From assembly GCF_014197915.1 (NCBI RefSeq), contig NZ_JACIGK010000015.1:19323-83322 (forward strand): a stretch of DNA of 64,000 bases. Direction: 5' to 3'. How positions within the stretch are numbered: position 1 is the stretch's first letter; every line of letters begins with the position of its first letter. Origin of the DNA: Roseospira visakhapatnamensis (lineage in GTDB: Bacteria; Pseudomonadota; Alphaproteobacteria; Rhodospirillales; Rhodospirillaceae). The position numbers and the translations under genes are program-made. Positions 1-64,000 of the stretch are shown here, in pieces. The notes under the pieces are model-generated. The model searched no databases and had not been told where the DNA came from. It was given only the letters and a program-made list of their open reading frames with translations.

Positions 1-735
1 TCGGCCGGCGTGGGTGTGGGGGACCAGCCGGTGGCGCTGGCCATCGACGCCCAGCTCGCGGACCCGGCGGCGGGCGAGGCGCTGTCGGTGACGGTGGCCG
101 CCTCTCCCGATGTGCTGGATAGCACCGCCGAAACCGGCGTGGCGGTGACCGTCCAGGGGGGGGCGACCGAGGTGGAGGACGCGACGGCCTTGGCGTCGGG
201 GATTCCGGTGGCGCCGGACTTCTCCATTTCGGCGGTGGGCGTCGTGTCCAAGGTGACCGTAAATATGGCGTCACACGAAGAATTCCCGCAAGACGACATA
301 TCTGTTGTAGGATTCACCGTTGAGGAGGACGCCGATGGCCGAACCCTGGTCGGCGATACCGGGATCGAGGTCGAGGGGGGTGGTCTGTCCGCCGAGACCG
401 GGACCCTGACATTGACGGGGGAGGCGCAAAGTACCGTCTATGAAAGTGTTGTGCAGTCCCTTCATCTGGAAACCGCGTCGGATGGCGGGACCCGATCGAT
501 ATCCATTGATGTCTATGACGATCATGGTGAAGTCCTTCCCTTGGATCATCAGGACATTTCCGTGACGCCGGACTTGTTGGGCAACGACGGTGCCTTGTCC
601 GTGGATGGACTTGAAGCGGACAACCTGGGTGATGCCGCGCCAACACTGTCGGATGTGGGCGTGGAGGGGAGCCTCGAGTCGGGCCTTGATCTCGGAGGAG
701 ACGACCTGCCGGACCTGCCACACTCGCTGTTTTGA
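1..735 (+). CDS. C-terminal part of a large repetitive, cadherin/Ig-like surface protein (5' end outside window)
   Basis: The reading frame is open from base 1, so only the last 244 residues are present. The visible part is acidic, rich in Gly, Val, Thr and Ser, and poor in Cys and Lys. Around residues 125-175 it has a pattern typical of cadherin/Ig-like repeats in large bacterial adhesins: a TLTLTG strand, a VYESVVQSL strand, then a TRSISIDVYDDHGE strand. The C-terminus is a low-complexity Gly/Asp/Leu tail ending in Phe. No RTX nonapeptides and no membrane anchor are visible in this part. Ten bases separate its stop from the response regulator gene, suggesting co-transcription. Surface or secreted location and adhesion are inferences from the repeat style; the exact family is not identified. 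Confidence 0.6.
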   Translation, partial: SAGVGVGDQPVALAIDAQLADPAAGEALSVTVAASPDVLDSTAETGVAVTVQGGATEVEDATALASGIPVAPDFSISAVGVVSKVTVNMASHEEFPQDDISVVGFTVEEDADGRTLVGDTGIEVEGGGLSAETGTLTLTGEAQSTVYESVVQSLHLETASDGGTRSISIDVYDDHGEVLPLDHQDISVTPDLLGNDGALSVDGLEADNLGDAAPTLSDVGVEGSLESGLDLGGDDLPDLPHSLF

Positions 736-745
736 TGGGAAGACG

Positions 746-1948
746 ATGAAGATCCTGATTGTGGATGACGACGAAATCATCAGGCGGATCGTGCAGTTCA
801 GCGTCAAGAGACTGGGGCATGACGTGTGGCTGGCCGAGAACGGTGACCAGGCTCTTAACCTGGCCAAGAGTAATCCGTCGATTGACCTCGTGATCAGTGA
901 CTGGGTCATGCCCGAGATGTCTGGCGTCGAGTTGTGTCGGAGGATTCGCTCGATACCCGAGACACAACACATGTTCTTTCTGCTGCTGACCGCGAAGGCG
1001 TCCCGCAAGGACTACCTGGAGGCCATGGATGCCGGGGCGGACGATTTTCTCGTCAAGCCGTTCGACCCGGAGATGATCGCGGCGAAGTTGCGGGCCGCCG
1101 AACGTATTCTGAGCCTGCAAACACAGTTAAGGCACAAAAATGAACAACTCACGCGCGTAAATGAAAAACTGGAGGTCGCGTACAATCAGTTGAAGCAGGA
1201 TGTCGAAGCGGCGGCTAAAATGCAGGAAAGTCTTTTGCCGGATAACAATATATATATCGGAACGTATCATCTGGCCACGTCTCTTATTCCTTCGTCAACT
1301 GTTTCAGGGGATATATATAATTATTTCAACCTGGGCAATGGAGATGTGGCGCTTTACGCCATTGATGTTGCCGGACATGGTGCCCGCTCGGCCATGATGT
1401 CGTTCACGTTGTCGCGCATGATCACGGCGGACCGGTTCCGGGCGCAAAACGGCCGCCTGCGCGGACCGGGCGACGTCGTCTGCGAGTTGAACGCGGAGTT
1501 TCAGGTCACGCCGCCCAACTTCGATTACTTCACGGTCCTCGCGGCGACCGTGCGGGCGAACGGCACCATGCGCCTGTGCCAGGCCGGGCATCCGCATCCG
1601 GTGGCGGTGCCGCGCAACGGCGCCCCGCCCTTCGCGCTGGGTCAGGGCGGCTTTCCGGTCGGCCTGATGGAGAACGTCGACTTCGAGGAGACGGTCGTGG
1701 ACCTGGCGCCGATTCAGCGCGTCGCCTTCTTTTCCGACGGCATTATCGAATGCGCCAGTCCCTCGGGCGAGTTGTTCGGCCTGGATCGCTTCCAGGACCT
1801 GTTGCACGAAACCCGGCGGATGCCGTTGGACGAAGTGCCTGTCGAAATCCACAAGCGTTTGGCCGCGTGGCGGCACTCGGACGCGTTCGATGACGACGTG
1901 TCGCTCGTTCTCTTGGAAGTGGCCAGGGACAGGGAGAGTCAAGGATGA
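746..1948 (+). CDS. Response regulator fused to a PP2C-type (RsbU/SpoIIE) serine phosphatase
   Basis: This 400-residue protein starts at the ATG giving MKILIVDDDE. Residues 1-120 are a CheY-like receiver with the acidic pair DDD near residue 8, the phospho-acceptor Asp in VISDWVMPEMSG and the Lys in FLVKPFDP. A coiled-coil linker follows (about 122-165). Residues 170-395 are a PP2C/SpoIIE phosphatase with metal-binding signatures VSGDIY, AIDVAGHG, FFSDGIIE and DDDVSLV. Such proteins dephosphorylate a STAS antagonist when the receiver is phosphorylated. The next gene is a STAS protein sharing an ATGA overlap, and a HATPase follows, so this is the input phosphatase of a partner-switching module. 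The stretch 1,190-1,340 is visibly AT-richer than the rest of the gene. The cognate sensor kinase is not in the window. Confidence 0.93.
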   Translation: MKILIVDDDEIIRRIVQFSVKRLGHDVWLAENGDQALNLAKSNPSIDLVISDWVMPEMSGVELCRRIRSIPETQHMFFLLLTAKASRKDYLEAMDAGADDFLVKPFDPEMIAAKLRAAERILSLQTQLRHKNEQLTRVNEKLEVAYNQLKQDVEAAAKMQESLLPDNNIYIGTYHLATSLIPSSTVSGDIYNYFNLGNGDVALYAIDVAGHGARSAMMSFTLSRMITADRFRAQNGRLRGPGDVVCELNAEFQVTPPNFDYFTVLAATVRANGTMRLCQAGHPHPVAVPRNGAPPFALGQGGFPVGLMENVDFEETVVDLAPIQRVAFFSDGIIECASPSGELFGLDRFQDLLHETRRMPLDEVPVEIHKRLAAWRHSDAFDDDVSLVLLEVARDRESQG

Positions 1949-2280
1949 TGCAGGTGGAGCGTGACGACGACGTGATCGTGATCACGGTGGATGCGGCCCG
2001 CCTGGACGCGGGGTCGGCGACGGCGTTCCATCACGGGGCGTCCCAGGCCCTCAAGAACGAGAAGAAGGCCGTGTTCGACCTCTCGGCGGTCGGGTTCATG
2101 GACTCGACCGGCGTCGGGGCCCTGGTGGGCGTGACCAAGACCATGAGAAAGGGCGGGGGCATCGCGGTGTGCGGACTGACTCCCGCAGTCAAGACGGTGT
2201 TCACGCTGCTCAGAATGGACATGATGTTCAAGGTCAAGCCGGATCGGACCGCCGCCGTCGCCCTGCTGCGGGAGACGTGA
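1945..2280 (+). CDS. STAS-domain anti-sigma factor antagonist (RsbV/SpoIIAA type)
   Basis: The 111-residue protein is a single STAS domain. The strand-helix segment VFDLSAVGFMDSTGVGALVG carries the usual D-S-T-G-V motif, in which the Ser is the phosphorylation site of the antagonist family. Its ATG overlaps the phosphatase stop codon (ATGA), so the two are translationally coupled. In this family the unphosphorylated form sequesters the HATPase kinase and frees its target; the upstream PP2C enzyme would regenerate that form. Output target unknown: no sigma factor lies next to it, so it may act on a non-sigma partner. Confidence 0.92.
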   Translation: MMQVERDDDVIVITVDAARLDAGSATAFHHGASQALKNEKKAVFDLSAVGFMDSTGVGALVGVTKTMRKGGGIAVCGLTPAVKTVFTLLRMDMMFKVKPDRTAAVALLRET

Positions 2281-2458
2281 GGCCCCCCGACACGGCATGG
2301 CGCGCGCGCCGCCCGATCGCGTGAGCGGAGCGCGTGTCCCCGGGTCCGGGAACGGTGCCCCTTGGGGGAGGGGACTGGTCGCGCCCGTCCCGACGGGCCG
2401 CACCCCCCATGGGGGCGGGGGTGAGGCTTGCTGGCAAGACCCCGAGGAGGAGCGCGTC

Positions 2459-2923
2459 ATGGGCCGCAGGTACGTCGTGCGCTGCGACTTCACAAGTGTC
2501 GCGGACACTTGGGAGAGGATCCTTCCAAACCTGACCGGGTATTCCCAGGACGATCTCATCAAGATTCACATTGGCTTGGTTGAAATCCTCAACAATATTG
2601 TCGAGCATTCCTATGGGGGCGAGTGCGACCGGACGTTTACCCTGTCGGTGTTCCGGATTTCGGGCGGACTGGTTTTCGTTGCCGATCATGATGGGCCCCG
2701 GTTTCTGGATGAGCCACCCGCGCGCGCGTTGCACAGCCCGCGCGTGTGGATGAGCACGGAGGAGCGGGGACGCGGGCTGTGGCTGATCGATCAGTGTTTC
2801 AATTCCGTCGCCTATCGACGGCGTCGGAAGATCAAGCGGGTGATCGCCAGCTACCGGTCGAGCCCGGACCCCGATCGTGACCCGGACCCGGACATGGACG
2901 GGAGCGCGCGTGCATCCCCGTGA
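2459..2923 (+). CDS. HATPase (RsbW/SpoIIAB-like) anti-sigma/serine kinase
   Basis: I chose the ATG that gives MGRRYVVRCDF because a GAGGAGG ribosome-binding site lies 8-15 bases upstream. An in-frame extension upstream is Gly/Pro-rich and looks non-coding. The 154-residue protein has an N box in LVEILNNIVEHSY (Glu and Asn for ATP/Mg), a G1-like segment VADHDGPRF and a G2-like segment ERGRGLWLIDQC, as in GHKL serine kinases of the RsbW class. It would phosphorylate the STAS protein and hold or release an output factor. The last 20 residues are a charged Asp/Pro tail. It lies 178 bases after the STAS gene on the same strand and completes a three-gene partner switch. Confidence 0.85.
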   Translation: MGRRYVVRCDFTSVADTWERILPNLTGYSQDDLIKIHIGLVEILNNIVEHSYGGECDRTFTLSVFRISGGLVFVADHDGPRFLDEPPARALHSPRVWMSTEERGRGLWLIDQCFNSVAYRRRRKIKRVIASYRSSPDPDRDPDPDMDGSARASP

Positions 2924-3173
2924 CGGTGACGAGCCGGGAACCGGAGGCTGTGTGGCGGTCTCGGTCGTTTGGACATAGGCTTGGCCGGCCGCGTCGGTCA
3001 GAATGGCGGCCTGTGCGTTGACCTTCCACGTGCCCTGAGTCGGACCCACGGCGACCCTCGCCGTCTCTTGTCTGGATCGAAAGGGCTCCTAAATCAATAT
3101 GTTGTGCGGCGACGTGATCCATCGGTCATGGCTCTCCCGACGGCGTCGCCGCCCAGCCATCGAGACGGCGGTG

Positions 3174-4133
3174 ATGAGTCGACGGAAAACCAGCAACAGC
3201 GCCCGCATGGACGACGCCGCGAGGGCGGGCTGGTTGTACTATGTGGCGGGCAAGACCCAAGAGGAAATCGCCGGCGCGTTGGGGATTTCCCGGCAGGCGG
3301 CGCAACGTCTGGTGTCGTTGTCCGTCGCCGACGGCCTGGTCAAGGTCCGGCTGGACCATCCGATCGCCCGCTGCCTCGATCTGGCGGCCCGGGTCCGCGA
3401 GCGCTTCGGGCTGCGCTTCTGTGAGGTGGTGCCGACCGATCCCGAGACCCAGTCCGCCACGCTGGGCATCGCCGAGGCCGGGGCGGCCCAGATCGAACGC
3501 CACCTGCGCGCGCCCGATATCGCCGTGCTGGCGATCGGTACCGGTCGCACGTTGAAGGCGGCGATCGGTCAGCTCCCCCCCATGGAGACCCCCGACAAGA
3601 GGGTCGTGTCGCTGACCGGAAACATCGCGCCGGACGGGGCCATGGCGTTCTACAGCGCCATTTTCTCGATGGCGGAACGGGTCACGGCGCGCCATCACGT
3701 GATGCCGTCGCCGGTGGTCGCGGCGTCCCCGGAAGAGCGGGACGTGCTCAGGGCGCAGCCGGTCATCCGCCAGTCCCTCGCCCTGGCGCGGCGGGCCGAC
3801 GTTGTCTTCGTCGGCCTGGGGGACCTGGGACCGGAGGCCCCCCTGTTCGTGGACGGCTTCATCAGCGAGTCCGAACTGGAGGCCCTGCGCGCGGGCGGCG
3901 CGGTCGGCGAGATGGTCGGCTGGGCGTTCGACGCCGAGGGCCGGCTGGTCGATTGCGACACCAACGCGCGGGTGGTCAGCGGACCGCTCGACTGGCCCGA
4001 GAGCACCCTGGTCATGGTCATGGCCAAGGGTGCGCGCAAGCTGGCGGCCCTGCGGGCCGTGGTGCGCCGGCCGCTGGCCAACGGCCTGATCACCGATGAG
4101 TGGACGGCGTCGGCCTTGCTGGAGTCGGCCTAG
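3174..4133 (+). CDS. SorC/DeoR-family sugar-binding transcriptional regulator
   Basis: The 319-residue protein has an N-terminal winged helix-turn-helix (about 15-60; EEIAGALGISRQAAQRLV) and a C-terminal SorC-type effector domain (about 70-315) resembling phosphosugar-binding isomerases. I used the ATG giving MSRRKTSNS because the helix-turn-helix then begins at the usual distance; a GTG lies one codon earlier. It precedes, in the same direction, the polyol transporter genes and is the obvious local regulator. A pair of AATTGCC palindromes just upstream of the binding-protein gene could be its operator. The inducing ligand is inferred to be a polyol or its phosphorylated ketose. Confidence 0.88.
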   Translation: MSRRKTSNSARMDDAARAGWLYYVAGKTQEEIAGALGISRQAAQRLVSLSVADGLVKVRLDHPIARCLDLAARVRERFGLRFCEVVPTDPETQSATLGIAEAGAAQIERHLRAPDIAVLAIGTGRTLKAAIGQLPPMETPDKRVVSLTGNIAPDGAMAFYSAIFSMAERVTARHHVMPSPVVAASPEERDVLRAQPVIRQSLALARRADVVFVGLGDLGPEAPLFVDGFISESELEALRAGGAVGEMVGWAFDAEGRLVDCDTNARVVSGPLDWPESTLVMVMAKGARKLAALRAVVRRPLANGLITDEWTASALLESA

Positions 4134-4456
4134 CCGGTGCCGTGCCCCGTCTTCCTGGTGATCCCTCTTTAAAAACAAAGAGATATGCGGTGTCGTGACA
4201 GGGGGGCGCCCCCTCGCGCCGCCCCGGAGTCCCTCTGTGCCCCCTGTCGCGTGAGAGACGCGCGAGACGGACCGGCGCTCGCGTGGCCGGTTGCCGCACC
4301 GCAGGTGACACCCTGAAAACCCTCCATAAATCGTCGGTCTACGGCCGCGATGGTTGCCGGGTGCCATTCAAGTCCCTTGACACGGCGGTTTTTTGGGTGG
4401 GTAATTGCCCAGTTACAAGGCAATTGCCCGAAACGGGGCGCTCGGGAGGACGACCG
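4134..4456. other. 323-base regulatory gap between the SorC regulator and the polyol operon
   Basis: No credible gene is visible. The gap holds a small AT-rich stem-loop at 4165-4182 (CTCTTT, AAAAAC, AAAGAG), then GC-rich sequence. In the last 80 bases there is a TTGACA hexamer at 4377-4382, two AATTGCC-type sites at 4400-4428 and the GGGAGGA ribosome-binding site of the binding-protein gene at 4444-4450. Confidence 0.6.
4377..4428 (+). promoter_or_regulatory. Candidate promoter with paired operator sites for the polyol operon
   Basis: A TTGACA hexamer at 4377-4382 is followed 18-19 bases later by GTAATT/TAATTG, a weak -10. Overlapping and following this is GGTAATTGCC (4400-4409) and, 19 bases on, the perfect 10-base palindrome GGCAATTGCC (4419-4428). 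Two near-identical sites about two helical turns apart over the start region fit binding by a tetrameric SorC-type regulator, whose gene lies just upstream. Both assignments are inferred from position and symmetry only. Confidence 0.5.
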
Positions 4457-5770
4457 ATGAAACTTTCGCGACTCTTGGTGGGGACCTGTGCGGCTGCGAC
4501 GTTCGCAGGTCCTGCCATGGCGGAGACAACCTTGACCGTCGCTACCGTGAACAACGGCGACATGATCCGCATGCAGAAGATGTCCGGCGACTTCGAGCAG
4601 AAGCACCCCGGCATTTCGCTCGACTGGGTGACGATGGAGGAGAACATCCTTCGCCAGAAGGTGACCACCGACATTGCCACCAAGGGCGGTCAGTACGACA
4701 TCATGACCATCGGCAATTACGAGGTGCGTATCTGGGCCAAGCAGGGCTGGCTGGTGCCGTTGGACGACCTGGGGGACGACTACGATGCCGCGGACATCAT
4801 GCCGGCCATTCGTGAGGGCCTGACCTACGAGGGCACGCTCTACGCGGCGCCGTTCTACGGCGAAAGCAGCATGGTGATGTACCGCACCGACCTGTTCGAG
4901 GCGGCGGGGCTGACCATGCCCGAGGATCCCACCTGGGCGTTCATTGGCGAGGCGGCGCGCGCCCTCACCGATACCGAGAACGAGGTCTACGGTATCTGCC
5001 TGCGTGGCAAGGCCGGCTGGGGTGAGAACATGGCGTTCATCACCTCCCTCGGCCACTCCATGGGCGCACGCTGGTTCGACATGGACTGGCAGCCTCAGTT
5101 CGACCAGCCGATCTGGACGGATACCCTTCAGTTCTACGTCGACCTGATGACCGACGCCGGCCCGCCCGGGGCGTCCACCAACGGCTTCAACGAGAACCTG
5201 GCCCTGTTCCAGTCCGGCAAGTGCGCGATGTGGATCGACGCCACCGTCGCCGCCTCGTTCGTGACCGATCCCAAGGAGTCCCAGGTCGCGGACAGCGTCG
5301 GCTTCGCGTTGGCGCCGCACGGCGGCACCGACAAGCACGGAAGCTGGCTGTGGTCGTGGAACCTGGCCGTCCCGGCCAGCACCGAGCATGCCGACGCGGC
5401 CAAGGCGTTCATCGCCTGGGCCACCAGCAAGGACTACACGACCATGGTGGCGGAGGTGGATGGCTGGGCCAACGTTCCGCCCGGCACCCGCACCTCCCTC
5501 TACGAGAACCCGGAGTACCGCGAGGCGGCCGCGTTCGCCGACATGACGCTGCGGTCCATCAACGCCGCCGATCAGGCGGACCCGACGGTCGATCCGGTGC
5601 CCTACATCGGCGGGCAGTGGGTCGGGATCCCCGAGTTCCAGGGTCTCGGCACGGCCGTCGGCCAGCAGTTCTCGGCCGCCCTGGCCGGGCGTGTCTCCGT
5701 CGACCAGGCCCTCGAGAACGCCCAGCGCTTCACCGAGCGTGAAATGAAGAAGGGCGGCTACATCGAGTAG
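4457..5770 (+). CDS. smoE: Polyol (sorbitol/mannitol-type) ABC transporter substrate-binding protein
   Basis: The 437-residue periplasmic binding protein begins with a Sec signal peptide (MKLSRLLVGTCAAATFAGPAMA, cleavage near AMA-ET). It belongs to the family 1 extracellular solute-binding proteins of the SmoE/MtlE type. The start is fixed by GGGAGGA 7 bases upstream. It is the first gene of an operon with two permeases, an ATPase, two polyol dehydrogenases and a sugar kinase, so its ligand is probably sorbitol, mannitol or galactitol. A GC-rich hairpin core at 5799-5814 lies between this gene and the permeases, a usual place for segments that keep binding-protein mRNA in excess. The exact ligand cannot be read from sequence. 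Confidence 0.9.
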   Translation: MKLSRLLVGTCAAATFAGPAMAETTLTVATVNNGDMIRMQKMSGDFEQKHPGISLDWVTMEENILRQKVTTDIATKGGQYDIMTIGNYEVRIWAKQGWLVPLDDLGDDYDAADIMPAIREGLTYEGTLYAAPFYGESSMVMYRTDLFEAAGLTMPEDPTWAFIGEAARALTDTENEVYGICLRGKAGWGENMAFITSLGHSMGARWFDMDWQPQFDQPIWTDTLQFYVDLMTDAGPPGASTNGFNENLALFQSGKCAMWIDATVAASFVTDPKESQVADSVGFALAPHGGTDKHGSWLWSWNLAVPASTEHADAAKAFIAWATSKDYTTMVAEVDGWANVPPGTRTSLYENPEYREAAAFADMTLRSINAADQADPTVDPVPYIGGQWVGIPEFQGLGTAVGQQFSAALAGRVSVDQALENAQRFTEREMKKGGYIE

Positions 5771-5879
5771 CGCCTCCGGAGCGGCGGACCGCGCTCGTCC
5801 CCGGCTGGTCGGGGCAGGTGCGGGCCGCCCGTTCCGTCCGCCCCCGTCTTCCCGCCGTCCGACCAAGGTGAGGTCCGCC

Positions 5880-6752
5880 GTGGCGACGCTGCACACTCAG
5901 TCCACCGCCCGCCTGATGATGTCGCCGAGCGTCATCCTCCTGCTGGCGTGGATGCTCATCCCCCTGTCGATGACGCTCTACTTCTCTTTCCTCCGCTACA
6001 ACCTGCTCATGCCGGGGATGGAGGAGTGGACCGGGTTCTTCAATTACCAGTACTTCGTCACCGACCCCGCCTTCACGGCCGCCCTGGTCAACACGCTGGT
6101 GCTGGTGGCCAGCGTGCTGGTCATCAGCGTCGGCGGCGGACTGCTGATGGCCTTGTTGCTGGACCAACCGTTCTTCGGCCGGGGCATCGTTCGCCTGCTG
6201 GTGATCGCGCCGTTCTTCGTCATGCCGACGGTCTCGGCCCTGGTGTGGAAGAACATGCTGATGCACCCGGTCTACGGCCTGTTTGCCTGGGTCGCCCGGG
6301 GGGTGGGTCTGGAGCCCGTGGACTGGTTGTCCTCGGCGCCCCTGCTGTCGATCATCCTGATCGTCTCGTGGCAGTGGCTGCCGTTCGCCGCCCTGATCCT
6401 GCTCACCGCGCTGCAATCGCTCGACGAGGAGCAGATGGAGGCGGCCGAGATGGACGGCGCCAGCGCGCTCCGGCGCTTCGTCCACATCACGCTGCCGCAC
6501 CTGTCGCGGGCCATCACCGTGGTGATCCTGATCGAGACCATCTTCCTGCTGTCGGTGTTCGCGGAAATCCTGGTCACCACGTCGGGCGGACCGGGCTACG
6601 ACAGCACCAATCTGAGCTACCTGATCTACACCCAGGCCCTGCTTCAGTTCGATGTCGGGGGCGCGTCGGCCGGCGGCATCATCGCCGTCATCCTGGCCAA
6701 CATCGTCGCCATCTTCCTGATCCGCCTGATCGGCAAGAACCTGGAGACCTGA
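5880..6752 (+). CDS. smoF: Polyol ABC transporter permease (MalF-like)
   Basis: The 290-residue inner-membrane protein has about six hydrophobic helices. It carries the binding-protein-dependent permease EAA loop near residues 185-210 (EAAEMDGASALRRFVHITLP), which docks the ATPase. I chose the GTG at 5880 (MATLHTQST) because AAGGTGAGG lies 7-15 bases upstream; another GTG at 5868 is in frame. It is the MalF-type half of the SmoF/SmoG pair and is followed after 3 bases by the second permease. Confidence 0.9.
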   Translation: MATLHTQSTARLMMSPSVILLLAWMLIPLSMTLYFSFLRYNLLMPGMEEWTGFFNYQYFVTDPAFTAALVNTLVLVASVLVISVGGGLLMALLLDQPFFGRGIVRLLVIAPFFVMPTVSALVWKNMLMHPVYGLFAWVARGVGLEPVDWLSSAPLLSIILIVSWQWLPFAALILLTALQSLDEEQMEAAEMDGASALRRFVHITLPHLSRAITVVILIETIFLLSVFAEILVTTSGGPGYDSTNLSYLIYTQALLQFDVGGASAGGIIAVILANIVAIFLIRLIGKNLET

Positions 6753-6755
6753 TCC

Positions 6756-7586
6756 ATGGCACGCACGGTATCCACTCAGCGGAAGGCGGCGGTCACGGTC
6801 CTGGCATGGGTCATCGGTCTGCTGATCTTCTTCCCCATCCTTTGGACGGTGCTGACCAGCTTCAAGACCGAGGGAGAGGCCATCGCCAACCCGCCATCGT
6901 TCCTGTTCTTCGACTGGACGATGGAGAATTACACCGAGGTCCAGGAGCGGTCGAACTACCTCCGCCACGTCGTCAACTCGGTGGCCATCTCGTTCGGCTC
7001 GACGCTCATCGGCCTGATCATCGCCGTGCCGGCGGCCTGGGCCATGGCGTTCTCGCCGACCAAGCGCACCAAGGGCATCCTGATGTGGATGCTGTCCACC
7101 AAGATGCTTCCGGCGGTGGGTGTGCTGATGCCCATCTACCTGATCTTCCGCGATCTGGGGCTGCTGGACACGCTGATCGCGCTGATCATCGTCATGACGA
7201 TGGTGAACCTGCCGATCATGGTGTGGATGCTCTACACCTACTTCAAGGAAATCCCCGCCGACATCCTGGAAGCCGCGCGCATGGACGGCGCCGGACTGCG
7301 CCAGGAGATCGTGTACGTGCTGGCGCCGATGGCGGTGCCGGGCATCGCCTCGACCTGCCTGCTCAACATCATCCTGGCGTGGAACGAGGCGTTCTGGAGC
7401 CTCAACCTCACGGCCGCCAGCGCCGCGCCGCTGACCGCGTTCATCGCCTCGTACTCCAGCCCCGAGGGGTTGTTCTGGGCGAAGCTGTCGGCGGCCTCGA
7501 CCATGGCCATCGCGCCGATCCTCGTCCTCGGCTGGTTCTCGCAGCGCCAGTTGGTGCGTGGCCTGACGTTCGGTGCCGTCAAGTAA
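6756..7586 (+). CDS. smoG: Polyol ABC transporter permease (MalG-like)
   Basis: The 276-residue inner-membrane protein has six predicted helices and the EAA loop [19 protein letters not shown] near residues 168-190. It resembles the SmoG/MtlG subunits of hexitol importers. It begins 3 bases after the stop of the first permease and ends 22 bases before the ATPase gene, consistent with one transcript and a heterodimeric channel. Confidence 0.9.
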
Positions 7587-7608
7587 AAAGACCGGGAGGA
7601 GTCGTGAC

Positions 7609-8624
<1,016 letters not shown>

Positions 8625-8628
<4 letters not shown>

Positions 8629-9398
8629 AACGATTGAACGGCAAGACCGCGCTGATCACCGGCGCGGCGCGCGGCATCGGCCGCGCCTTCGCCGAGGCCT
8701 ACGTGGCCGAGGGCGCCCGCGTGGCCATCGCGGACATCGATATCGAGCGGGCGCGGGCCACCGTTGCCGCGATCGGGCCGGCGGCGCTGGCCGTGCCCAT
8801 GGACGTCACCGATCCGGACTCCATCACCGGCGCCGTTGACGCGACCTGCGCGGCATTGGGTGGCATCGACATCCTGGTCAACAACGCCGCCGTCTTCGAT
8901 CTGGCGCCGATCACCGAGATCACGCGTGAGAGCTACGAGCGTGTCTTCGCCATCAACGTCGCCGGCACGCTGTTCACCTTGCAGGCCGGCGCCCGCGTCA
9001 TGATCGCCCAGGGGCGCGGTGGCAAGATCATCAACATGGCCAGTCAGGCCGGCCGGCGCGGCGAGGCGCTGGTGGCGGTCTACTGCGCCTCCAAGGCCGC
9101 CGTTATCAGCCTGACGCAGTCGGCCGCCCTGAACCTGATCGAGCACGGCATCACCGTGAATGCCATCGCGCCCGGCGTGGTCGACGGCGAACACTGGGAC
9201 GGCGTGGATGCGCTGTTCGCGCGCTATGAGAACCGCCCGCCGGGCGAGAAGAAGCGTCTGGCCGGCCAGGCCGTGCCCCATGGCCGCATGGGGCGGGCCG
9301 ACGACTTGATCGGCATGGCGGTGTTCCTGGCCAGCGCCGACAGCGATTACGTCGTCGGCCAGACCTACAACGTCGACGGCGGGAATGTGCTGAGTTGA
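8625..9398 (+). CDS. smoS: Sorbitol dehydrogenase (SmoS-type short-chain dehydrogenase)
   Basis: The 257-residue NAD-dependent SDR starts with GTG inside the ATPase stop codon. It has the cofactor motif [10 protein letters not shown] (residues 12-21), NNAA near residue 86, Ser in NMASQAG and the catalytic YCASK. Long stretches ([46 protein letters not shown]) match what I recall of the Rhodobacter sphaeroides sorbitol dehydrogenase SmoS, which oxidises sorbitol to fructose and galactitol to tagatose. With the adjacent PfkB kinase this gives import, oxidation and phosphorylation of a hexitol. Confidence 0.93.
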
Positions 9399-9411
9399 AA
9401 GGACAGACGTC

Positions 9412-10188
9412 ATGTACATGGAGAAGCTGAGCCTCGCGGGCCGGGTCGCCGTGGTGACCGGGGGCGGCCAGGGAATCGGCGCGGCCTGCGCGGGCGCGCT
9501 GGGCGAGGCCGGCGCGACGGTGGTCGTCGCGGAACTGCTGCCGGAGCGGGTGGAGGCCACAGTGGCCGACCTCGGCCAGCGCGGCATCACGGCGCATGGC
9601 GTCGCCCTCGACGTGACCCACTCGGCCGATGTGGACGCCGCCGCCGCCGCCATCAGGGCGGCGCATGGGCGGGTCGACATCCTCGTCAACAACGCCGGCG
9701 TGGCGAAGAGCGACGTGCCCGCCGAGGAGACCTCGGACGAGCACTGGCGCTTCCACATGGACGTCAACGTGGACGGCCTGTTCTGGTGCTGCCGCGCCTT
9801 CGGACGGATCATGCTGGACCAGGGCGGCGGCGCCATCGTCAACATCGGCTCCATGTCCGGCCTGATCGTCAACAAGCCGCAGCCACAGGCGTTCTACAAC
9901 GCGTCCAAGGCGGCGGTGCATCAGTTGACCCGCTCCCTGGCCGCCGAGTGGGGTGCCAGGGGGGTGCGCGTCAACAGCGTGGCGCCCACCTACATCGAAA
10001 CGCCGCTGACGTCCTTCGGCATCGAGGAAAATCCGGAGATGTACAAGGTCTGGCTGGACATGACGCCGATGGGTCGCGTCGGTCAGCCGGACGAGGTCGC
10101 CTCGGCCGTGCACTTCCTGGCCTCCGACGCCGCCAGCCTGATCACCGGGGCCATCCTGACCACGGATGGCGGGTACACCTGCTGGTAG
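9412..10188 (+). CDS. Short-chain dehydrogenase resembling galactitol dehydrogenase
   Basis: The 258-residue SDR has the cofactor motif TGGGQGIGAA, NNAG near residue 94, the catalytic Ser in IGSMSG and YNASK. Segments such as VNVDGLFW, IVNIGSMSG, AVHQLTRSLAAEWG, WLDMTPMGR and the C-terminus DGGYTCW follow the pattern of Rhodobacter galactitol dehydrogenase and related polyol/secondary-alcohol enzymes. It lies 13 bases after the SmoS gene and would widen the polyol range (galactitol, arabinitol or similar) or supply a different regiospecificity. Its substrate is inferred. Confidence 0.88.
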   Translation: MYMEKLSLAGRVAVVTGGGQGIGAACAGALGEAGATVVVAELLPERVEATVADLGQRGITAHGVALDVTHSADVDAAAAAIRAAHGRVDILVNNAGVAKSDVPAEETSDEHWRFHMDVNVDGLFWCCRAFGRIMLDQGGGAIVNIGSMSGLIVNKPQPQAFYNASKAAVHQLTRSLAAEWGARGVRVNSVAPTYIETPLTSFGIEENPEMYKVWLDMTPMGRVGQPDEVASAVHFLASDAASLITGAILTTDGGYTCW

Positions 10189-10404
10189 GGGGTGGCCACA
10201 GGCCCTGACACGGCGCTTGGCAACGGCGCCTGGACAGGCCAAGACTCCGGACAGGCGAAGATTGATGCCGGGGGCGGATGCGGCCGCGTATGACGTCATC
10301 CGTCCCCGGGGCTCATCGCCCGACCTCATCGCCCGGGCCCGCGACGCGGCGCGGCGACGCGGCGTTGGGGCGGACATCAACGGATTGGTGACGCGGAGCA
10401 CACT

Positions 10405-11115
10405 GTGACAGGCAATGGACAGGACACCCCGGCCTCGGTCGATCTGGTCGTTTTCGACTGCGACGGCGTTCTGGTGGACAGCGAACCGATCGCCACGCGC
10501 GTGCTGTTGGAGAGCATCGCCGAGGCCGGCCTCGTCCTGACCGAGGACGACGTCTATCGCCGCTTCCTGGGCAAGAGCCTGGTCAGCATCACCGCCATCC
10601 TGCGGCGCGACCACGAATGCCGGATCGACGACGCGGCGCTGGACCGCATGCGCGGCCGGCTGTTCGAGGCGTTCCGCCGGGACCTCCTGCCCATCCCGGG
10701 GATGGCCGGGACCTTGGCCCGTCTTCCCATGCCCTTTTGCGTGGCGTCCTCCAGTCAGTTGGACCGCATTCGTCTGGCGCTGGAGATCACGGGCCTGGCG
10801 TCGTTTTTCGAGGGCCGGCAGTTCAGCGCCACCATGGTGCGGAACGGCAAGCCGGCGCCGGATCTGTTTCTGCTGGCGGCGGCGCGCATGGGCGTCGACC
10901 CGTCCCGCTGCGTGGTGGTCGAGGATAGCGCGGCCGGGATCGAGGCCGGGATGCGCGCCGGCATGGCGGTGTTCGGCTTCGTGGGGGGCAGCCATGCCCG
11001 CGCTCCGCGACACCGTGACGCGCTGGAGGCCCTGGGACCGGCCCTGGTGTTCGATGACATGACGGCGTTGCCCGACCTGCTGGCGCGGCATGGTGGGGCC
11101 GGCCGTCCGGCCTGA
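10405..11115 (+). CDS. HAD-superfamily hydrolase, beta-phosphoglucomutase-like
   Basis: The 236-residue protein has HAD motif I VVFDCDGVLVDSEP (both Asp present), a helical cap (about 25-90), motif II Ser in VASSSQLD, the conserved Lys in NGKPAPDLF and motif III VVEDSAAGIEAG. This is subfamily IA (phosphoglycolate phosphatase / beta-PGM group). The start is a GTG; no better alternative lies nearby. It sits 216 bases after the second dehydrogenase and 16 before the sugar kinase, so a role as a sugar-phosphate phosphatase or damage-control enzyme in polyol metabolism is likely. The substrate is unknown. Confidence 0.88.
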   Translation: MTGNGQDTPASVDLVVFDCDGVLVDSEPIATRVLLESIAEAGLVLTEDDVYRRFLGKSLVSITAILRRDHECRIDDAALDRMRGRLFEAFRRDLLPIPGMAGTLARLPMPFCVASSSQLDRIRLALEITGLASFFEGRQFSATMVRNGKPAPDLFLLAAARMGVDPSRCVVVEDSAAGIEAGMRAGMAVFGFVGGSHARAPRHRDALEALGPALVFDDMTALPDLLARHGGAGRPA

Positions 11116-11131
11116 TCGGAGGGAGAGGGTC

Positions 11132-12088
11132 ATGTTCCTGGTCTGCGGCGAAGCGCTGTTCGATGTCTTCGTGACCCGGGACCGCCCGGGCGGCCTGACC
11201 CTGGATGCCCGTCCCGGCGGCTCGCCGTTCAACGTCGCCTTCGGACTCGCCCGGCTGGGACAGCCGGTGGAGATGTTCACCGGTCTGTCGCGTGATCCCT
11301 ACGGTGCGTTCCTGCGCGGGTTCATGGACCGCGAGGGGGTGCGAACCACCTACGCCCTGGAGACGCCCAAGCCGACCACCCTGGTCACCGTCGCCGTCGA
11401 CGCTAACGGGGGGCCGACCTATGCCTTCAGCGGTACCGATACGGCCGATCGCGCGGTCACGGTCGACGCGCTGCCGGCGTTGCGCGAGGACGTGACGGCG
11501 ATTCACATGGGCTCGATCGCCACCGTGGTGGAGCCGGTCGCCACGGCGTTGAAGGCGTTGGCGCGACGGGAGGCCGCGACCCGCCTGATCAGCTACGACC
11601 CCAATGTCCGGCCGACCGTCGAGCCGTCCCTGGATGTCTGGCGGCGGTCCCTGGCCGACCTGGTCGGGCTTGTCCACGTCGTGAAGATCTCGCGGGAGGA
11701 TCTCGACCTGCTGTATCCGGGGATGGCGTCCGACCAAGCGGCGTCGCGCTGGCTGGCGGCGGGGACGGCCCTTGTGGTCGTGACCGACGGCGCCAACGGC
11801 GTGTCGGCCTGGACCCGCGCGGCGCGGGTCACCTGTCCGGTCCATCCGGTGACGATCGTGGATACGGTGGGCGCGGGCGACAGCTTCCAGGCCGGCCTGC
11901 TGGCCGCGTTGGCGGACCTAGGCTGCGGATCGGCGGCGGGCGTGGCGGGGATGTCGGCGCCGGCGCTGGAGGCGGCGCTGGTCTTCGCGAGCCGGGCGGC
12001 CGCCGTGACCTGTTCCCGGCGTGGCGCGGATCTACCCCGGCGGGCCGACCTGCCGGCCGTCCCCGCGCCGGGGGTCGACAGGCCCTGA
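11132..12088 (+). CDS. PfkB-family carbohydrate kinase (probable fructokinase)
   Basis: The 318-residue ribokinase-fold kinase has the N-terminal PfkB pattern GGSPFNVAFGLARLG, the substrate Asp in YDPNVRP, and the C-terminal signature DTVGAGDSFQAGL with the catalytic Asp and anion hole. The start ATG follows GGAGGGAGAGG. Placed last in a hexitol import and oxidation operon, it most plausibly phosphorylates fructose (from sorbitol) or another ketohexose. It converges on the GntR-type regulator gene, with 39 bases between the stops. Confidence 0.9.
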   Translation: MFLVCGEALFDVFVTRDRPGGLTLDARPGGSPFNVAFGLARLGQPVEMFTGLSRDPYGAFLRGFMDREGVRTTYALETPKPTTLVTVAVDANGGPTYAFSGTDTADRAVTVDALPALREDVTAIHMGSIATVVEPVATALKALARREAATRLISYDPNVRPTVEPSLDVWRRSLADLVGLVHVVKISREDLDLLYPGMASDQAASRWLAAGTALVVVTDGANGVSAWTRAARVTCPVHPVTIVDTVGAGDSFQAGLLAALADLGCGSAAGVAGMSAPALEAALVFASRAAAVTCSRRGADLPRRADLPAVPAPGVDRP

Positions 12089-12127
12089 GCGCGACGGCCG
12101 CCGCCGCGGAGCACGGGGCGCGGGCCG

Positions 12128-12832
12128 TTACCGTCCCTTGATCCTGATGCGATCGATGTCCGAGGCGGCGTTCCCAAGCAGCGTGAGCGATGCCGCCCGG
12201 GCCAGTTCCGGCTTGCCCTCGGAGATGGCGTTGAGAAGGTCGCCATGTTCGACGAGGGCGCGGGGGCGATGATGCCCGCGCGCGGAGATGCTGAACATCT
12301 TCTGGAGGCTGATGGCCAGCATATGACCGATCGGCCAGAAGAATTCGTTGCGCGTCGCCAGATAGATGGACTGATGGAAGGCCAGGTCGGCCTCGATCCA
12401 CGCCTTGTCTTCGGAGCCGGCGTCGGTCATGGCCCGATACGCCGCCGCCATCCGCTCCAGATCCTCCGGGCGCGCGTGGCAGGCGGCGAGGAAGGCCGCC
12501 TCGGGTTCCGTCGCGCGGCGCAAGTCAAACATCTTGTCGATATAGGTCGCGGTGTCGGTTGTCTCGATGCGCCAGCGCAGCACGTCGGCGTCCAGATGGT
12601 TCCAATACATCTGGTGGCGCACGATCGTGCCGCGTTTGGGCCGTGACTCCAGGAGGCCCTTGGCCACCAGGCCGCGCACCGCCTCGCGGACCGCCGTGCG
12701 GCTGACGCCCAGCACGTCGCAGAGCTGCATCTCACCCGGCAAGACCGTGCCGACGGGGTATTCACCGCGAACAACCGCCTCTCCGAGGACGTCTGCGACG
12801 CGCATATGAAGTTTCAGAAGAAGCGGTTCCAT
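12128..12832 (-). CDS. GntR-family (FadR/FCD subfamily) transcriptional regulator
   Basis: The 234-residue regulator has an N-terminal winged helix (residues 8-72; LCDVLGVSRTAVREAVRGL) and a C-terminal all-helical FCD domain (about 85-220) with metal-ligand-type residues such as the His in DLAFHQSIY. I chose the ATG at 12832, next to a GTG with GGAG upstream; the longer in-frame extension runs through the divergent promoter and is not credible. It is divergent from a DctPQM TRAP operon, the usual arrangement for FCD regulators that sense the transported sugar acid. Confidence 0.92.
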   Translation of the reverse strand: MEPLLLKLHMRVADVLGEAVVRGEYPVGTVLPGEMQLCDVLGVSRTAVREAVRGLVAKGLLESRPKRGTIVRHQMYWNHLDADVLRWRIETTDTATYIDKMFDLRRATEPEAAFLAACHARPEDLERMAAAYRAMTDAGSEDKAWIEADLAFHQSIYLATRNEFFWPIGHMLAISLQKMFSISARGHHRPRALVEHGDLLNAISEGKPELARAASLTLLGNAASDIDRIRIKGR

Positions 12833-12889
12833 CACAACTCCGGTTGTTCGGCGGGCTTGGCCGTCAGCCCACGCTTGTCTGGACATTAC

Positions 12890-12898
12890 ATCATACAA
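12890..12898 (-). promoter_or_regulatory. Operator-like 9-mer, inverted copy
   Basis: On the minus strand this reads TTGTATGAT, identical to the 9-mer at 12982-12990 on the plus strand. It lies 58 bases upstream of the GntR-type gene start and about 90 bases from its partner site. The pair probably marks binding sites of the GntR/FCD regulator on both sides of the divergent promoters. Each 9-mer is one half of an imperfect palindrome (TTGTAT, G, ATGTAA here). Confidence 0.5.
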
Positions 12899-12961
12899 AT
12901 GACCCGGAATCACCTCCGTACCGGCCACCGCGCCCCCCGCCCATGGCTCTCTGTCATCATC

Positions 12962-12990
12962 TTGACATGTTTCTTGTGGTATTGTATGAT
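12962..12990 (+). promoter_or_regulatory. Strong sigma70-type promoter of the TRAP operon, overlapped by an operator-like site
   Basis: TTGACA (12962-12967) and TATGAT (12985-12990) are separated by exactly 17 bases, close to the sigma70 consensus and unusual in this GC-rich window. The -10 is embedded in ATTGTATGATAAAT, whose core TTGTATGAT recurs in inverted orientation at 12890-12898. A repressor bound here would block polymerase directly. The dctP ribosome-binding site GGGAGGAGG follows at about 13005-13013. Confidence 0.8.
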
Positions 12991-13016
12991 AAATAATTCT
13001 CATAGGGAGGAGGCCC

Positions 13017-13997
13017 ATGAAGAGCATTTTGGTTGCTGGCTGCGCGATCTCGTTGGCTCTGACCGGCACGGCATCCGCCGTCGAGGTCAAGGTGTCGCAT
13101 TCCAGCCAGGCGTCGCTGTCGTCCGAGTTGCACACGGCCGCCTGGGCGTTTCAGAACTACCTTGAGGACTTCGCGACCGACTTTAACGTGACCATCTACC
13201 CCAACAACCAGTTGGGCCAGGAGCGCGAGGTCTACGAAGCGATGCAGCTGGGCTCGGGCGCCGACTGCGCCATCTCGGGCACGGCGATCCTGGGCAACTT
13301 CGACGCCAAGCTGGGCGTTGTCGACCTGCCGTATCTGTGGCGGGACTACGACCACGTTCATCGTGTCCTCGACGGGGAGGTCGGTGACGCGCTTGCCGAG
13401 GGCCTGCGGGACTCCGGCTTCGAGATCGTGGCCTGGCTGGACAGCTGGGGCTATCGGAACGTCGCGACGACAAAGCCGATCAACAGCGCCGAGGATCTGA
13501 AGGGGCTGAAGATCCGCACGATCCCGACCAACACCTATGTGAAGACCGTCAACGCGATGGGCGCCAACGCGACGCCGATGGCCTTTGGCGAGATCTATAC
13601 CGCGATGGAGACCGGTGTTCTGGACGGTCTCGAACACAGCGCGGCGTTGGTGTACTCGACGAAGTTCTATGAGGTCACCGACTACTACACGCTCACACGG
13701 CATTTTTTCGGACCAGTTGTTTTTGTTTGCTCGAATGCCTTCATGAGCAGGCTTGACGACAGCCAGAAGGAGCAGGTCATGGAGGCGGCGGCCTTCGCCG
13801 GCGATCTGGAGCGCGCCCTGGCGCCGGTCCGTGAACAGGACGCGCTGGCCGCGCTGGCCGACGCGGGCATGACGATCGGCGAGATCGACATCACGCCGCT
13901 GCGGGAGGCGACCAAGCCGGTTCAGGACGAACTGGCCGCCGAGATCGGCGCGACCGACATCCTCGAACAGATCCGCTCGGCCGCCGAGGCCCGGTGA
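13017..13997 (+). CDS. dctP: TRAP transporter solute-binding protein
   Basis: The 326-residue periplasmic protein has a Sec signal peptide (first 21 residues, cleavage near ASA-VEV) and a DctP/SBP_bac_7 domain. Family landmarks include the Arg in GLKIRTIPTN, which in DctP proteins usually salt-bridges the substrate carboxylate, and the helix MAFGEIYTAMETGVLDGLE. It captures an organic or sugar acid for the DctQM channel that follows. The gap to dctQ (228 bases) contains a strong stem-loop. The divergent FCD regulator suggests a hexuronate, aldonate or similar ligand, but the identity is not shown by sequence. Confidence 0.93.
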   Translation: MKSILVAGCAISLALTGTASAVEVKVSHSSQASLSSELHTAAWAFQNYLEDFATDFNVTIYPNNQLGQEREVYEAMQLGSGADCAISGTAILGNFDAKLGVVDLPYLWRDYDHVHRVLDGEVGDALAEGLRDSGFEIVAWLDSWGYRNVATTKPINSAEDLKGLKIRTIPTNTYVKTVNAMGANATPMAFGEIYTAMETGVLDGLEHSAALVYSTKFYEVTDYYTLTRHFFGPVVFVCSNAFMSRLDDSQKEQVMEAAAFAGDLERALAPVREQDALAALADAGMTIGEIDITPLREATKPVQDELAAEIGATDILEQIRSAAEAR

Positions 13998-14083
13998 TCG
14001 CCCCTCGGACGGCCCCCGCATGGTGGCGTCGGCACGATCCGGCGTCGATGACTCCGGCCGTGGACTGAGGATCGACGGACGAA

Positions 14084-14109
14084 CGCCCTCCCCGGACACG
14101 GGGAGGGCG
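14084..14109 (+). other. Intercistronic stem-loop between dctP and dctQ
   Basis: CGCCCTCCCC (14084-14093) pairs perfectly with GGGGAGGGCG (14100-14109) around a six-base loop. There is no T-run after it, so it is probably not a full terminator. Its place, 87 bases after the binding-protein stop, suits a role in stabilising the upstream dctP mRNA or attenuating transcription into the membrane subunits, giving excess binding protein. Confidence 0.65.
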
Positions 14110-14225
14110 GGTCGTCCTGTCGCCCGGTCGTTGGTCGGTCATGCGGAGACCGTGATGTAATGCAGGTGTACCGCCCCCGGGACCACGGCGCGTGGTCCAC
14201 GGGCGATGTCATCTGGCAGGAGATC

Positions 14226-14768
14226 ATGGAAGCCGAACACGTCGTCACGCCGCCGGTGTCCGAAACCGTCGGCCGCCCGCCGCCGCCCGCCCCCTCGATC
14301 GGGCCGATGCGTCATCTGCATCGACTGATCGAGTGGCTCGCGATCCTGATGTTCACGGCCATCGTGGTCGTGGCCGTCATACAGGTGGTGAACCGTTTCT
14401 TCCTGGGCAACTCGTTGTCCTGGTCCGAGGAGTTCCAGCGATACGGGCACATCTGGCTGGTGCTGATGTCGATCAGCATCGCCTACCGGCGCGGTGCTCA
14501 TATCGGGGTGGACCTGCTCCATTCCCTGCTGCCCCATCGTCCGGCGACCCTGCTGCGCGGCGTCATTGATGTCGCCTGGCTGTTGCTCGGGGTGCTGCTG
14601 ATCGTTTCGGCCTGGAAGATTCTCGGGGTCTCGGCGCGTCAGATCAGCGCCGGGCTGGGGGTCACCATGGACAAGGTGTACGCGGGATTCCTGTTTGGTG
14701 GCGGCTACATGATCCTGTCCGCCGCCGAGCAGTTGATTCTGCGTCTCCTGGGGCGGGTTCGGCCATGA
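14226..14768 (+). CDS. dctQ: TRAP transporter small permease subunit
   Basis: The 180-residue protein has four hydrophobic helices (about 45-67, 77-97, 113-133 and 150-170). It carries the DctQ hallmark of a FFLGNSLSWSEEF loop and a YRRGAHIGVD segment after helix 2. I prefer the ATG at 14226 because AGGAG lies 7 bases upstream; the longer frame begins without a ribosome-binding site. Its last codons overlap the dctM start (ATGA). Confidence 0.9.
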   Translation: MEAEHVVTPPVSETVGRPPPPAPSIGPMRHLHRLIEWLAILMFTAIVVVAVIQVVNRFFLGNSLSWSEEFQRYGHIWLVLMSISIAYRRGAHIGVDLLHSLLPHRPATLLRGVIDVAWLLLGVLLIVSAWKILGVSARQISAGLGVTMDKVYAGFLFGGGYMILSAAEQLILRLLGRVRP

Positions 14769-16057
14769 CGCTGATCCTGCTTTTCGGTGGACTGTTGCTG
14801 CTGGTGCTCCTGGGCTTCCCGGTGCTGCTGGCCATCGGCCTCACCAGCGCGGCGGGCATTCTCGCCCTGCCGGGCGTGAACTTCGCCCTGTTCGCGCAAC
14901 GCACCTTCGCGATGATCGATTCCTTCAGCCTGCTGGCGCTGCCGTATTTCATCCTGGCCGGCGCGCTGATGGCCAAGGGCGGGCTGGCGCGGGCGCTGGT
15001 TCGCTTTGCCCAGACCATGGTCGGGCATCTGCGCGGCAGCCTGGGCCACACCAGCGTGGTGACCTGCACGGCGATGGCCAATGTGTCGGGGTCGTCGGCG
15101 GCGGAGGCCGCGACGGTCGGCTCGATCCTCATTCCCGAGATGAAGCGCCGGGGCTATCCCGGCGGCCTGGCGTCGGCCATCGTCGCGATCTCGGCCATCA
15201 TCGGGCCGATCATCCCGCCCTCCATGACCATGATCGTCTACGGCGCCATGACCGGCGTGTCGATTGGCGGGCTGTTCCTGGCGGGCATCGTGCCGGGCCT
15301 GCTGCTGGCCGCGACGCTGATGACCTTCATCCGCCTGCTGGCGGCCACCGGCCGCTACCCGGCCCTGGAGCACCGCTCGCCCCGGGCGACGGTCATGCAG
15401 ATGCTGCGGGCGATCCGCGAGGTGTGGGTCGCGTTGCTGGCGCCCTTCATCATCATCGGCGGTATCTTCGCCGGCATCTTCACCGCGACCGAGGCGGGCG
15501 TGGTCGCCTGCCTCTATTCGGCGGTGGTCAGCATGCTCGTCTATCGCGAGATCGGGCTGAAGGACCTGCCGGCCATCATCCTGGACGCCGCCGTGACCAC
15601 GGCCATGGTCGTCGGCATCATCGCGGTGACCGGGGCGCTGGGCTGGATCCTGTCCTACGTCAGCTTCAACGACCTGGTGCTGACCTTCCTGCGCGGCGTT
15701 TCGGATAACGGTCATGTCGTCCTGCTGCTGATGCTGGCGATCGTCCTGGTGCTGACGATGTTCCTGGAAAGCCTGTCCGTGCTGATCGTCTTCGTGCCGA
15801 TCGCCACTTACGTCGGGCAGGCCTACGGCTTCGATCCCCTGCACCTGGGCGTCCTGATGATCCTCGCCAACCAGATGGGCGCGGTCAGCCCGCCGGTCGC
15901 GGTGCTGATGTTCATCACCAATGCCATCGCCAAGGTTCCCTACCTCGAGACGGTTCGCCACGCCGCGCCCTTCCTGCTGCTGCTGGTGATCTATCTCGTC
16001 ATCCTGGTCTTCGTGCCACAGATCTCCACAACCGTTCCCGGACTTCTGCGACCGTGA
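14765..16057 (+). CDS. dctM: TRAP transporter large permease subunit
   Basis: The 430-residue protein has about twelve membrane helices. It shows DctM signatures including NVSGSSAAEAATVGSILIPEM, the IIGPIIPPSMTMIVYG re-entrant segment and, in the second half, ANQMGAVSPPVAVLMF, corresponding to the Na+/substrate site of the ion-transporter superfamily. It forms the DctQM complex that takes substrate from DctP using a sodium gradient. Coupled to dctQ by a 4-base overlap. Confidence 0.94.
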   Translation: MTLILLFGGLLLLVLLGFPVLLAIGLTSAAGILALPGVNFALFAQRTFAMIDSFSLLALPYFILAGALMAKGGLARALVRFAQTMVGHLRGSLGHTSVVTCTAMANVSGSSAAEAATVGSILIPEMKRRGYPGGLASAIVAISAIIGPIIPPSMTMIVYGAMTGVSIGGLFLAGIVPGLLLAATLMTFIRLLAATGRYPALEHRSPRATVMQMLRAIREVWVALLAPFIIIGGIFAGIFTATEAGVVACLYSAVVSMLVYREIGLKDLPAIILDAAVTTAMVVGIIAVTGALGWILSYVSFNDLVLTFLRGVSDNGHVVLLLMLAIVLVLTMFLESLSVLIVFVPIATYVGQAYGFDPLHLGVLMILANQMGAVSPPVAVLMFITNAIAKVPYLETVRHAAPFLLLLVIYLVILVFVPQISTTVPGLLRP

Positions 16058-16093
16058 CCACCCCCTGTCCACGTTAGATGTAAGGACCAAGGA

Positions 16094-16840
16094 ATGTATG
16101 ATGTGACTGGCAAGGTTGCCCTGATCACCGGCGGAACGCGGGGCATCGGCCTTGCCATCGCCGAGGATCTGCTGACAGCCGGGGCGACGGTCGTTGTCAA
16201 CGGCCGCGCCGAAACCGAGGACGCCACCGACCTGCTCAACCGTCATGGCCCCGATCGTGTCGCCATCGAACTGGGCGACGTCGCCGTCACAGCCGACAAC
16301 GAGGCCATGGTGGCGCGGACCGTCGAACGCTTCGGCCGGCTGGATATCCTGGTTCACTCGGCGGGCGGTCCGGTGCCGGGCAAGATGCTGGATCTGGACG
16401 AGGCGGCCTGGCGGGGGGCCTTCGAGGTCCACGTGCATCCGATCTTCACCCTGTTCCGCGCCGCCCACCCCCATCTCGCCAAAGAGGGCGGCGCGGTGAT
16501 CCTGGTGTCGTCGGTCGCCGGCATTCGCGGCTGCCCCGGCACCATCGCTTATCAGACGGTCAAGGGGGCGATGATCCCGCTGGCGAAGGCCCTGGCGCTC
16601 GATCACGCGGCGGAGGACATTCGCGTCAACGTGCTGGCGCCGGGGATCATCCGGACCCGCTTCCACGAGGCGATGACGGAGGAGGCCAAGGCCCACAACC
16701 TGACCAAGCGCATTCCCCTGGGGCGCGAGGGCACCCCGCACCATGTGGCGGCGGCCGCGCGCCAACTCATCGAAAACGACTTCATGACCGGCGAGATCAT
16801 CGTCGTCGATGGCGGCATGTCGATGCGGGTCACCGGCTGA
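16094..16840 (+). CDS. Short-chain dehydrogenase/reductase of the TRAP operon
   Basis: The 248-residue SDR has TGGTRGIGLA for cofactor binding, HSAGG in place of NNAG near residue 90, Ser in VSSVAG and the catalytic YQTVK. The C-terminus ends DGGMSMRVTG. It lies 36 bases after dctM on the same strand, so it probably catalyses the first oxidation or reduction of the imported acid. Substrate unknown. It differs clearly from the two polyol dehydrogenases of the neighbouring operon. Confidence 0.88.
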   Translation: MYDVTGKVALITGGTRGIGLAIAEDLLTAGATVVVNGRAETEDATDLLNRHGPDRVAIELGDVAVTADNEAMVARTVERFGRLDILVHSAGGPVPGKMLDLDEAAWRGAFEVHVHPIFTLFRAAHPHLAKEGGAVILVSSVAGIRGCPGTIAYQTVKGAMIPLAKALALDHAAEDIRVNVLAPGIIRTRFHEAMTEEAKAHNLTKRIPLGREGTPHHVAAAARQLIENDFMTGEIIVVDGGMSMRVTG

Positions 16841-16958
16841 GTACGGCACGGCGGTGGACCAGGAGCACTCGTCCGCCGCCGGCGCGCCAGGGTCCGGTTT
16901 ACGGCTTCCGCCCGCGCCGGCAAGGGGGCGTGTGTCGAGCGCGAGGCCGGAGGCGAGG

Positions 16959-18143
16959 CTAGCGGTTCAGGTCGGCCATGGCGCGGTCGAGACCCTCCAG
17001 GGTCAGCGGATACATGCGTCCGCCCATCAAGCGCCGCAGCATCTCCAGAGACTGGGTGTAGGGCCAGTAGCGTTCGGCTACCGGGTTCAGCCAGGCGGCA
17101 TGGGGAAAGCGCTCCAGCAGGCGCGCGATCCACGCCTGGCCCGGTTCCTCGTTCCAGTGCTCCACCGCGCCGCCGGCATAGAGGATCTCATAGGGGCTCA
17201 TGGTGGCGTCGCCGACGATCACCAGCTTGTAGTCCGGCGGATAGGTGTGCAGCACGTCCCAGGTGGGGATCTGCGCCTGCCGGCGGCGGGCGTTGTCGCG
17301 CCATAGCCCCTCGTAGACGCAGTTGTGGAAGTAGTAGTGCTCCAGGTGCTTGAACTCGCTGCGGGCGGCCGAGAACAGCTCCTCGCAGATGCGTACGTGG
17401 TCGTCCATGGAGCCGCCCACGTCCAGGAGGAGAAGCACCTTTATGGTATTGTGGCGCTCCGGGACCATCTTCAGGTCCAGCAGGCCGCCCTGGTGGGCGG
17501 TCTGGCGGATGGTGCCGTCCAGGTCCAGTTCGGTGGCCGCCCCCTGGCGGGCGAAGCGGCGCAGGCGGCGCAGCGCCACCTTGATGTTGCGGGTGCCGAT
17601 CTCCACCGAGTCGTCCAGATCCTTGAACTCCCGCTTGTCCCATACCTTGACGGCGCGGCGATGGCGGGACCGGTCCTGGCCGATGCGGATGCCCTCGGGG
17701 TTGTAGCCGTAGGCGCCGAAGGGCGAGGTGCCCTTGGTGCCGATCCACTTGTTGCCCCCCTCGTGGCGCTCTTTCTGCTCCTCCAGGCGCTGGCGCAGCG
17801 TGTCCATGAGCTTGTCCCAGCCGCCCAGCGCCTCCACCTGGGCCTTCTCCTCCTCGGTCAGGAAGCGTTCGCCCAGCGCCCGAAGCCATTCCTCCGGGAT
17901 TTCGGCGGTGATGCCCTCGTCGCCCTCGGACTTCTCCAGGCCCTTGAACACCTGGGCGAAGACCAGGTCGAACTTGTCCAGGTTGCGCTCGTCCTTCACC
18001 AGGGTGGCGCGCGACAGGAAGTAGAAGGCGTCCACGTCGTACTGCGGCACCTCGGCCCGCATGGCCTCCAGCAGCGTCAGGTACTCGTTGAGCGAGACCG
18101 GCACCTTGGCCTTGCGCAGTTCGTAGAACAGGTTGAGGAACAT
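16959..18143 (-). CDS. vWA-domain protein of the CoxE/YehP-like group
   Basis: The 394-residue protein starts at the ATG giving MFLNLFYELRKAKV, the common beginning of this family; a 12-residue upstream extension is unlikely. The N-terminal half is helical and charged. The C-terminal half (about 215-390) is a von Willebrand A domain with a MIDAS motif DVGGSMDD and a later conserved Asp in GDATMSPYEI. Relatives act with MoxR-type AAA ATPases in metallo-enzyme maturation, but no MoxR gene is adjacent here. It is read leftward and its start faces the eno terminator. Confidence 0.85.
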   Translation of the reverse strand: MFLNLFYELRKAKVPVSLNEYLTLLEAMRAEVPQYDVDAFYFLSRATLVKDERNLDKFDLVFAQVFKGLEKSEGDEGITAEIPEEWLRALGERFLTEEEKAQVEALGGWDKLMDTLRQRLEEQKERHEGGNKWIGTKGTSPFGAYGYNPEGIRIGQDRSRHRRAVKVWDKREFKDLDDSVEIGTRNIKVALRRLRRFARQGAATELDLDGTIRQTAHQGGLLDLKMVPERHNTIKVLLLLDVGGSMDDHVRICEELFSAARSEFKHLEHYYFHNCVYEGLWRDNARRRQAQIPTWDVLHTYPPDYKLVIVGDATMSPYEILYAGGAVEHWNEEPGQAWIARLLERFPHAAWLNPVAERYWPYTQSLEMLRRLMGGRMYPLTLEGLDRAMADLNR

Positions 18144-18330
18144 GGCAGGGGTCCCCGGCTTGGGCCACGAGTCAGACACCCGATGGTTGGGGCGTCAGTC
18201 TAGGAGGTGTGCGCCGCGTGGGGAAGGGCGATCCGGCTCGTGCGATCGGCGGTCCTCGTCCGGCCATTCGGCCAGCCAGCCCTTGACGAGCGGCGGGTAG
18301 GGGATGTCGCGGCGGTTCGGTCCTCATCAT

Positions 18331-18362
18331 AAAAACGGGCGGCGTCCTCGCGAACGCCGCCC
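18331..18362 (-). terminator. Rho-independent terminator downstream of eno
   Basis: On the minus strand, GGGCGGCGT (18362-18354) pairs with ACGCCGCCC (18345-18337) across an eight-base loop and is followed by GTTTTT. It lies 32 bases beyond the eno stop codon and ends the leftward secG-pyrG-kdsA-eno series. Confidence 0.85.
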
Positions 18363-18394
18363 CTTGGTGGTTCACGCCTGGACGGCTCCGGTCC

Positions 18395-19723
<1,329 letters not shown>

Positions 19724-19760
19724 TCATGGGACCGAAGACCGTGGACCATGCGATGAAACT

Positions 19761-20639
19761 TCAAAGACACACCGGATTGGCCTTGGCCACCCGGTCGAGC
19801 GCGCCCAGCACCTCCAGCACCGCCGGCATGTCGCGCAAGGCGATCATGGCGGGGCCGTCGGAGGGCGCCCGGTCCGGGTCCGGATGGGTTTCGATGAACA
19901 CGGCGGCAACGCCCACCGCCACGGCGGCGCGGGCCAGCACCGGCGCGAACTCCCGCTGACCGCCGGACGCGCCACCCTGGCCCCCTGGCTGCTGGACCGA
20001 ATGGGTGGCGTCGAACACCACCGGGCAGCCGGTCTGGCGGGCCATGAGGGGCAGGCCACGCATGTCGGTGACCAGCGTGTTGTAACCGAAGGACGCGCCG
20101 CGCTCGGTCACCAGCACCTTACCATCCCCGGACTGGTCCAGTTTGGCAACCACGTTGACCATGTCCCAGGGGGCCAGGAACTGGCCCTTCTTGACGTTGA
20201 CCACCGCGCCGGTCCTGGCGGCGGCCACCAGCAGGTCGGTCTGCCGGCACAGGAAGGCGGGGATTTGCAGCACGTCCACGGCTTCGGCCACGGCGGCGCA
20301 CTGGCCGGCCTCGTGCACGTCGGTGAGCACGGCGCAGCCCAGGGTCTCGCGGATTTCGGCCAGCACCGGCAGGGCCGCCGCCATGCCCACGCCGCGCGCG
20401 CCGGACAGCGATGTGCGGTTGGCCTTGTCGAACGAGGTCTTGAAGATCAGTGGCATGTCCGCCGCCCCGGCGATGGCCGCGAGCGCGTCGGCGACCTCCA
20501 GCGCGTGGTCGCGGCTTTCCATCTGGCACGGCCCGGCGATCAGCGCCAGCGGCCGGTCATTGGCCAGCACATGCGGCCCCACGGGCACGGCGCGTGGCGA
20601 GAGTGCGGGGGCGGGCGCGATGGTCACGGCGGGGATCAC
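19761..20639 (-). CDS. kdsA: 3-deoxy-8-phosphooctulonate synthase (KDO8P synthase)
   Basis: The enzyme condenses arabinose-5-phosphate and phosphoenolpyruvate in lipopolysaccharide synthesis. Motifs include LIAGPCQMESRD, FKTSFDKANR, VKKGQFLAPWDM and FDATHSVQQPGGQGG. The Cys in LIAGPC is the residue found in metal-dependent KDO8P synthases. No ATG lies at the expected start, so I used the GTG at 20639 (VIPAVTIAP; 292 residues); a GTG at 20627 is also possible and neither has a strong ribosome-binding site. It sits between pyrG and eno as in many alphaproteobacteria. Confidence 0.95.
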   Translation of the reverse strand: MIPAVTIAPAPALSPRAVPVGPHVLANDRPLALIAGPCQMESRDHALEVADALAAIAGAADMPLIFKTSFDKANRTSLSGARGVGMAAALPVLAEIRETLGCAVLTDVHEAGQCAAVAEAVDVLQIPAFLCRQTDLLVAAARTGAVVNVKKGQFLAPWDMVNVVAKLDQSGDGKVLVTERGASFGYNTLVTDMRGLPLMARQTGCPVVFDATHSVQQPGGQGGASGGQREFAPVLARAAVAVGVAAVFIETHPDPDRAPSDGPAMIALRDMPAVLEVLGALDRVAKANPVCL

Positions 20640-20701
20640 TTTCGAGTCAGGGGGGCGGTCCAGGGGATTGGTCCGGAGGGGTGGCGACCCGGCGGTTGGG
20701 A

Positions 20702-22528
<1,827 letters not shown>

Positions 22529-22969
22529 CTAGTCCGCCAGCGGCGCTAGGGGCACGGTGGGCGTGTCGGCGGCGCGGGGAGGATCCGTCGCCGCGCCAGG
22601 GCCGGGACCATCCACGGCCATCGGCGGCGTCGGGCCCACGGGGCCGGTGTCGTCCGCCGTCCCCGGGGTGATCGGCGCCAGTGCCGCCGGACCGGCCAGA
22701 TCGTCGGCCGGGGTGGCGTCCAGGACGCTTCCGTCGCGGCCGCCGTTGGACGCCAGGATGGCCAGGGTCATGCTGGTGGCCATGAAGGCCGCCGCCAGCA
22801 CGCCGGTGCTCCGGGTCAGCAGGTTGCCGGCCGCGCGGCCACTCATCAGGCCGGGACCGCCCCCGGAGCCGCCGATGCCCAGCGCGCCGCCCTCGGAGCG
22901 TTGCAGCAGGATGAGGGCCACCATGGCGATGGCGATCAACAGGTGGATAACCAGAATGACGGTAATCAT
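22529..22969 (-). CDS. secG: Preprotein translocase subunit SecG
   Basis: The 146-residue membrane protein starts with a hydrophobic helix (about 2-20), the conserved LLQRSEGGALG loop and a second helix near residues 50-70. This is the SecG topology, which assists SecYE translocation. The C-terminal 70 residues are a long Ala/Pro/Thr/Asp-rich tail, as in other alphaproteobacteria. The usual upstream neighbour tpiA is not present here. Confidence 0.93.
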   Translation of the reverse strand: MITVILVIHLLIAIAMVALILLQRSEGGALGIGGSGGGPGLMSGRAAGNLLTRSTGVLAAAFMATSMTLAILASNGGRDGSVLDATPADDLAGPAALAPITPGTADDTGPVGPTPPMAVDGPGPGAATDPPRAADTPTVPLAPLAD

Positions 22970-23276
22970 GAGCCCTCGTCACGGCACCCCGGGGCGGGGG
23001 GCCGGTCGAGGCTCATGCCTGACGCGACCCCCGATCCGGCCGGGCTGTCCAGTGTGCGTTTCCGTTGCCCGTCGTTGTAATCATACGGCCCCGGCAAGGC
23101 CAGTGCATTTTCGCGGGCGGATCGTCCGATGGGGCTCATTGCCGCCGCCAGCTCGCGCAAGGCCGAGTCGCCCGGATGATGTCAAGCGGCGTCGGCCGAC
23201 GGCCGGGGCCATTCGGTGCGGCCACCGCCGTCTCGTCCCGCGGGGCCATACCCTTGTCCAGGGGCCCGGGGACCCC
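22970..23276. other. 307-base gap between secG and the LysR gene
   Basis: No gene is credible here. The sequence upstream of secG contains an AT-richer patch around 23070-23130 (minus strand GTATGATTACAAC) that could hold the secG promoter, but no convincing -35 pairs with it. No RNA gene or terminator is apparent. Confidence 0.4.
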
Positions 23277-24167
23277 TCAGAACCGGCGCTGGGCCAGTTC
23301 GCGGATCAGGAAGTCCCGGAACACCTCCACCTTCTTGGAATGCCGCAGTTCCTCGGCGTACACGAAGTAGATGGTGACCTCCGGCCCCCGCATATCGGGC
23401 AGCACCTTGACCAGATTGCCGGCCTCGAGGTTGAAGTAGTCGGGCAGGGCGGCGATGCCCAGGCCGCTCTGCACGGCGCGAAACATGCTGTAGATGTTGT
23501 TGACGCGCAGCACCGGCTGGCGTGGGGTGCCCGGCGTCATGCCGGCCTCCATCAACCAGTTCATGCGCTCCACGGGCGGGCGGAACTTCTCGCCGTAGAT
23601 GATGATCTTGTGCCGGTCCAGGTCCTCCGCGCTGTGCGGAATGCCGTGCTGCTTGATGTATTCGGGCGCCGCGAAGCAGTGGTAGTGCATGGTGATGAGT
23701 TGACGCTTGACCAGATCCGGCTGGCGCGGCGGCATGAAGCGCAAGGCCACGTCGGCTTCGCGCATGGCCAGGTCCAGCTCGTTGTCGTTGAGCACGATGG
23801 TCAGTTCGATGTCCGGATAGCGCTCCAGGAACTTCTTCACGCGGGGCGTCAGCCAGAGGGAGCCGAACGCCACGGTGGTGGTGATCGTCAGCGGGCCTTG
23901 CGGCCGTTCCCGGGTCTCGCCCAGGCGGGCCTCGACCATGGCCAGCTTGGCGAACACCTCATGCACGGTGCGATAGAGCATCTCCCCGGCCTCGGTGGGG
24001 ATCAACCCTCGCGCGTGGCGATGGAACAGCGTGACGCCGAGGCTTTCCTCAAGGGCGCTGATCTGGCGGCTGACCGCCGACTGACTGAGGTTCAGGGTCT
24101 CCCCCGCATGGGTAAAACTGCCGGCGTCGGCCACCGCGTGAAACACGCGCAGCTTGTCCCAGTCCAT
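23277..24167 (-). CDS. LysR-family transcriptional regulator
   Basis: The 296-residue regulator has an N-terminal helix-turn-helix (residues 4-62; FTHAGETLNLSQSAVSRQISALE) and a LysR substrate-binding domain. I used the ATG giving MDWDKLRVFHAV, the customary family start; another ATG pair 9 residues upstream with GGGAG before it is possible (24194). It lies directly downstream of trxB on the same strand, a pairing common in Rhodospirillales. The effector is unknown. Confidence 0.9.
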   Translation of the reverse strand: MDWDKLRVFHAVADAGSFTHAGETLNLSQSAVSRQISALEESLGVTLFHRHARGLIPTEAGEMLYRTVHEVFAKLAMVEARLGETRERPQGPLTITTTVAFGSLWLTPRVKKFLERYPDIELTIVLNDNELDLAMREADVALRFMPPRQPDLVKRQLITMHYHCFAAPEYIKQHGIPHSAEDLDRHKIIIYGEKFRPPVERMNWLMEAGMTPGTPRQPVLRVNNIYSMFRAVQSGLGIAALPDYFNLEAGNLVKVLPDMRGPEVTIYFVYAEELRHSKKVEVFRDFLIRELAQRRF

Positions 24168-24419
24168 CGCGCCACCCCGCGCTGGCATGTCCATTCTCCC
24201 ATGTTCCCCGGGGGTGGACCCCGGCTCCGGTTTCTTGATCCGGCGTGGCGACACGATCTCCGTTGTGCGGGCGCCGACACCGGACACGCCGGCGTTTTGC
24301 CGTGCGGTCCGATCCATTCGGCCCCGTCCCGAAGGCGGGATCAACCCCAATCCGACGCGACCCGCGCCCCGGCCGCCAAAAAAGGCCGGCGCGGGGTCCG
24401 CCGTGTCGGGTCCGCCCGC

Positions 24420-25379
24420 TCAGGCCGCCTGGCGCGCGGCGCCATGGGCGACCAGGAAGCGGTCGGCCTCCAGGGCGGCCATGCAGCCGGTGCCGGCGGC
24501 GGTGACCGCCTGGCGAAAGACGTGGTCCTGCACATCGCCGGCGGCGAACACCCCGGCCACGTTGGTGGCCGTGCTGTCGGGCTTGGTGACGACGTAGCCG
24601 TTGGCGTCCATGTCGAGCTGACCCGCGAACAGCGCCGTGTTGGGATGATGGCCGATGGCCACGAACACGCCGTCCACCGCCAGCTCCGACAGGGCTCCGG
24701 TCTTCACGTTGCGCAGCCGCACGCCAGTGACGCCCGGCGGCATGCCGCCACCCAGGATCTCGTCGACGACACTGTCCCAGACACAGGTGATCTTGGGGTT
24801 GGCGAACAGGCGCTCCTGCATGACGCGCTCGGCGCGCAGGCTGTCGCGGCGGTGCACCAGGGTCACCTTGCTGGCGTGGTTGGTCATGTAGATGGCTTCC
24901 TCGACGGCCGTGTTGCCGCCGCCGACCACCACCACCTCGCGGCCGCGATAGAAGAAGCCGTCGCAGGTCGCGCAGGCCGAGACTCCCGCCCCCTGGTAGG
25001 TCTTCTCGCTCTCCAGCCCCAGCCAGCGGGCGCTGGCGCCGGTGGCCACGACCAGGGTCTCGCCCACGTAGGTATCACCGGAATCGCCGGTGCAGACGAA
25101 CGGCCGCCGCGACAGGTCGGCCTTGACGATGATGTCCTCGACCTCCGTCGTGCCCACCGCGCGGGCCTGGGCGCGCATCTGGTCCATCAGCCAGGGGCCC
25201 TGGATGGGGTCGGCGAATCCGGGATAGTTCTCGACGTCCGTGGTGATGGTCAACTGACCGCCCGGCTGCAGGCCGGCCACCAGGATGGGGTCCAGGCTGG
25301 CCCGGGCGGCATAGATTCCGGCGGTGCACCCGGCCGCGCCCGACCCCAGGATCAGCACCTTGGTATAATGCTCTGCCAT
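24420..25379 (-). CDS. trxB: Thioredoxin reductase
   Basis: The 319-residue flavoprotein reduces thioredoxin with NADPH. It has the FAD motif GSGAAGCTAGIYAAR, the redox-active C136-A-T-C139, the NADPH motif GGGNTAVEEA with downstream HRRDSLRAE, and the C-terminal FAD segment GVFAAGDVQD. Length and order are typical of low-molecular-weight bacterial TrxB. It is divergent from the GH3-family gene across 211 bases. Confidence 0.97.
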   Translation of the reverse strand: MAEHYTKVLILGSGAAGCTAGIYAARASLDPILVAGLQPGGQLTITTDVENYPGFADPIQGPWLMDQMRAQARAVGTTEVEDIIVKADLSRRPFVCTGDSGDTYVGETLVVATGASARWLGLESEKTYQGAGVSACATCDGFFYRGREVVVVGGGNTAVEEAIYMTNHASKVTLVHRRDSLRAERVMQERLFANPKITCVWDSVVDEILGGGMPPGVTGVRLRNVKTGALSELAVDGVFVAIGHHPNTALFAGQLDMDANGYVVTKPDSTATNVAGVFAAGDVQDHVFRQAVTAAGTGCMAALEADRFLVAHGAARQAA

Positions 25380-25590
25380 GCGTGTCTCGTCTCTTATGCG
25401 TGTATCGTCGTGTGGCGACGGGTGGTGTCTTCAGGACGGGAACCATAGACCGGATCGGGGGCCGAGGGAACCACCCGATCACCCGGCGGGGGTTTCGCTG
25501 GGTCCTGGAAACCACCATGTTATCAGATGTTTAATAAGCCTGATCGCGGGCCGGCCTTCGAGTCGGACCCGCGCAGCGGGAGGGAGCCTC

Positions 25591-27114
25591 ATGCCGATCG
25601 ACGCCACCCCGGCCCTGCGCGCCTGGAGCCGCCGCCGCGTCCGCCAGCTGGCGGCGCAGGACCCGGGCGCCGCGCAGGCCCGCACCCTGCGTCGCCTGGT
25701 CCACCGGGCCCGCGACACCGGCTTCGGCCGTGCCCACGGCTTCGGGGATATCCGCTCGGTCGCTGACTTTCAGGCGCGGGTGCCGCTGCGCACCTGGGAG
25801 GACATGTGGCGGGACTGGTGGAGCCACCGGTTCCCGAGACTGACCGACGTGAGCTGGCCCGGCCGGGTGCGCTGGTTCGCCGTCACCAGCGGCACGACCA
25901 GCGGGCGCACCAAGCACATCCCGGTCACCGAGGCCATGATGCGCGCCAACCACATGGCGGCGCTGGACGTGCTGGCCTTTCACCTGGACCGGCGTCCGAC
26001 GAGCCGCATCTGGGGCGGGCCAAGCTTCCTGCTGGGGGGATCGACCGACCTTTCGCGGTTGCCCGGAGGCGCGATGAGCGGCGACCTGTCCGGCATCGCC
26101 GCCGCGCGCGTGCCCTGGCTGTTGCGGGGGCGGGTGTATCCGCCGCCGGCCATCGCGCTGCTGCCCGACTGGCCGAGGAAGCTGGAGCGGCTGACAGCCG
26201 ACCTGCCGGGACGCGACCTGCGGATGATCGCCGGCACGACGTCCTGGCTGCTGATCCTGGCCGAGCGGCTGCTGGACGCCACCGGCGCCGACAGCCTGGG
26301 CGCGCTGTTCCCCAATCTGGAGTTGCTCATTCACGGTGGCGTCGCCTTCGCGCCCTACCGCCGGCGCTTCGAGGCCCTGCTGGCCGGCAGCCATGCCGAC
26401 GTGGCCGAGGTATATCCCGCCTCCGAGGGCTTCATCGCCGCCCAGGACGCGGCCCCGGAGGATGGCTTGCGCATCATGACCGACCACGGCCTGTTCCTGG
26501 AGTTCGTGCCCGTGGGTGAGTTGGGCCAACCCCAGCCCACGCGCCACTGGCTGGCCGACGCCGAGATCGGCCAGGAGTACGCCCTGGTGCTGAGCACCTG
26601 TGCCGGCGCCTGGGGTCATGTGCTGGGCGACACGGTGCGGCTGGTGTCGCGCAGGCCGCCCCGGCTGGTGGTCACCGGCCGGACGGGCTGGAGCCTGTCG
26701 GTGTTCGGGGAGCACCTGATCGGCGCCGAGGTGGAGGCCGCGGTGGCCACCGCCGCGCGGGCCGCCGCCCTGGACCCCAGGGACTGGACCATGGGCGCGG
26801 CGCTGCCGGGGGAGGGGGGCGCGATGGCGGCCCATCACCACCTGATCGTGGAGTTCGCCCAGGCGGCGGACGCCGCCACCCTGGATACCTTCCGCGCCGC
26901 CTTCGACGCCGCGCTGTGCCGCGAAAACGAGGATTACGAGGCGCATCGCTCCGAGGGGCTGGATGCACCCCACGTCACCGCCGTGCCGCCGGGCCGTTTC
27001 GCCGCCTGGATGGCCGCGCGAGGGCAGGCCGGCGGCCAACACAAGGTGCCGCGCCTGATCGCCGATCCCGCGCGGTTCGCCGACATCCTGGCGGCGCTGG
27101 CGGGCGACGCCTGA
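25591..27114 (+). CDS. GH3-family acyl-adenylate/amide synthetase-like protein
   Basis: The 507-residue protein resembles the GH3 (auxin-responsive promoter) family, plant versions of which adenylate carboxylates and couple them to amino acids. Visible ATP-binding landmarks are the P loop-like TSGTTSGRTKHIPVT (about 94-108), YPASEGFIA and DTVRLVSRRP near residue 350. GGGAGGGA lies 6-13 bases before the ATG. Bacterial members lack an assigned substrate. It stands alone between trxB (divergent) and rppH (convergent, 10-base gap). Confidence 0.85.
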   Translation: MPIDATPALRAWSRRRVRQLAAQDPGAAQARTLRRLVHRARDTGFGRAHGFGDIRSVADFQARVPLRTWEDMWRDWWSHRFPRLTDVSWPGRVRWFAVTSGTTSGRTKHIPVTEAMMRANHMAALDVLAFHLDRRPTSRIWGGPSFLLGGSTDLSRLPGGAMSGDLSGIAAARVPWLLRGRVYPPPAIALLPDWPRKLERLTADLPGRDLRMIAGTTSWLLILAERLLDATGADSLGALFPNLELLIHGGVAFAPYRRRFEALLAGSHADVAEVYPASEGFIAAQDAAPEDGLRIMTDHGLFLEFVPVGELGQPQPTRHWLADAEIGQEYALVLSTCAGAWGHVLGDTVRLVSRRPPRLVVTGRTGWSLSVFGEHLIGAEVEAAVATAARAAALDPRDWTMGAALPGEGGAMAAHHHLIVEFAQAADAATLDTFRAAFDAALCRENEDYEAHRSEGLDAPHVTAVPPGRFAAWMAARGQAGGQHKVPRLIADPARFADILAALAGDA

Positions 27115-27124
27115 CGGACGCCGG

Positions 27125-27706
27125 TCAGCGCCCGCCGCCGCCGGTCGCGGCGGGGGCGTCGGTCGCGGCGGCGGCCGCCGCCGCGATGGCCCGCACCCGG
27201 GGGCCGAAGGCGGCCACCACCTGGTCGTACAGGGCGCGCTTGAAGGGGATGATCAGCGCGCTCACCCGCTCCAGGGGCACCCAGGTCCAGGTCGAGAACT
27301 CGGGGTGTTCGGTGTCCAGGGTGACGTCGTCATCGGTCCCGGTGAAGCGCATGAGAAACCAGAGCTGTTCCTGGCCGCGATAGCGCCCATGCCACAAGCG
27401 TGACGCCAGATCGGCCGGCAGGTCGTAGCGCAGCCAGTCGGGCGTCCGCGCCAGGATCTCGACCTTGTCGGGGGTGACTCCGGTTTCCTCGGCCAGTTCC
27501 CGCAACGCGGTGTCCCGTGGGGTCTCTCCGGGATCCACGCCGCCCTGGGGCATCTGCCAGGCATCGACGGCAACGTCGTTGCGCTGGGCGACGAAGACCA
27601 GGCCGGCCTCGTTGACCAGCATCACCCCCACGCCGCGCCGATAGGGCAGGGACGTCCGCGCCGGATCATCCGCCGGTGCCGTCGTTTCGGTCCCCGCGTC
27701 ACCCAT
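27125..27706 (-). CDS. rppH: RNA pyrophosphohydrolase (Nudix)
   Basis: The 193-residue Nudix hydrolase removes pyrophosphate from 5'-triphosphorylated RNA and starts mRNA decay. It has YRRGVGVML, the [11 protein letters not shown] entry to the Nudix box, and RELAEETGV completing it. Later landmarks WLRYDLP and GQEQLWFL are typical of RppH/NudH. A 25-residue Ala/Gly-rich C-terminal tail is added. It overlaps the upstream deacetylase gene by 8 bases and ends the leftward cluster from nadD. Confidence 0.94.
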
Positions 27707-29897
27707 GCCCTTCCTCCGCCTGTATCGGGTCGTCGTCGCCGGCGGCTGGCGGCGTCCCTGTTCCGTCTCCCGGGACGGCCGGATCCCCGGCCATGCCGGC
27801 CGCCATGCCGCCGCCGCCGGAGCGCATCACCACGGCCGAGAGGGGAGACAGGGCCACGCCGGTCCCCTCCAGGCCCGCGACCCAGTCGCGCAGGGCGGCG
27901 AAATTCAGCGGCGTCGCCTGCATGATGCCCACGGCGGTGCCCCGGGCGCGCGCCAGCCGGCCCAGGTAGTCCAGGCGCGCGCGCACGCTTCCAGCGAACC
28001 CGTTGGCATCCACGACCACATCCACGGCGGTTAGCGGCGGCAGCAGGCGGCGGTTGGCGACAAGCGATCGCGCCTCGCCCTGGTGCAGGTACAACAGCCC
28101 GGCGCGACGCAGGCGCTTCAGCACCGGTTCCATATGGTCCGGCGAGACCGCGAAGCGTCCGCCATTGCCGGCCATGACCCCCACGTAACCGTGGCCGGCC
28201 GCCAGCACCTGATCGAGCCGGTCGCGGTTGTCGGCGTCGGGCAGCAGGGTGAGCAGGCCCAGGGGACCCGGGTCGCGGGCGGGAAAGCTGCCCGGCTCCA
28301 TGGGCAGTTCGAGCATCACCTCGTGCCCCGACTCCCGGGCCACCGTCATCTTGTCCCGCGCGTCCCGCGCGTAGGGCGTGAACGCCAGCGTGACCTCGGG
28401 CGGAAGCTTGGTGACGGCGGCGTGCAGCGGATCGACCATCATGCCCAGGCCGCGCACCACGATGGCCACGCGCGGGCTGTCGGGCGGCGCCGGGTCCGGC
28501 GCGGCGTAGGCCCGCCAGGGCACCGTGCCGTCCGGACCGATGGTCGGGACGGACCCATGGGCGCCGGCCTCCTGCAAGGCGGGGACGGGGGCGGCGCGCA
28601 AGGGCGGCGCGCGCGGTCCGTCGATCATGGCGAGCGTCTGGTAGGATGGCACCGGGGGCACGCCCCCGAGCCGGTTGGGGGCCTCGGGTTCCGTCAGCGG
28701 ACCCAGGCCCGGCGGCACCGGCAGCAGGCCGGGAACGTCCGGCAGGTCGATCACCGGCGCCGCGAGGTCCACGCGCTGCCGCACGCCGTCGGCGGCGACC
28801 GGGGCATCGCCGTGGGATCCGCCGTCCGACCCAGAGTCGGGGATCATGGTCCCGTGGTCGGTCGGCGTCTCGGCCGTCACGTCCGGGGCCATCCCGGGTA
28901 CCGGCCCCGGGGACAACGTCGGGATGGTCTCGGGGGCGACGGGATCCGTGGCCTCCCCCGTCCCGGACTCGGCATGCGCCGCCGGATCCCCCGGGGTCGG
29001 TTCACCAGGGGTCGGCTCCTGGTGCCCCTGATCGCCATGGTCGGCGACGGCGGGCACCGGATCGGTGGTCGCCGGATCACCGGTGTCTTGGTCGCCCGCG
29101 TCCGTCGACGCGTCCGCCGGCGTCATGCCGGTCGCCTCGCCGTCCATGGCTTCGATGTCCATGGTTTCGGGGTCTGGGGTTTCGGGGTCTGGGGTTTCGG
29201 GGTCTGGGGTTTCGGCGTCTGGGGTTTCGGGGGCTGGAGTCTCGGCGGATGATGCGCCGTCGTCCCCGTCCTGCGGGGCGGTCAGCCAGGGCCGGCGCTG
29301 CACCGACCGGTCGGTGGCCGCCGTCGCGTCGGCCACCACGGCGGGCGTGTCCAGGCTCAGGGACGGGACGTCGTCACGGGGCGGGGTCAGCGGCGGGATG
29401 GTCATCACCACCCGCTCCGGGGTCACCAGCACCGGCACGGACGCCTGGACGCCGTCGTCCCCGGGGACCGGGGCTGTCCCCGCGTCGGGCGCCTCAAGGC
29501 CGGCCACCGGTGTGTCGCTCGCGTCCTGATCCTGTCCCTGCCACATCCACCAGCCGGCCGCGGCGCCGCCGCCAAGCACCAGCAGGCCCAGCCCGGCCAT
29601 CATGGCCACGCGGCTCAGGCCCGCGCGCGGGCCGCCGGCCTCGTCGTCGTCCAGGTCCAGGTCGCGGTCGCCGCGCCGGGGATCCAGGCCGCCCTGTGCC
29701 CCGAACAGGCGGCTGACGATCCCGGTCGGCGGTTCCAGGGTCTCGGGGAAGCCCGCGGCATCGATCCCGACCGCCGCGCCCCCAGGGTCCGCGCCGCCAT
29801 CCATGGGCGGCGGGCCAGGACCCAGGTCCTCAAGCGGATCACCGAGGGGATCGACGACCCGCTTGCGGCCGCCCCTGGACTTGCCTGGCAGTTTCAC
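27699..29897 (-). CDS. Divergent polysaccharide deacetylase (YibQ-like) with long repeat-bearing linker
   Basis: The 732-residue protein has three parts. A cytoplasmic basic segment with a membrane helix (about 105-125, [15 protein letters not shown]) comes first. A roughly 330-residue linker rich in Pro, Glu, Thr, Asp and Ala follows. Residues 480-720 form a divergent polysaccharide deacetylase domain with [29 protein letters not shown] and [13 protein letters not shown]. The linker includes [10 protein letters not shown] repeats encoded by 15-base DNA repeats. Start chosen at GTG 29897 after CGGAGACG. The domain usually occurs between ctpA and rppH, as here, suggesting an envelope role; the catalytic substrate is unknown. 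It is longer than the roughly 400 residues I would expect. Confidence 0.88.
29164..29238. repeat. Five 15-base tandem repeats inside the deacetylase linker
   Basis: The unit GTTTCGGGGTCTGGG occurs three times exactly (29164-29208), then with one change (29209-29223) and three changes (29224-29238). On the coding strand each unit encodes Pro-Glu-Thr-Pro-Asp in phase. Units match to the base, so copy number probably changes by slippage. Confidence 0.9.
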
Positions 29898-30020
29898 GGT
29901 TTCGCGTCTCCGTTCAACCCCCCCGGGGAACAGGGAAACCGACCCCACGGTCCGCCGGGGCGGGGACCGTGGGGGGCGCGGGTCACTGCCCCCATGCCCG
30001 CGCCGGTCGGTCAGCGTCGC

Positions 30021-31400
30021 TCAGTTCGCGCCGTCCACGGCGGCCGTGCGCTGGCGATACAAGGCCAGGCCCCGCAGCAGGTCGACCGCGCGGGCGAGCT
30101 GATAGTCCTCGATGGCGCCACCGTCCCGGTCCTCGGCCGTGTCCGGGGGCGCGTCACCGTCGCCGTCGCCGTCGCTATCGCCGTCCGTGCCGGAGACCGG
30201 AGCCTCACCCGTCGTCTCGTCGTCGCCGTTGGTTGCCCCCGCGTCCAGGGCATTGCGCAAGTCGGCCTCGCTGCGGCGCTGCGGCGCATCCAGCAGTTCC
30301 AGCCGCGCCGCCTGCACGATGATGTCCGGGTCGATGCCCTTGGCCTGGATCGAGCGGCCGGACGGCGTGTAGTAGCGGGCGGTTGTCAGCCGCATGGCGC
30401 CGTTGCCGGGCAAGGGCATGATGGTCTGCACCGACCCCTTGCCGAAACTCTTGGTGCCTAGGACGATGGCCCGGCCGTGATCCTGCAACGCGCCGGCCAC
30501 GATCTCCGAGGCCGAGGCCGAGCCGCCATTGATGATCACGACGATGGGCAGGCCCTCGGCCAGATCGCCGTCGCGGGCGTTGAACCGCTGCGTTTCGTCC
30601 AGGTCCCGGGAGCGTGTGGAGACGATCTCGCCGGTTTCCAGGAAGGCATCGGACACGGCCACCGCCTGATCCAGCAGGCCGCCGGGGTTGTTGCGCAGAT
30701 CCAGCACGAAGCCCTTGAGCGCGTCCGCCGCCTCGTCCCGCAAGTCGTCGATGGCGCTTTCGACACCCTCCTCGGTCTGTTCGGTGAACGAGGTGACGCG
30801 CACATAGCCGACGTCGCCGCCTTCCAGGTGATGGCGCACCGAGCGGATGGTGATCACGTCACGGGTGATGGAGACGTCAAAGGGCTCGCCCGACGACTGG
30901 CGCAGCACGGTGATCACGATGTCGGTGCCGACCCGGCCGCGCATGCGGTCCACCGCCTCGCTGAGGGTCAGGCCGGTGACCGCATCGCCGTCGAGATGGG
31001 TGATGAAGTCGCCCGGTTGCAGGCCGGCCCGGGCGGCCGGCGTGTCGTCGATGGGCGACACCACCTTGATCAGGCCGTTCTCCATGGTGACCTCGATGCC
31101 CAGGCCCCCGAACTCGCCCTTGGTCTGGACCTGCATGTCGCGGAAGTGTTCGAGGTCCAGGTAGCCGGAATGGGGATCCAGCGACGTGAGCATGCCGTTG
31201 ATCGCGGCCTCGACGAGGTCGCGGTCCTCGACCGGCTCCACGTAGTCCTGCTTGACCCGCTCGAACACGTTGGCGAACAGCTCCATCAGGCGATAGGTCT
31301 CGGCATCCCGCGCCGCGGCGTGCGGAACGAAATAGGCGGTGCCCAGGGCCATGACGGCACTGGCGCCGGCGACGACGATCCAAAGGTTTTTTCGCATCAT
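30021..31400 (-). CDS. ctpA: Carboxy-terminal processing protease (S41 family)
   Basis: The 459-residue periplasmic protease has an N-terminal signal anchor (residues 5-25) and a PDZ domain (about 95-175; GLGIEVTMENGLIKVVSPI, GLQPGDFI). The catalytic domain carries the Ser in NGGSASASEIV and the Lys in GTKSFGKGSVQ. The C-terminal tail has a Gly/Asp repeat (GDSDGDGDGDA). It typically trims envelope proteins and hydrolases. Its ATG overlaps the envC stop by 4 bases. Confidence 0.95.
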   Translation of the reverse strand: MMRKNLWIVVAGASAVMALGTAYFVPHAAARDAETYRLMELFANVFERVKQDYVEPVEDRDLVEAAINGMLTSLDPHSGYLDLEHFRDMQVQTKGEFGGLGIEVTMENGLIKVVSPIDDTPAARAGLQPGDFITHLDGDAVTGLTLSEAVDRMRGRVGTDIVITVLRQSSGEPFDVSITRDVITIRSVRHHLEGGDVGYVRVTSFTEQTEEGVESAIDDLRDEAADALKGFVLDLRNNPGGLLDQAVAVSDAFLETGEIVSTRSRDLDETQRFNARDGDLAEGLPIVVIINGGSASASEIVAGALQDHGRAIVLGTKSFGKGSVQTIMPLPGNGAMRLTTARYYTPSGRSIQAKGIDPDIIVQAARLELLDAPQRRSEADLRNALDAGATNGDDETTGEAPVSGTDGDSDGDGDGDAPPDTAEDRDGGAIEDYQLARAVDLLRGLALYRQRTAAVDGAN

Positions 31401-32881
31401 CCCTTTCCAGTATCGGTGCCCGCCGCCATCCAGGGCAGGGGATTGATCGGTCGTCCCTTGCGGCGCAATTCAATGTAGAGGACGGGATCGCCACCCCCCA
31501 TCACGCCCACCGGCTCCCCGGCGCGCACGGTCTGGCCCACGCGGCTGTCGATGCGGTTCATCCCGGCGAGAAGGGAATGATATCCGTCCGTATGTTCGAT
31601 GATCAAGAGAAGGCCATACCCTCGGAAGGGGCCGGCGAAGGCCACCATGCCGTCGTAGGGGGCCACCACCTGGGCGCCGGCGCGGGATCGTACCGTGACA
31701 CCCTGGCTCGCGGCGCCCAGATCGTCGGCGTCGCCGAAGCGCGTCACCAGGCGTCCGCGCACCGGCATGGGCATGCCGCCGCGTCCATCGGTGAAGGATC
31801 GCGGCGGGGCCGGCGGCACCGAGGCCACGGTCACCGGGGCCACGGTCACCGGGGCCGGCTCCGTCGCGGTCTCCGCCTCGGCCGGCGCCGGCGGGGTGGC
31901 GGCGTCGGCCTGATCGGCCGCGCTGTCGTTCTGGGCGGCCTGGGTCCGCTCGGCCGCCGCGCGCGCCGCCTGCAGGCGGGCCAGGCGCTCGGCCCGCTCC
32001 AGTTCCATCGCCCGCCGCTGTTCGGCCAGCGCCCGGCGGCGGGCCTCGGCGGCCCGGCGTTCGGCCTCCATGATCTCGCGCCGCCGCCGCTCGGCCTCCA
32101 GGCGGGCGATCAGGTCGCGCAGATCGGAGGCCTCGCGTCCCAGCCGCGCGACCCGCGCCGCCGCCTCGCGCTCCCGCTCCAGGGTATCGCGTTGCAGCGC
32201 CGCCTTGCGGTCGAACAGCGCCTGCATGCGGCCGTGGGCCACCCGCAGGGCCTCGGCCTGGTCGGCGATTTCCGCCTGCTGAACCGTGATCGCGGCGTCC
32301 AGTCCCCGGAGCCGCGCCAGTTCCCGCGCCAGCGCGCGGGCGTTTTCCTCGATACGGGGCACCGCCGCCCGCAACAGGATGGCGCTGCGCACCGTGTCGG
32401 CGGGGGGCGTCGGCTGCACGATCAGGGCCTCCGTGGGCCGCCACGCCAGCCGTTGAAGGGCCGTCAGCACCTGCGCCATCTGGCGGTCGCGGCGCGCCAG
32501 CGCCGCGCCCATGCGGTCCCGCTCGGTGTGCAGGGCCGCGAGGCGATCCTCCAGGGCGGACAGGTTGTCCTCCGCGTCCTGGATGGCGGCGGCGCTTTCG
32601 ATCACCTGTTCGCGCACCCGGCGCACCTCGGCGGCCAGCGCCTCGCGCCGGTCGCGGAGCGCCTGTTCCGCCGCCCGCTCGGCGTCCAGGCGCTCTTCCA
32701 GGGTCCGCAGTTCCGCCGCCGGGTCGGCCGCCCGGGCCGCGTCCGGCGCCACCACCACCGCCAGCCAGACGCCAAGAGCCAGCGCCGCGAGCCTCACCAG
32801 CGGCGCCGTCACCACCCGCCCCAAACGGCGGTGGCGCGGGTCAGGCCATGGCCCCCAGTGGGGTTCCCCGTGGCGCGCCAT
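31397..32881 (-). CDS. envC: EnvC-like murein hydrolase activator (degenerate LytM domain)
   Basis: The 494-residue protein has a signal-like hydrophobic segment (about 24-52), a long Arg/Glu/Ala coiled coil (about 52-290), an Ala/Pro/Glu linker and a C-terminal LytM/M23 domain (about 370-490). The metal-binding His residues are replaced: QGVTV stands for HxGxD and YIELR for HxH. It should therefore activate amidases rather than cut peptidoglycan itself, as EnvC does. The ATG at 32881 has GAGGAGG at ideal spacing although it overlaps gpmI by 41 bases; a GTG at 32815 is the alternative. Confidence 0.9.
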   Translation of the reverse strand: MARHGEPHWGPWPDPRHRRLGRVVTAPLVRLAALALGVWLAVVVAPDAARAADPAAELRTLEERLDAERAAEQALRDRREALAAEVRRVREQVIESAAAIQDAEDNLSALEDRLAALHTERDRMGAALARRDRQMAQVLTALQRLAWRPTEALIVQPTPPADTVRSAILLRAAVPRIEENARALARELARLRGLDAAITVQQAEIADQAEALRVAHGRMQALFDRKAALQRDTLEREREAAARVARLGREASDLRDLIARLEAERRRREIMEAERRAAEARRRALAEQRRAMELERAERLARLQAARAAAERTQAAQNDSAADQADAATPPAPAEAETATEPAPVTVAPVTVASVPPAPPRSFTDGRGGMPMPVRGRLVTRFGDADDLGAASQGVTVRSRAGAQVVAPYDGMVAFAGPFRGYGLLLIIEHTDGYHSLLAGMNRIDSRVGQTVRAGEPVGVMGGGDPVLYIELRRKGRPINPLPWMAAGTDTGKG

Positions 32882-34436
32882 CGGCGGCCTCCTCCGCGTC
32901 CAGCAGGGAGCGTCCCGTCATCTCGGCCGGCTTCGGCAAGCCGAGCAGGGACAGCAGCGTCGGTGCCACGTCGGCGAGGCGCCCCTCGCGCAGGCGGGCG
33001 CCGGCCGGTCCGTTGACCAGCAGCGCGTCCACCTTGCCGACCGTGTGGGCGGTGTGCGGCTCGCCGGTCTCGGGATCGCGCATCAATTCCAGGTTCCCGT
33101 GATCGGCGGTGACCAGCATCACTCCGCCGGCCGCCGTCACCGCGGCCTCCAGGCGCGCGAGACAGGTGTCCACGGTGACGGCGGCGCTCATGGCCGCCTC
33201 CAGGATGCCGGTGTGCCCGACCATGTCACCGTTGGCGTAGTTCAGGATCACCACGTCGAAGCGGCCCGCCTCGATGGCCTCCACCAGACGGTCGGTGACC
33301 TCCGGCGCCGACATCTCGGGCTGGAGGTCGTAGGTGGCCACCTTGGGGCTGGGCACCAGGATCCGTTCCTCGCCCGGGAAGGTGGTTTCCTCGCCGCCGT
33401 TGAAGAAGAACGTGACGTGGGCATACTTCTCGGTCTCGGCGATGCGCACCTGGGTCAGCCCGGCCTCGGACACCACCTCGCCGAAAATGTGGGTCAGCGT
33501 CTCGGGCGGAAACAGCGTGTCCATCCACGCGTTGTGCGCCTTGGAGTACTCCGCCATGCCGGCGGCCCCCGCGAAGCGCACCACGCGGGCGCGGTCGAAG
33601 CCGTCGAAGGCCGGATCCAGCAGGGCGGCGAGGATCTCGCGCGCCCGGTCGGCGCGGAAGTTGGCCATCAGCACGCCGTCGCCGTCGGCCATGCCGGCAT
33701 AGCCGTCGACGACAAGGGGCTTGATGAACTCGTCGGTCTCGCCCGCGTCATAGGCGGCCTGAATGCCGGACAGGGCGTCCTGGGCGGTCACACCGACACC
33801 GTCGACCAGCGCGTTGTAGGCCAGGCCCACGCGATCCCAGCGCTTGTCGCGGTCCATGGCGAAGTAGCGCCCGGACACCACGCCCACCCGGCAGGCGTCG
33901 ATGTCCGCCACATCCTTCAGGAAGCGTTCCAGGTAGCCCTTCCCGGACGAGGGCGGCGTATCGCGCCCGTCCATGAGCGCGTGCACCACCACCGGCACGC
34001 CGGCGGCGGCGACGGCCTTGGTGAGGGCGACCATGTGGTCCTGGTGCGAGTGCACCCCGCCGGGGGACATCAGTCCGATCAGGTGGCAGGTGCCGCCGCT
34101 GTCCTTGAGGCGGTCGATCAGCCCTGTCAGCGCCGGATTGGTGGCCAGCGAGCCGTCGGCCGCGGCCCGGTCGATGCGCGGCAGGTCCTGCATCACCACG
34201 CGCCCGGCGCCCAGGTTCATGTGTCCGACCTCGGAGTTGCCCATCTGGCCATCGGGCAGGCCGACGTCGTCGCCGCTGGTCTCGATCAGCGTGCGTGGGC
34301 AGTCGCGCATCAGCCGGTCCCAGGTGGGCGTTTCCGCCTGGGCGATGGCGTTGTCGGCGGTTTCCTCGCGATGGCCCCAGCCATCCAGGATACACAGCAC
34401 GACGGGACGAGGGCGGGTCTGAACATCGGTGGTCAT
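32841..34436 (-). CDS. gpmI: 2,3-bisphosphoglycerate-independent phosphoglycerate mutase
   Basis: The 531-residue Mn-dependent enzyme interconverts 3- and 2-phosphoglycerate. It has ILDGWG with the first metal Asp, the nucleophile Ser in GQMGNSEVGHMNLGAG, MDGRDTPPSSG, RADRARE, ANGDMVGHTG and TADHGNLE. The ATG at 34436 gives MTTDVQTRPRPVVLCIL. A TTGACG/TAGCAT pair at 34529-34555 on this strand has a short 15-base spacer and may be a weak promoter. Confidence 0.97.
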   Translation of the reverse strand: MTTDVQTRPRPVVLCILDGWGHREETADNAIAQAETPTWDRLMRDCPRTLIETSGDDVGLPDGQMGNSEVGHMNLGAGRVVMQDLPRIDRAAADGSLATNPALTGLIDRLKDSGGTCHLIGLMSPGGVHSHQDHMVALTKAVAAAGVPVVVHALMDGRDTPPSSGKGYLERFLKDVADIDACRVGVVSGRYFAMDRDKRWDRVGLAYNALVDGVGVTAQDALSGIQAAYDAGETDEFIKPLVVDGYAGMADGDGVLMANFRADRAREILAALLDPAFDGFDRARVVRFAGAAGMAEYSKAHNAWMDTLFPPETLTHIFGEVVSEAGLTQVRIAETEKYAHVTFFFNGGEETTFPGEERILVPSPKVATYDLQPEMSAPEVTDRLVEAIEAGRFDVVILNYANGDMVGHTGILEAAMSAAVTVDTCLARLEAAVTAAGGVMLVTADHGNLELMRDPETGEPHTAHTVGKVDALLVNGPAGARLREGRLADVAPTLLSLLGLPKPAEMTGRSLLDAEEAADGAPRGTPLGAMA

Positions 34437-34647
34437 GGCGTGGAGTGTCCTGTCGCTTTCGAGGCATGACGCGCCGTCCGCCCCCGTGGGGCGCGCGCAT
34501 CCGTTGGAAGGGGTCGCCACCCTCGCGCATGCTAGCACAGTTTGGCCGGCGTCAAGGGAGGGGACGAGTGGGTGTCCCAAGATGTGGGGGCGCACCCGGA
34601 TGGCGTCACCCCCGCGTCGGTCTCTTCGCGGCGCGGTCATGGAACCG

Positions 34648-35106
34648 TCACGCGCGGTGATAGGGGTGTCCCTCCAGGATGCACTGGGCACGGAACACCT
34701 GCTCGGCCAGCATGGGCCGCACCAGCATGTGCGGCCAGGTCATCGGGCCGAGCGACAGCACCAGGTGGGCGCGCGCCAGAACCGCCGGGTCGTGGCCGTC
34801 GGCGCCGCCGATCAGGAACGCCACGGTGCGCGTTCCGGAATCGCGCTGGCGTCCCAGGTGCTCGGCCAGGGCCTCGCTGGACAGCGGCCGCCCGGTGCCG
34901 TCCAACACGACGACATGGGCATCGCCCGGCGTGGCGTCCAGCAGCAATCGTCCGTCCCGGGCACGCCGTTCTGCCACCGGCAGGGGCCGGCGGTCGTCGA
35001 CCTCGCGCACCGTCAGCGGCCACCGCAGGCGCTCGGCGTAGGCCGTCAGGAGGTCGGCCTCCGGACCGCGCCGGAGCCGCCCGACGGCGATCACCAGCAG
35101 GTTCAT
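34648..35106 (-). CDS. rlmH: 23S rRNA (pseudouridine-1915-N3)-methyltransferase
   Basis: The 152-residue SPOUT methyltransferase modifies helix 69 of 23S rRNA. It has LIGGADGHD, the knotted C-terminus LSLGPMTWPHMLVRPML, and the ending EQVFRAQCI plus GHPYHRA. Length matches the family. It lies 46 bases after rsfS, the normal order in alphaproteobacteria. Confidence 0.97.
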   Translation of the reverse strand: MNLLVIAVGRLRRGPEADLLTAYAERLRWPLTVREVDDRRPLPVAERRARDGRLLLDATPGDAHVVVLDGTGRPLSSEALAEHLGRQRDSGTRTVAFLIGGADGHDPAVLARAHLVLSLGPMTWPHMLVRPMLAEQVFRAQCILEGHPYHRA

Positions 35107-35152
35107 GGCCGCGCGTCCGGGTGTCGGCGGGCCGGACGTCCCGGCCCGGGCC

Positions 35153-35617
35153 TCATCGGGTGGCGACCATCAGGCCCGGTCCCGTGGCGGCCGCCGCCGA
35201 CGACATCGCCGGCGTCACCACCGCCGGGGAGAGGGCCCCGTCCGGCAGGGTCCCCCGGGCGGGCGCCGGCACGCTCGGCAGGCCCCACATCTTTTCCAGG
35301 TTGTAGAAGGCGCGGACCTCGGGGCGGAACAGATGCACGACAACGTCCCCGGCATCGATCAGCACCCAATCGCACTGGGCGGCGCCCTCCACCGAGGGAC
35401 GCAGGCCGACCCCCTTCAGCGCCTCCACCAGGTGATCGGCCAGGGCGCCCACGTGGCGGGCCGACTGGCCCGAGGCGATGACCATGGCGTCGGCATAGTC
35501 GGTCTTGCCCGCCAGGTCGATAGAGACCAGATCCTCGGCCTTATGGTCGGCGAGGCTGGATTCGATGAGTCCGACGACGTGGCCTACGTGCGCCGGGTCG
35601 AAGGTTGCGGTGGGTAT
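35153..35617 (-). CDS. rsfS: Ribosomal silencing factor RsfS, probable AUA start codon
   Basis: RsfS binds ribosomal protein uL14 and blocks subunit joining. Conserved text runs KAEDLVSIDLAGKTDYADAMVIASGQSARHVGA, then CDWVLIDAGDVVVHLF and FYNLEKMWG (residues 33-120). The frame upstream of MVIASG stays open back to a TGA at 35632-35630 but has no ATG, GTG or TTG. Starting at the ATG at 35485 would delete about 44 residues, including a conserved core strand. An ATA at 35617 lies 7 bases after AAAGGACAG and gives a natural-looking N-terminus (MPTATFDPAHVG if read as Met). The last 35 residues are an Ala/Pro tail. The family call is secure; the start is inferred. Confidence 0.9.
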   Translation of the reverse strand: MPTATFDPAHVGHVVGLIESSLADHKAEDLVSIDLAGKTDYADAMVIASGQSARHVGALADHLVEALKGVGLRPSVEGAAQCDWVLIDAGDVVVHLFRPEVRAFYNLEKMWGLPSVPAPARGTLPDGALSPAVVTPAMSSAAAATGPGLMVATR

Positions 35618-35691
35618 GGGTCTGTCCTTTCATGACACGAGGGGTCCCAACGGAGGGTCCCGGGAAGGGTCCAGGGCTGTTCGGGTCGTTT

Positions 35692-36330
35692 TCAGGCCGG
35701 CTCGCACGGCGACGCCGCCGCTCCCAGGCCGGCCCGGATCGCCGTGGCCGAGGCGGCATGCCGGCGAATGGGCAGGAACACCCAGGCCGGCGGCGGCGAG
35801 TCGGCCAGCCGCGTGGCGGCGCCCAGCGCCAGCCGATGGCCGGACAGACGGCGCGCGGCCGGCGCGGAGACCGAGACCAAAGAGTACCCCGGCCGGTCAA
35901 ACACCGCAACCGGAACGGTTTCCAGGATGGCGGTCCAGGATCGCCAGCGATGGAACTGTGCCAGATTGTCGGCGCCCATCAGCCAGACGAAGCGAACACG
36001 CGGAAAGCGCCGCCGCAGGGCCCTCAGGGTGTCGATGGTGTAGCGTGTGCCCAGGGCCGCCTCGATCCCCGTGGGCACCAGGCGCGGATGGCGCCGCGCC
36101 AGGGCCTGGGCGCTGGCCAGGCGCGTCGCCTGGGAGGCCATGGGATGGCCCGCCTTGAGCGGATTGCCCGGCGAGACCAGCCACCAGACCTGATCCAGGG
36201 CGAGTCGCCGCAGGGCCTCCCGGCCGATGTGGCGATGGCCCTCGTGGGCCGGGTTGAACGATCCCCCCAGCAGACCGACGCGGATGCGGCGGCCGTCTCC
36301 ATAGGGGGGTGGGCGCAGGAAGCGGGACAT
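35692..36330 (-). CDS. nadD: Nicotinate-nucleotide adenylyltransferase
   Basis: The 212-residue enzyme adenylates nicotinate mononucleotide in NAD synthesis. It has the nucleotidyltransferase motif GLLGGSFNPAHEGHRHI, TRYTIDTLR, LMGADNLAQFHRW and, near the C-terminus, ASATAIRAGL in the place of the usual ISST-x-IR motif. Start set at the ATG giving MSRFLRPPPYG; two GTG codons lie 4-5 codons upstream. It is the first gene of the leftward nadD-to-rppH cluster. Confidence 0.95.
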   Translation of the reverse strand: MSRFLRPPPYGDGRRIRVGLLGGSFNPAHEGHRHIGREALRRLALDQVWWLVSPGNPLKAGHPMASQATRLASAQALARRHPRLVPTGIEAALGTRYTIDTLRALRRRFPRVRFVWLMGADNLAQFHRWRSWTAILETVPVAVFDRPGYSLVSVSAPAARRLSGHRLALGAATRLADSPPPAWVFLPIRRHAASATAIRAGLGAAASPCEPA

Positions 36331-36399
36331 GCAGGCCACCACGGGGCAACCAGGTGGGCAGGGGGGCAGGCGAACCGGGACGTCCGGGACGGCGTGCCG

Positions 36400-37317
36400 T
36401 CACGGCCCCGGCTCGACCGGTGCGTCCACCAGGACATCGGCGAGCACCTCGGCCAGGGTGTCCGTCCAGGACCGTGGCGTGACTCCGAAGGTGGACCGCA
36501 CTTTATCCGTGCACAAGACCGAATTGGCCGGCCGCCGCGCCGGGGTGGGATAGTCGGCCGTGGCGATCGGATGCACCGGCGGCGTCTTGCCGGTGCGCGC
36601 CGACTGGGCGGCGACGATGGCGCTGGCGAAGCCGTGCCAGGTGGTCGGTCCCGCGCCCACCAGATGATAGGTGCCCCAGGCGCCCTCGCGGCCCTCCAGC
36701 ACGAGCTGGCGGGCGATCTCCACCACCATCCGGGCGATGTCATGGGCCGCCGTCGGGCAGCCGTGCTGGTCGGCCACCACCCGCAACGCGGGCTTCTCGG
36801 CCGCCAGACGCAGCATGGTCTTGACGAAGTTCTTGCCGTGGGCGCTGAACACCCAGGCGGTGCGCAGGATCACATGGCGGGCGCACTCGGCACGCACCGC
36901 CTCCTCGCCGGCCAGCTTGGAGCGCCCGTAGGCGCCGAGCGGCCGGACCGGGTCGTCCTCGACATAGGGGCCGTCCTTGGCGCCGTCGAACACGTAGTCC
37001 GTGGACAGGTGAATCAGCGGGATCCCGGCGGCGGCGCAGGCCCTGGCCAGGGCGCGCGGCCCGTCGCCATTGACCCGCGTGGCCAGGTCCTCGTTCTCCT
37101 CCGCCGCGTCCACGGCGGTGTAGGCGGCGGTGTTGACGACCAGGGCGATGTCCCCGCCCAGGATCGCCGCCTCCGCCGCCTCGGGATCGGTCAGGTCCAG
37201 GGTCTCGCGCCCGATCACCACCGGCTCCAGGCCGGCGGGCCAGGCGGCGCGGGCCAGATCCCGGCCCACCTGGCCGGTCCGGCCGGTGACCAGGACCCGC
37301 CGTGGCGTCGTCGTCAT
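36400..37317 (-). CDS. rfbD: dTDP-4-dehydrorhamnose reductase
   Basis: The 305-residue extended-SDR enzyme performs the last step of dTDP-L-rhamnose synthesis. It has the cofactor motif [30 protein letters not shown] and catalytic YGRSK, and the typical ending [10 protein letters not shown]. Its ATG overlaps the rfbB stop by 4 bases, showing translational coupling. Confidence 0.96.
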
Positions 37318-38381
37318 GCGTTCACGCCCAGGCGCTGACCGTTGTAGACGCCGTCGCGCAACGGCTGCCACCACTTCGGATTGTCCAGATACCACTGCAC
37401 GGTCTGGCGGATGCCGCCGGCGAAGTCGTGGCGCGGCGCCCATCCCAGGGCGCGGTGGATCTTGGTGGCATCGATGGCGTAGCGGAAATCGTGGCCCGGT
37501 CGATCGGTGACGAAGGTGATCAGCTCCCGCCGGGGCCGTCCGCTGGGGCGCAGGTCATCGAGGGTATCGCAGATGGTCTCGACGACATCCAGATTCCGCC
37601 GCTCGCTGTCGCCGCCCACGTTGTAGCTCTCGCCCACCTTGCCCAGGGTCAGGACCGTCCACAGGGCGCGGGCATGGTCCTCGACATGGAGCCAGTCGCG
37701 CACGTTCTCGCCCTTGCCGTAGACGGGCAACGGCTTGCCCTCCAGGCCGTTCAGGATCATGAGCGGGATCAGTTTCTCCGGGAACTGGCGCGGGCCGTAG
37801 TTGTTGGAGCAGTTGGACAGGACCACCGGCAGGCCGTAGGTGTGGTGCCAGGCGCGCACCAGGTGGTCCGATCCCGCCTTGGACGCCGAGTAGGGGCTGT
37901 TGGGCTGGTAGGGCGTCTCCTCGGTGAACAGGCCGGTGTCGCCCAGCGTGCCGAACACCTCGTCGGTGGACACGTGGTGGAACCGGAAGTCGCCCTGGCG
38001 CTCGGTCGGCAACGCCTTCCAGTGCGCGCGCGCGGCCTCCAGAATCTGATAGGTGCCCACCAGGTTGGTGTCGATGAAGTCGGCCGGCCCGTCGATGGAG
38101 CGGTCCACATGACTTTCCGCCGCCAGATGCATGATGGCGTCGGGGTCGTGGCGCGCCAGCACGTCCCGCAGGCGGGCCCCGTCGCGAATGTCCGCCCGCT
38201 CGAACGCATAGCGCGGCGCCGTCAGGGGATCGGTCACCACGTCGGCCAGGGACGCGGGATTGGCCGCGTAGGTAAGCGCGTCCAGGTTCACCACCCGCGC
38301 CTCGGTGTGTTCCAGGATATGACGCACCACAGCGGACCCGATGAACCCGCAGCCACCGGTGACAAGGACCTTCACGACCAT
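37314..38381 (-). CDS. rfbB: dTDP-glucose 4,6-dehydratase
   Basis: The 355-residue enzyme converts dTDP-glucose to dTDP-4-keto-6-deoxyglucose. Motifs are [13 protein letters not shown] for NAD binding, [23 protein letters not shown], the catalytic [10 protein letters not shown] and [11 protein letters not shown]. It is the first gene of the rfbBD pair and is divergent from rfbC across 224 bases. The rfbA thymidylyltransferase gene is not in the window. Confidence 0.97.
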
Positions 38382-38605
38382 TGCTCCATAGTTTTCCGCC
38401 CGCCGATGTCAGGCGTGGCCACCTCGACCCACCCCATCGGCGGCCGGTATAGCGGAACGCCCAAGCCCCTGTCATGCGCTTTCGCGGGGACGCGGTTTCT
38501 CCTTGTCGGCGCGACGCGCGATGCGGTAACCCGGCCCCGACACGGCTCCCCGGCGCCAGCGGGCTGCGCTGACACAAGGAAGCGGACATAAGGAAAGAGA
38601 CGGCC

Positions 38606-39169
38606 ATGCAGGTCACGGCGACGGACATCCCCGAGGTCAAGCTCATCACGCCCCGCCTGTTCGGCGATCATCGCGGTTTCTTCTCGGAAACCTACAACAG
38701 GCGCGCCCTGGCCGAAGCCGGCATCACCCTCGACTTCGTGCAGGACAATCATTCCAAGTCGGCGCGGCCCGGCACGCTGCGCGGCCTGCACTTCCAGACG
38801 CCGCCGGCCTCCCAGGCCAAGCTGGTCCGCGTGGTGCGCGGCGCCGTCTGGGACGTGGCGGTGGACCTGCGCCAAGGCTCGCCCACCTTCGGCCGCTGGG
38901 TCGGCGCGGAACTGAGCGCCGAGAACTGGACCCAGATCCTGGTTCCCGCCGGGTTCGCCCACGGCTTCGTCACCCTGCTCGCGGACACCGAGGTGGAGTA
39001 CAAGGTCACGGCCTATTACGCGCCCGACCATGACAAGGGGCTGGCCTGGAACGACCCGGATCTGGCTATCGACTGGCCCCTGCCGCCGGGCGTGGACCAG
39101 CCGATCCTGTCGGACAAGGATACCCGCCAGCCACGCTTCGCCGAGCTGCCGTCGGTGTTCACCGTCTGA
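38606..39169 (+). CDS. rfbC: dTDP-4-dehydrorhamnose 3,5-epimerase
   Basis: The 187-residue cupin enzyme has DHRGFFSETYN, QDNHSKSARPGTLRGLHFQ with the catalytic His, the Asp in VWDVAVDLR and the Tyr in YKVTAYYAP. It acts between RfbB and RfbD in rhamnose nucleotide synthesis. AAGGAAAGAG precedes the ATG. It is transcribed away from rfbBD and ends 30 bases before the convergent BMP-family gene. Confidence 0.97.
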   Translation: MQVTATDIPEVKLITPRLFGDHRGFFSETYNRRALAEAGITLDFVQDNHSKSARPGTLRGLHFQTPPASQAKLVRVVRGAVWDVAVDLRQGSPTFGRWVGAELSAENWTQILVPAGFAHGFVTLLADTEVEYKVTAYYAPDHDKGLAWNDPDLAIDWPLPPGVDQPILSDKDTRQPRFAELPSVFTV

Positions 39170-39199
39170 TCCCGGTCGTCCCTGGCCGGGACGGGCCCG

Positions 39200-40321
39200 T
39201 CAGCGCGGGGCCTGGCCCTGAACGCCCTCGACAAACCAGTCCATGCTCAGCAGCGCGCCGTCGTCGGGGGCCTCGCCCTCGGCCACGCGCTCCGTGCCCG
39301 CCTGGTCGGTCAGCGGTCCGGCCAGGGGATGCAAGGTCCCGGTCTCGATGCCCGTGCGCGCGGCCTCGGCGGCGGCCACCACGGTGTCGGGCAGGGCCGT
39401 GTTGTAGTCGGAGATGGCCACCATGCCACTGGCCAGGCCGCCCCAGGTGTCGCCGCTGGTCCAGGTGCCGTCCAGCACCGCGCGGGTCCGCTCGATGTAG
39501 TAGCCGCGCCAGTCGTCGACGATGGCGGTCAGGTGCGCCTCGGGACCGAACGCGCTCATGTCGGTGGCCTGGCCGAAGGCGTACAGCCCCTTCTCGGCGG
39601 CCACCTGCACGGGCGCCGGACTGTCGGTGTGCTGGGACAGCACGTCGGCGCCCTGGGCCACCAGGGTCTCGGCGGCCTCGCGCTCCTTGCCCGGGTCATA
39701 CCAGGAGTTCACCCAGATCACCTTGACCGTGGCCTCGGGATTGACCGAGCGCAGGCCCTGGGTGAAGGCGTTGATGCCGCGCACCACCTCGGGGATGGGC
39801 ACCGCGCCCACGTAGCCGATGACGTTGGTCTTGGTCATCAGGCCGGCGATGACGCCGATCACGTAGCGGCCCTCGTAGAAGCGCGCGGCATAGGTGGCGA
39901 CGTTGTCGGCGCGCTTGTAGCCGGTGCAGTGCTCGAACACCACGTCGGGGAAGCTCTTGGCCACCTTCAGCGTCGCGTTCATGAAGCCGAACGAGGTGGC
40001 GAAGATCAGCCCGTGCCCGCCACTGGCGAGCTGGGCAACCACCCGCTCGGCGTCGGCGCCCTCGGGCACGCTTTCCACATAGGTGGTGGAGATGGCGTCG
40101 CCCAGGTCGGCCTCCAGGGCCAGGCGACCCTGGTCGTGCTGGTAGGACCAGCCGTAGTCGCCCACCGGGCCGACGTAGACGAACCCGACCTTCAGGGGAT
40201 CGGCGGCGCGCGCGCGGTCGGCGGACAGGCCGGAGGCGGCCAGCAGGGTCCCGGCGGCGGCGCCGGCGGCCAGCGAACGGCGGGACAGCACGGGGCCGCC
40301 GGAACGGATCAGAGTCCGCAT
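39200..40321 (-). CDS. BMP-family ABC transporter substrate-binding protein (nucleoside-type)
   Basis: The 373-residue protein has a Tat-like signal (SRRSLAAGAAAG, cleavage near ARA-AD). It continues as a basic membrane protein (Bmp/PnrA) domain: VGFVYVGPVGDYGWSYQHDQG, FATSFGFMN, VIGYVGAVPIPEVVRGINAF and WVNSWYDPGKE. PnrA/NupN-type proteins bind purine nucleosides; others bind related compounds. GGGAGAGACCCC precedes the ATG. It follows two permeases and an ATPase on the same strand, an intact importer. Confidence 0.92.
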   Translation of the reverse strand: MRTLIRSGGPVLSRRSLAAGAAAGTLLAASGLSADRARAADPLKVGFVYVGPVGDYGWSYQHDQGRLALEADLGDAISTTYVESVPEGADAERVVAQLASGGHGLIFATSFGFMNATLKVAKSFPDVVFEHCTGYKRADNVATYAARFYEGRYVIGVIAGLMTKTNVIGYVGAVPIPEVVRGINAFTQGLRSVNPEATVKVIWVNSWYDPGKEREAAETLVAQGADVLSQHTDSPAPVQVAAEKGLYAFGQATDMSAFGPEAHLTAIVDDWRGYYIERTRAVLDGTWTSGDTWGGLASGMVAISDYNTALPDTVVAAAEAARTGIETGTLHPLAGPLTDQAGTERVAEGEAPDDGALLSMDWFVEGVQGQAPR

Positions 40322-40353
40322 GGGGTCTCTCCCTTCTTTTGGGGGCAATGGAG

Positions 40354-41301
40354 TCAGGTCTCGGAGCGAAACACCTTACCAAGACAGGCCGGCGCGTTCA
40401 GGCGGATTTTGACGCTGTCCCGCGAGATCAGCACCAGCACCAGGATGGTCGCCAGGTAGGGCAGCATGGACAGGACGTGCGGCGACACCGCCAGTCCGGC
40501 CCCCTGGGCGTGAAACTGGATGATGGTCACGCCGCCGAACAGGTAGGCGCCGAGCAGCACCCGGCCGGGCTTCCAGGTGGCGAAAACCACCAGCGCGAGC
40601 GCGATCCAGCCGCGTCCGCTGGTCATGGTCTCCACCCACATCGGGGTATAGACCAGCGACAGGTAGGCGCCGGCCAGCCCGGCCATGGCGCCACCGAACA
40701 GCACGCACAGATAGCGGATGCCGATCACCGGGTAGCCGATGGCATGGGCGGCGGCATGGTTCTCGCCCACCGCGCGGATGATCAGGCCGGCGCGGGTGCG
40801 GTACAGGACCAGGCTGACGGCCAGCGTCAGGGCCAGCGAGGCATAGACCAGCACATCCTGGCCGAACAGCACCGGTCCCAGCAGGGGGATGTCGGTCAGC
40901 CCGGGCACGGACAGCGGCGCCAGCCCGTCGATGGGGATGCCGATGAAGCCCTTGCCGATGAACGCCGACAGCCCGACGCCGAAGATGGTCAGGGCGAGGC
41001 CCGTGGCCACCTGATTGGCCATCAGCGTCAGCGTCAGCACACCGAACAGCAGCGCCATCAGCATGGCCGCCAGCATGGCCGCCAGCACCGCCAGGGGCAG
41101 GCTGCCGCTGGCCACCATGGTGGCGAAGGCGGCGACCGCGCCCACCAGCATCATGCCCTCGACACCCAGGTTGAGGACCCCCGACTTCTCCGCCACCAGT
41201 TCGCCGATGGCCGCCAGGGCGAGCGGCGTGGCGGCGCGGATCATGGCCACCAGCAAGGCCCCCAGGCCGATTATCCAGTCTCCGTGTGCCAGCGCGTCCA
41301 T
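40354..41301 (-). CDS. Nucleoside-type ABC transporter permease (NupQ-like)
   Basis: The 315-residue membrane protein belongs to the BPD_transp_2 family, with 8-10 helices and the family segment EKSGVLNLGVEGMMLVGA. Start at the ATG at 41301, one base after the stop of the other permease. With that permease it forms the channel of the BMP-type importer. Confidence 0.9.
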   Translation of the reverse strand: MDALAHGDWIIGLGALLVAMIRAATPLALAAIGELVAEKSGVLNLGVEGMMLVGAVAAFATMVASGSLPLAVLAAMLAAMLMALLFGVLTLTLMANQVATGLALTIFGVGLSAFIGKGFIGIPIDGLAPLSVPGLTDIPLLGPVLFGQDVLVYASLALTLAVSLVLYRTRAGLIIRAVGENHAAAHAIGYPVIGIRYLCVLFGGAMAGLAGAYLSLVYTPMWVETMTSGRGWIALALVVFATWKPGRVLLGAYLFGGVTIIQFHAQGAGLAVSPHVLSMLPYLATILVLVLISRDSVKIRLNAPACLGKVFRSET

Positions 41302-41302
41302 G

Positions 41303-42445
41303 TCAGGCCGTCTCCCCACGGGGCGCGACGGAGGCCGTCACGGGCGGGCGGCTCCAGCGGACGCGGTGGTGAATCAGCACGTCCGAGGCCAGCAGGAAGA
41401 ACAGCACCATCCCCTGGAACAGGCCGGTGACCGCGCGCGGCAGCCCCAGTTCGATCTGCAAGGTATCCCCGCCCAGGTAGGTCAGCGCCATGAACAGGCC
41501 GGCCAGCAGAATCCCCAGCGGATGCAGCCGGCCCAGGAAGGCGACGATGATGGCGGTGAAGCCGTAGCCGGGCGAGATCTGGGTGTGCAACTGGCCGATG
41601 GGGCCCGCGACCTCGACCATACCGGCCAGGCCGGACAGCCCGCCGCCGCACAGCAGGCCCAACCACACCACCCGGGCGCCGCTGAACCCCGCGTAGCCGC
41701 CGGCCCGGGGCGCCAGCCCCACCACCTTGATCTGGAAGCCGATGAACGAGCGCATCAGCAGCACCCAGGCTCCGGCCACCGCCGCCAGGGCGAACAGGGC
41801 GCCGATGTGCAGCCGTGTTCCCGACACCAGCGCGGGCAACAAGGCCGCGTCGCCGAACAGCGCCGATTCCGGGAAGTTGAAGCCCATCGGGTCGCGCCAG
41901 GGGCCATGCACCAGATAGCCCAGCAGAAAGCCGGCCACGTAGGTGAGCATCAGGCTGACCAGGATCTCGTTGGCGTTGAAGCGGGTGCGCAGCAAGGCCG
42001 GGATGGCCGCCCAGGCCATGCCCCCGAGGATGCCCATGACCATCATGCCCGGCAGCAGCCAGGGGCCACCGCCGTCGGTGAACGCCTCGCCCGCCCACAG
42101 CGCCAGCCCGCCGGCGAAGATCGCCCCCAGGATCAGTTGGCCCTCGGCGCCGATGTTCCAGACGTTGCCGCGAAAACCCACCGCGAGCCCGGTGGCGCAC
42201 AGCACCAGGGGGGTGGCCTTCACGAACAACTCGCTGAGGCCGAAGGTGGTGGTCAAGGGCGCGACGAAGAACACGTATAGCGCCCGCAGCGGATCATGCC
42301 CCAGGGCGGCGAACAGCACCGCGCCGGCCATCACCGTCAGGCCGGCGGCCACCAGCGGCGTGAGATACACCATGGCCCGCGACCGCTCGGCCCGCGCCTC
42401 CAGCCGGGGTCCCCCCACCCTAAACCTCATGCCCCGTATCCTCAT
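41303..42445 (-). CDS. Nucleoside-type ABC transporter permease (NupP-like)
   Basis: The 380-residue membrane protein is the second BPD_transp_2 subunit, with a cytoplasmic N-terminus, about ten helices and the motif GNVWNIGAEGQLILGAI. The ATG at 42445 follows AGGAGACGGGGC and overlaps the ATPase stop by 26 bases; an ATG at 42430 is possible. The two candidate starts lie in a small duplication of GGGGCATGAGG. Confidence 0.9.
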   Translation of the reverse strand: MRIRGMRFRVGGPRLEARAERSRAMVYLTPLVAAGLTVMAGAVLFAALGHDPLRALYVFFVAPLTTTFGLSELFVKATPLVLCATGLAVGFRGNVWNIGAEGQLILGAIFAGGLALWAGEAFTDGGGPWLLPGMMVMGILGGMAWAAIPALLRTRFNANEILVSLMLTYVAGFLLGYLVHGPWRDPMGFNFPESALFGDAALLPALVSGTRLHIGALFALAAVAGAWVLLMRSFIGFQIKVVGLAPRAGGYAGFSGARVVWLGLLCGGGLSGLAGMVEVAGPIGQLHTQISPGYGFTAIIVAFLGRLHPLGILLAGLFMALTYLGGDTLQIELGLPRAVTGLFQGMVLFFLLASDVLIHHRVRWSRPPVTASVAPRGETA

Positions 42446-44057
42446 GCCCCGTCTCCTGACCCCCGACCGTCGGGCGTCGGCCCGTGGGGGCGGCCTCGAA
42501 CAGCCCGCCCGTCGTCAGGCCGCCCATCATCCCCCCCATCATCACCCCCATGTCCTCGGCCGTGACCGCGTGTGTCGGCCGGCTCTCCGACAGGTGTCCG
42601 CCGGCGATCACGGCGATGCGGTCGGACAGCACGTACAGTTCGTCCAGGTCCTGGGAAATGACCAGCACCGCCGCGCCCCGGTCGCGGAGCGTGACCAGCG
42701 CCTGATGAATGGCGGCGGCCGAGCCCGCGTCCACGCCCCAGGTGGGATGCGCGGCCACCAGGACCTGGGGATCCTGCAGGATCTCCCGGCCGATGATGAA
42801 CTTTTGCAGGTTGCCGCCGGACAGGCTGCGGGCCTCGGCGTCGCTGCCGTGGGCGATGACGTTGAAGGTGCTCATGACGGTGCGGGCGAAGCCGTGGGTA
42901 TGGCGGCCGCGCACCAGGCCGCCCTTCACCAGGCCGCCGTGCCGCCAGGCCGACAGCAGGGCGTTCTCGGCCAGCGAGAGTTCCGGCACCGCGCCCTGGC
43001 CCAGGCGTTCCTCGGGCACCACCGCCATGCCCAGCGCGCGGCGCGGCCCCGGCCCCAGGTCGGCCACCGGCCGGCCGGCGATGCGGATGGCACCGGCGCG
43101 GGCCAGCAGGCGCTCCCCCGACAGGGCGCGCATCAGCTGGTTCTGGCCGTTGCCGGCCACCCCGGCGATGCCCAGGATCTCGCCGGGGCGGACCGAGAGG
43201 CTGATTTCGTGCAGGTCGGTTCCGTAAGGATCGTCGCTGTCCAGGCTGAGGGTGTCCACCTCCAGCAGGGGGCGCGCGGCCTCGGCGGCGGTGTCGGCGC
43301 GGTCGGTCAGGTCGGGCGGGTCGCTGCCGATCATCATCCGCGCCAGCGAGCGCGCGGTCTCGGCGCGCGGATCGACGGTCGCCACGCGGCGGCCGCCGCG
43401 CAGCACCGAGGCGCGGTCGCACAGGGCGCGGATCTCGTCCAGCTTGTGGGAGATGTAGAGCACCGAACGCCCCTCGTCCCGAAGGCGGCGCAGCACCGCG
43501 AACAGGGCCAGCGCCTCCTTGGGCGTCAGCACCGAGGTCGGCTCGTCCAGGATGATCAGCTTGGGGTCGCCCAGCAGGCAGCGCACGATCTCCACGCGCT
43601 GGCGCTCGCCCATCGACAGTTCATGAACGTGGCGGTCGGGTTCCAGTGCCAGGCCGTAGCCGTCCGAGACCGCGCGGATGCGGTCGCGCAGACGGGCGAC
43701 CGAGCCTCCGCCCTCCAGGCCCAGGGCCACGTTCTCGGCGACCGTCAGGGAGTCGAACAGGGCAAAGTGCTGGAACACCATGCCGATGCCCAGCCGCCGG
43801 GCCTCGGCCGGGCTGGTGATCCGCACCGGTCGGCCTTCCCAGGTCATGGTGCCCGAGTCGGCCGCCAGAACCCCGTGGACGATCTTCATCAGGGTGGATT
43901 TGCCGGCGCCGTTCTCGCCCAGCAGGGCATGGATTTCGCCGGCCTCCACCGTCAGGTCCACATGGTCGTTGACCAGGACGCCGGGAAAGCTCTTGCAGAT
44001 GCCGCGAAGCGCCAGGCGTGGCGAGGCGCCCGGGGGGGACGTGGCGCTGTTGTCCAT
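42420..44057 (-). CDS. Nucleoside-type ABC transporter ATPase with two nucleotide-binding domains (NupO-like)
   Basis: The 545-residue protein has two ABC domains. The first has an intact Walker A GENGAGKST, signature LSMGERQRVEI and Walker B IILDEPTSVL. The second (about 285-510) has a degenerate Walker A GVAGNGQNQL but an intact signature LSGGNLQKFIIGRE, the asymmetry seen in RbsA- and NupO-type ATPases. The last 35 residues are a His/Gly/Thr tail. It is the promoter-proximal gene of the importer operon. Confidence 0.93.
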   Translation of the reverse strand: MDNSATSPPGASPRLALRGICKSFPGVLVNDHVDLTVEAGEIHALLGENGAGKSTLMKIVHGVLAADSGTMTWEGRPVRITSPAEARRLGIGMVFQHFALFDSLTVAENVALGLEGGGSVARLRDRIRAVSDGYGLALEPDRHVHELSMGERQRVEIVRCLLGDPKLIILDEPTSVLTPKEALALFAVLRRLRDEGRSVLYISHKLDEIRALCDRASVLRGGRRVATVDPRAETARSLARMMIGSDPPDLTDRADTAAEAARPLLEVDTLSLDSDDPYGTDLHEISLSVRPGEILGIAGVAGNGQNQLMRALSGERLLARAGAIRIAGRPVADLGPGPRRALGMAVVPEERLGQGAVPELSLAENALLSAWRHGGLVKGGLVRGRHTHGFARTVMSTFNVIAHGSDAEARSLSGGNLQKFIIGREILQDPQVLVAAHPTWGVDAGSAAAIHQALVTLRDRGAAVLVISQDLDELYVLSDRIAVIAGGHLSESRPTHAVTAEDMGVMMGGMMGGLTTGGLFEAAPTGRRPTVGGQETGHEDTGHEV

Positions 44058-44371
44058 GACCGCCCGTATGGGGAAAAATTGACAGTGGCCAACCGACGGC
44101 GGACTGCCGTATGCCGGTCAGCCGGCGTCACCGCGCCGATGCCACAAGGCGGCATACGCTCCAGAACCCGACGGATCGGGCCAAGGACGACCGGTCCCAG
44201 GGTGCTCGACGGCGAGCGCGGGCGCACGGTGCCAGCCTGCGGCGGGGTTGGCAAGCGGTGTTTGGTGGCGGCGCGCGAACCGGCGCCGAACATGCAACCG
44301 GCCTCCCCCGGGGGAGGGGAGGCCGGCGCGCGAGGGCCAGGGATGACAGCGTCCGGATGCCGAAGGGGGGC
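44058..44371. other. 314-base gap with a strong stem-loop
   Basis: No gene is credible. The segment upstream of the ABC ATPase should hold that operon's promoter (AT-richer patch around 44070-44085, GGGGAAAAATTGACAG), but no clear -10 is seen. The part nearest the DUF1127 gene holds the stem-loop at 44298-44326. Confidence 0.4.
44298..44326 (-). terminator. Stem-loop, possible terminator of the DUF1127 gene
   Basis: CCGGCCTCCCC (44298-44308) pairs perfectly with GGGGAGGCCGG (44316-44326) around a seven-base loop. It lies 45 bases beyond the DUF1127 stop codon. On the minus strand it is followed by TTGCATGTT rather than a T-run, so termination efficiency is doubtful. Confidence 0.5.
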
Positions 44372-44653
44372 TCAGGCGATCCAGAACGGTTTCCTGATCT
44401 CCTGGTGGACCTCGTCTTGGTGCAGGCCGATGTCGCGCAGCAGGCGCGCATCCAGGCCGGCCAGTTGTCGGCGGGTCTCGGCGCGGGTCTGCCATGTGAC
44501 CAGCAGGCGGCCCAGGACTCCGAGCGAGGCCAAGGGCGCGCCGCCTGAGTGACGCGCGATGCCCACCGTGCTCCCCAGGGCAGCGATCGCGCCACCGGAC
44601 GGCAGCGGGGCCTTGACGGCGATGGGCGCGGAAGACACGGAAACGGCGCGCAT
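44372..44653 (-). CDS. DUF1127-domain small protein
   Basis: The 93-residue protein has an Ala/Ser/Gly-rich N-terminal half. Its C-terminal DUF1127 motif is WQTRAETRRQLAGLDARLLRDIGL (shown here only as a pattern: R-x-L-x-x-L-x-x-x-L-L-x-D-I-G-L). Proteins with this Arg-rich domain are linked to phosphate/carbon sensing and RNA turnover in other alphaproteobacteria. AAGGAG lies 10 bases before the ATG at 44653; the longer frame upstream looks non-coding. It is divergent from the lipid kinase gene. Confidence 0.85.
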   Translation of the reverse strand: MRAVSVSSAPIAVKAPLPSGGAIAALGSTVGIARHSGGAPLASLGVLGRLLVTWQTRAETRRQLAGLDARLLRDIGLHQDEVHQEIRKPFWIA

Positions 44654-45007
44654 GGCGGATACTCCTTGTCCCGAGGGAGGGGCGGGGCTGTGCCACCCGG
44701 TCACCCTGTCAAGGTGAACCCGCGCCGCCGTCTTCACAAACGAGACTTTCTCGCACCATGCATGAGGGATTTTTGGGCTCTGTCGCGCGACGGCGTTCCG
44801 TTTTCGTGCCGGACGCGCCATGCTGAGGTCGCGCGTGGGGCTTGGGGGCGCCTCGTCCGCAAGGACGGCGACACCACCCGCGCGATCGGCCATGATCTTC
44901 CCACCCGCCGGCGGTCACGACGGGGGCTTCTGGACCGCCGTCGGTCGAGGCGCCGGGGCACGATGGCACGATGGCACGACGCGACGATGGAAGGATGACC
45001 CACTCGG
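44654..45007. other. 354-base divergent intergenic region
   Basis: No gene is credible. It separates the DUF1127 gene and the lipid kinase gene and should contain both promoters. A TTGACA on the minus strand (44712-44707) lacks a matching -10. Short direct repeats (GATGGCACGATGGCACGA near 44960-44980) are present. Confidence 0.4.
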
Positions 45008-46081
45008 ATGCATGAGACCGACAAGAGGCCGACGGACCCCGGGGCGGTGACGGACGAGGCGCCGCCCGCCGACGACGCGCCCGGGGCCGTCACGGTTCTG
45101 GTGAACAGTGGCGCCGGATCCCTCGTGGGCCAGCCGGGGGCCGCCGAGGCGCTGGCCGACGGTCTGGTCAAGGCCCTCGCTGATCGCGGGATCACCGCGA
45201 CCCCGCGCCTGGCGTCGGGACCCGATCTGATGACCGCCAGCCGCGCCGCGATCGCCGACCGGGCGGCGGCGGTGGTGGTGGTCGGCGGGGACGGGACGAT
45301 TGCCACGGTGGCCGGGGAACTGGCCGGGACGGATGTGCCGATGGCCGTGCTGCCGCTGGGCACGGCCAACCTGCTGGCGCGCGACCTGACCATGCCCGAG
45401 GATCCGACGGAGGCCGTGGCCGCCCTGGCCGATGGCGTCGTGGGGCGGATCGATGTCGGGTGGCTCAACGGGCGGGTGTTCCTCAACAACGTGGTGCTGG
45501 GTCTGATGCCCAACCTCGCGCGCCAGCGCGAACGCTTCCGGGGAGCCATGACCCCGGTCATCTGGGCACGGCTTCTGGTGCGGATGGCCCTGGCCATGCG
45601 GCGCAACCCCCGCCTGCGGGTGGTGCTGGCCACGGAACGGCGCTATCTGCGCGTCAAGACCCATGCCCTGGTGGTCGCCGACAACGCCTATCGGGCGCAG
45701 CCGGGGCTGCTGGTGCGCCGGGACTCGCTGGGCGGCGGTGCCATGGCGATCTATGTGGCCAGGCATCGCAGTCCCTGGCGGATGCTGCGGCTCGCCATGG
45801 GCGTCGTCACCGGCAACTGGCGCGCCGACACCGACCTGCTGACCGATCACGCGCAGCGCCTGACCGTCCTGGCGCGCCGCCGCGCGTTGCGGGTCACGGT
45901 GGACGGCGAGGTGGTGTTGCTGCGCCCGCCGCTGCGGTTCCGCCTGCAGCCGGCGGCGCTCCGGGTCTGGGTGCCGGCGGCCGCAGGCTCGGTCCTGGCC
46001 GCTCCGGGCGAACCGGTGTCGGCTGTCCCCGGGCTGGTTGGCCGGCCGGCGGGCGGTCCACCGGAGGCGCGGAATGACTAG
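45008..46081 (+). CDS. Diacylglycerol/sphingosine-kinase-like lipid kinase (DAGK family)
   Basis: The 357-residue protein has a DAGK catalytic domain with NSGAGSL, VVGGDGTIATVAGEL (the GGDGT nucleotide motif) and the substrate-loop PLGTANLLARDL. The YegS-like C-terminal beta domain contains FLNNVVLGLMP and VTVDGEVVLL. Relatives phosphorylate membrane lipids; the natural substrate here is unknown. The first 25 residues are a disordered acidic/Pro lead. The start has no strong ribosome-binding site. Confidence 0.9.
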   Translation: MHETDKRPTDPGAVTDEAPPADDAPGAVTVLVNSGAGSLVGQPGAAEALADGLVKALADRGITATPRLASGPDLMTASRAAIADRAAAVVVVGGDGTIATVAGELAGTDVPMAVLPLGTANLLARDLTMPEDPTEAVAALADGVVGRIDVGWLNGRVFLNNVVLGLMPNLARQRERFRGAMTPVIWARLLVRMALAMRRNPRLRVVLATERRYLRVKTHALVVADNAYRAQPGLLVRRDSLGGGAMAIYVARHRSPWRMLRLAMGVVTGNWRADTDLLTDHAQRLTVLARRRALRVTVDGEVVLLRPPLRFRLQPAALRVWVPAAAGSVLAAPGEPVSAVPGLVGRPAGGPPEARND

Positions 46082-46171
46082 CCCTCACCCGGGGCTCGAC
46101 AAGGCCGAGCGCATGGTGGGCCGGACTCGGTGCGTCGAGGCGCGCGGTCCCGTGACCCAGCGCCACGCCGC

Positions 46172-46864
46172 ATGACCGATCCGGCCGCCGACCTGATGAC
46201 CGAGGTGCGTGCCCTGGCGCCCGCCGACGGCGCGCCCGGCTTCGCCACCCTGCTGGCCGACCCGCCGTGGCGCTTCGCCAACCGCACCGGCAAGATGGCG
46301 CCGGAGCATCGCCGGCTGTCCCGCTACGGCACCCTGACCGTGGACGAGATCGCCGCGCTGCCGGTGGCCGGCCTGATGGCCGAACCGGCGCACTGCTATC
46401 TGTGGGTGCCCAACGCGCTGCTGCCCGAGGGGCTGGCGGTGCTGGCCGCCTGGGGGTTCGCCTACAAGACCAACCTGATCTGGCACAAGGTGCGCAAGGA
46501 CGGCGGCAGCGACGGGCGCGGCGTCGGATTCTACTTCCGCAATGTCACCGAGATCTGCCTGTTCGGCGTGCGGGGGCGCAATGCCCGCACCCGCGAGGCC
46601 GGCCGCCGCCAGGTGAACCTGCTCGCCAGCCGCAAGCGCGAGCACTCCCGCAAGCCCGACGAGCAGTACGCCCTGATCGAGGCGTGCTCGCCCGGGCCGT
46701 ACCTGGAGCTGTTCGCGCGGGGCACCCGCCCCGGCTGGGTCACATGGGGGGATCAGGCCGATGCGGAGTACGCGCCGGACTGGGCCACCTATCCGCGCCA
46801 CAGCCGCGCGGCCCCTGGGTTGGAAGCCCCTGGGTTGGAACGGGATCGGGACAGTCTTGACTGA
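46172..46864 (+). CDS. MT-A70-family N6-adenine methyltransferase (orphan)
   Basis: The 230-residue protein has the catalytic motif DPPW (LLADPPWRF), CYLWVPNALLPEG and KTNLIWHKVRKDG, and a C-terminal SAM/target segment FARGTRPGWVTWG. MT-A70 proteins methylate adenine N6 in DNA or RNA; bacterial ones are often phage- or island-borne. No restriction gene adjoins it. It sits 250 bases upstream of a tRNA-Ser and an integrase remnant. The C-terminus has a duplicated APGLE-APGLE from a 15-base DNA repeat. Start at the ATG giving MTDPAADLM; an upstream GTG is in frame. Confidence 0.88.
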   Translation: MTDPAADLMTEVRALAPADGAPGFATLLADPPWRFANRTGKMAPEHRRLSRYGTLTVDEIAALPVAGLMAEPAHCYLWVPNALLPEGLAVLAAWGFAYKTNLIWHKVRKDGGSDGRGVGFYFRNVTEICLFGVRGRNARTREAGRRQVNLLASRKREHSRKPDEQYALIEACSPGPYLELFARGTRPGWVTWGDQADAEYAPDWATYPRHSRAAPGLEAPGLERDRDSLD

Positions 46865-47111
46865 GACCAGCGGCGGCCGAGCGTGACTTTCCGCATTGGG
46901 GCGGGTTGCCGGTGCCCCGTTTCAAGAAGGACCAGGCACCGGCCCGTGCCCCACCCGGCCCGTGGCAACCCGTTTCCACTGACGGGAGGCTCCGGGGATT
47001 GACCCCGGCGAGGGCGTCGGACAAAAAGGGCGTCGGCGTGGGCACGACCTCGGACGCGCCGGCGGTGCCGTGCGTGTACTCTCCCGGGGGCATGCGGTCC
47101 GCGACAGGCAC

Positions 47112-47201
47112 GGATGGGTGGCCGAGGGGTTTAAGGCACCGGTCTTGAAAACCGGCAGACGGGCGACCGTCTCGTGGGTTCGAATCCCACCCCATCCGCC
47201 A
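47112..47201 (+). tRNA. tRNA-Ser (anticodon TGA)
   Basis: The 90-base class II tRNA has acceptor arms GGATGGG and CCCATCC with G73 and an encoded CCA. The D arm contains GGTTTAAGGC-type sequence. The anticodon loop CTTGAAA has TGA at 47146-47148, read as serine (UCA codons). The long variable arm is CAGACGGGCGACCGTCTC and the T arm GTGGGTTCGAATCCCAC. A leftward ORF beginning MGWDSNPRDG across this gene is the usual antisense artefact. Confidence 0.97.
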
Positions 47202-47211
47202 CTTCTGTGTT

Positions 47212-47247
47212 TTCGAGGATCGCCGTGCGTTCGCCGCTGTCCTCGAA
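47212..47247 (+). terminator. Possible tRNA-Ser terminator stem-loop
   Basis: TTCGAGGA (47212-47219) pairs with TCCTCGAA (47240-47247) around a 20-base loop that can form further pairs, starting 11 bases after the tRNA. The following TGCTTTG is only weakly T-rich. Confidence 0.4.
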
Positions 47248-47381
47248 TGCTTTGAAATAAATCGTTCTTCTGTCTACCGTCGTCGTCATGTGTCACGCTG
47301 AATCGCGCGGCGTGTGGTGGGTCATGTGGTGGGGTGAAATCGGCTCGTCGGCTGTCCCACCACATCGGGTGGAGGGAAGCG

Positions 47382-47609
47382 GTGGCCAAGAGCACATTCG
47401 CGCTGACGGCGCGCGGGGTCCGGACCCTGACCACGCCGGGCTGTCACGCCGACGGAGGCGGCCTGTACCTGCGCATCAGCGCGGCCGGCAACAAGACCTG
47501 GGAATACCGGTTCCAGATAGCCGGTCGGCGCCGGCATATGGGCCTGGGCCGAGTCGATGACGTGAGCCTGGCGAACGCGCGTGAGCTGGCCGGCGCCGCG
47601 CGCCGCCTG
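47382..47609 (+). pseudogene. 5' remnant of a P4-type tyrosine integrase
   Basis: From a GTG with GGAGGGAAG upstream, about 75 residues match the N-terminal (DUF4102) arm-binding domain of P4-type integrases: KSTFALTARGVRTLT, HADGGGLYLRIS, NKTWEYRFQIAGRRRHMGLG and SLANARELAGAARRL. Homology then stops abruptly near 47609 and the frame runs into unrelated low-GC sequence (to a stop at 47798). The core-binding and catalytic domains are gone. It lies 180 bases downstream of tRNA-Ser, the classical target and position for such integrases, so this is a scar of an integrated element. Confidence 0.82.
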
Positions 47610-47812
47610 AACCATCACCCACCACCCCACAAGGGAGCCCTTCAGAGCTTACGAACCCACCGAACCTGTCCAAACAATCGGGACCACCTCAATCAGCCCG
47701 TCGATTTCCGAAAGCCAAACCAAAAACGTGTCCCGATCCATGCGCACCTCCCAGATTCAATCTTCCCCATAATACCAAAACCGGGAATGCATATCTAACG
47801 CTAATTGAGCCT
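47610..47812. other. Low-GC filler segment within the integration scar
   Basis: Base composition drops clearly below that of the surrounding genes and no long ORF exists. On the minus strand a 30-codon ORF (47741-47649, starting MDRDTFLVWLSEIDG) has an AGGTGCGC-type leader and vaguely resembles the first residues of IS1595-type transposases; it ends in TAA. This is most likely leftover mobile DNA, not a functional gene. Confidence 0.35.
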
Positions 47813-47972
47813 TTTGAGAAGTACGCCGTCGGAGATGGTGAAGCGCACTATCTCTCCGGCGGCCTCGGCGCCTCGCGACAGAGACGGATCACGGCCTTCA
47901 TCGACGCCAACCTCGACCGCACCGTCCCGCTTTCCGAGATGGCCAGGACCGTCGGCCTCCGGCGCGTCGGGC
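47813..47972 (+). pseudogene. Fragment of an AraC-family regulator
   Basis: In the plus frame from 47813 the translation includes HYLSGGLGASRQRR and then ITAFIDANLDRTVPLSEMA, continuing ARTVGL. This is the entry to the AraC DNA-binding domain (helix before the first helix-turn-helix). It has no start codon of its own, and the homology ends at the convergent guaA stop at 47973, so the rest of the helix-turn-helix is missing. It is a truncated remnant trapped between the integrase fragment and guaA. Confidence 0.65.
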
Positions 47973-49523
47973 TCATTCCCACTCGATGGTGCCCGGTGGC
48001 TTTGAGGTGATGTCGTAGACCACCCGGTTGACGCCGCGCACCTCGTTGATGATGCGGTTGGCGACGCGGCCGAGGAAGGTGTGGTCGAAGGGGTAGTAGT
48101 CGGCGGTCATGCCGTCGGTGGCGGTGACGGCTCGCAGGGCGATCACGTGGTCGTGGGTGCGGCCGTCCCCCATGACGCCCACGCTGCGTACCGGCAGCAG
48201 CACGGCGAAGGCCTGCCAGATGGCGTCGTACAGGCCGGCGCGCGCGATCTCTTCCAGATAGATGACGTCGGCCTTACGCAAGGTGTCCAGCTTCTCGCGC
48301 GTCACCGGCTGGTCGGGCAGGCGGATCGCCAGGCCCGGCCCCGGGAAGGGGTGACGGCCGATCATGGTCTCGGGCAGGCCCAGTTCGCGCCCCAGCGCGC
48401 GCACCTCGTCCTTGAACAGCTCCCGCAGCGGCTCCACCAGGGCCATGTTCATGCGCTCGGGCAGGCCGCCCACGTTGTGGTGCGACTTGATGGTCACCGA
48501 GGGGCCGCCGGCGAACGACACCGACTCGATCACGTCCGGATACAGCGTGCCCTGGGCCAGGAAGTCGGCGCCGCCCAGCTTGCCGGCCTCGTCCTCGAAC
48601 ACGTCGATGAACAGCTTGCCGATGGTCTTGCGCTTGACCTCGGGGTCGGTGACGCCGTCCAGCGCGTCGAGGAACAGGTCGTCGGCATGGCGCACCACGA
48701 GACGGATGTTGAAACGGTCGCGGAAGACGGCCTCCACCTGCTCGCTCTCGCCCTGGCGCATCAGGCCGTGATCCACATAGACGCAGGCGAGTTGCTCGCC
48801 CACCGCCTCGTGCACCAGGGCGGCCGTCACGGCGCTGTCCACGCCGCCGGACAGGCCGCACAGCACCCGTCCGGCGCCCACCTGGGCGCGGATGCGGGCG
48901 ATGGCCTGATCCTTGAACGCGGCCATGGTCCAGTCCCCGGCGCAGCCGCACACCCCGTGGGTGAAGGCCCGCAGCAGCGCGGCGCCATGGGGTGTGTGGG
49001 TGACCTCCGGGTGGAACTGCACGCCGTAGAAGCGCCGGTCGTCGTCGGCGATGGCGGCACAGGGCGCGCCGTCGCTGGTACCGACCACGCGGAAGCCGGG
49101 GGCCAGGTGATCCACGCGGTCGCCGTGGCTCATCCACACCTGCTCGCGCTCGCCCACCGCCCACACGTCGTGGAACAGGGCGCAGTCGGCGGTGACGTCC
49201 AGGAAGGCGCGGCCGAACTCGCGATGGTCGGACGAGGCGACGCGCCCGCCCAGTTGTTCCACCATGGTCTGCTGGCCATAACAGATGCCCAGCACCGGCA
49301 GGCCCAGGGTGAACAGGCCCTGGGGGGCGCGTGGGGTGTCGATTTCGGTCACCGACGCCGGACTGCCGGACAGGATCACACCGCGGGGGTCGAACGCGCG
49401 GATGCTGTCCTCGCTGACCCTGTTGAACGGGTGGATCTCGCAGTACACGCCGGATTCCCGCACGCGCCGCGCGATCAGCTGGGTGACCTGGGATCCGAAG
49501 TCGATGATGAGGATGCGGTCCAT
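47973..49523 (-). CDS. guaA: GMP synthase (glutamine-hydrolysing)
   Basis: The 516-residue enzyme converts XMP to GMP. It has an N-terminal amidotransferase with Cys in GICYGQQ and QFHPE, an ATP pyrophosphatase domain with the P loop [10 protein letters not shown], and the dimerisation domain with [11 protein letters not shown] and the ending KPPGTIEWE. The ATG at 49523 gives [12 protein letters not shown]. Its 3' end abuts the integration scar; guaA 3' ends are themselves known integration sites in some bacteria. Confidence 0.98.
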
Positions 49524-49737
49524 GGTCGGACGGGCTCCGTGGTGGTCCGGGGGCGGACGACGACTCGAGGCACCGGTGGCCGCCCGTGACGGACGAGCAC
49601 GACACACCCGTCCCGCGACCACGGACACCGGCGGTCGTCGTCATGAGGCGTTGGTATAGCGTCAACCGAGGCCGCGGCGCCACGGGCACGTGGTCGCGAT
49701 ATCCTCGACGGTGGCGCCGCCCGGGGCCGGACCGGCG

Positions 49738-49914
49738 TCACTCGGCCTGGGCGGCGGAGGCGGCCTCCTCGCGCCGGGCCTGGGCATGCAGGGCGCGGAT
49801 CCGTTTGTCGGCGCGCTTCTGAAAATAGATGACGGCCTGGACGCTGCGCACCAGCACCCAGAGCAAGCCCAGGACCATCACGGCGACCAAGATGAATGTC
49901 ACGGCATCGGGCAC
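49738..49914 (-). CDS. Small single-helix membrane protein
   Basis: The 58-residue protein starts with GTG after GAGGGAG. It has one membrane helix (about 4-28, AVTFILVAVMVLGLLWVLV) followed by a basic then Ala/Glu-rich cytoplasmic tail. It lies downstream of the FeoB partner gene on the same strand, 168 bases away, and upstream of guaA. Not recognised; coding potential is supported by GC3 pattern and a proper ribosome-binding site. Confidence 0.6.
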   Translation of the reverse strand: MPDAVTFILVAVMVLGLLWVLVRSVQAVIYFQKRADKRIRALHAQARREEAASAAQAE

Positions 49915-50082
49915 GGGGAGGCTCCCTCTCTTGGCGGTCGCGCGCGGCGCCGTCGGTGAGGGGCAATCCGGCCGACCCGGACCCCGGCGCGGTCCGAACG
50001 GCCGCTGGTCCCGCGTGATCCGGCGAGGCGACGACCATTGCCCCACGAAAGCGAGGGATTTTCCGCGCTCCGCCCGGGGCCG

Positions 50083-50322
50083 TCAAGGACGCTTGTCGAT
50101 CTCCTCGACGGCGCGGGTCACCGAACAGCCGCCGGCCTTGCCGCAGGAGGCGCAGGCCGGCTTGCGGCGGCCGAAGTAGCTGCGCCACAGGAAGGCAAGC
50201 GCCAGCGCGACGGCGAGGGCGACCAGCCCCCATTCCCAGGGCGTGCCCGCCGCTTCGTGGCTGAGGTCGACCACGGAGGTGGGCGACGGCAAGGACGGTC
50301 CGGCGGTCGAGGTCTCGGGCAT
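50083..50322 (-). CDS. FeoB-associated Cys-rich membrane protein
   Basis: The 79-residue protein has a membrane helix (about 30-48, WGLVALAVALALAFLW), then RRKPACASCGKAGGCS. The Cys cluster (C-x-x-C-x-x-x-x-C) after a single helix is the hallmark of the small FeoB-associated proteins (FeoC replacement in many bacteria). Its ATG shares one base with the feoB stop (TGATG), so it is co-translated. A role in Fe(II) hand-over or FeoB assembly is inferred. Confidence 0.85.
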   Translation of the reverse strand: MPETSTAGPSLPSPTSVVDLSHEAAGTPWEWGLVALAVALALAFLWRSYFGRRKPACASCGKAGGCSVTRAVEEIDKRP

Positions 50323-52859
50323 CAGGCACCATCCTGCCGGGCATCGGCGTAAGCCGGCCGCGCCAGCGTGCGGCCGAAGGGTTGACGGAACAACCCGACC
50401 ATCAGCAACAGCCCCAGGGCGGACAGGTAGACCGCCGTCATCATCTGAAGCCCGGTCAGGTTCAAGGCCGTGCCGACGGTATAGGTCAGGCTGGCCACGG
50501 TCAGCGCCAGGACCGTCGGGAAGACGATGGAAAAGACCATCCAGCGATAGGACCCGGTCTGCACCCGCACCATGATGGTGGTGGCCAGGCAGGGCGGATA
50601 GAGCGCGAAGAACAGCATGACCGCCAACGCCGTCATGGCCGTGTAGCCGGCCGCCTTCTGTTCGGCGCCCATGCGGTCTTCCAGCGTCCGGTTTTCCCCC
50701 TCGGCCTGATCGAACAGGACGCCCAGCGTGGCGACGCTGCTTTCGCGCGCGGCGAAGGAACTGAGCAGGGCCACGTTGATCTTCCAGTCGAAGTTGGCGT
50801 ACTGGGTGACCGTCTCCAGGCTGCGGCCGAGTTGCCCGAGGACGCTGTTGACGATGCGCTCGTCCTTCATCTCCCGGCGCAACGACTTGCGGGTCACCGC
50901 CAGGTCACGCAGGGCCTTTTGCGCGGCGCGGGCATGGGGGTCGCGGCTGCGCAGCAGGAACGGCGCGAAGGCGGGATGGGACTCGGTGATCCGGGCGTCC
51001 AGCGCTTGGGCGGCTTCGCGGCTGCTGGCCAGCAGGCGGTCGGCGCGGTAGTCGGTGTAGACGTTCACCAGGGTCACCAGGCTGGCCTGATCGGGAATGG
51101 CCGCCACCAGGGGATTACCCTCCAGCGAGGCGCGGAAGTCCACGATGGCGGTCTCTGCCCGGGTCAGATAGTGCGCGTCGCGCTCGGGCGACAGGCCCGG
51201 GAACTGAAGCAGCACGTAGACCACCGTGGCCACCGCCACCACCACAGTGCCCACCTTCTTGATGTAGAGCCAGGTGCGATCGAAGGAGCGGCGCAGCACG
51301 CCGGTGACCGTCGGCAGGTGGTAGTGGGGCAGTTCCATGACAAAGGGCGCGGTTTCCATGTTCCGCAGCACGGAGACCGACAGCAGCTTGGCCACCAGAA
51401 GAGCGAAGATCACCGTGATGGTGGACAGATAGAACAGCACCAGGCCCTTGGTCTCGACGAAGTAGATGTTGATGAGCAGGGTATACAGCGGCACCTTGGC
51501 CAGGCAGTTCATGAACGGCACGGTCAGGATGGTGGCCATGCGCGCGCGCTGGTCGGGAATGCCCTTGGTGGCCATCACGCCGGGCACGGCGCAGCCGCCG
51601 GCGAACACGCCGCCCAGGATGAAGGGCAGGGTGGACTGCCCGTGCAGCCCGAACCGGTGCAGGATGCGATCAAGGATGAAGGCAATGCGGGCCATGTAGC
51701 CGCTGTCTTCCAGGATCGCGATCAGGGCGAACAGGATCAGGAAGATGGGCACGTAGTTCAGGAGCGCGTTGGCGGAGTCCACCATCCACAGCCCCATGGA
51801 CCGGGCCACCGGATCGTGCAGGAACCCCGCGGACGGGAGCGCGGACCCGGCCAGGTCGCGCAGCCCCGCCAGCAGCGGCCAGGTGACCTTGGTCAGTTCG
51901 TAGCCCTGGACGATCGACAATTCGTAGATGACCCAGACCGTCAGCGTCAGGAACAGCGGCGCCAGCCACCGGTTCAGGAGGAAGCGGTCCACCCGCTCGG
52001 TCAGGGAGACGCGGCCGGGATCCTGATGCCGCACGCAGGTGGCCATGATGTCGCCGGCCAGATGGTCGCGACAGCCGGCCACGTGATCGGACGCCGACAG
52101 GCCCTTGCGATGGGCGAAATCCTCGGCGGTGCGGCGTGCCTGATCGAGGAGGCCGTGGGCATTGGTGAGGCAGTCATGCAGCAGGCGTTCGGCCTCGGCG
52201 TCCTCCTCCAGCAGCTTGACGGCCAGCCATCGCGGCGACACGGCGGCCTGTACCGACGGCAGTTCCGACAACCGCGCCTGCAGGGCGGCCATGCCCTCCT
52301 CCAGGTCGCCGTAGTTCAGCGTCGCCGGCGCGGTCTGGCCGGCGCGGTCGGCGGCCTCGCGGATGGCCCGCCGCAGGTCCTCGCGGCCCGTGCCCTTGTG
52401 GCCCACCAGCCCGACCACCGGCACGCACAGGCGGCGCGACAGCGTCGCCATGTCGATGGTCATTCCGTGGCGGCGGGCCACGTCCATCATGTTGAGGGCG
52501 ATCACCACGGGAACGCCCATCTCCAGCAACTGGAACGTCAGGTGCAGGCCGCGCCGCAGATTGGACGCGTCGAGGACGTTGACGACCACGTCGGGCCGCT
52601 CGGTGAGCAGGAACTCACGCGCGACCCGCTCCTCCAGCGAGAACGAGGTCAGGCTGTAGGTCCCCGGCAGATCGACCAGTTCCACGGTGCGCCCGTCGTC
52701 CCGATAGGCGCCGCTCTTCTTGTCCACGGTCACGCCGGGATAGTTGGCGATGTGCTGGTGCACACCCGTCAGGGCATTGAACAGCGTGGACTTGCCACAG
52801 TTCGGCTGTCCTGCCAGGGCCACCAGCAGGCGGCGCGACGACGCGGGGGAGTCAGGCAT
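50322..52859 (-). CDS. feoB: Ferrous iron transporter FeoB
   Basis: The 845-residue inner-membrane protein imports Fe(II). The N-terminal GTPase domain has G1 GQPNCGKST, the G3 motif DLPGTYSL, and the G4 NMMD. A helical GDI-like region follows, then two gate domains with core segments such as GGVFAGGCAVPGVMATKGI and SSFAARESSVATLGVLF. A large soluble insert lies around residues 575-690. Start at the ATG giving MPDSPASSRRLLVALAG, overlapping feoA by 8 bases. Confidence 0.97.
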   Translation of the reverse strand: MPDSPASSRRLLVALAGQPNCGKSTLFNALTGVHQHIANYPGVTVDKKSGAYRDDGRTVELVDLPGTYSLTSFSLEERVAREFLLTERPDVVVNVLDASNLRRGLHLTFQLLEMGVPVVIALNMMDVARRHGMTIDMATLSRRLCVPVVGLVGHKGTGREDLRRAIREAADRAGQTAPATLNYGDLEEGMAALQARLSELPSVQAAVSPRWLAVKLLEEDAEAERLLHDCLTNAHGLLDQARRTAEDFAHRKGLSASDHVAGCRDHLAGDIMATCVRHQDPGRVSLTERVDRFLLNRWLAPLFLTLTVWVIYELSIVQGYELTKVTWPLLAGLRDLAGSALPSAGFLHDPVARSMGLWMVDSANALLNYVPIFLILFALIAILEDSGYMARIAFILDRILHRFGLHGQSTLPFILGGVFAGGCAVPGVMATKGIPDQRARMATILTVPFMNCLAKVPLYTLLINIYFVETKGLVLFYLSTITVIFALLVAKLLSVSVLRNMETAPFVMELPHYHLPTVTGVLRRSFDRTWLYIKKVGTVVVAVATVVYVLLQFPGLSPERDAHYLTRAETAIVDFRASLEGNPLVAAIPDQASLVTLVNVYTDYRADRLLASSREAAQALDARITESHPAFAPFLLRSRDPHARAAQKALRDLAVTRKSLRREMKDERIVNSVLGQLGRSLETVTQYANFDWKINVALLSSFAARESSVATLGVLFDQAEGENRTLEDRMGAEQKAAGYTAMTALAVMLFFALYPPCLATTIMVRVQTGSYRWMVFSIVFPTVLALTVASLTYTVGTALNLTGLQMMTAVYLSALGLLLMVGLFRQPFGRTLARPAYADARQDGA

Positions 52860-53406
52860 CCAGGACCTCGATGCGGGCCGCCTCGGCCCGACGCACGGAA
52901 ACAAGGGTGGCGCCGACGCGCACCTCGATCGGGTCGTTCAGGGGGGCGCTACGCACCACCGTGAGGGTGGCGTTGGGCACCAGGCCGATGTCCATCAGCC
53001 GCTGGCGCACCGCGCCGCGCCCATGCAGGGCGAAGATTCGACAGCTCTCGCCGGGTGCGATGTCGTTCAGGGACCGCCCCTCGAACGGGGGCACATGCCG
53101 CAGGCCCCGACCCCGGCCCCAGCCGTGTCCGTGCCCATGATGACCGTGCCCATGGTGACCCTGGCCGTGACCATGACCATGACACCGGCCGGGTCCATGC
53201 TCCGTCCCGGGGTCGCTCGCGGACGCGCTATCGCCGCTGCTCGCGGTCTGGTGTCCGCCACGCCGACCCCATCGCCAGCGCCGGGCGCGACCGGTGTTTG
53301 CGTCGTCGCCCGGGCCATCCCAGTCGTCCGGCGCCGGTCCCCCGCCGAGGGCATCGCCTGCGCCCCGACACCGGACACCCTGGCTCCGCCTCATGGCCTT
53401 GAACAT
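52852..53406 (-). CDS. feoA: FeoA with a His/Gly-rich N-terminal extension
   Basis: The 184-residue protein has a FeoA (SH3-like) domain at residues 108-184: LNDIAPGESCRIFALHG, RQRLMDIGLVPNATLTV and DPIEVRVGATLVSVRR. Before it is a roughly 105-residue extension containing HGHGHGQGHHGHGHHGHGHG, absent from ordinary 75-90-residue FeoA proteins. Such a tract should bind transition metals. I placed the start at ATG 53406 (AGAGGACACAAGACC upstream); a later start inside the extension cannot be excluded, but the His tract remains in frame with FeoA. First gene of the feo operon. Confidence 0.9.
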   Translation of the reverse strand: MFKAMRRSQGVRCRGAGDALGGGPAPDDWDGPGDDANTGRARRWRWGRRGGHQTASSGDSASASDPGTEHGPGRCHGHGHGQGHHGHGHHGHGHGWGRGRGLRHVPPFEGRSLNDIAPGESCRIFALHGRGAVRQRLMDIGLVPNATLTVVRSAPLNDPIEVRVGATLVSVRRAEAARIEVLDA

Positions 53407-53863
53407 GGTCTTGTGTCCTCTTCTCTCACCGACCTCCGAACGGTCGGCTCTCCGGGGCGTCGCCGTCCCTTGCCTGTCGAGCGCCGTTCGGGCGATCCTT
53501 TCACCACAGGTCGCCACAGTAATTGAGAATAATTCGCACGTCCAGGGATTTGTTGGGGCTTTTCGCGCGCACGCCGATGCCCATATCGATCTCACCCGTA
53601 TCAAACCGGCGCGATTCCTGTCTGGCTGATCCGGTCTGGCTGACGTCTGTCATGGCGCGCGTGTCGCCGACCGGTCCACAGTGACCCTCGTGAGGCGGCT
53701 GTCCTGCCGGCCCCGTTCCAGAGTGCGTTTCCGTTCCGGTCCCGGCGTCAGCCTGGCGTGGGGCCCGGGAGGGTTTGACCCCGCCACGACCGTCCCAGGA
53801 CCAGACCACGGATCCGGTGGGCTGGCCGGAGACTCCCTTTGCTCCAGCCGAAGTCGCTGTGCC
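53407..53863. other. 457-base divergent region between feoA and oxyR
   Basis: No gene is visible. An AT-richer island at 53510-53545 contains the Fur-box candidate. The oxyR-proximal 180 bases are GC-rich with no convincing promoter. Confidence 0.5.
53524..53538. promoter_or_regulatory. Fur-box candidate upstream of feoAB
   Basis: TGAGAAT-A-ATTCGCA is a 7-1-7 inverted repeat with one mismatch, the geometry and sequence style of Fur operators. It lies in an AT-rich island 118 bases upstream of the feoA start. Iron-dependent repression of feo by Fur is widespread, so this is probably its site; Irr or another Fur-family protein is an alternative. Confidence 0.65.
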
Positions 53864-54826
53864 ATGCGCCCTCTTCCCACGCCCCGTCAACTGCGATACC
53901 TGGTGACCGTCGCCGAGACGCTGCACTTCGGTCAGGCGGCGGAACGCTGTCATGTCACGCAATCCACGCTGTCTGCGGGGATTCGCGAACTCGAAACCCT
54001 GCTCGGCGCGACCCTGATCGAACGGCAGACGCGCCGCCAGGTGGTGATCACGCCCCTGGGGCGGGACATCGTCGACCGCGCCGAGCGCCTGCTGGCCGAC
54101 ATCGAGTCCCTGGTGGACGCCGCCCAGGTCGGGATGCGGCCCTTGAGCGGCCTGTTCCGCCTGGGGGTCATTCCGACCATCGGTCCCTACGTGATGCCGC
54201 TGGCGTTGCCGGCGCTGCGACGGGCCTATCCGGACCTGCGTCTCTACCTGCGGGAGGACCCCTCGACCGCGCTGCTGGACGCGCTGGCCGCCGGCCGGCT
54301 GGACGCGGCGCTGCTGGCCCAGCCGTTCGACCTGCGCGGCAATCGGGGCGAGGAACTGGGGCAGGAGGACGTGATGGTCGCCCTGCCGGCCGACCATCCC
54401 TTGGCCGCCGGAACGCACGTCGCCGAGGCGGACCTGAGCACCGAGCCGCTGTTGACCCTGGAAGACGGCCACTGTCTGCGGGATCACGCGCTCGCCGCCT
54501 GCCATCTGGACGGGGGGCGCGGCTCCGAGACCTTCCAGGCCACGAGTCTGAACACCCTGACGCAGATGGTGGCGGGCGGCCTGGGCTTCACCCTGCTGCC
54601 GCGCATCGCCGTGGCGCGCGAGGTCGCGCCGGGCAGCGGCGTGGTGGTCCGTCCCCTGGCCGGCAGGACCACGCCGGCGCGCCGCCTGGTGCTGTGCTGG
54701 CGCCCCGGCGTGGCCCACGAGCGCAATCAGCGCCTGCTGGCCGCCGCGCTGCGGGAGGCCTGCCGGGAAGCGATCGATGACGGCGAGGCGGCCGAGGCGG
54801 CGCCGCGGGGCGATGCCACCGCCTGA
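53864..54826 (+). CDS. oxyR: OxyR, hydrogen-peroxide-sensing LysR regulator
   Basis: The 320-residue LysR protein has an N-terminal helix-turn-helix (FGQAAERCHVTQSTLSAGIRELE) and the OxyR-specific segment LLTLEDGHCLRDHALAAC. C204 and C213 are spaced as the peroxide-sensing pair of E. coli OxyR (C199, C208). On oxidation it activates catalase and peroxidase genes; none lies next to it. Start at the ATG giving MRPLPTPRQLRYL. Its location next to feo links iron uptake and peroxide defence, which is sensible but unproven. Confidence 0.93.
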   Translation: MRPLPTPRQLRYLVTVAETLHFGQAAERCHVTQSTLSAGIRELETLLGATLIERQTRRQVVITPLGRDIVDRAERLLADIESLVDAAQVGMRPLSGLFRLGVIPTIGPYVMPLALPALRRAYPDLRLYLREDPSTALLDALAAGRLDAALLAQPFDLRGNRGEELGQEDVMVALPADHPLAAGTHVAEADLSTEPLLTLEDGHCLRDHALAACHLDGGRGSETFQATSLNTLTQMVAGGLGFTLLPRIAVAREVAPGSGVVVRPLAGRTTPARRLVLCWRPGVAHERNQRLLAAALREACREAIDDGEAAEAAPRGDATA

Positions 54827-54973
54827 CGCGGCGGTGCCGTCCGGCGGTCCGGCGGGTGTGGCGCGTCGGCCATCGCATGCCACCATGTCGTGGTCGCGGC
54901 AGGCGCGCTCTTGTCGGTGCCGACCGGGGGTGCGAGACTTCTTACGGTTTTTCTCAAGCCATGGATTCCCGTC

Positions 54974-56215
54974 ATGACCCCCGTGCAAGCGCGCACGGCG
55001 CTGGGTTTTTCCTGCGCCGGTCACGCCGTCAGCCATATCTACGAGCCCATCTTCTATGTGGTGGCGCTGGTCCTGCCGGCGCAGTTCGGCGTGTCCTACG
55101 AGGGGGCGCTGGCCTTGATCCTGGCCGGTAAGCTGATGTTCGGCATCGCCGCGCCCGTCACCGGCTGGCTGGGGGACCGCTGGAGCGCCACCGGCATGAT
55201 GGCCGTCTACTTCCTGGGCGTGGGGGGCAGCGCCGTGTGGGCCGGCCTGGCCGGCGGACCGGTCGAGATGGCCGTGGCGCTGACGGTCCTCGGCGTGTTC
55301 GGGTCCATCTACCACCCGGTGGGCATCGCCTGGCTGGTGCGGACGGCCGTCAACCGGGGCCAGGCGCTCGGCTTCAACGGGGCGTTCGGAGCCCTGGGAC
55401 CGGCGGTGGGCGGGGTGAGCGCCGGTGTGCTGATCGATCTGTTCGGCTGGCGGTCGGCCTTCCTGATCCCCGGCGGGCTGACCGTGATGATCGGCCTGGC
55501 CTTCGTATGGATGCTGGCCCGGGGCGTGATCATCGAGACCAAGACCGACGCGCGCGCCGATCCGGCCCCCGATCGCCGCGACACGGTGCGGGTCTACGGC
55601 ATCGTCGCCCTGACCATGCTGGCGGGCGGGCTCATCTACCAGGCCACCCAGGCCAGCATGCCCAAGCTGTTCGACGACCGCCTGGGGGCGGCCTGGGGCG
55701 ACCTGTTCGGCGGCGGCGCCAGCGGGATCGGCGTGGCGGTGATGCTGGTCTACGGGATCGCGGCGGTGTTCCAGATCCTGACGGGGTATCTGGCCGACCG
55801 GCTGTCGCTGAAGTCCGTATACGTGGGCATGTATGTCCTTCAGGCCCCCGTCCTGGCCCTGGCCGCCGTGGCCACCGGCCTGCCGCTGCTGCTGGTGGCG
55901 GTGCTGATGGTGTCGTTCAACATCGGCGCGCTGCCGGCGGAGAACAGCCTGCTGGCCCGCTATACGCCCAGCCGCTGGCGCTCCACCGCCTACGGCCTGA
56001 AATTCGTGCTGGCCTTCGGCTTCAGCGGTTTGGCGCTGCCCCTGGTGGGGCTGGTGCGGGCCACCACCGGCGACTTCGCGGTGCTGTTCCTGCTGCTGTC
56101 GGCCCTGGCGGCGCTGGTCGTGGTCGTCGGCCTGCGGCTGCCCGGCGAACGGCCCCGGGAGGCCGCACCCCCGGCGCCCGATGCCGTCAAGGCGCCGGTC
56201 GCGGCGGCGGAGTAG
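54974..56215 (+). CDS. Major facilitator superfamily transporter
   Basis: The 413-residue protein has twelve predicted helices, the loop 2-3 motif GWLGDRWSATG and a central cytoplasmic loop with TKTDARADPAPDRRD. It resembles fosmidomycin-resistance-type and related efflux permeases (FGSIYHPVGIAWLV is characteristic), but the substrate is unknown. Start at the ATG giving MTPVQARTALGF; an upstream extension is unlikely. It follows oxyR by 147 bases on the same strand. Confidence 0.85.
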   Translation: MTPVQARTALGFSCAGHAVSHIYEPIFYVVALVLPAQFGVSYEGALALILAGKLMFGIAAPVTGWLGDRWSATGMMAVYFLGVGGSAVWAGLAGGPVEMAVALTVLGVFGSIYHPVGIAWLVRTAVNRGQALGFNGAFGALGPAVGGVSAGVLIDLFGWRSAFLIPGGLTVMIGLAFVWMLARGVIIETKTDARADPAPDRRDTVRVYGIVALTMLAGGLIYQATQASMPKLFDDRLGAAWGDLFGGGASGIGVAVMLVYGIAAVFQILTGYLADRLSLKSVYVGMYVLQAPVLALAAVATGLPLLLVAVLMVSFNIGALPAENSLLARYTPSRWRSTAYGLKFVLAFGFSGLALPLVGLVRATTGDFAVLFLLLSALAALVVVVGLRLPGERPREAAPPAPDAVKAPVAAAE

Positions 56216-56482
56216 GGGACGACCGGTCCGCCGTGGTGGGGCGTTGCGGTGGTCGCGGACCCACGACCGATGCATGTGGCGCATACCCCGGGCGGGCCGG
56301 CCCGGATCCGCCGGGGGCGTGGGCGCCGGTCCGGGGCTTTCCTCGACGGGCCACTCGTGGCAGGATACCTAGGGTGGCCGACGCCCCGAAGATCGATCCT
56401 TGTCGGGTGCCGGGTCTGCCGGTTGTCTGGGGCGGGACCGGTCGTGCCGGGGACCGGCGCGCCGGAAACACGGTTCGGACAC

Positions 56483-56516
56483 AAAAAAAACCCCGGAAAG
56501 CCAAGGCTTTCCGGGG
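56483..56516 (-). terminator. Perfect leftward rho-independent terminator
   Basis: On the minus strand CCCCGGAAAGCC (56516-56505) pairs perfectly with GGCTTTCCGGGG (56502-56491) around a two-base core (tip unpaired), followed by eight T residues. It is the strongest terminator in the window. No known leftward gene precedes it; only a 55-codon ORF lies upstream. Confidence 0.9.
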
Positions 56517-56562
56517 CAAGTGGAACAGGGAGGTTTCACGTCTGGGAGACGTCGGGAACCCG

Positions 56563-56730
56563 TCAGAGACGAGACCCGCACCGGATGAGGCATCCGATGT
56601 TCCGTTGCGTCAAGCCAAGCTTCGCCTTGGCATCCAAGGATGCCTTGGGAACACGACCATCCGCGTGACAATCGACGATCACGACGATCATCTGCGGTGG
56701 ACCGTAAGCGGCCGGACGACCGACCACCAT
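56563..56730 (-). CDS. Hypothetical 55-residue protein or sRNA locus
   Basis: The ORF starts MVVGRPAAYGPPQM and ends IGCLIRCGSRL, 47 bases before the strong terminator. GGAAAAGAG precedes the ATG. The GRP-x-x-Y opening followed by a possible helix-turn-helix-like ADGRVPKASLDAKAKLGLT is faintly reminiscent of small DNA-binding proteins, but I do not recognise a family. Codon third positions are not GC-biased as in neighbouring genes, so it may be recent DNA or not coding. The transcript could instead be a small RNA. Confidence 0.35.
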   Translation of the reverse strand: MVVGRPAAYGPPQMIVVIVDCHADGRVPKASLDAKAKLGLTQRNIGCLIRCGSRL

Positions 56731-56963
56731 ACTCTTTTCCGTACAGATGCCATGCGTCCTTATCATGGCTGTTGAAGGTCTTGGCGTCGGCCTGGTCCCC
56801 TCGGCCGCCATGCGGGATCGCCGGAAACCCTCGCCAACGCGGGACTTGGCCGGAGCGGCCCTTGCGCGACCCGTGTTGATAGTTTTACAAGAGGATGGTG
56901 GCTATTCTTGACTTGGCCGGTGCTTGATCCGGTCGCGGTTGGCGCCGACGGAGGTGGCAAGAC

Positions 56964-57803
56964 ATGGACAAGGCGCCGGACAGCGGACGGCGAGGACAGG
57001 AAAAGCGCACCTTTTCCATTGAGCGGCACATGCGGCGCGCCGATGGCTTGGGGCCGGCAATGGGTCTTGGCGCCCTGACCGAGGTCGGCGAACTGGGCAC
57101 CCTGGTGGCGGATATTCGTGCCCTGCGGGAGGAGGTGCGGGCCCTGCGCGAGCAGATGGACGCGCGCGACCGCGAGGCGCCCGGGCCGGCGCCGGTCGAA
57201 CCCCAGGCCGAGCCGACACCGGAGCCCGCGCCGGAACCCGCCCATCATCACGGGATGGCGCACGATGACGAGGAAGCCCAGCTTCTGCGCATCGAGGTGG
57301 CCCGCATGGTGCGGAGCCTGGCCACGGCCAAGCGCGAGATCGCCGAGATCAAGCATCCGATGGCCCAGGCCGACGATGATCGCATGGTCCGGGCCGCGAG
57401 CGAACTGGATGCCATCGTCGCCGCCACCGAGCGGGCCACCAACTCCATCATGGACGCCGCCGAGGCCATCACTGGCCACTGCGACGCCATGCTGACCGAG
57501 GTCGGCGACACCGACCTGCTGTCCCCGCGCTTGCATGACATGAGCAATCAGGCGGCTCTGATCTTCGAGGCGTGCAACTTCCAGGACATCACCGGTCAGC
57601 GCATCACCAAGGTGGTCAAGACCCTGGAGTTCATCGAGGACCGCATCCGCGCCATTGTCGAGGAGTGGGGCCGGGATGCCTTCCTCGACTTGCCGCTGCC
57701 CCAGGACGATGCGTCGGCCGACGAGGAAAGCCGGCTGCTGAACGGTCCGCAGCTTGAAAACCAGGGCCTCAGCCAGGACGACATCGATTCCCTGTTCGGA
57801 TGA
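56964..57803 (+). CDS. cheZ: Protein phosphatase CheZ (alphaproteobacterial type)
   Basis: The 279-residue protein has a Pro/Glu-rich linker (about 70-95) and a long helical region. The CheZ catalytic core is CNFQDITGQRITKVV, whose Gln is the residue that hydrolyses CheY-phosphate. The C-terminal LSQDDIDSLFG peptide is the CheY/FliM-like docking tail. It would shorten the chemotaxis signal. No other chemotaxis gene is in the window, so it is remote from its partners. GGAGGTGGC precedes the ATG. Confidence 0.93.
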   Translation: MDKAPDSGRRGQEKRTFSIERHMRRADGLGPAMGLGALTEVGELGTLVADIRALREEVRALREQMDARDREAPGPAPVEPQAEPTPEPAPEPAHHHGMAHDDEEAQLLRIEVARMVRSLATAKREIAEIKHPMAQADDDRMVRAASELDAIVAATERATNSIMDAAEAITGHCDAMLTEVGDTDLLSPRLHDMSNQAALIFEACNFQDITGQRITKVVKTLEFIEDRIRAIVEEWGRDAFLDLPLPQDDASADEESRLLNGPQLENQGLSQDDIDSLFG

Positions 57804-57870
57804 CGCCGCCCATGACCCGATCGGATCGGGCCGGCTGTGATGCGTCGATTGAACAAGATTTGGTATAGGC

Positions 57871-57900
57871 TTGGCGAGACTGATCCATATGCACTATGAT
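57871..57900 (+). promoter_or_regulatory. Candidate sigma70 promoter upstream of the SPOR lipoprotein gene
   Basis: TTGGCG (57871-57876) and TATGAT (57895-57900) are separated by 18 bases, within a locally AT-rich segment after cheZ. The distance to the start codon at 58076 implies a leader of about 165 bases. Confidence 0.45.
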
Positions 57901-58075
57901 CCGCCCTGACCATTTCGGGTCTGGACGGGTGCCCGAAGGCGGGATCCGCGTTCGGGGATCATCGAGCATCACATCAACGGGCTGGAGCGTCGCGGGGGAC
58001 ATCGGGCCCGCGCGGGATGCTTGAGCGGGCGGCGCTTCGTGGCGGCGGGCGCCATGGCAGGAAGGGTGACGGCGG

Positions 58076-59500
58076 ATGCGACACGCGCGCGGCATCAATA
58101 CGCAGGGGGTGGGACCGTCGGCGCGGCCGGCGCGCCGGTCGATCGGACGGAAGGCGGTCACCATGGGGCTGGCGGTCACCGGGTCGCTGGTCCTCGGCGC
58201 CTGCGAGGGATCGGGCGACGCCGCCACGGACGGCGCCGAGGGTGCCTCGGCCGCGCCCGCGTCCGCCGTCTCGACGGTCACCGCCAGCAGCACGGCCCTG
58301 GGGCCGGCCCCCTTGCCGGTCTATTCCGTCGGCGACACCTATGTGTTCGACAGCCCGCGCGAGACCTGGACCATCACCCAGGTCACCGAGGAGAAGGTCG
58401 CCTGGGAAAGCGATCTGGGCGGCACCCGGCAGACCACGGTTGATCCGCTGCTGCCCAGCCTCCGATCGGCGGCGCCGGAGATCGGCGCGGTCACCCGGAT
58501 CATCACCGAGAAACAGGGCGACCTCTGGCCGCTGGTGGTCGGCAACGAAACCACCTTCGTGGTCGCCGCCGGCATGGACCAGCCGCCCTACAGCCAGTCG
58601 CTGCGCTGGAGTTGCCGCGTGGTCGGCACCAATTTGGTGACCGTGCCGGCGGGCTCGTTCAACGCCTACAAGGTGGCGTGCGCGCGCTCGGATGGCCTGC
58701 GCCTGAACACCTATCACGCGCCGGCGGTGGGCTACTTCGTGCGGCGCGAGGTCAGCACGGCGGAGAACCAGGGGCAGGCGCGCTCCCTGGTGGCCTACAA
58801 GAACGGTACCGGCGATCGCCTGATCGCCGCTCGGCCGCCCGGACCGGCGGACATGAATCCGCTGAATACCGCGCCGAGGACGGCCGCCGAGGTGCGGCCG
58901 CTGGAGCCGATCGGGGGCGGGACGGGCGCCGGGGCGGCATCGGCGTCGTCGCCGGGTTCAGCCCCATCCCCGGCCCCATCCCCGGCGTTGGCGCCGTCCT
59001 CGTCGCCAGCCTCCGCCGACGGGGGACCGCGACCGCTGGTTCCGCCCCATGAGACGCCACCCCAGGGGACGCCACCCCAGGGGACGCAGCCCGCCGGTGA
59101 GGCGACCGCCTGGCCGGTGCAGCGGACACCGCGTCCGGCGGCCGACGCCGCGGCGCCGGCATCCACGCCGGGCGCGGCCATGGCGCCCGCGCCGTCCTCC
59201 CGCGTGGCCAGCGCGCCGGTGCCGGCCGCCGCCGGGGCGGGGGCCTGGTCCGGGGCTGGCGTCCGGCTGGCGTCCTTCGGCTCCGCCGCCGCCGCCGACT
59301 CCGGCTGGGCGACGTTCCGTGCCGCCTATCCGGGCCTGCTGGGGGCGCTGTCACCGCGTATCGAGCATGTCCAGATCGAGGGGCGCGGCACCTTCCATCG
59401 CCTCTACGCCGGTCCGTTCGCCACCAAGACCGAGGCCCGTGCACTGTGCGGTAAGATCAGCGAGATGGGGCAGACCTGCGACGTGCGGACCTTTAACTGA
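58076..59500 (+). CDS. SPOR-domain lipoprotein
   Basis: The 474-residue protein has a long basic lead and a lipoprotein signal ending LVLGAC at residue 43. A folded N-domain follows (about 75-250; PVYSVGDTYVFDSPRE, ETTFVVAAG), then a Pro/Ala/Ser linker (about 255-395) and a C-terminal SPOR domain (about 400-474; HRLYAGPFATKTEARALCGKI). SPOR domains bind denuded septal glycan, so it probably acts at the division site. The start may instead be the internal ATG at 58163. A 17-base perfect tandem duplication spans its stop codon. Confidence 0.85.
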   Translation: MRHARGINTQGVGPSARPARRSIGRKAVTMGLAVTGSLVLGACEGSGDAATDGAEGASAAPASAVSTVTASSTALGPAPLPVYSVGDTYVFDSPRETWTITQVTEEKVAWESDLGGTRQTTVDPLLPSLRSAAPEIGAVTRIITEKQGDLWPLVVGNETTFVVAAGMDQPPYSQSLRWSCRVVGTNLVTVPAGSFNAYKVACARSDGLRLNTYHAPAVGYFVRREVSTAENQGQARSLVAYKNGTGDRLIAARPPGPADMNPLNTAPRTAAEVRPLEPIGGGTGAGAASASSPGSAPSPAPSPALAPSSSPASADGGPRPLVPPHETPPQGTPPQGTQPAGEATAWPVQRTPRPAADAAAPASTPGAAMAPAPSSRVASAPVPAAAGAGAWSGAGVRLASFGSAAAADSGWATFRAAYPGLLGALSPRIEHVQIEGRGTFHRLYAGPFATKTEARALCGKISEMGQTCDVRTFN

Positions 59501-59527
59501 TCAAGACGGGTAACTGATCAAGACGGG
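59494..59527. repeat. 17-base perfect tandem duplication across a stop codon
   Basis: TAACTGATCAAGACGGG occurs twice head to tail (59494-59510 and 59511-59527). The first copy contains the lipoprotein gene's last Asn codon and its TGA. The second copy lies in the 3' untranslated region. Confidence 0.95.
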
Positions 59528-59576
59528 CAACGGCCGCGCGACGGGCGGTGTCGCGCGAACAGGGATGGGACCCAGC

Positions 59577-60128
59577 ATGGCACGATGGGGGGGAACACGC
59601 CTCCGACGAAGCTCGTCGACGGCCACGGTCGGAACCGTGTTGGCCGCCGTCGCGGTGGTGGGGGTGTCGGTGATCGCCTGGCGTCAGGCGACCACCGTGG
59701 CGGATCTGCGGGCGACGCTGGAGAAAACCGAACGCGAGGCGGTGGCCTTGCGCGAGCAGGCGGATCTGCTGACCGAGGAGAACGCGGACCTGGCGCAGGC
59801 CCTTGATGGATCGCTGGACCTGAACGAGACCATCCAGGATCGGGCCGACGACACCGAGATCGAGCTGGATCGGCTCCGCGCGGCGCTTGAGCGCGTTCGC
59901 GCCGAGGCCGACGCGGCGCGCCAGACGCGGCTTCAGGTGCGCGAGGTGCGCGGCACCGCAGACTTTCCCATTGAACGCGCCATGGCCGAGGCCGGCGATA
60001 CGGTGGCCGGTTTCGCCGCCCGCGAGGGCACGACCGAGGCCGTGGTGCGGGCCTTGAACCCCTGGCTGGACGGGGCCGACTCGCTGTCCGCCTGGCAGAC
60101 CTTGTGGGTGCCCAAGACGGACCCGTGA
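59577..60128 (+). CDS. Membrane-anchored coiled-coil protein with LysM-like C-terminus
   Basis: The 183-residue protein has a membrane helix (about 18-35, VGTVLAAVAVVGVSVIAW), a Glu/Ala/Leu/Arg coiled coil (about 40-120) and a LysM-like segment near the C-terminus (EAGDTVAGFAAREGTTEAVVRALNPWL, LSAWQTLWVP). GGGATGGG before the ATG at 59577 suggests that start over the ATG at 59565. It follows the SPOR lipoprotein gene on the same strand, giving two peptidoglycan-binding envelope proteins in tandem. Function unknown. Confidence 0.7.
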   Translation: MARWGGTRLRRSSSTATVGTVLAAVAVVGVSVIAWRQATTVADLRATLEKTEREAVALREQADLLTEENADLAQALDGSLDLNETIQDRADDTEIELDRLRAALERVRAEADAARQTRLQVREVRGTADFPIERAMAEAGDTVAGFAAREGTTEAVVRALNPWLDGADSLSAWQTLWVPKTDP

Positions 60129-60153
60129 AAACGGTTGGCGCCGGCGGGGGGCG

Positions 60154-62262
60154 TCAGGACGGATCGGGGCCGGGCCAGGCCCAGGCGCCCGACCCGGGTG
60201 GACGGCCGGCGCGATGGTCGGCCCACAGCCCGGTGCAGGCGTCGTCCAGTTGGCGGGCGAAGGATTCGGGGTCGAGGCAGGGCAGGGCGGCCACCCGACC
60301 GCGCAACGTGGCGCGGATATCCGTCAGGGTAGCGGTGTCCCGGGCCGCCGCGATCGCGCGGGCGACATAGGCGTCGGGCGTGGTCGTGATCCAGTCGGCC
60401 AGTCCGGCGCGCGTCAGGTGCGAGACCGCGTGCCGGCCGCACAGCGGCGCGCCGGCCAGGGCCACCACCGGCACCCCCATCCACAGGCTTTCCAGGACCG
60501 TGAGGCCGCCCGACCAGGGATCGCTGTCGAGCGCGATGTCGACCCGGGTATAAAGGTCCATCATGCCGGCGCGGTCCCGGCCGCCCTCCAGCCGCACCCG
60601 GTTCGGCGGCAGGCCCTGGCGGGTGAGCCGGCGGACCAGGACGTCGCGCAGGCCGGGCCGGTCGAGGGCCCGGGCCTGGATCAGCAGCCGCGCCGACGGC
60701 AGGGCCGCCAGGATCCGTCCCCAGCGGGCCAGCAGCGGGTCGTGGAGCTTGTCCAGGCGATTGAACGACCCGAAGGTGACGGCGCCGTGGGGATCCCTCA
60801 GGCAGGGCGGCGGGCCGGGGGGTGGCGCGGCGTCCGGAGGCGCGAACAGGTAGGCGCCGTGGGGCAGGCAGACCGGAGACTCGGCGAGGCCGTCGCGGGC
60901 CGCGCGGTCCGGTACGTGAAAGCGGTCCGTGAACACCGCGTCCAGGCCGGTCAGGCCGATGCTGGCGAAGACGTCACCCCACAGGGCCTGCACCGGTGCC
61001 TGACGCTCGGCCAATGCCTCCAGCGCCTGGGGGAGCGTGGTCGGCGTCACCAGGATCAGAACGTCCGGCGCCAGGGCGGCCAGGGCGGCGCGCAGGGCCG
61101 GCGCGGTGCGCGCGGGCACGCCGCGCACGTGGTCGACGGGCAGGTCCGGCGGCAGGGGGGGCGCGGGCTGGTCGGGGGGCGTGGTGTGAAGCACGCTCAC
61201 CCGGGCGTGTCGCGCCGCCGCCACCGCCGCATGGGCCAGCATCGCCGGCAGGGCCAGGGCCGCCACCTGGGGCCGCGTCAGGTCCCCCAGGTACACCAGA
61301 TGTCGGGGAGCCTGGGGCAGGGCGGCGGCCTCGGCCGGGTGTGGCGGGCGCCACGCGCCGGTGGCGGGCGCCCAGGCATCGCGTTCGGTCCGCACGGCCT
61401 CGGGCGTCAGGCCGGGGGCGTGGTGCAGCACCGACAGCAGGTCGCCCACATGGGCCGGCGCGTGGCGGATGGCGGGGGGGACCGCCAGCATGAGCGCGGC
61501 GGCGGCGTCGGCCTCGCCCTCCGACAGGCGCAGCCGCGCCAGCCCCAGGCGCGCCGCCGGCAGGTCCGGGCGCAACTGGAGGGCGCGGGCAAAGGCGGTC
61601 TCGGCGCCGGCGCCGTCCCGGTGGCGTTGGGCGATCAGGCCCAGGGTGGTGAGGGCATCGGCATAGGCCGGAGCCAGCGCGAGGGCGAGCGTGGTCTGTC
61701 GGGTGGCCTCGGCGGCGCGTCCGGCGCGCAGCGCCAGCAGCGCCCGCGCGTGGCACAGGGTGGGGTCCCGGGCGTCCGGGGGCGCCGCCCGCGACGCGGC
61801 CTCGGCGGCCGTCGTGTCGCCGTCGGCCAGCCGCCGCATCACCAGCGCGCCGTGCCCGCGTGGATCGGTGGGGCACCAGCGCGCCCAGGCGGCGGCGATG
61901 CGCCCGGCGCCCATCGCATCCCCGTCGGCCTCGGCCCGTGCCAGATCCTGGGCGAACAAGGTCGCCAGTGGCAGGTCGGGGGCCCGGGCCAGCGCCGGGT
62001 CCAGGGTCAGCGCGCGGGTGAGCAGGCGCAGTCCGTCGATCGGCCGGCCGCGCGCGCGCACCAGCAGGCCCAGGTTGCGCAGGCTGTTGGCGTGGTGCGG
62101 CAACAGGTGGAGGACCCGACGAAAGGCGTCCTCGGCGGCGGCGTGCCGCCCGGCCTGGAGATGGGTGACCGCCGCCATGAACCACTGGCGCGCCGCCGGC
62201 TCGCCGGCCGCGCCGGGGGGCACGGGGACTGGGACGGGGACTGGGGATGTGGGGGACGTCAC
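60154..62262 (-). CDS. TPR-containing glycosyltransferase (GT41/O-GlcNAc-transferase-like)
   Basis: The 702-residue protein has TPR-like helical repeats over residues 20-270 (ARQWFMAAVTHLQAGRHA, AEDAFRRVLHLLPHHANS) and a C-terminal glycosyltransferase-B domain (about 480-690). That domain has FGSFNRLDKLHDPLLARWGRIL, DIALDSDPWSGGLTVLESLWMGVPVV and GLADWITTTPDAYVA, the standard pattern of bacterial OGT-like proteins. I placed the start at GTG 62262 with GGGAGGG upstream. It probably glycosylates a protein or envelope component; acceptor unknown. Convergent with the coiled-coil gene. Confidence 0.85.
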   Translation of the reverse strand: MTSPTSPVPVPVPVPPGAAGEPAARQWFMAAVTHLQAGRHAAAEDAFRRVLHLLPHHANSLRNLGLLVRARGRPIDGLRLLTRALTLDPALARAPDLPLATLFAQDLARAEADGDAMGAGRIAAAWARWCPTDPRGHGALVMRRLADGDTTAAEAASRAAPPDARDPTLCHARALLALRAGRAAEATRQTTLALALAPAYADALTTLGLIAQRHRDGAGAETAFARALQLRPDLPAARLGLARLRLSEGEADAAAALMLAVPPAIRHAPAHVGDLLSVLHHAPGLTPEAVRTERDAWAPATGAWRPPHPAEAAALPQAPRHLVYLGDLTRPQVAALALPAMLAHAAVAAARHARVSVLHTTPPDQPAPPLPPDLPVDHVRGVPARTAPALRAALAALAPDVLILVTPTTLPQALEALAERQAPVQALWGDVFASIGLTGLDAVFTDRFHVPDRAARDGLAESPVCLPHGAYLFAPPDAAPPPGPPPCLRDPHGAVTFGSFNRLDKLHDPLLARWGRILAALPSARLLIQARALDRPGLRDVLVRRLTRQGLPPNRVRLEGGRDRAGMMDLYTRVDIALDSDPWSGGLTVLESLWMGVPVVALAGAPLCGRHAVSHLTRAGLADWITTTPDAYVARAIAAARDTATLTDIRATLRGRVAALPCLDPESFARQLDDACTGLWADHRAGRPPGSGAWAWPGPDPS

Positions 62263-62410
62263 GAACCCTCCCGGTCTGATCGAACCGGCCCACCATACCC
62301 GCGCCCGACGTGGCGGGCCAGGGACCCGGGGCTGGCGCGGGAACGGGCGATCGCGGCGGAACGGCCGCCGGTTGCGACGATGGTCCGCGTCCATCCCTGT
62401 CCGGCCTTCA

Positions 62411-62809
62411 TCATGCCTCGGGCTCCGGCCGCCAGGCGTCGGGTACATGCACGGGGGCGCCGTCCGCCGGTACGGCGACGACATCGAAGCGCACGCCGTC
62501 CGCGCCGTGGTCCGGGTGGGCGGCCAGCCAGGCTTCGGCGGCCGTCGCCAGCCGCCGGCGCTGCGCCGGTGTGACGGCGGCCAGGGCCGCCGCCGCGCTG
62601 GGCCGGGCCTTCACCTCCACGAACACCAGCACCGGGCCGTCCTGGGCGATCAGGTCGATCTCGCCCACGCCCCGCCCCCGTTGGCCGGGCGCGCGCCGGG
62701 CCAGCACGGTCCAGCCCCGCGCCTCCAGCCATGCCGCCGCGTCGTCCTCGGCGGCGCGGCCGGCGCGGTCGGCCGCCCGGCGGGCGGCGGCGGGGCGCGA
62801 CCGGCTCAT
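62411..62809 (-). CDS. yraN: YraN-family protein (UPF0102 endonuclease-like)
   Basis: The 132-residue protein has the nuclease-like fold markers R-x-G-x-G-E-I-D-L-I (GRGVGEIDLIAQDG), then VFVEVKARPS (E-x-K) and the C-terminal FDVVAV. These match the predicted PD-(D/E)XK core of UPF0102. ATGA overlap with rsmI couples their translation. The family is linked to envelope/rsmI loci but has no settled function. Confidence 0.9.
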   Translation of the reverse strand: MSRSRPAAARRAADRAGRAAEDDAAAWLEARGWTVLARRAPGQRGRGVGEIDLIAQDGPVLVFVEVKARPSAAAALAAVTPAQRRRLATAAEAWLAAHPDHGADGVRFDVVAVPADGAPVHVPDAWRPEPEA

Positions 62810-63723
62810 GAGTCCGGCTCCCCGGTGTCCAGGGCCAGGGCCCGGCGATACAGATCGCGCCGGGGCACGCCGGTCTCGGCCGCCACCCGCGCGGCGGCCT
62901 CCTTCACGCGCAGGCCCTCGGCCAGGGCGGCGCGCAGGCGGTCGTCCTGGTCGTCCTCGGAGGGCGGGCCGGCGGCGACGTCGCTGGCCGGGGGACCGAT
63001 GACCAGCACCACCTCGCCCCGGGGCGGACCGGCCTCGGCATAGTGCGCGGCCAGGGCGGGCAGGCGGTCGCGGCGGATCTCCTCGTACAGCTTGGTCAGT
63101 TCCCGGCACACGGCGGCGGGGCGGTCCCCCAGGGTCTCGGCCGCCGCCATCAGGGAGGCGGGCAGGCGCCGCGCGCTCTCGAACAGCACCAGGGTGGCCG
63201 GGATCGGCGCCAGCTCGGCCAGGAAGCGGCGACGGGCGCCGTCCTTGGACGGCGGAAACCCGGCGAACAGGAAGCGGTCCGAGGGCAGGCCGGAGGCCAC
63301 CAGGGCCGCCAGCGGCGCCGACGCGCCGGGGATCGGCACCACCGGATACCCGGCCTCGATGACCGCGCCCACCAGCCGGTAGCCCGGGTCGCTCACCAGC
63401 GGCGTTCCGGCGTCCGACACCAGGGCGACGGCCTGGCCGTCCGCCAGCCGGGCCAGCACCTGGGGGCGCTGGCGGGCGGCGTTGTGCTCGTGATAGGGCA
63501 TCAGCGGCGTGGCGATGCCCAGGCGCGCCATCAGGGATCCGGTCACCCGCGTGTCCTCGCAGGCGATCACCGCCGCGCTCCGCAGCACCGACAGCGCCCG
63601 TGGGGTGATGTCGCCGGTGTTGCCGATGGGGGTGGCCACCACGTACAGGCCGGGCGGGAGCGGGTTGGCCGCGCCATGTTTACTTGCCGAATCCGGGTCG
63701 CTAGGCTGTCGGATCGTCGTCAC
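62806..63723 (-). CDS. rsmI: 16S rRNA (cytidine-1402-2'-O)-methyltransferase RsmI
   Basis: The 305-residue tetrapyrrole-methylase-fold enzyme has LYVVATPIGNTGDITPRAL, CEDTRVTGSLM, SDAGTPLVSDPGYRLV, VPIPGASAPLAALVASGLP and the ending FESARRLPASLMAAA. I used the GTG giving VTTIRQPSDPDS, since no better start lies in the short window before the core, but its ribosome-binding site is poor. Overlaps yraN by 4 bases. Confidence 0.93.
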   Translation of the reverse strand: MTTIRQPSDPDSASKHGAANPLPPGLYVVATPIGNTGDITPRALSVLRSAAVIACEDTRVTGSLMARLGIATPLMPYHEHNAARQRPQVLARLADGQAVALVSDAGTPLVSDPGYRLVGAVIEAGYPVVPIPGASAPLAALVASGLPSDRFLFAGFPPSKDGARRRFLAELAPIPATLVLFESARRLPASLMAAAETLGDRPAAVCRELTKLYEEIRRDRLPALAAHYAEAGPPRGEVVLVIGPPASDVAAGPPSEDDQDDRLRAALAEGLRVKEAAARVAAETGVPRRDLYRRALALDTGEPDS

Positions 63724-63928
63724 CCCTGTTGCTGGCGGTGGATCGCGGGCGGCCCGGGGGCGATCCCGGGGCGGCCCGGCGTCGCGAGGTCGCCGTGCCT
63801 GAAAATCGCCATGTGCCCATGGCCGGGTGGAGATGGGGGCCGGACTCGGCCCGACGGACCGACCCACGGTCTCGCGCGTGGGCCGTCGGCATGATCGTTT
63901 GGCATGAGTGTATCGAGGAGAGCGGCCG

Positions 63929-64000
63929 GTGAGTCCACGCCCGATGTCGTCGCGCGCGTCCCAGCGCGTGAAATCCCCCGGCGCCCTGGCGGTGCTGGTC
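63929..64000 (+). CDS. 5' end of a probable LpoA-like penicillin-binding-protein activator (partial)
   Basis: Only 24 codons are visible. From GTG 63929 (GAGGAGAGCGGCCG upstream) the start reads VSPRPMSSRASQRVKSPG, followed by hydrophobic ALAVLV, which looks like the beginning of a signal peptide; ATG 63944 is an alternative. Divergent from rsmI, this is the usual position of lpoA (yraM) in proteobacteria. The identification is positional inference only. Confidence 0.45.
   Translation, partial: MSPRPMSSRASQRVKSPGALAVLV

Follow-up and report, generated by a model that had tools for sequence, protein, structure and literature searches.

The gene for ribosome silencing factor RsfS in the analyzed DNA, a stretch of 64,000 nucleotides from Roseospira visakhapatnamensis (hereafter the window), is very probably translated from an AUA codon at position 35617, placed behind the putative Shine-Dalgarno (SD) motif AAAGGA. 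This codon belongs to a class discriminated against by IF3 that has been kept among relatives, and it would likely work at low output and in connection with IF3. The position of the codon, its SD motif, the conservation of the codon class, and the parallel with infC were observed directly in the genomes compared. We infer from them initiation at AUA 35617 together with a low output, dependence on IF3, and a physiological use.

Results

The proposed rsfS coding sequence lies on the minus strand, as do all features named below, and extends from ATA 35617 to the stop codon (35153..35617). It was identified by its open frame and by matches to the family profiles TIGR00090 (108.9 bits, cut-off 56.9) and PF02410 (104.5 bits, cut-off 21.6). 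The gene is flanked on both sides, on the same strand, by nadD upstream (35692..36342) and by rlmH downstream (34648..35106), both recognized by NCBIfam and Pfam matches, which is the neighbourhood of RsfS (iojap, YbeB). It is single-copy in the genome of the window. The solved structures nearest in sequence are 3ups (an iojap-like protein) and 28ye (ribosome silencing factor S). Past the end of the domain match, the protein continues for approximately 43 residues (35153-35284), among which Ala, Pro, and Ser are abundant.

On the minus strand, the frame reads TGA (35632-35630) AAG GAC AGA CCC ATA (35615..35617) CCC ACC GCA ACC. The TGA closes the frame upstream. As the sequence-only reading had stated, no ATG, GTG, or TTG is found in frame between this TGA and ATG 35485, the first such codon, which lies 44 codons 3' of the ATA. 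With the frame translated from 35629, residue 22 or 24 is the first of the domain match, corresponding to 17–19 residues after ATA 35617 and 25–27 residues before ATG 35485. A start at ATG 35485 would therefore truncate the RsfS domain, and the earlier claim that homology reaches upstream of this ATG was borne out. The proposed SD (35625..35630) is located 7 bases 5' of the ATA and scored -11.9 kcal/mol, in line with the suitable spacing previously noted. Another ATG (35631..35633) overlaps the TGA and is out of frame with rsfS.

The gene was present in 58 of the 60 genomes searched, with that of the window counted. Within the genus (six genomes), the start column holds ATA in the window and in loci L004 and L005, and ATC in L003, L006, and L270. 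In genome G005, the locus is broken between two contigs, as L002 and L270, of which L270 was inspected by eye. The out-of-frame ATG occurs at the same offset to the ATA or ATC in the window, L005, and L270, and is missing in L003, L004, and L006. The sequence-only reading had proposed an alignment of relatives as a check, and ATA, ATT, or ATC was indeed found at the same column in the genus, the family, and the order.

Start codons were called in the interval between 75 and 8 codons ahead of the core, by choosing the in-frame ATG, GTG, TTG, CTG, ATA, ATC, or ATT codon with the best SD, which had to score -7 kcal/mol or lower. The order set for this caller comprised 57 of the 58 genomes with rsfS. 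ATA was called in 25 of them, ATC in 16, and ATT in 11, a split with a possible error of one or two counts, as nearer candidates (ATT and ATA) exist in L030 and L257. The remaining genomes gave one CTG, one ATG, and three without a call; GUG or UUG starts were called in none of the 57. In the wrong frames, the caller returned few codons of the ATA/ATC/ATT group (frame +1: ATA/ATC/ATT 4, canonical NTG 9, CTG 6, uncalled 38; frame +2: 4, 6, 5, and 42, respectively), and the difference between 52/57 in frame and 4/57 in frame +1 was highly significant (Fisher, 2e-21). Of the 52 calls, 47 sit 13–25 codons before the core, while calls more than 25 codons away (L020, L030, L247, L255, and L257, as well as L021 for CTG) may be misplaced.

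When the best in-frame SD position was taken irrespective of the codon that follows, ATA, ATC, or ATT was found in 34/57 order genomes, CTG in none, and NTG in one, compared to a background of 3.1% for ATA/ATC/ATT (binomial, 1e-36). This codon-agnostic test understates, since it recovered infC poorly, with just 7 ATA and 2 ATC among the 12 commonest codons of 29 loci. An upstream in-frame stop with no ATG, GTG, or TTG between it and the called ATA, ATC, or ATT was present in 22 of the 57 genomes. In 20 of these 22, any subsequent ATG, GTG, or TTG ahead of the core has an SD weaker than -5.

The exceptions in the order were L012, L021 (CTG), L249, L266, and L265 (ATG). L249 and L266 represent two genomes of one genus with sizes of 1.3–1.4 Mb, for which an ATG start is possible. 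In L012 (genome G035), nine consecutive C separate the rsfS core from an SD-preceded ATA that lies in another frame, which reflects either an error in sequencing or slippage in the genome itself. In part of the order genomes, such as L007, L008, L010, L017, and L028, an in-frame ATG precedes the ATA or ATC by a few codons and could possibly be the start. Judged from these calls, the order appears to hold the codon class at the predicted rsfS start while the exact codon drifts. Like genes of the infC kind, rsfS has at its predicted start a codon of the AUA, AUC, AUU, or CUG class behind an SD (in the window, ATA behind AAAGGA), and its relatives preserve this class.

An even sample of the class contained 114 genomes, 106 of them with the gene, and the 104 absent from the order set were analyzed. 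ATA, ATC, or ATT was called in 41, CTG in 16, and NTG in 16, and 31 were uncalled. Canonical calls came mostly from genomes of 2 Mb or less (13/16). Genomes above 2.0 Mb (n = 66) gave ATA/ATC/ATT 34, CTG 14, NTG 3, and uncalled 15, compared to 7, 2, 13, and 16 for those of 2.0 Mb or less (n = 38). The median GC content of the locus was 0.64 for ATA/ATC/ATT, 0.58 for CTG, 0.45 for NTG, and 0.47 for uncalled loci. Each wrong frame yielded 21 calls from the 104 genomes (NTG 9 and 7, ATA/ATC/ATT 6 and 8, CTG 6 and 6), so some of the in-frame calls will also be due to chance.

Among named loci (79 of 80 analyzed), the calls were ATA/ATC/ATT 29, CTG 38, NTG 7, and uncalled 5, with 27 and 11 calls of 79 in the wrong frames. 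An upstream stop with no ATG, GTG, or TTG before the called codon was found in 31 of the 79 (CTG 18, ATA 9, ATC 3, ATT 1). Examples are Magnetospirillum molischianum DSM 120 (ATT), Paramagnetospirillum kuznetsovii (ATC), Magnetospirillum aberrantis and Kiloniella laminariae (both ATA), and, with CTG, Bosea sp., Kaistia soli, Caulobacter radicis, and Brevundimonas. Six additional alphaproteobacterial loci were all called CTG. Outside the class (n = 21), the calls were NTG 6, ATA/ATC/ATT 1, CTG 1, and uncalled 13. The codon-agnostic test was weaker beyond the order, with ATA/ATC/ATT 14, CTG 8, and NTG 11 in the class (n = 104), 18, 16, and 3 in the named set (n = 79), and 1, 1, and 4 outside the Alphaproteobacteria (n = 21).

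Two features of individual loci were also observed. Seven Caulobacteraceae loci (L107, L122, L126, L153, L156, L162, and L167) share a near-fixed leader of GGAG plus 6 or 7 bases ending in CG, followed by CTG, which is more uniform than an SD alone requires. The RsfS proteins of L128, L135, L140, L160, L174, L197, and L255 carry a long N-terminal tail rich in Lys and Ala before the core.

For comparison, the start of infC was called in the order (30 loci, 29 usable). Made without an SD threshold, these calls gave ATA 22, ATC 6, and ATT 1, that is, 29/29. Across the infC loci (L284 on contig 29 of G000, the genome of the window, and L271-L404), ATA was far commoner than ATT, with 22/29 ATA in the order. 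infC of E. coli starts at ATT. In 105 class genomes in which infC was paired with rsfS, infC was called ATA/ATC/ATT in 88 and NTG in 6, and was uncalled in 11. The 88 genomes had rsfS calls of ATA/ATC/ATT (38), CTG (16), NTG (10), and none (24), and the six with NTG infC had two NTG, two ATA/ATC/ATT, and two uncalled rsfS. The idea that a canonical infC accompanies a canonical rsfS was not supported by these numbers, as only two of the six genomes followed it and ten genomes with ATA, ATC, or ATT in infC had an NTG call for rsfS. A coupling of the two genes is consequently not universal.

The neighbouring rlmH served as control gene. Among loci with an rlmH match starting no later than profile position 4, the first-column codon was ATG, GTG, or TTG in 46/50 order, 61/72 class, and 71/73 named loci. 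As a control for the SD-based caller, rlmH failed (50 order loci: ATG/GTG/TTG 37, CTG 7, ATA/ATC/ATT 6), because many rlmH genes have no strong SD. With rlmH canonical and rsfS and infC not, the pattern belongs to these two genes and not to the locus.

Discussion

Initiator tRNA pairs imperfectly with AUA, AUC, AUU, and CUG, and such pairings are rejected by IF3, as established in E. coli. In the mechanism we propose, initiator tRNA would read AUA 35617, with AAAGGA as the ribosome-binding site, and rsfS would be kept on AUA, AUC, AUU, or CUG in the order and in most of the larger-genome class members sampled. The poor start codon would keep RsfS scarce. As IF3 rejects such codons, RsfS synthesis would rise, together with that of IF3, whenever there is too little free IF3 for the 30S subunits present. 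The two subunit-separating factors, IF3 on the 30S and RsfS on the 50S subunit, would then obey one signal.

By its predicted start, rsfS joins infC among the genes with an IF3-discriminated start codon. An IF3-sensitive expression of rsfS is plausible, because infC carries the same start class in the same genomes. Through the shared class, the ratio of free IF3 to 30S might govern both proteins in Alphaproteobacteria. That a circuit of this kind operates across much of the class, with IF3's own start-codon discrimination gating the translation of IF3 and RsfS and an IF3 shortage relative to 30S raising both, is advanced tentatively, and we would expect it to fail somewhat sooner than to hold. 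The discussion section of PMC13009471 ties IF3 discrimination to non-canonical starts. For E. coli, PMC13246957 describes that RsfS binds uL14 and blocks subunit joining on the 50S subunit, and that RsfS and IF3 rise together in a rimM mutant. The joint rise does not speak for the start codon, because rsfS (ybeB) of E. coli starts at UUG (TTG in the RefSeq annotation and sequence; also given in PMC10917681).

The same start could have a different use. The poor codon may be kept merely for the scarcity of RsfS, with dynamic control by IF3 playing no part, and we place the probability of this reading only a little short of even. A weak codon class with drifting identity is equally expected under selection for low output, the E. 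coli gene uses another weak start, and AUA and AUU starts of Staphylococcus aureus gave approximately 10% of the output of AUG according to PMC13009471. The ten genomes with a canonical rsfS call beside an ATA, ATC, or ATT infC also fit selection for scarcity alone. However, GUG or UUG would be a simpler way to a low output, yet these were called in 0/57 order genomes, and NTG in only 3/66 class genomes above 2.0 Mb. Moreover, scarcity alone leaves the parallel with infC without a reason.

ATA, ATC, and ATT are also the codons of isoleucine, and some relatives have an upstream extension of the open frame with in-frame ATGs. It is nonetheless very unlikely that the ATA is an ordinary conserved Ile codon with translation beginning further upstream. 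For the window, we rejected this reading owing to the upstream in-frame TGA, with no ATG, GTG, or TTG before the ATA, and the same arrangement holds for the 22 of 57 order genomes to which the window belongs. ATA accounts for 25/52 codons at the start, whereas among the 352 Ile codons within the rsfS cores of these loci it occurs 16 times (Fisher, 4e-15), and in five genes of the window it makes up only 1/41 Ile codons. Other families place CTG, which is no Ile codon, after the SD. Finally, ATG makes up 164/516 ATN codons in the core but 1/53 at the start position (Fisher, 2e-7), a contrast that is partly due to the codons permitted to the caller, ATG having been among them. At the start position, the third base varies freely apart from G, as expected under selection against a canonical start.

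Translation from ATG 35633 with a +1 frameshift into rsfS, which the sequence-only reading had listed as an alternative, is even less probable. Its attraction lies in the constant offset of this ATG to the ATA or ATC in the window, L005, and L270. A programmed +1 frameshift calls for a conserved out-of-frame start that feeds the downstream frame, and the ATG was present in just three of the six genus genomes; L003, L004, and L006 have none and yet retain ATC or ATA behind an SD. In addition, ATG 35633 would need another SD further upstream, because AAAGGA sits behind it, and the pattern across the order centres on ATA, ATC, and ATT. A sequencing or assembly error in the window, in which one base gained or lost would link ATG 35633 to the rsfS frame, is next to impossible, as the other genus genomes show the same frame and codon class and L005 and L270 share even the out-of-frame ATG. 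With the frame and ATA or ATC kept in the genus and the ATG limited to half of it, the frameshift and the error were both rejected for the window.

Initiation of rsfS at AUA 35617 resembles several known cases. The closest is infC, likewise a gene for a ribosome anti-association factor with an ATA, ATC, or ATT start behind an SD in the same genomes. IF3 differs in acting on the 30S subunit and discriminating start codons itself, whereas RsfS binds uL14 on the 50S subunit. Autoregulation by IF3 is known for E. coli infC; for rsfS, control by IF3 is proposed here. E. coli pcnB is said to start at AUU and would be a further gene besides infC with such a start, although it encodes no ribosome factor. 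The autoregulation of infC is also mentioned in the discussion of PMC13009471. The S. aureus genes ccpN (AUA) and cvfC1 (AUU) have conserved non-canonical starts as well, accompanied by a strong SD. As described in PMC13009471, these were mapped by ribosome profiling and their lowered output was measured; it reached approximately 10% of the AUG level in poor medium and, for ccpN, as much as 30% in rich medium. They are other genes in another phylum, and their start and output were measured, whereas the rsfS start is predicted from sequence. E. coli rsfS is the same gene with a weak start codon, but UUG is a canonical bacterial start, unlike AUA, AUC, AUU, and CUG. In Caulobacter, ribosome profiling assigned CTG starts to 0.7% and other near-cognates to 0.25% of coding sequences, according to PMC4117421. 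A search of the open-licence literature found no description of an AUA, AUU, AUC, or CUG start for rsfS. The kind of feature is therefore known, and the gene and its reach appear to be new.

Few bacterial genes are known to use starts of the AUA/AUU class. In rsfS, the class is held through the order, is frequent in the Alphaproteobacteria, and runs parallel to infC. Wherever the frame has no ATG, GTG, or TTG upstream of the core, annotation limited to these codons must mis-start rsfS, and structures, mutants, or fusions could consequently rest on wrong N-termini. A ribosome-silencer gene with an infC-like start suggests a simple coupling of the anti-association factors of the 30S and 50S subunits. 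If the proposed circuit is true, RsfS would be a downstream target of the IF3 signal, conserved far beyond one genus.
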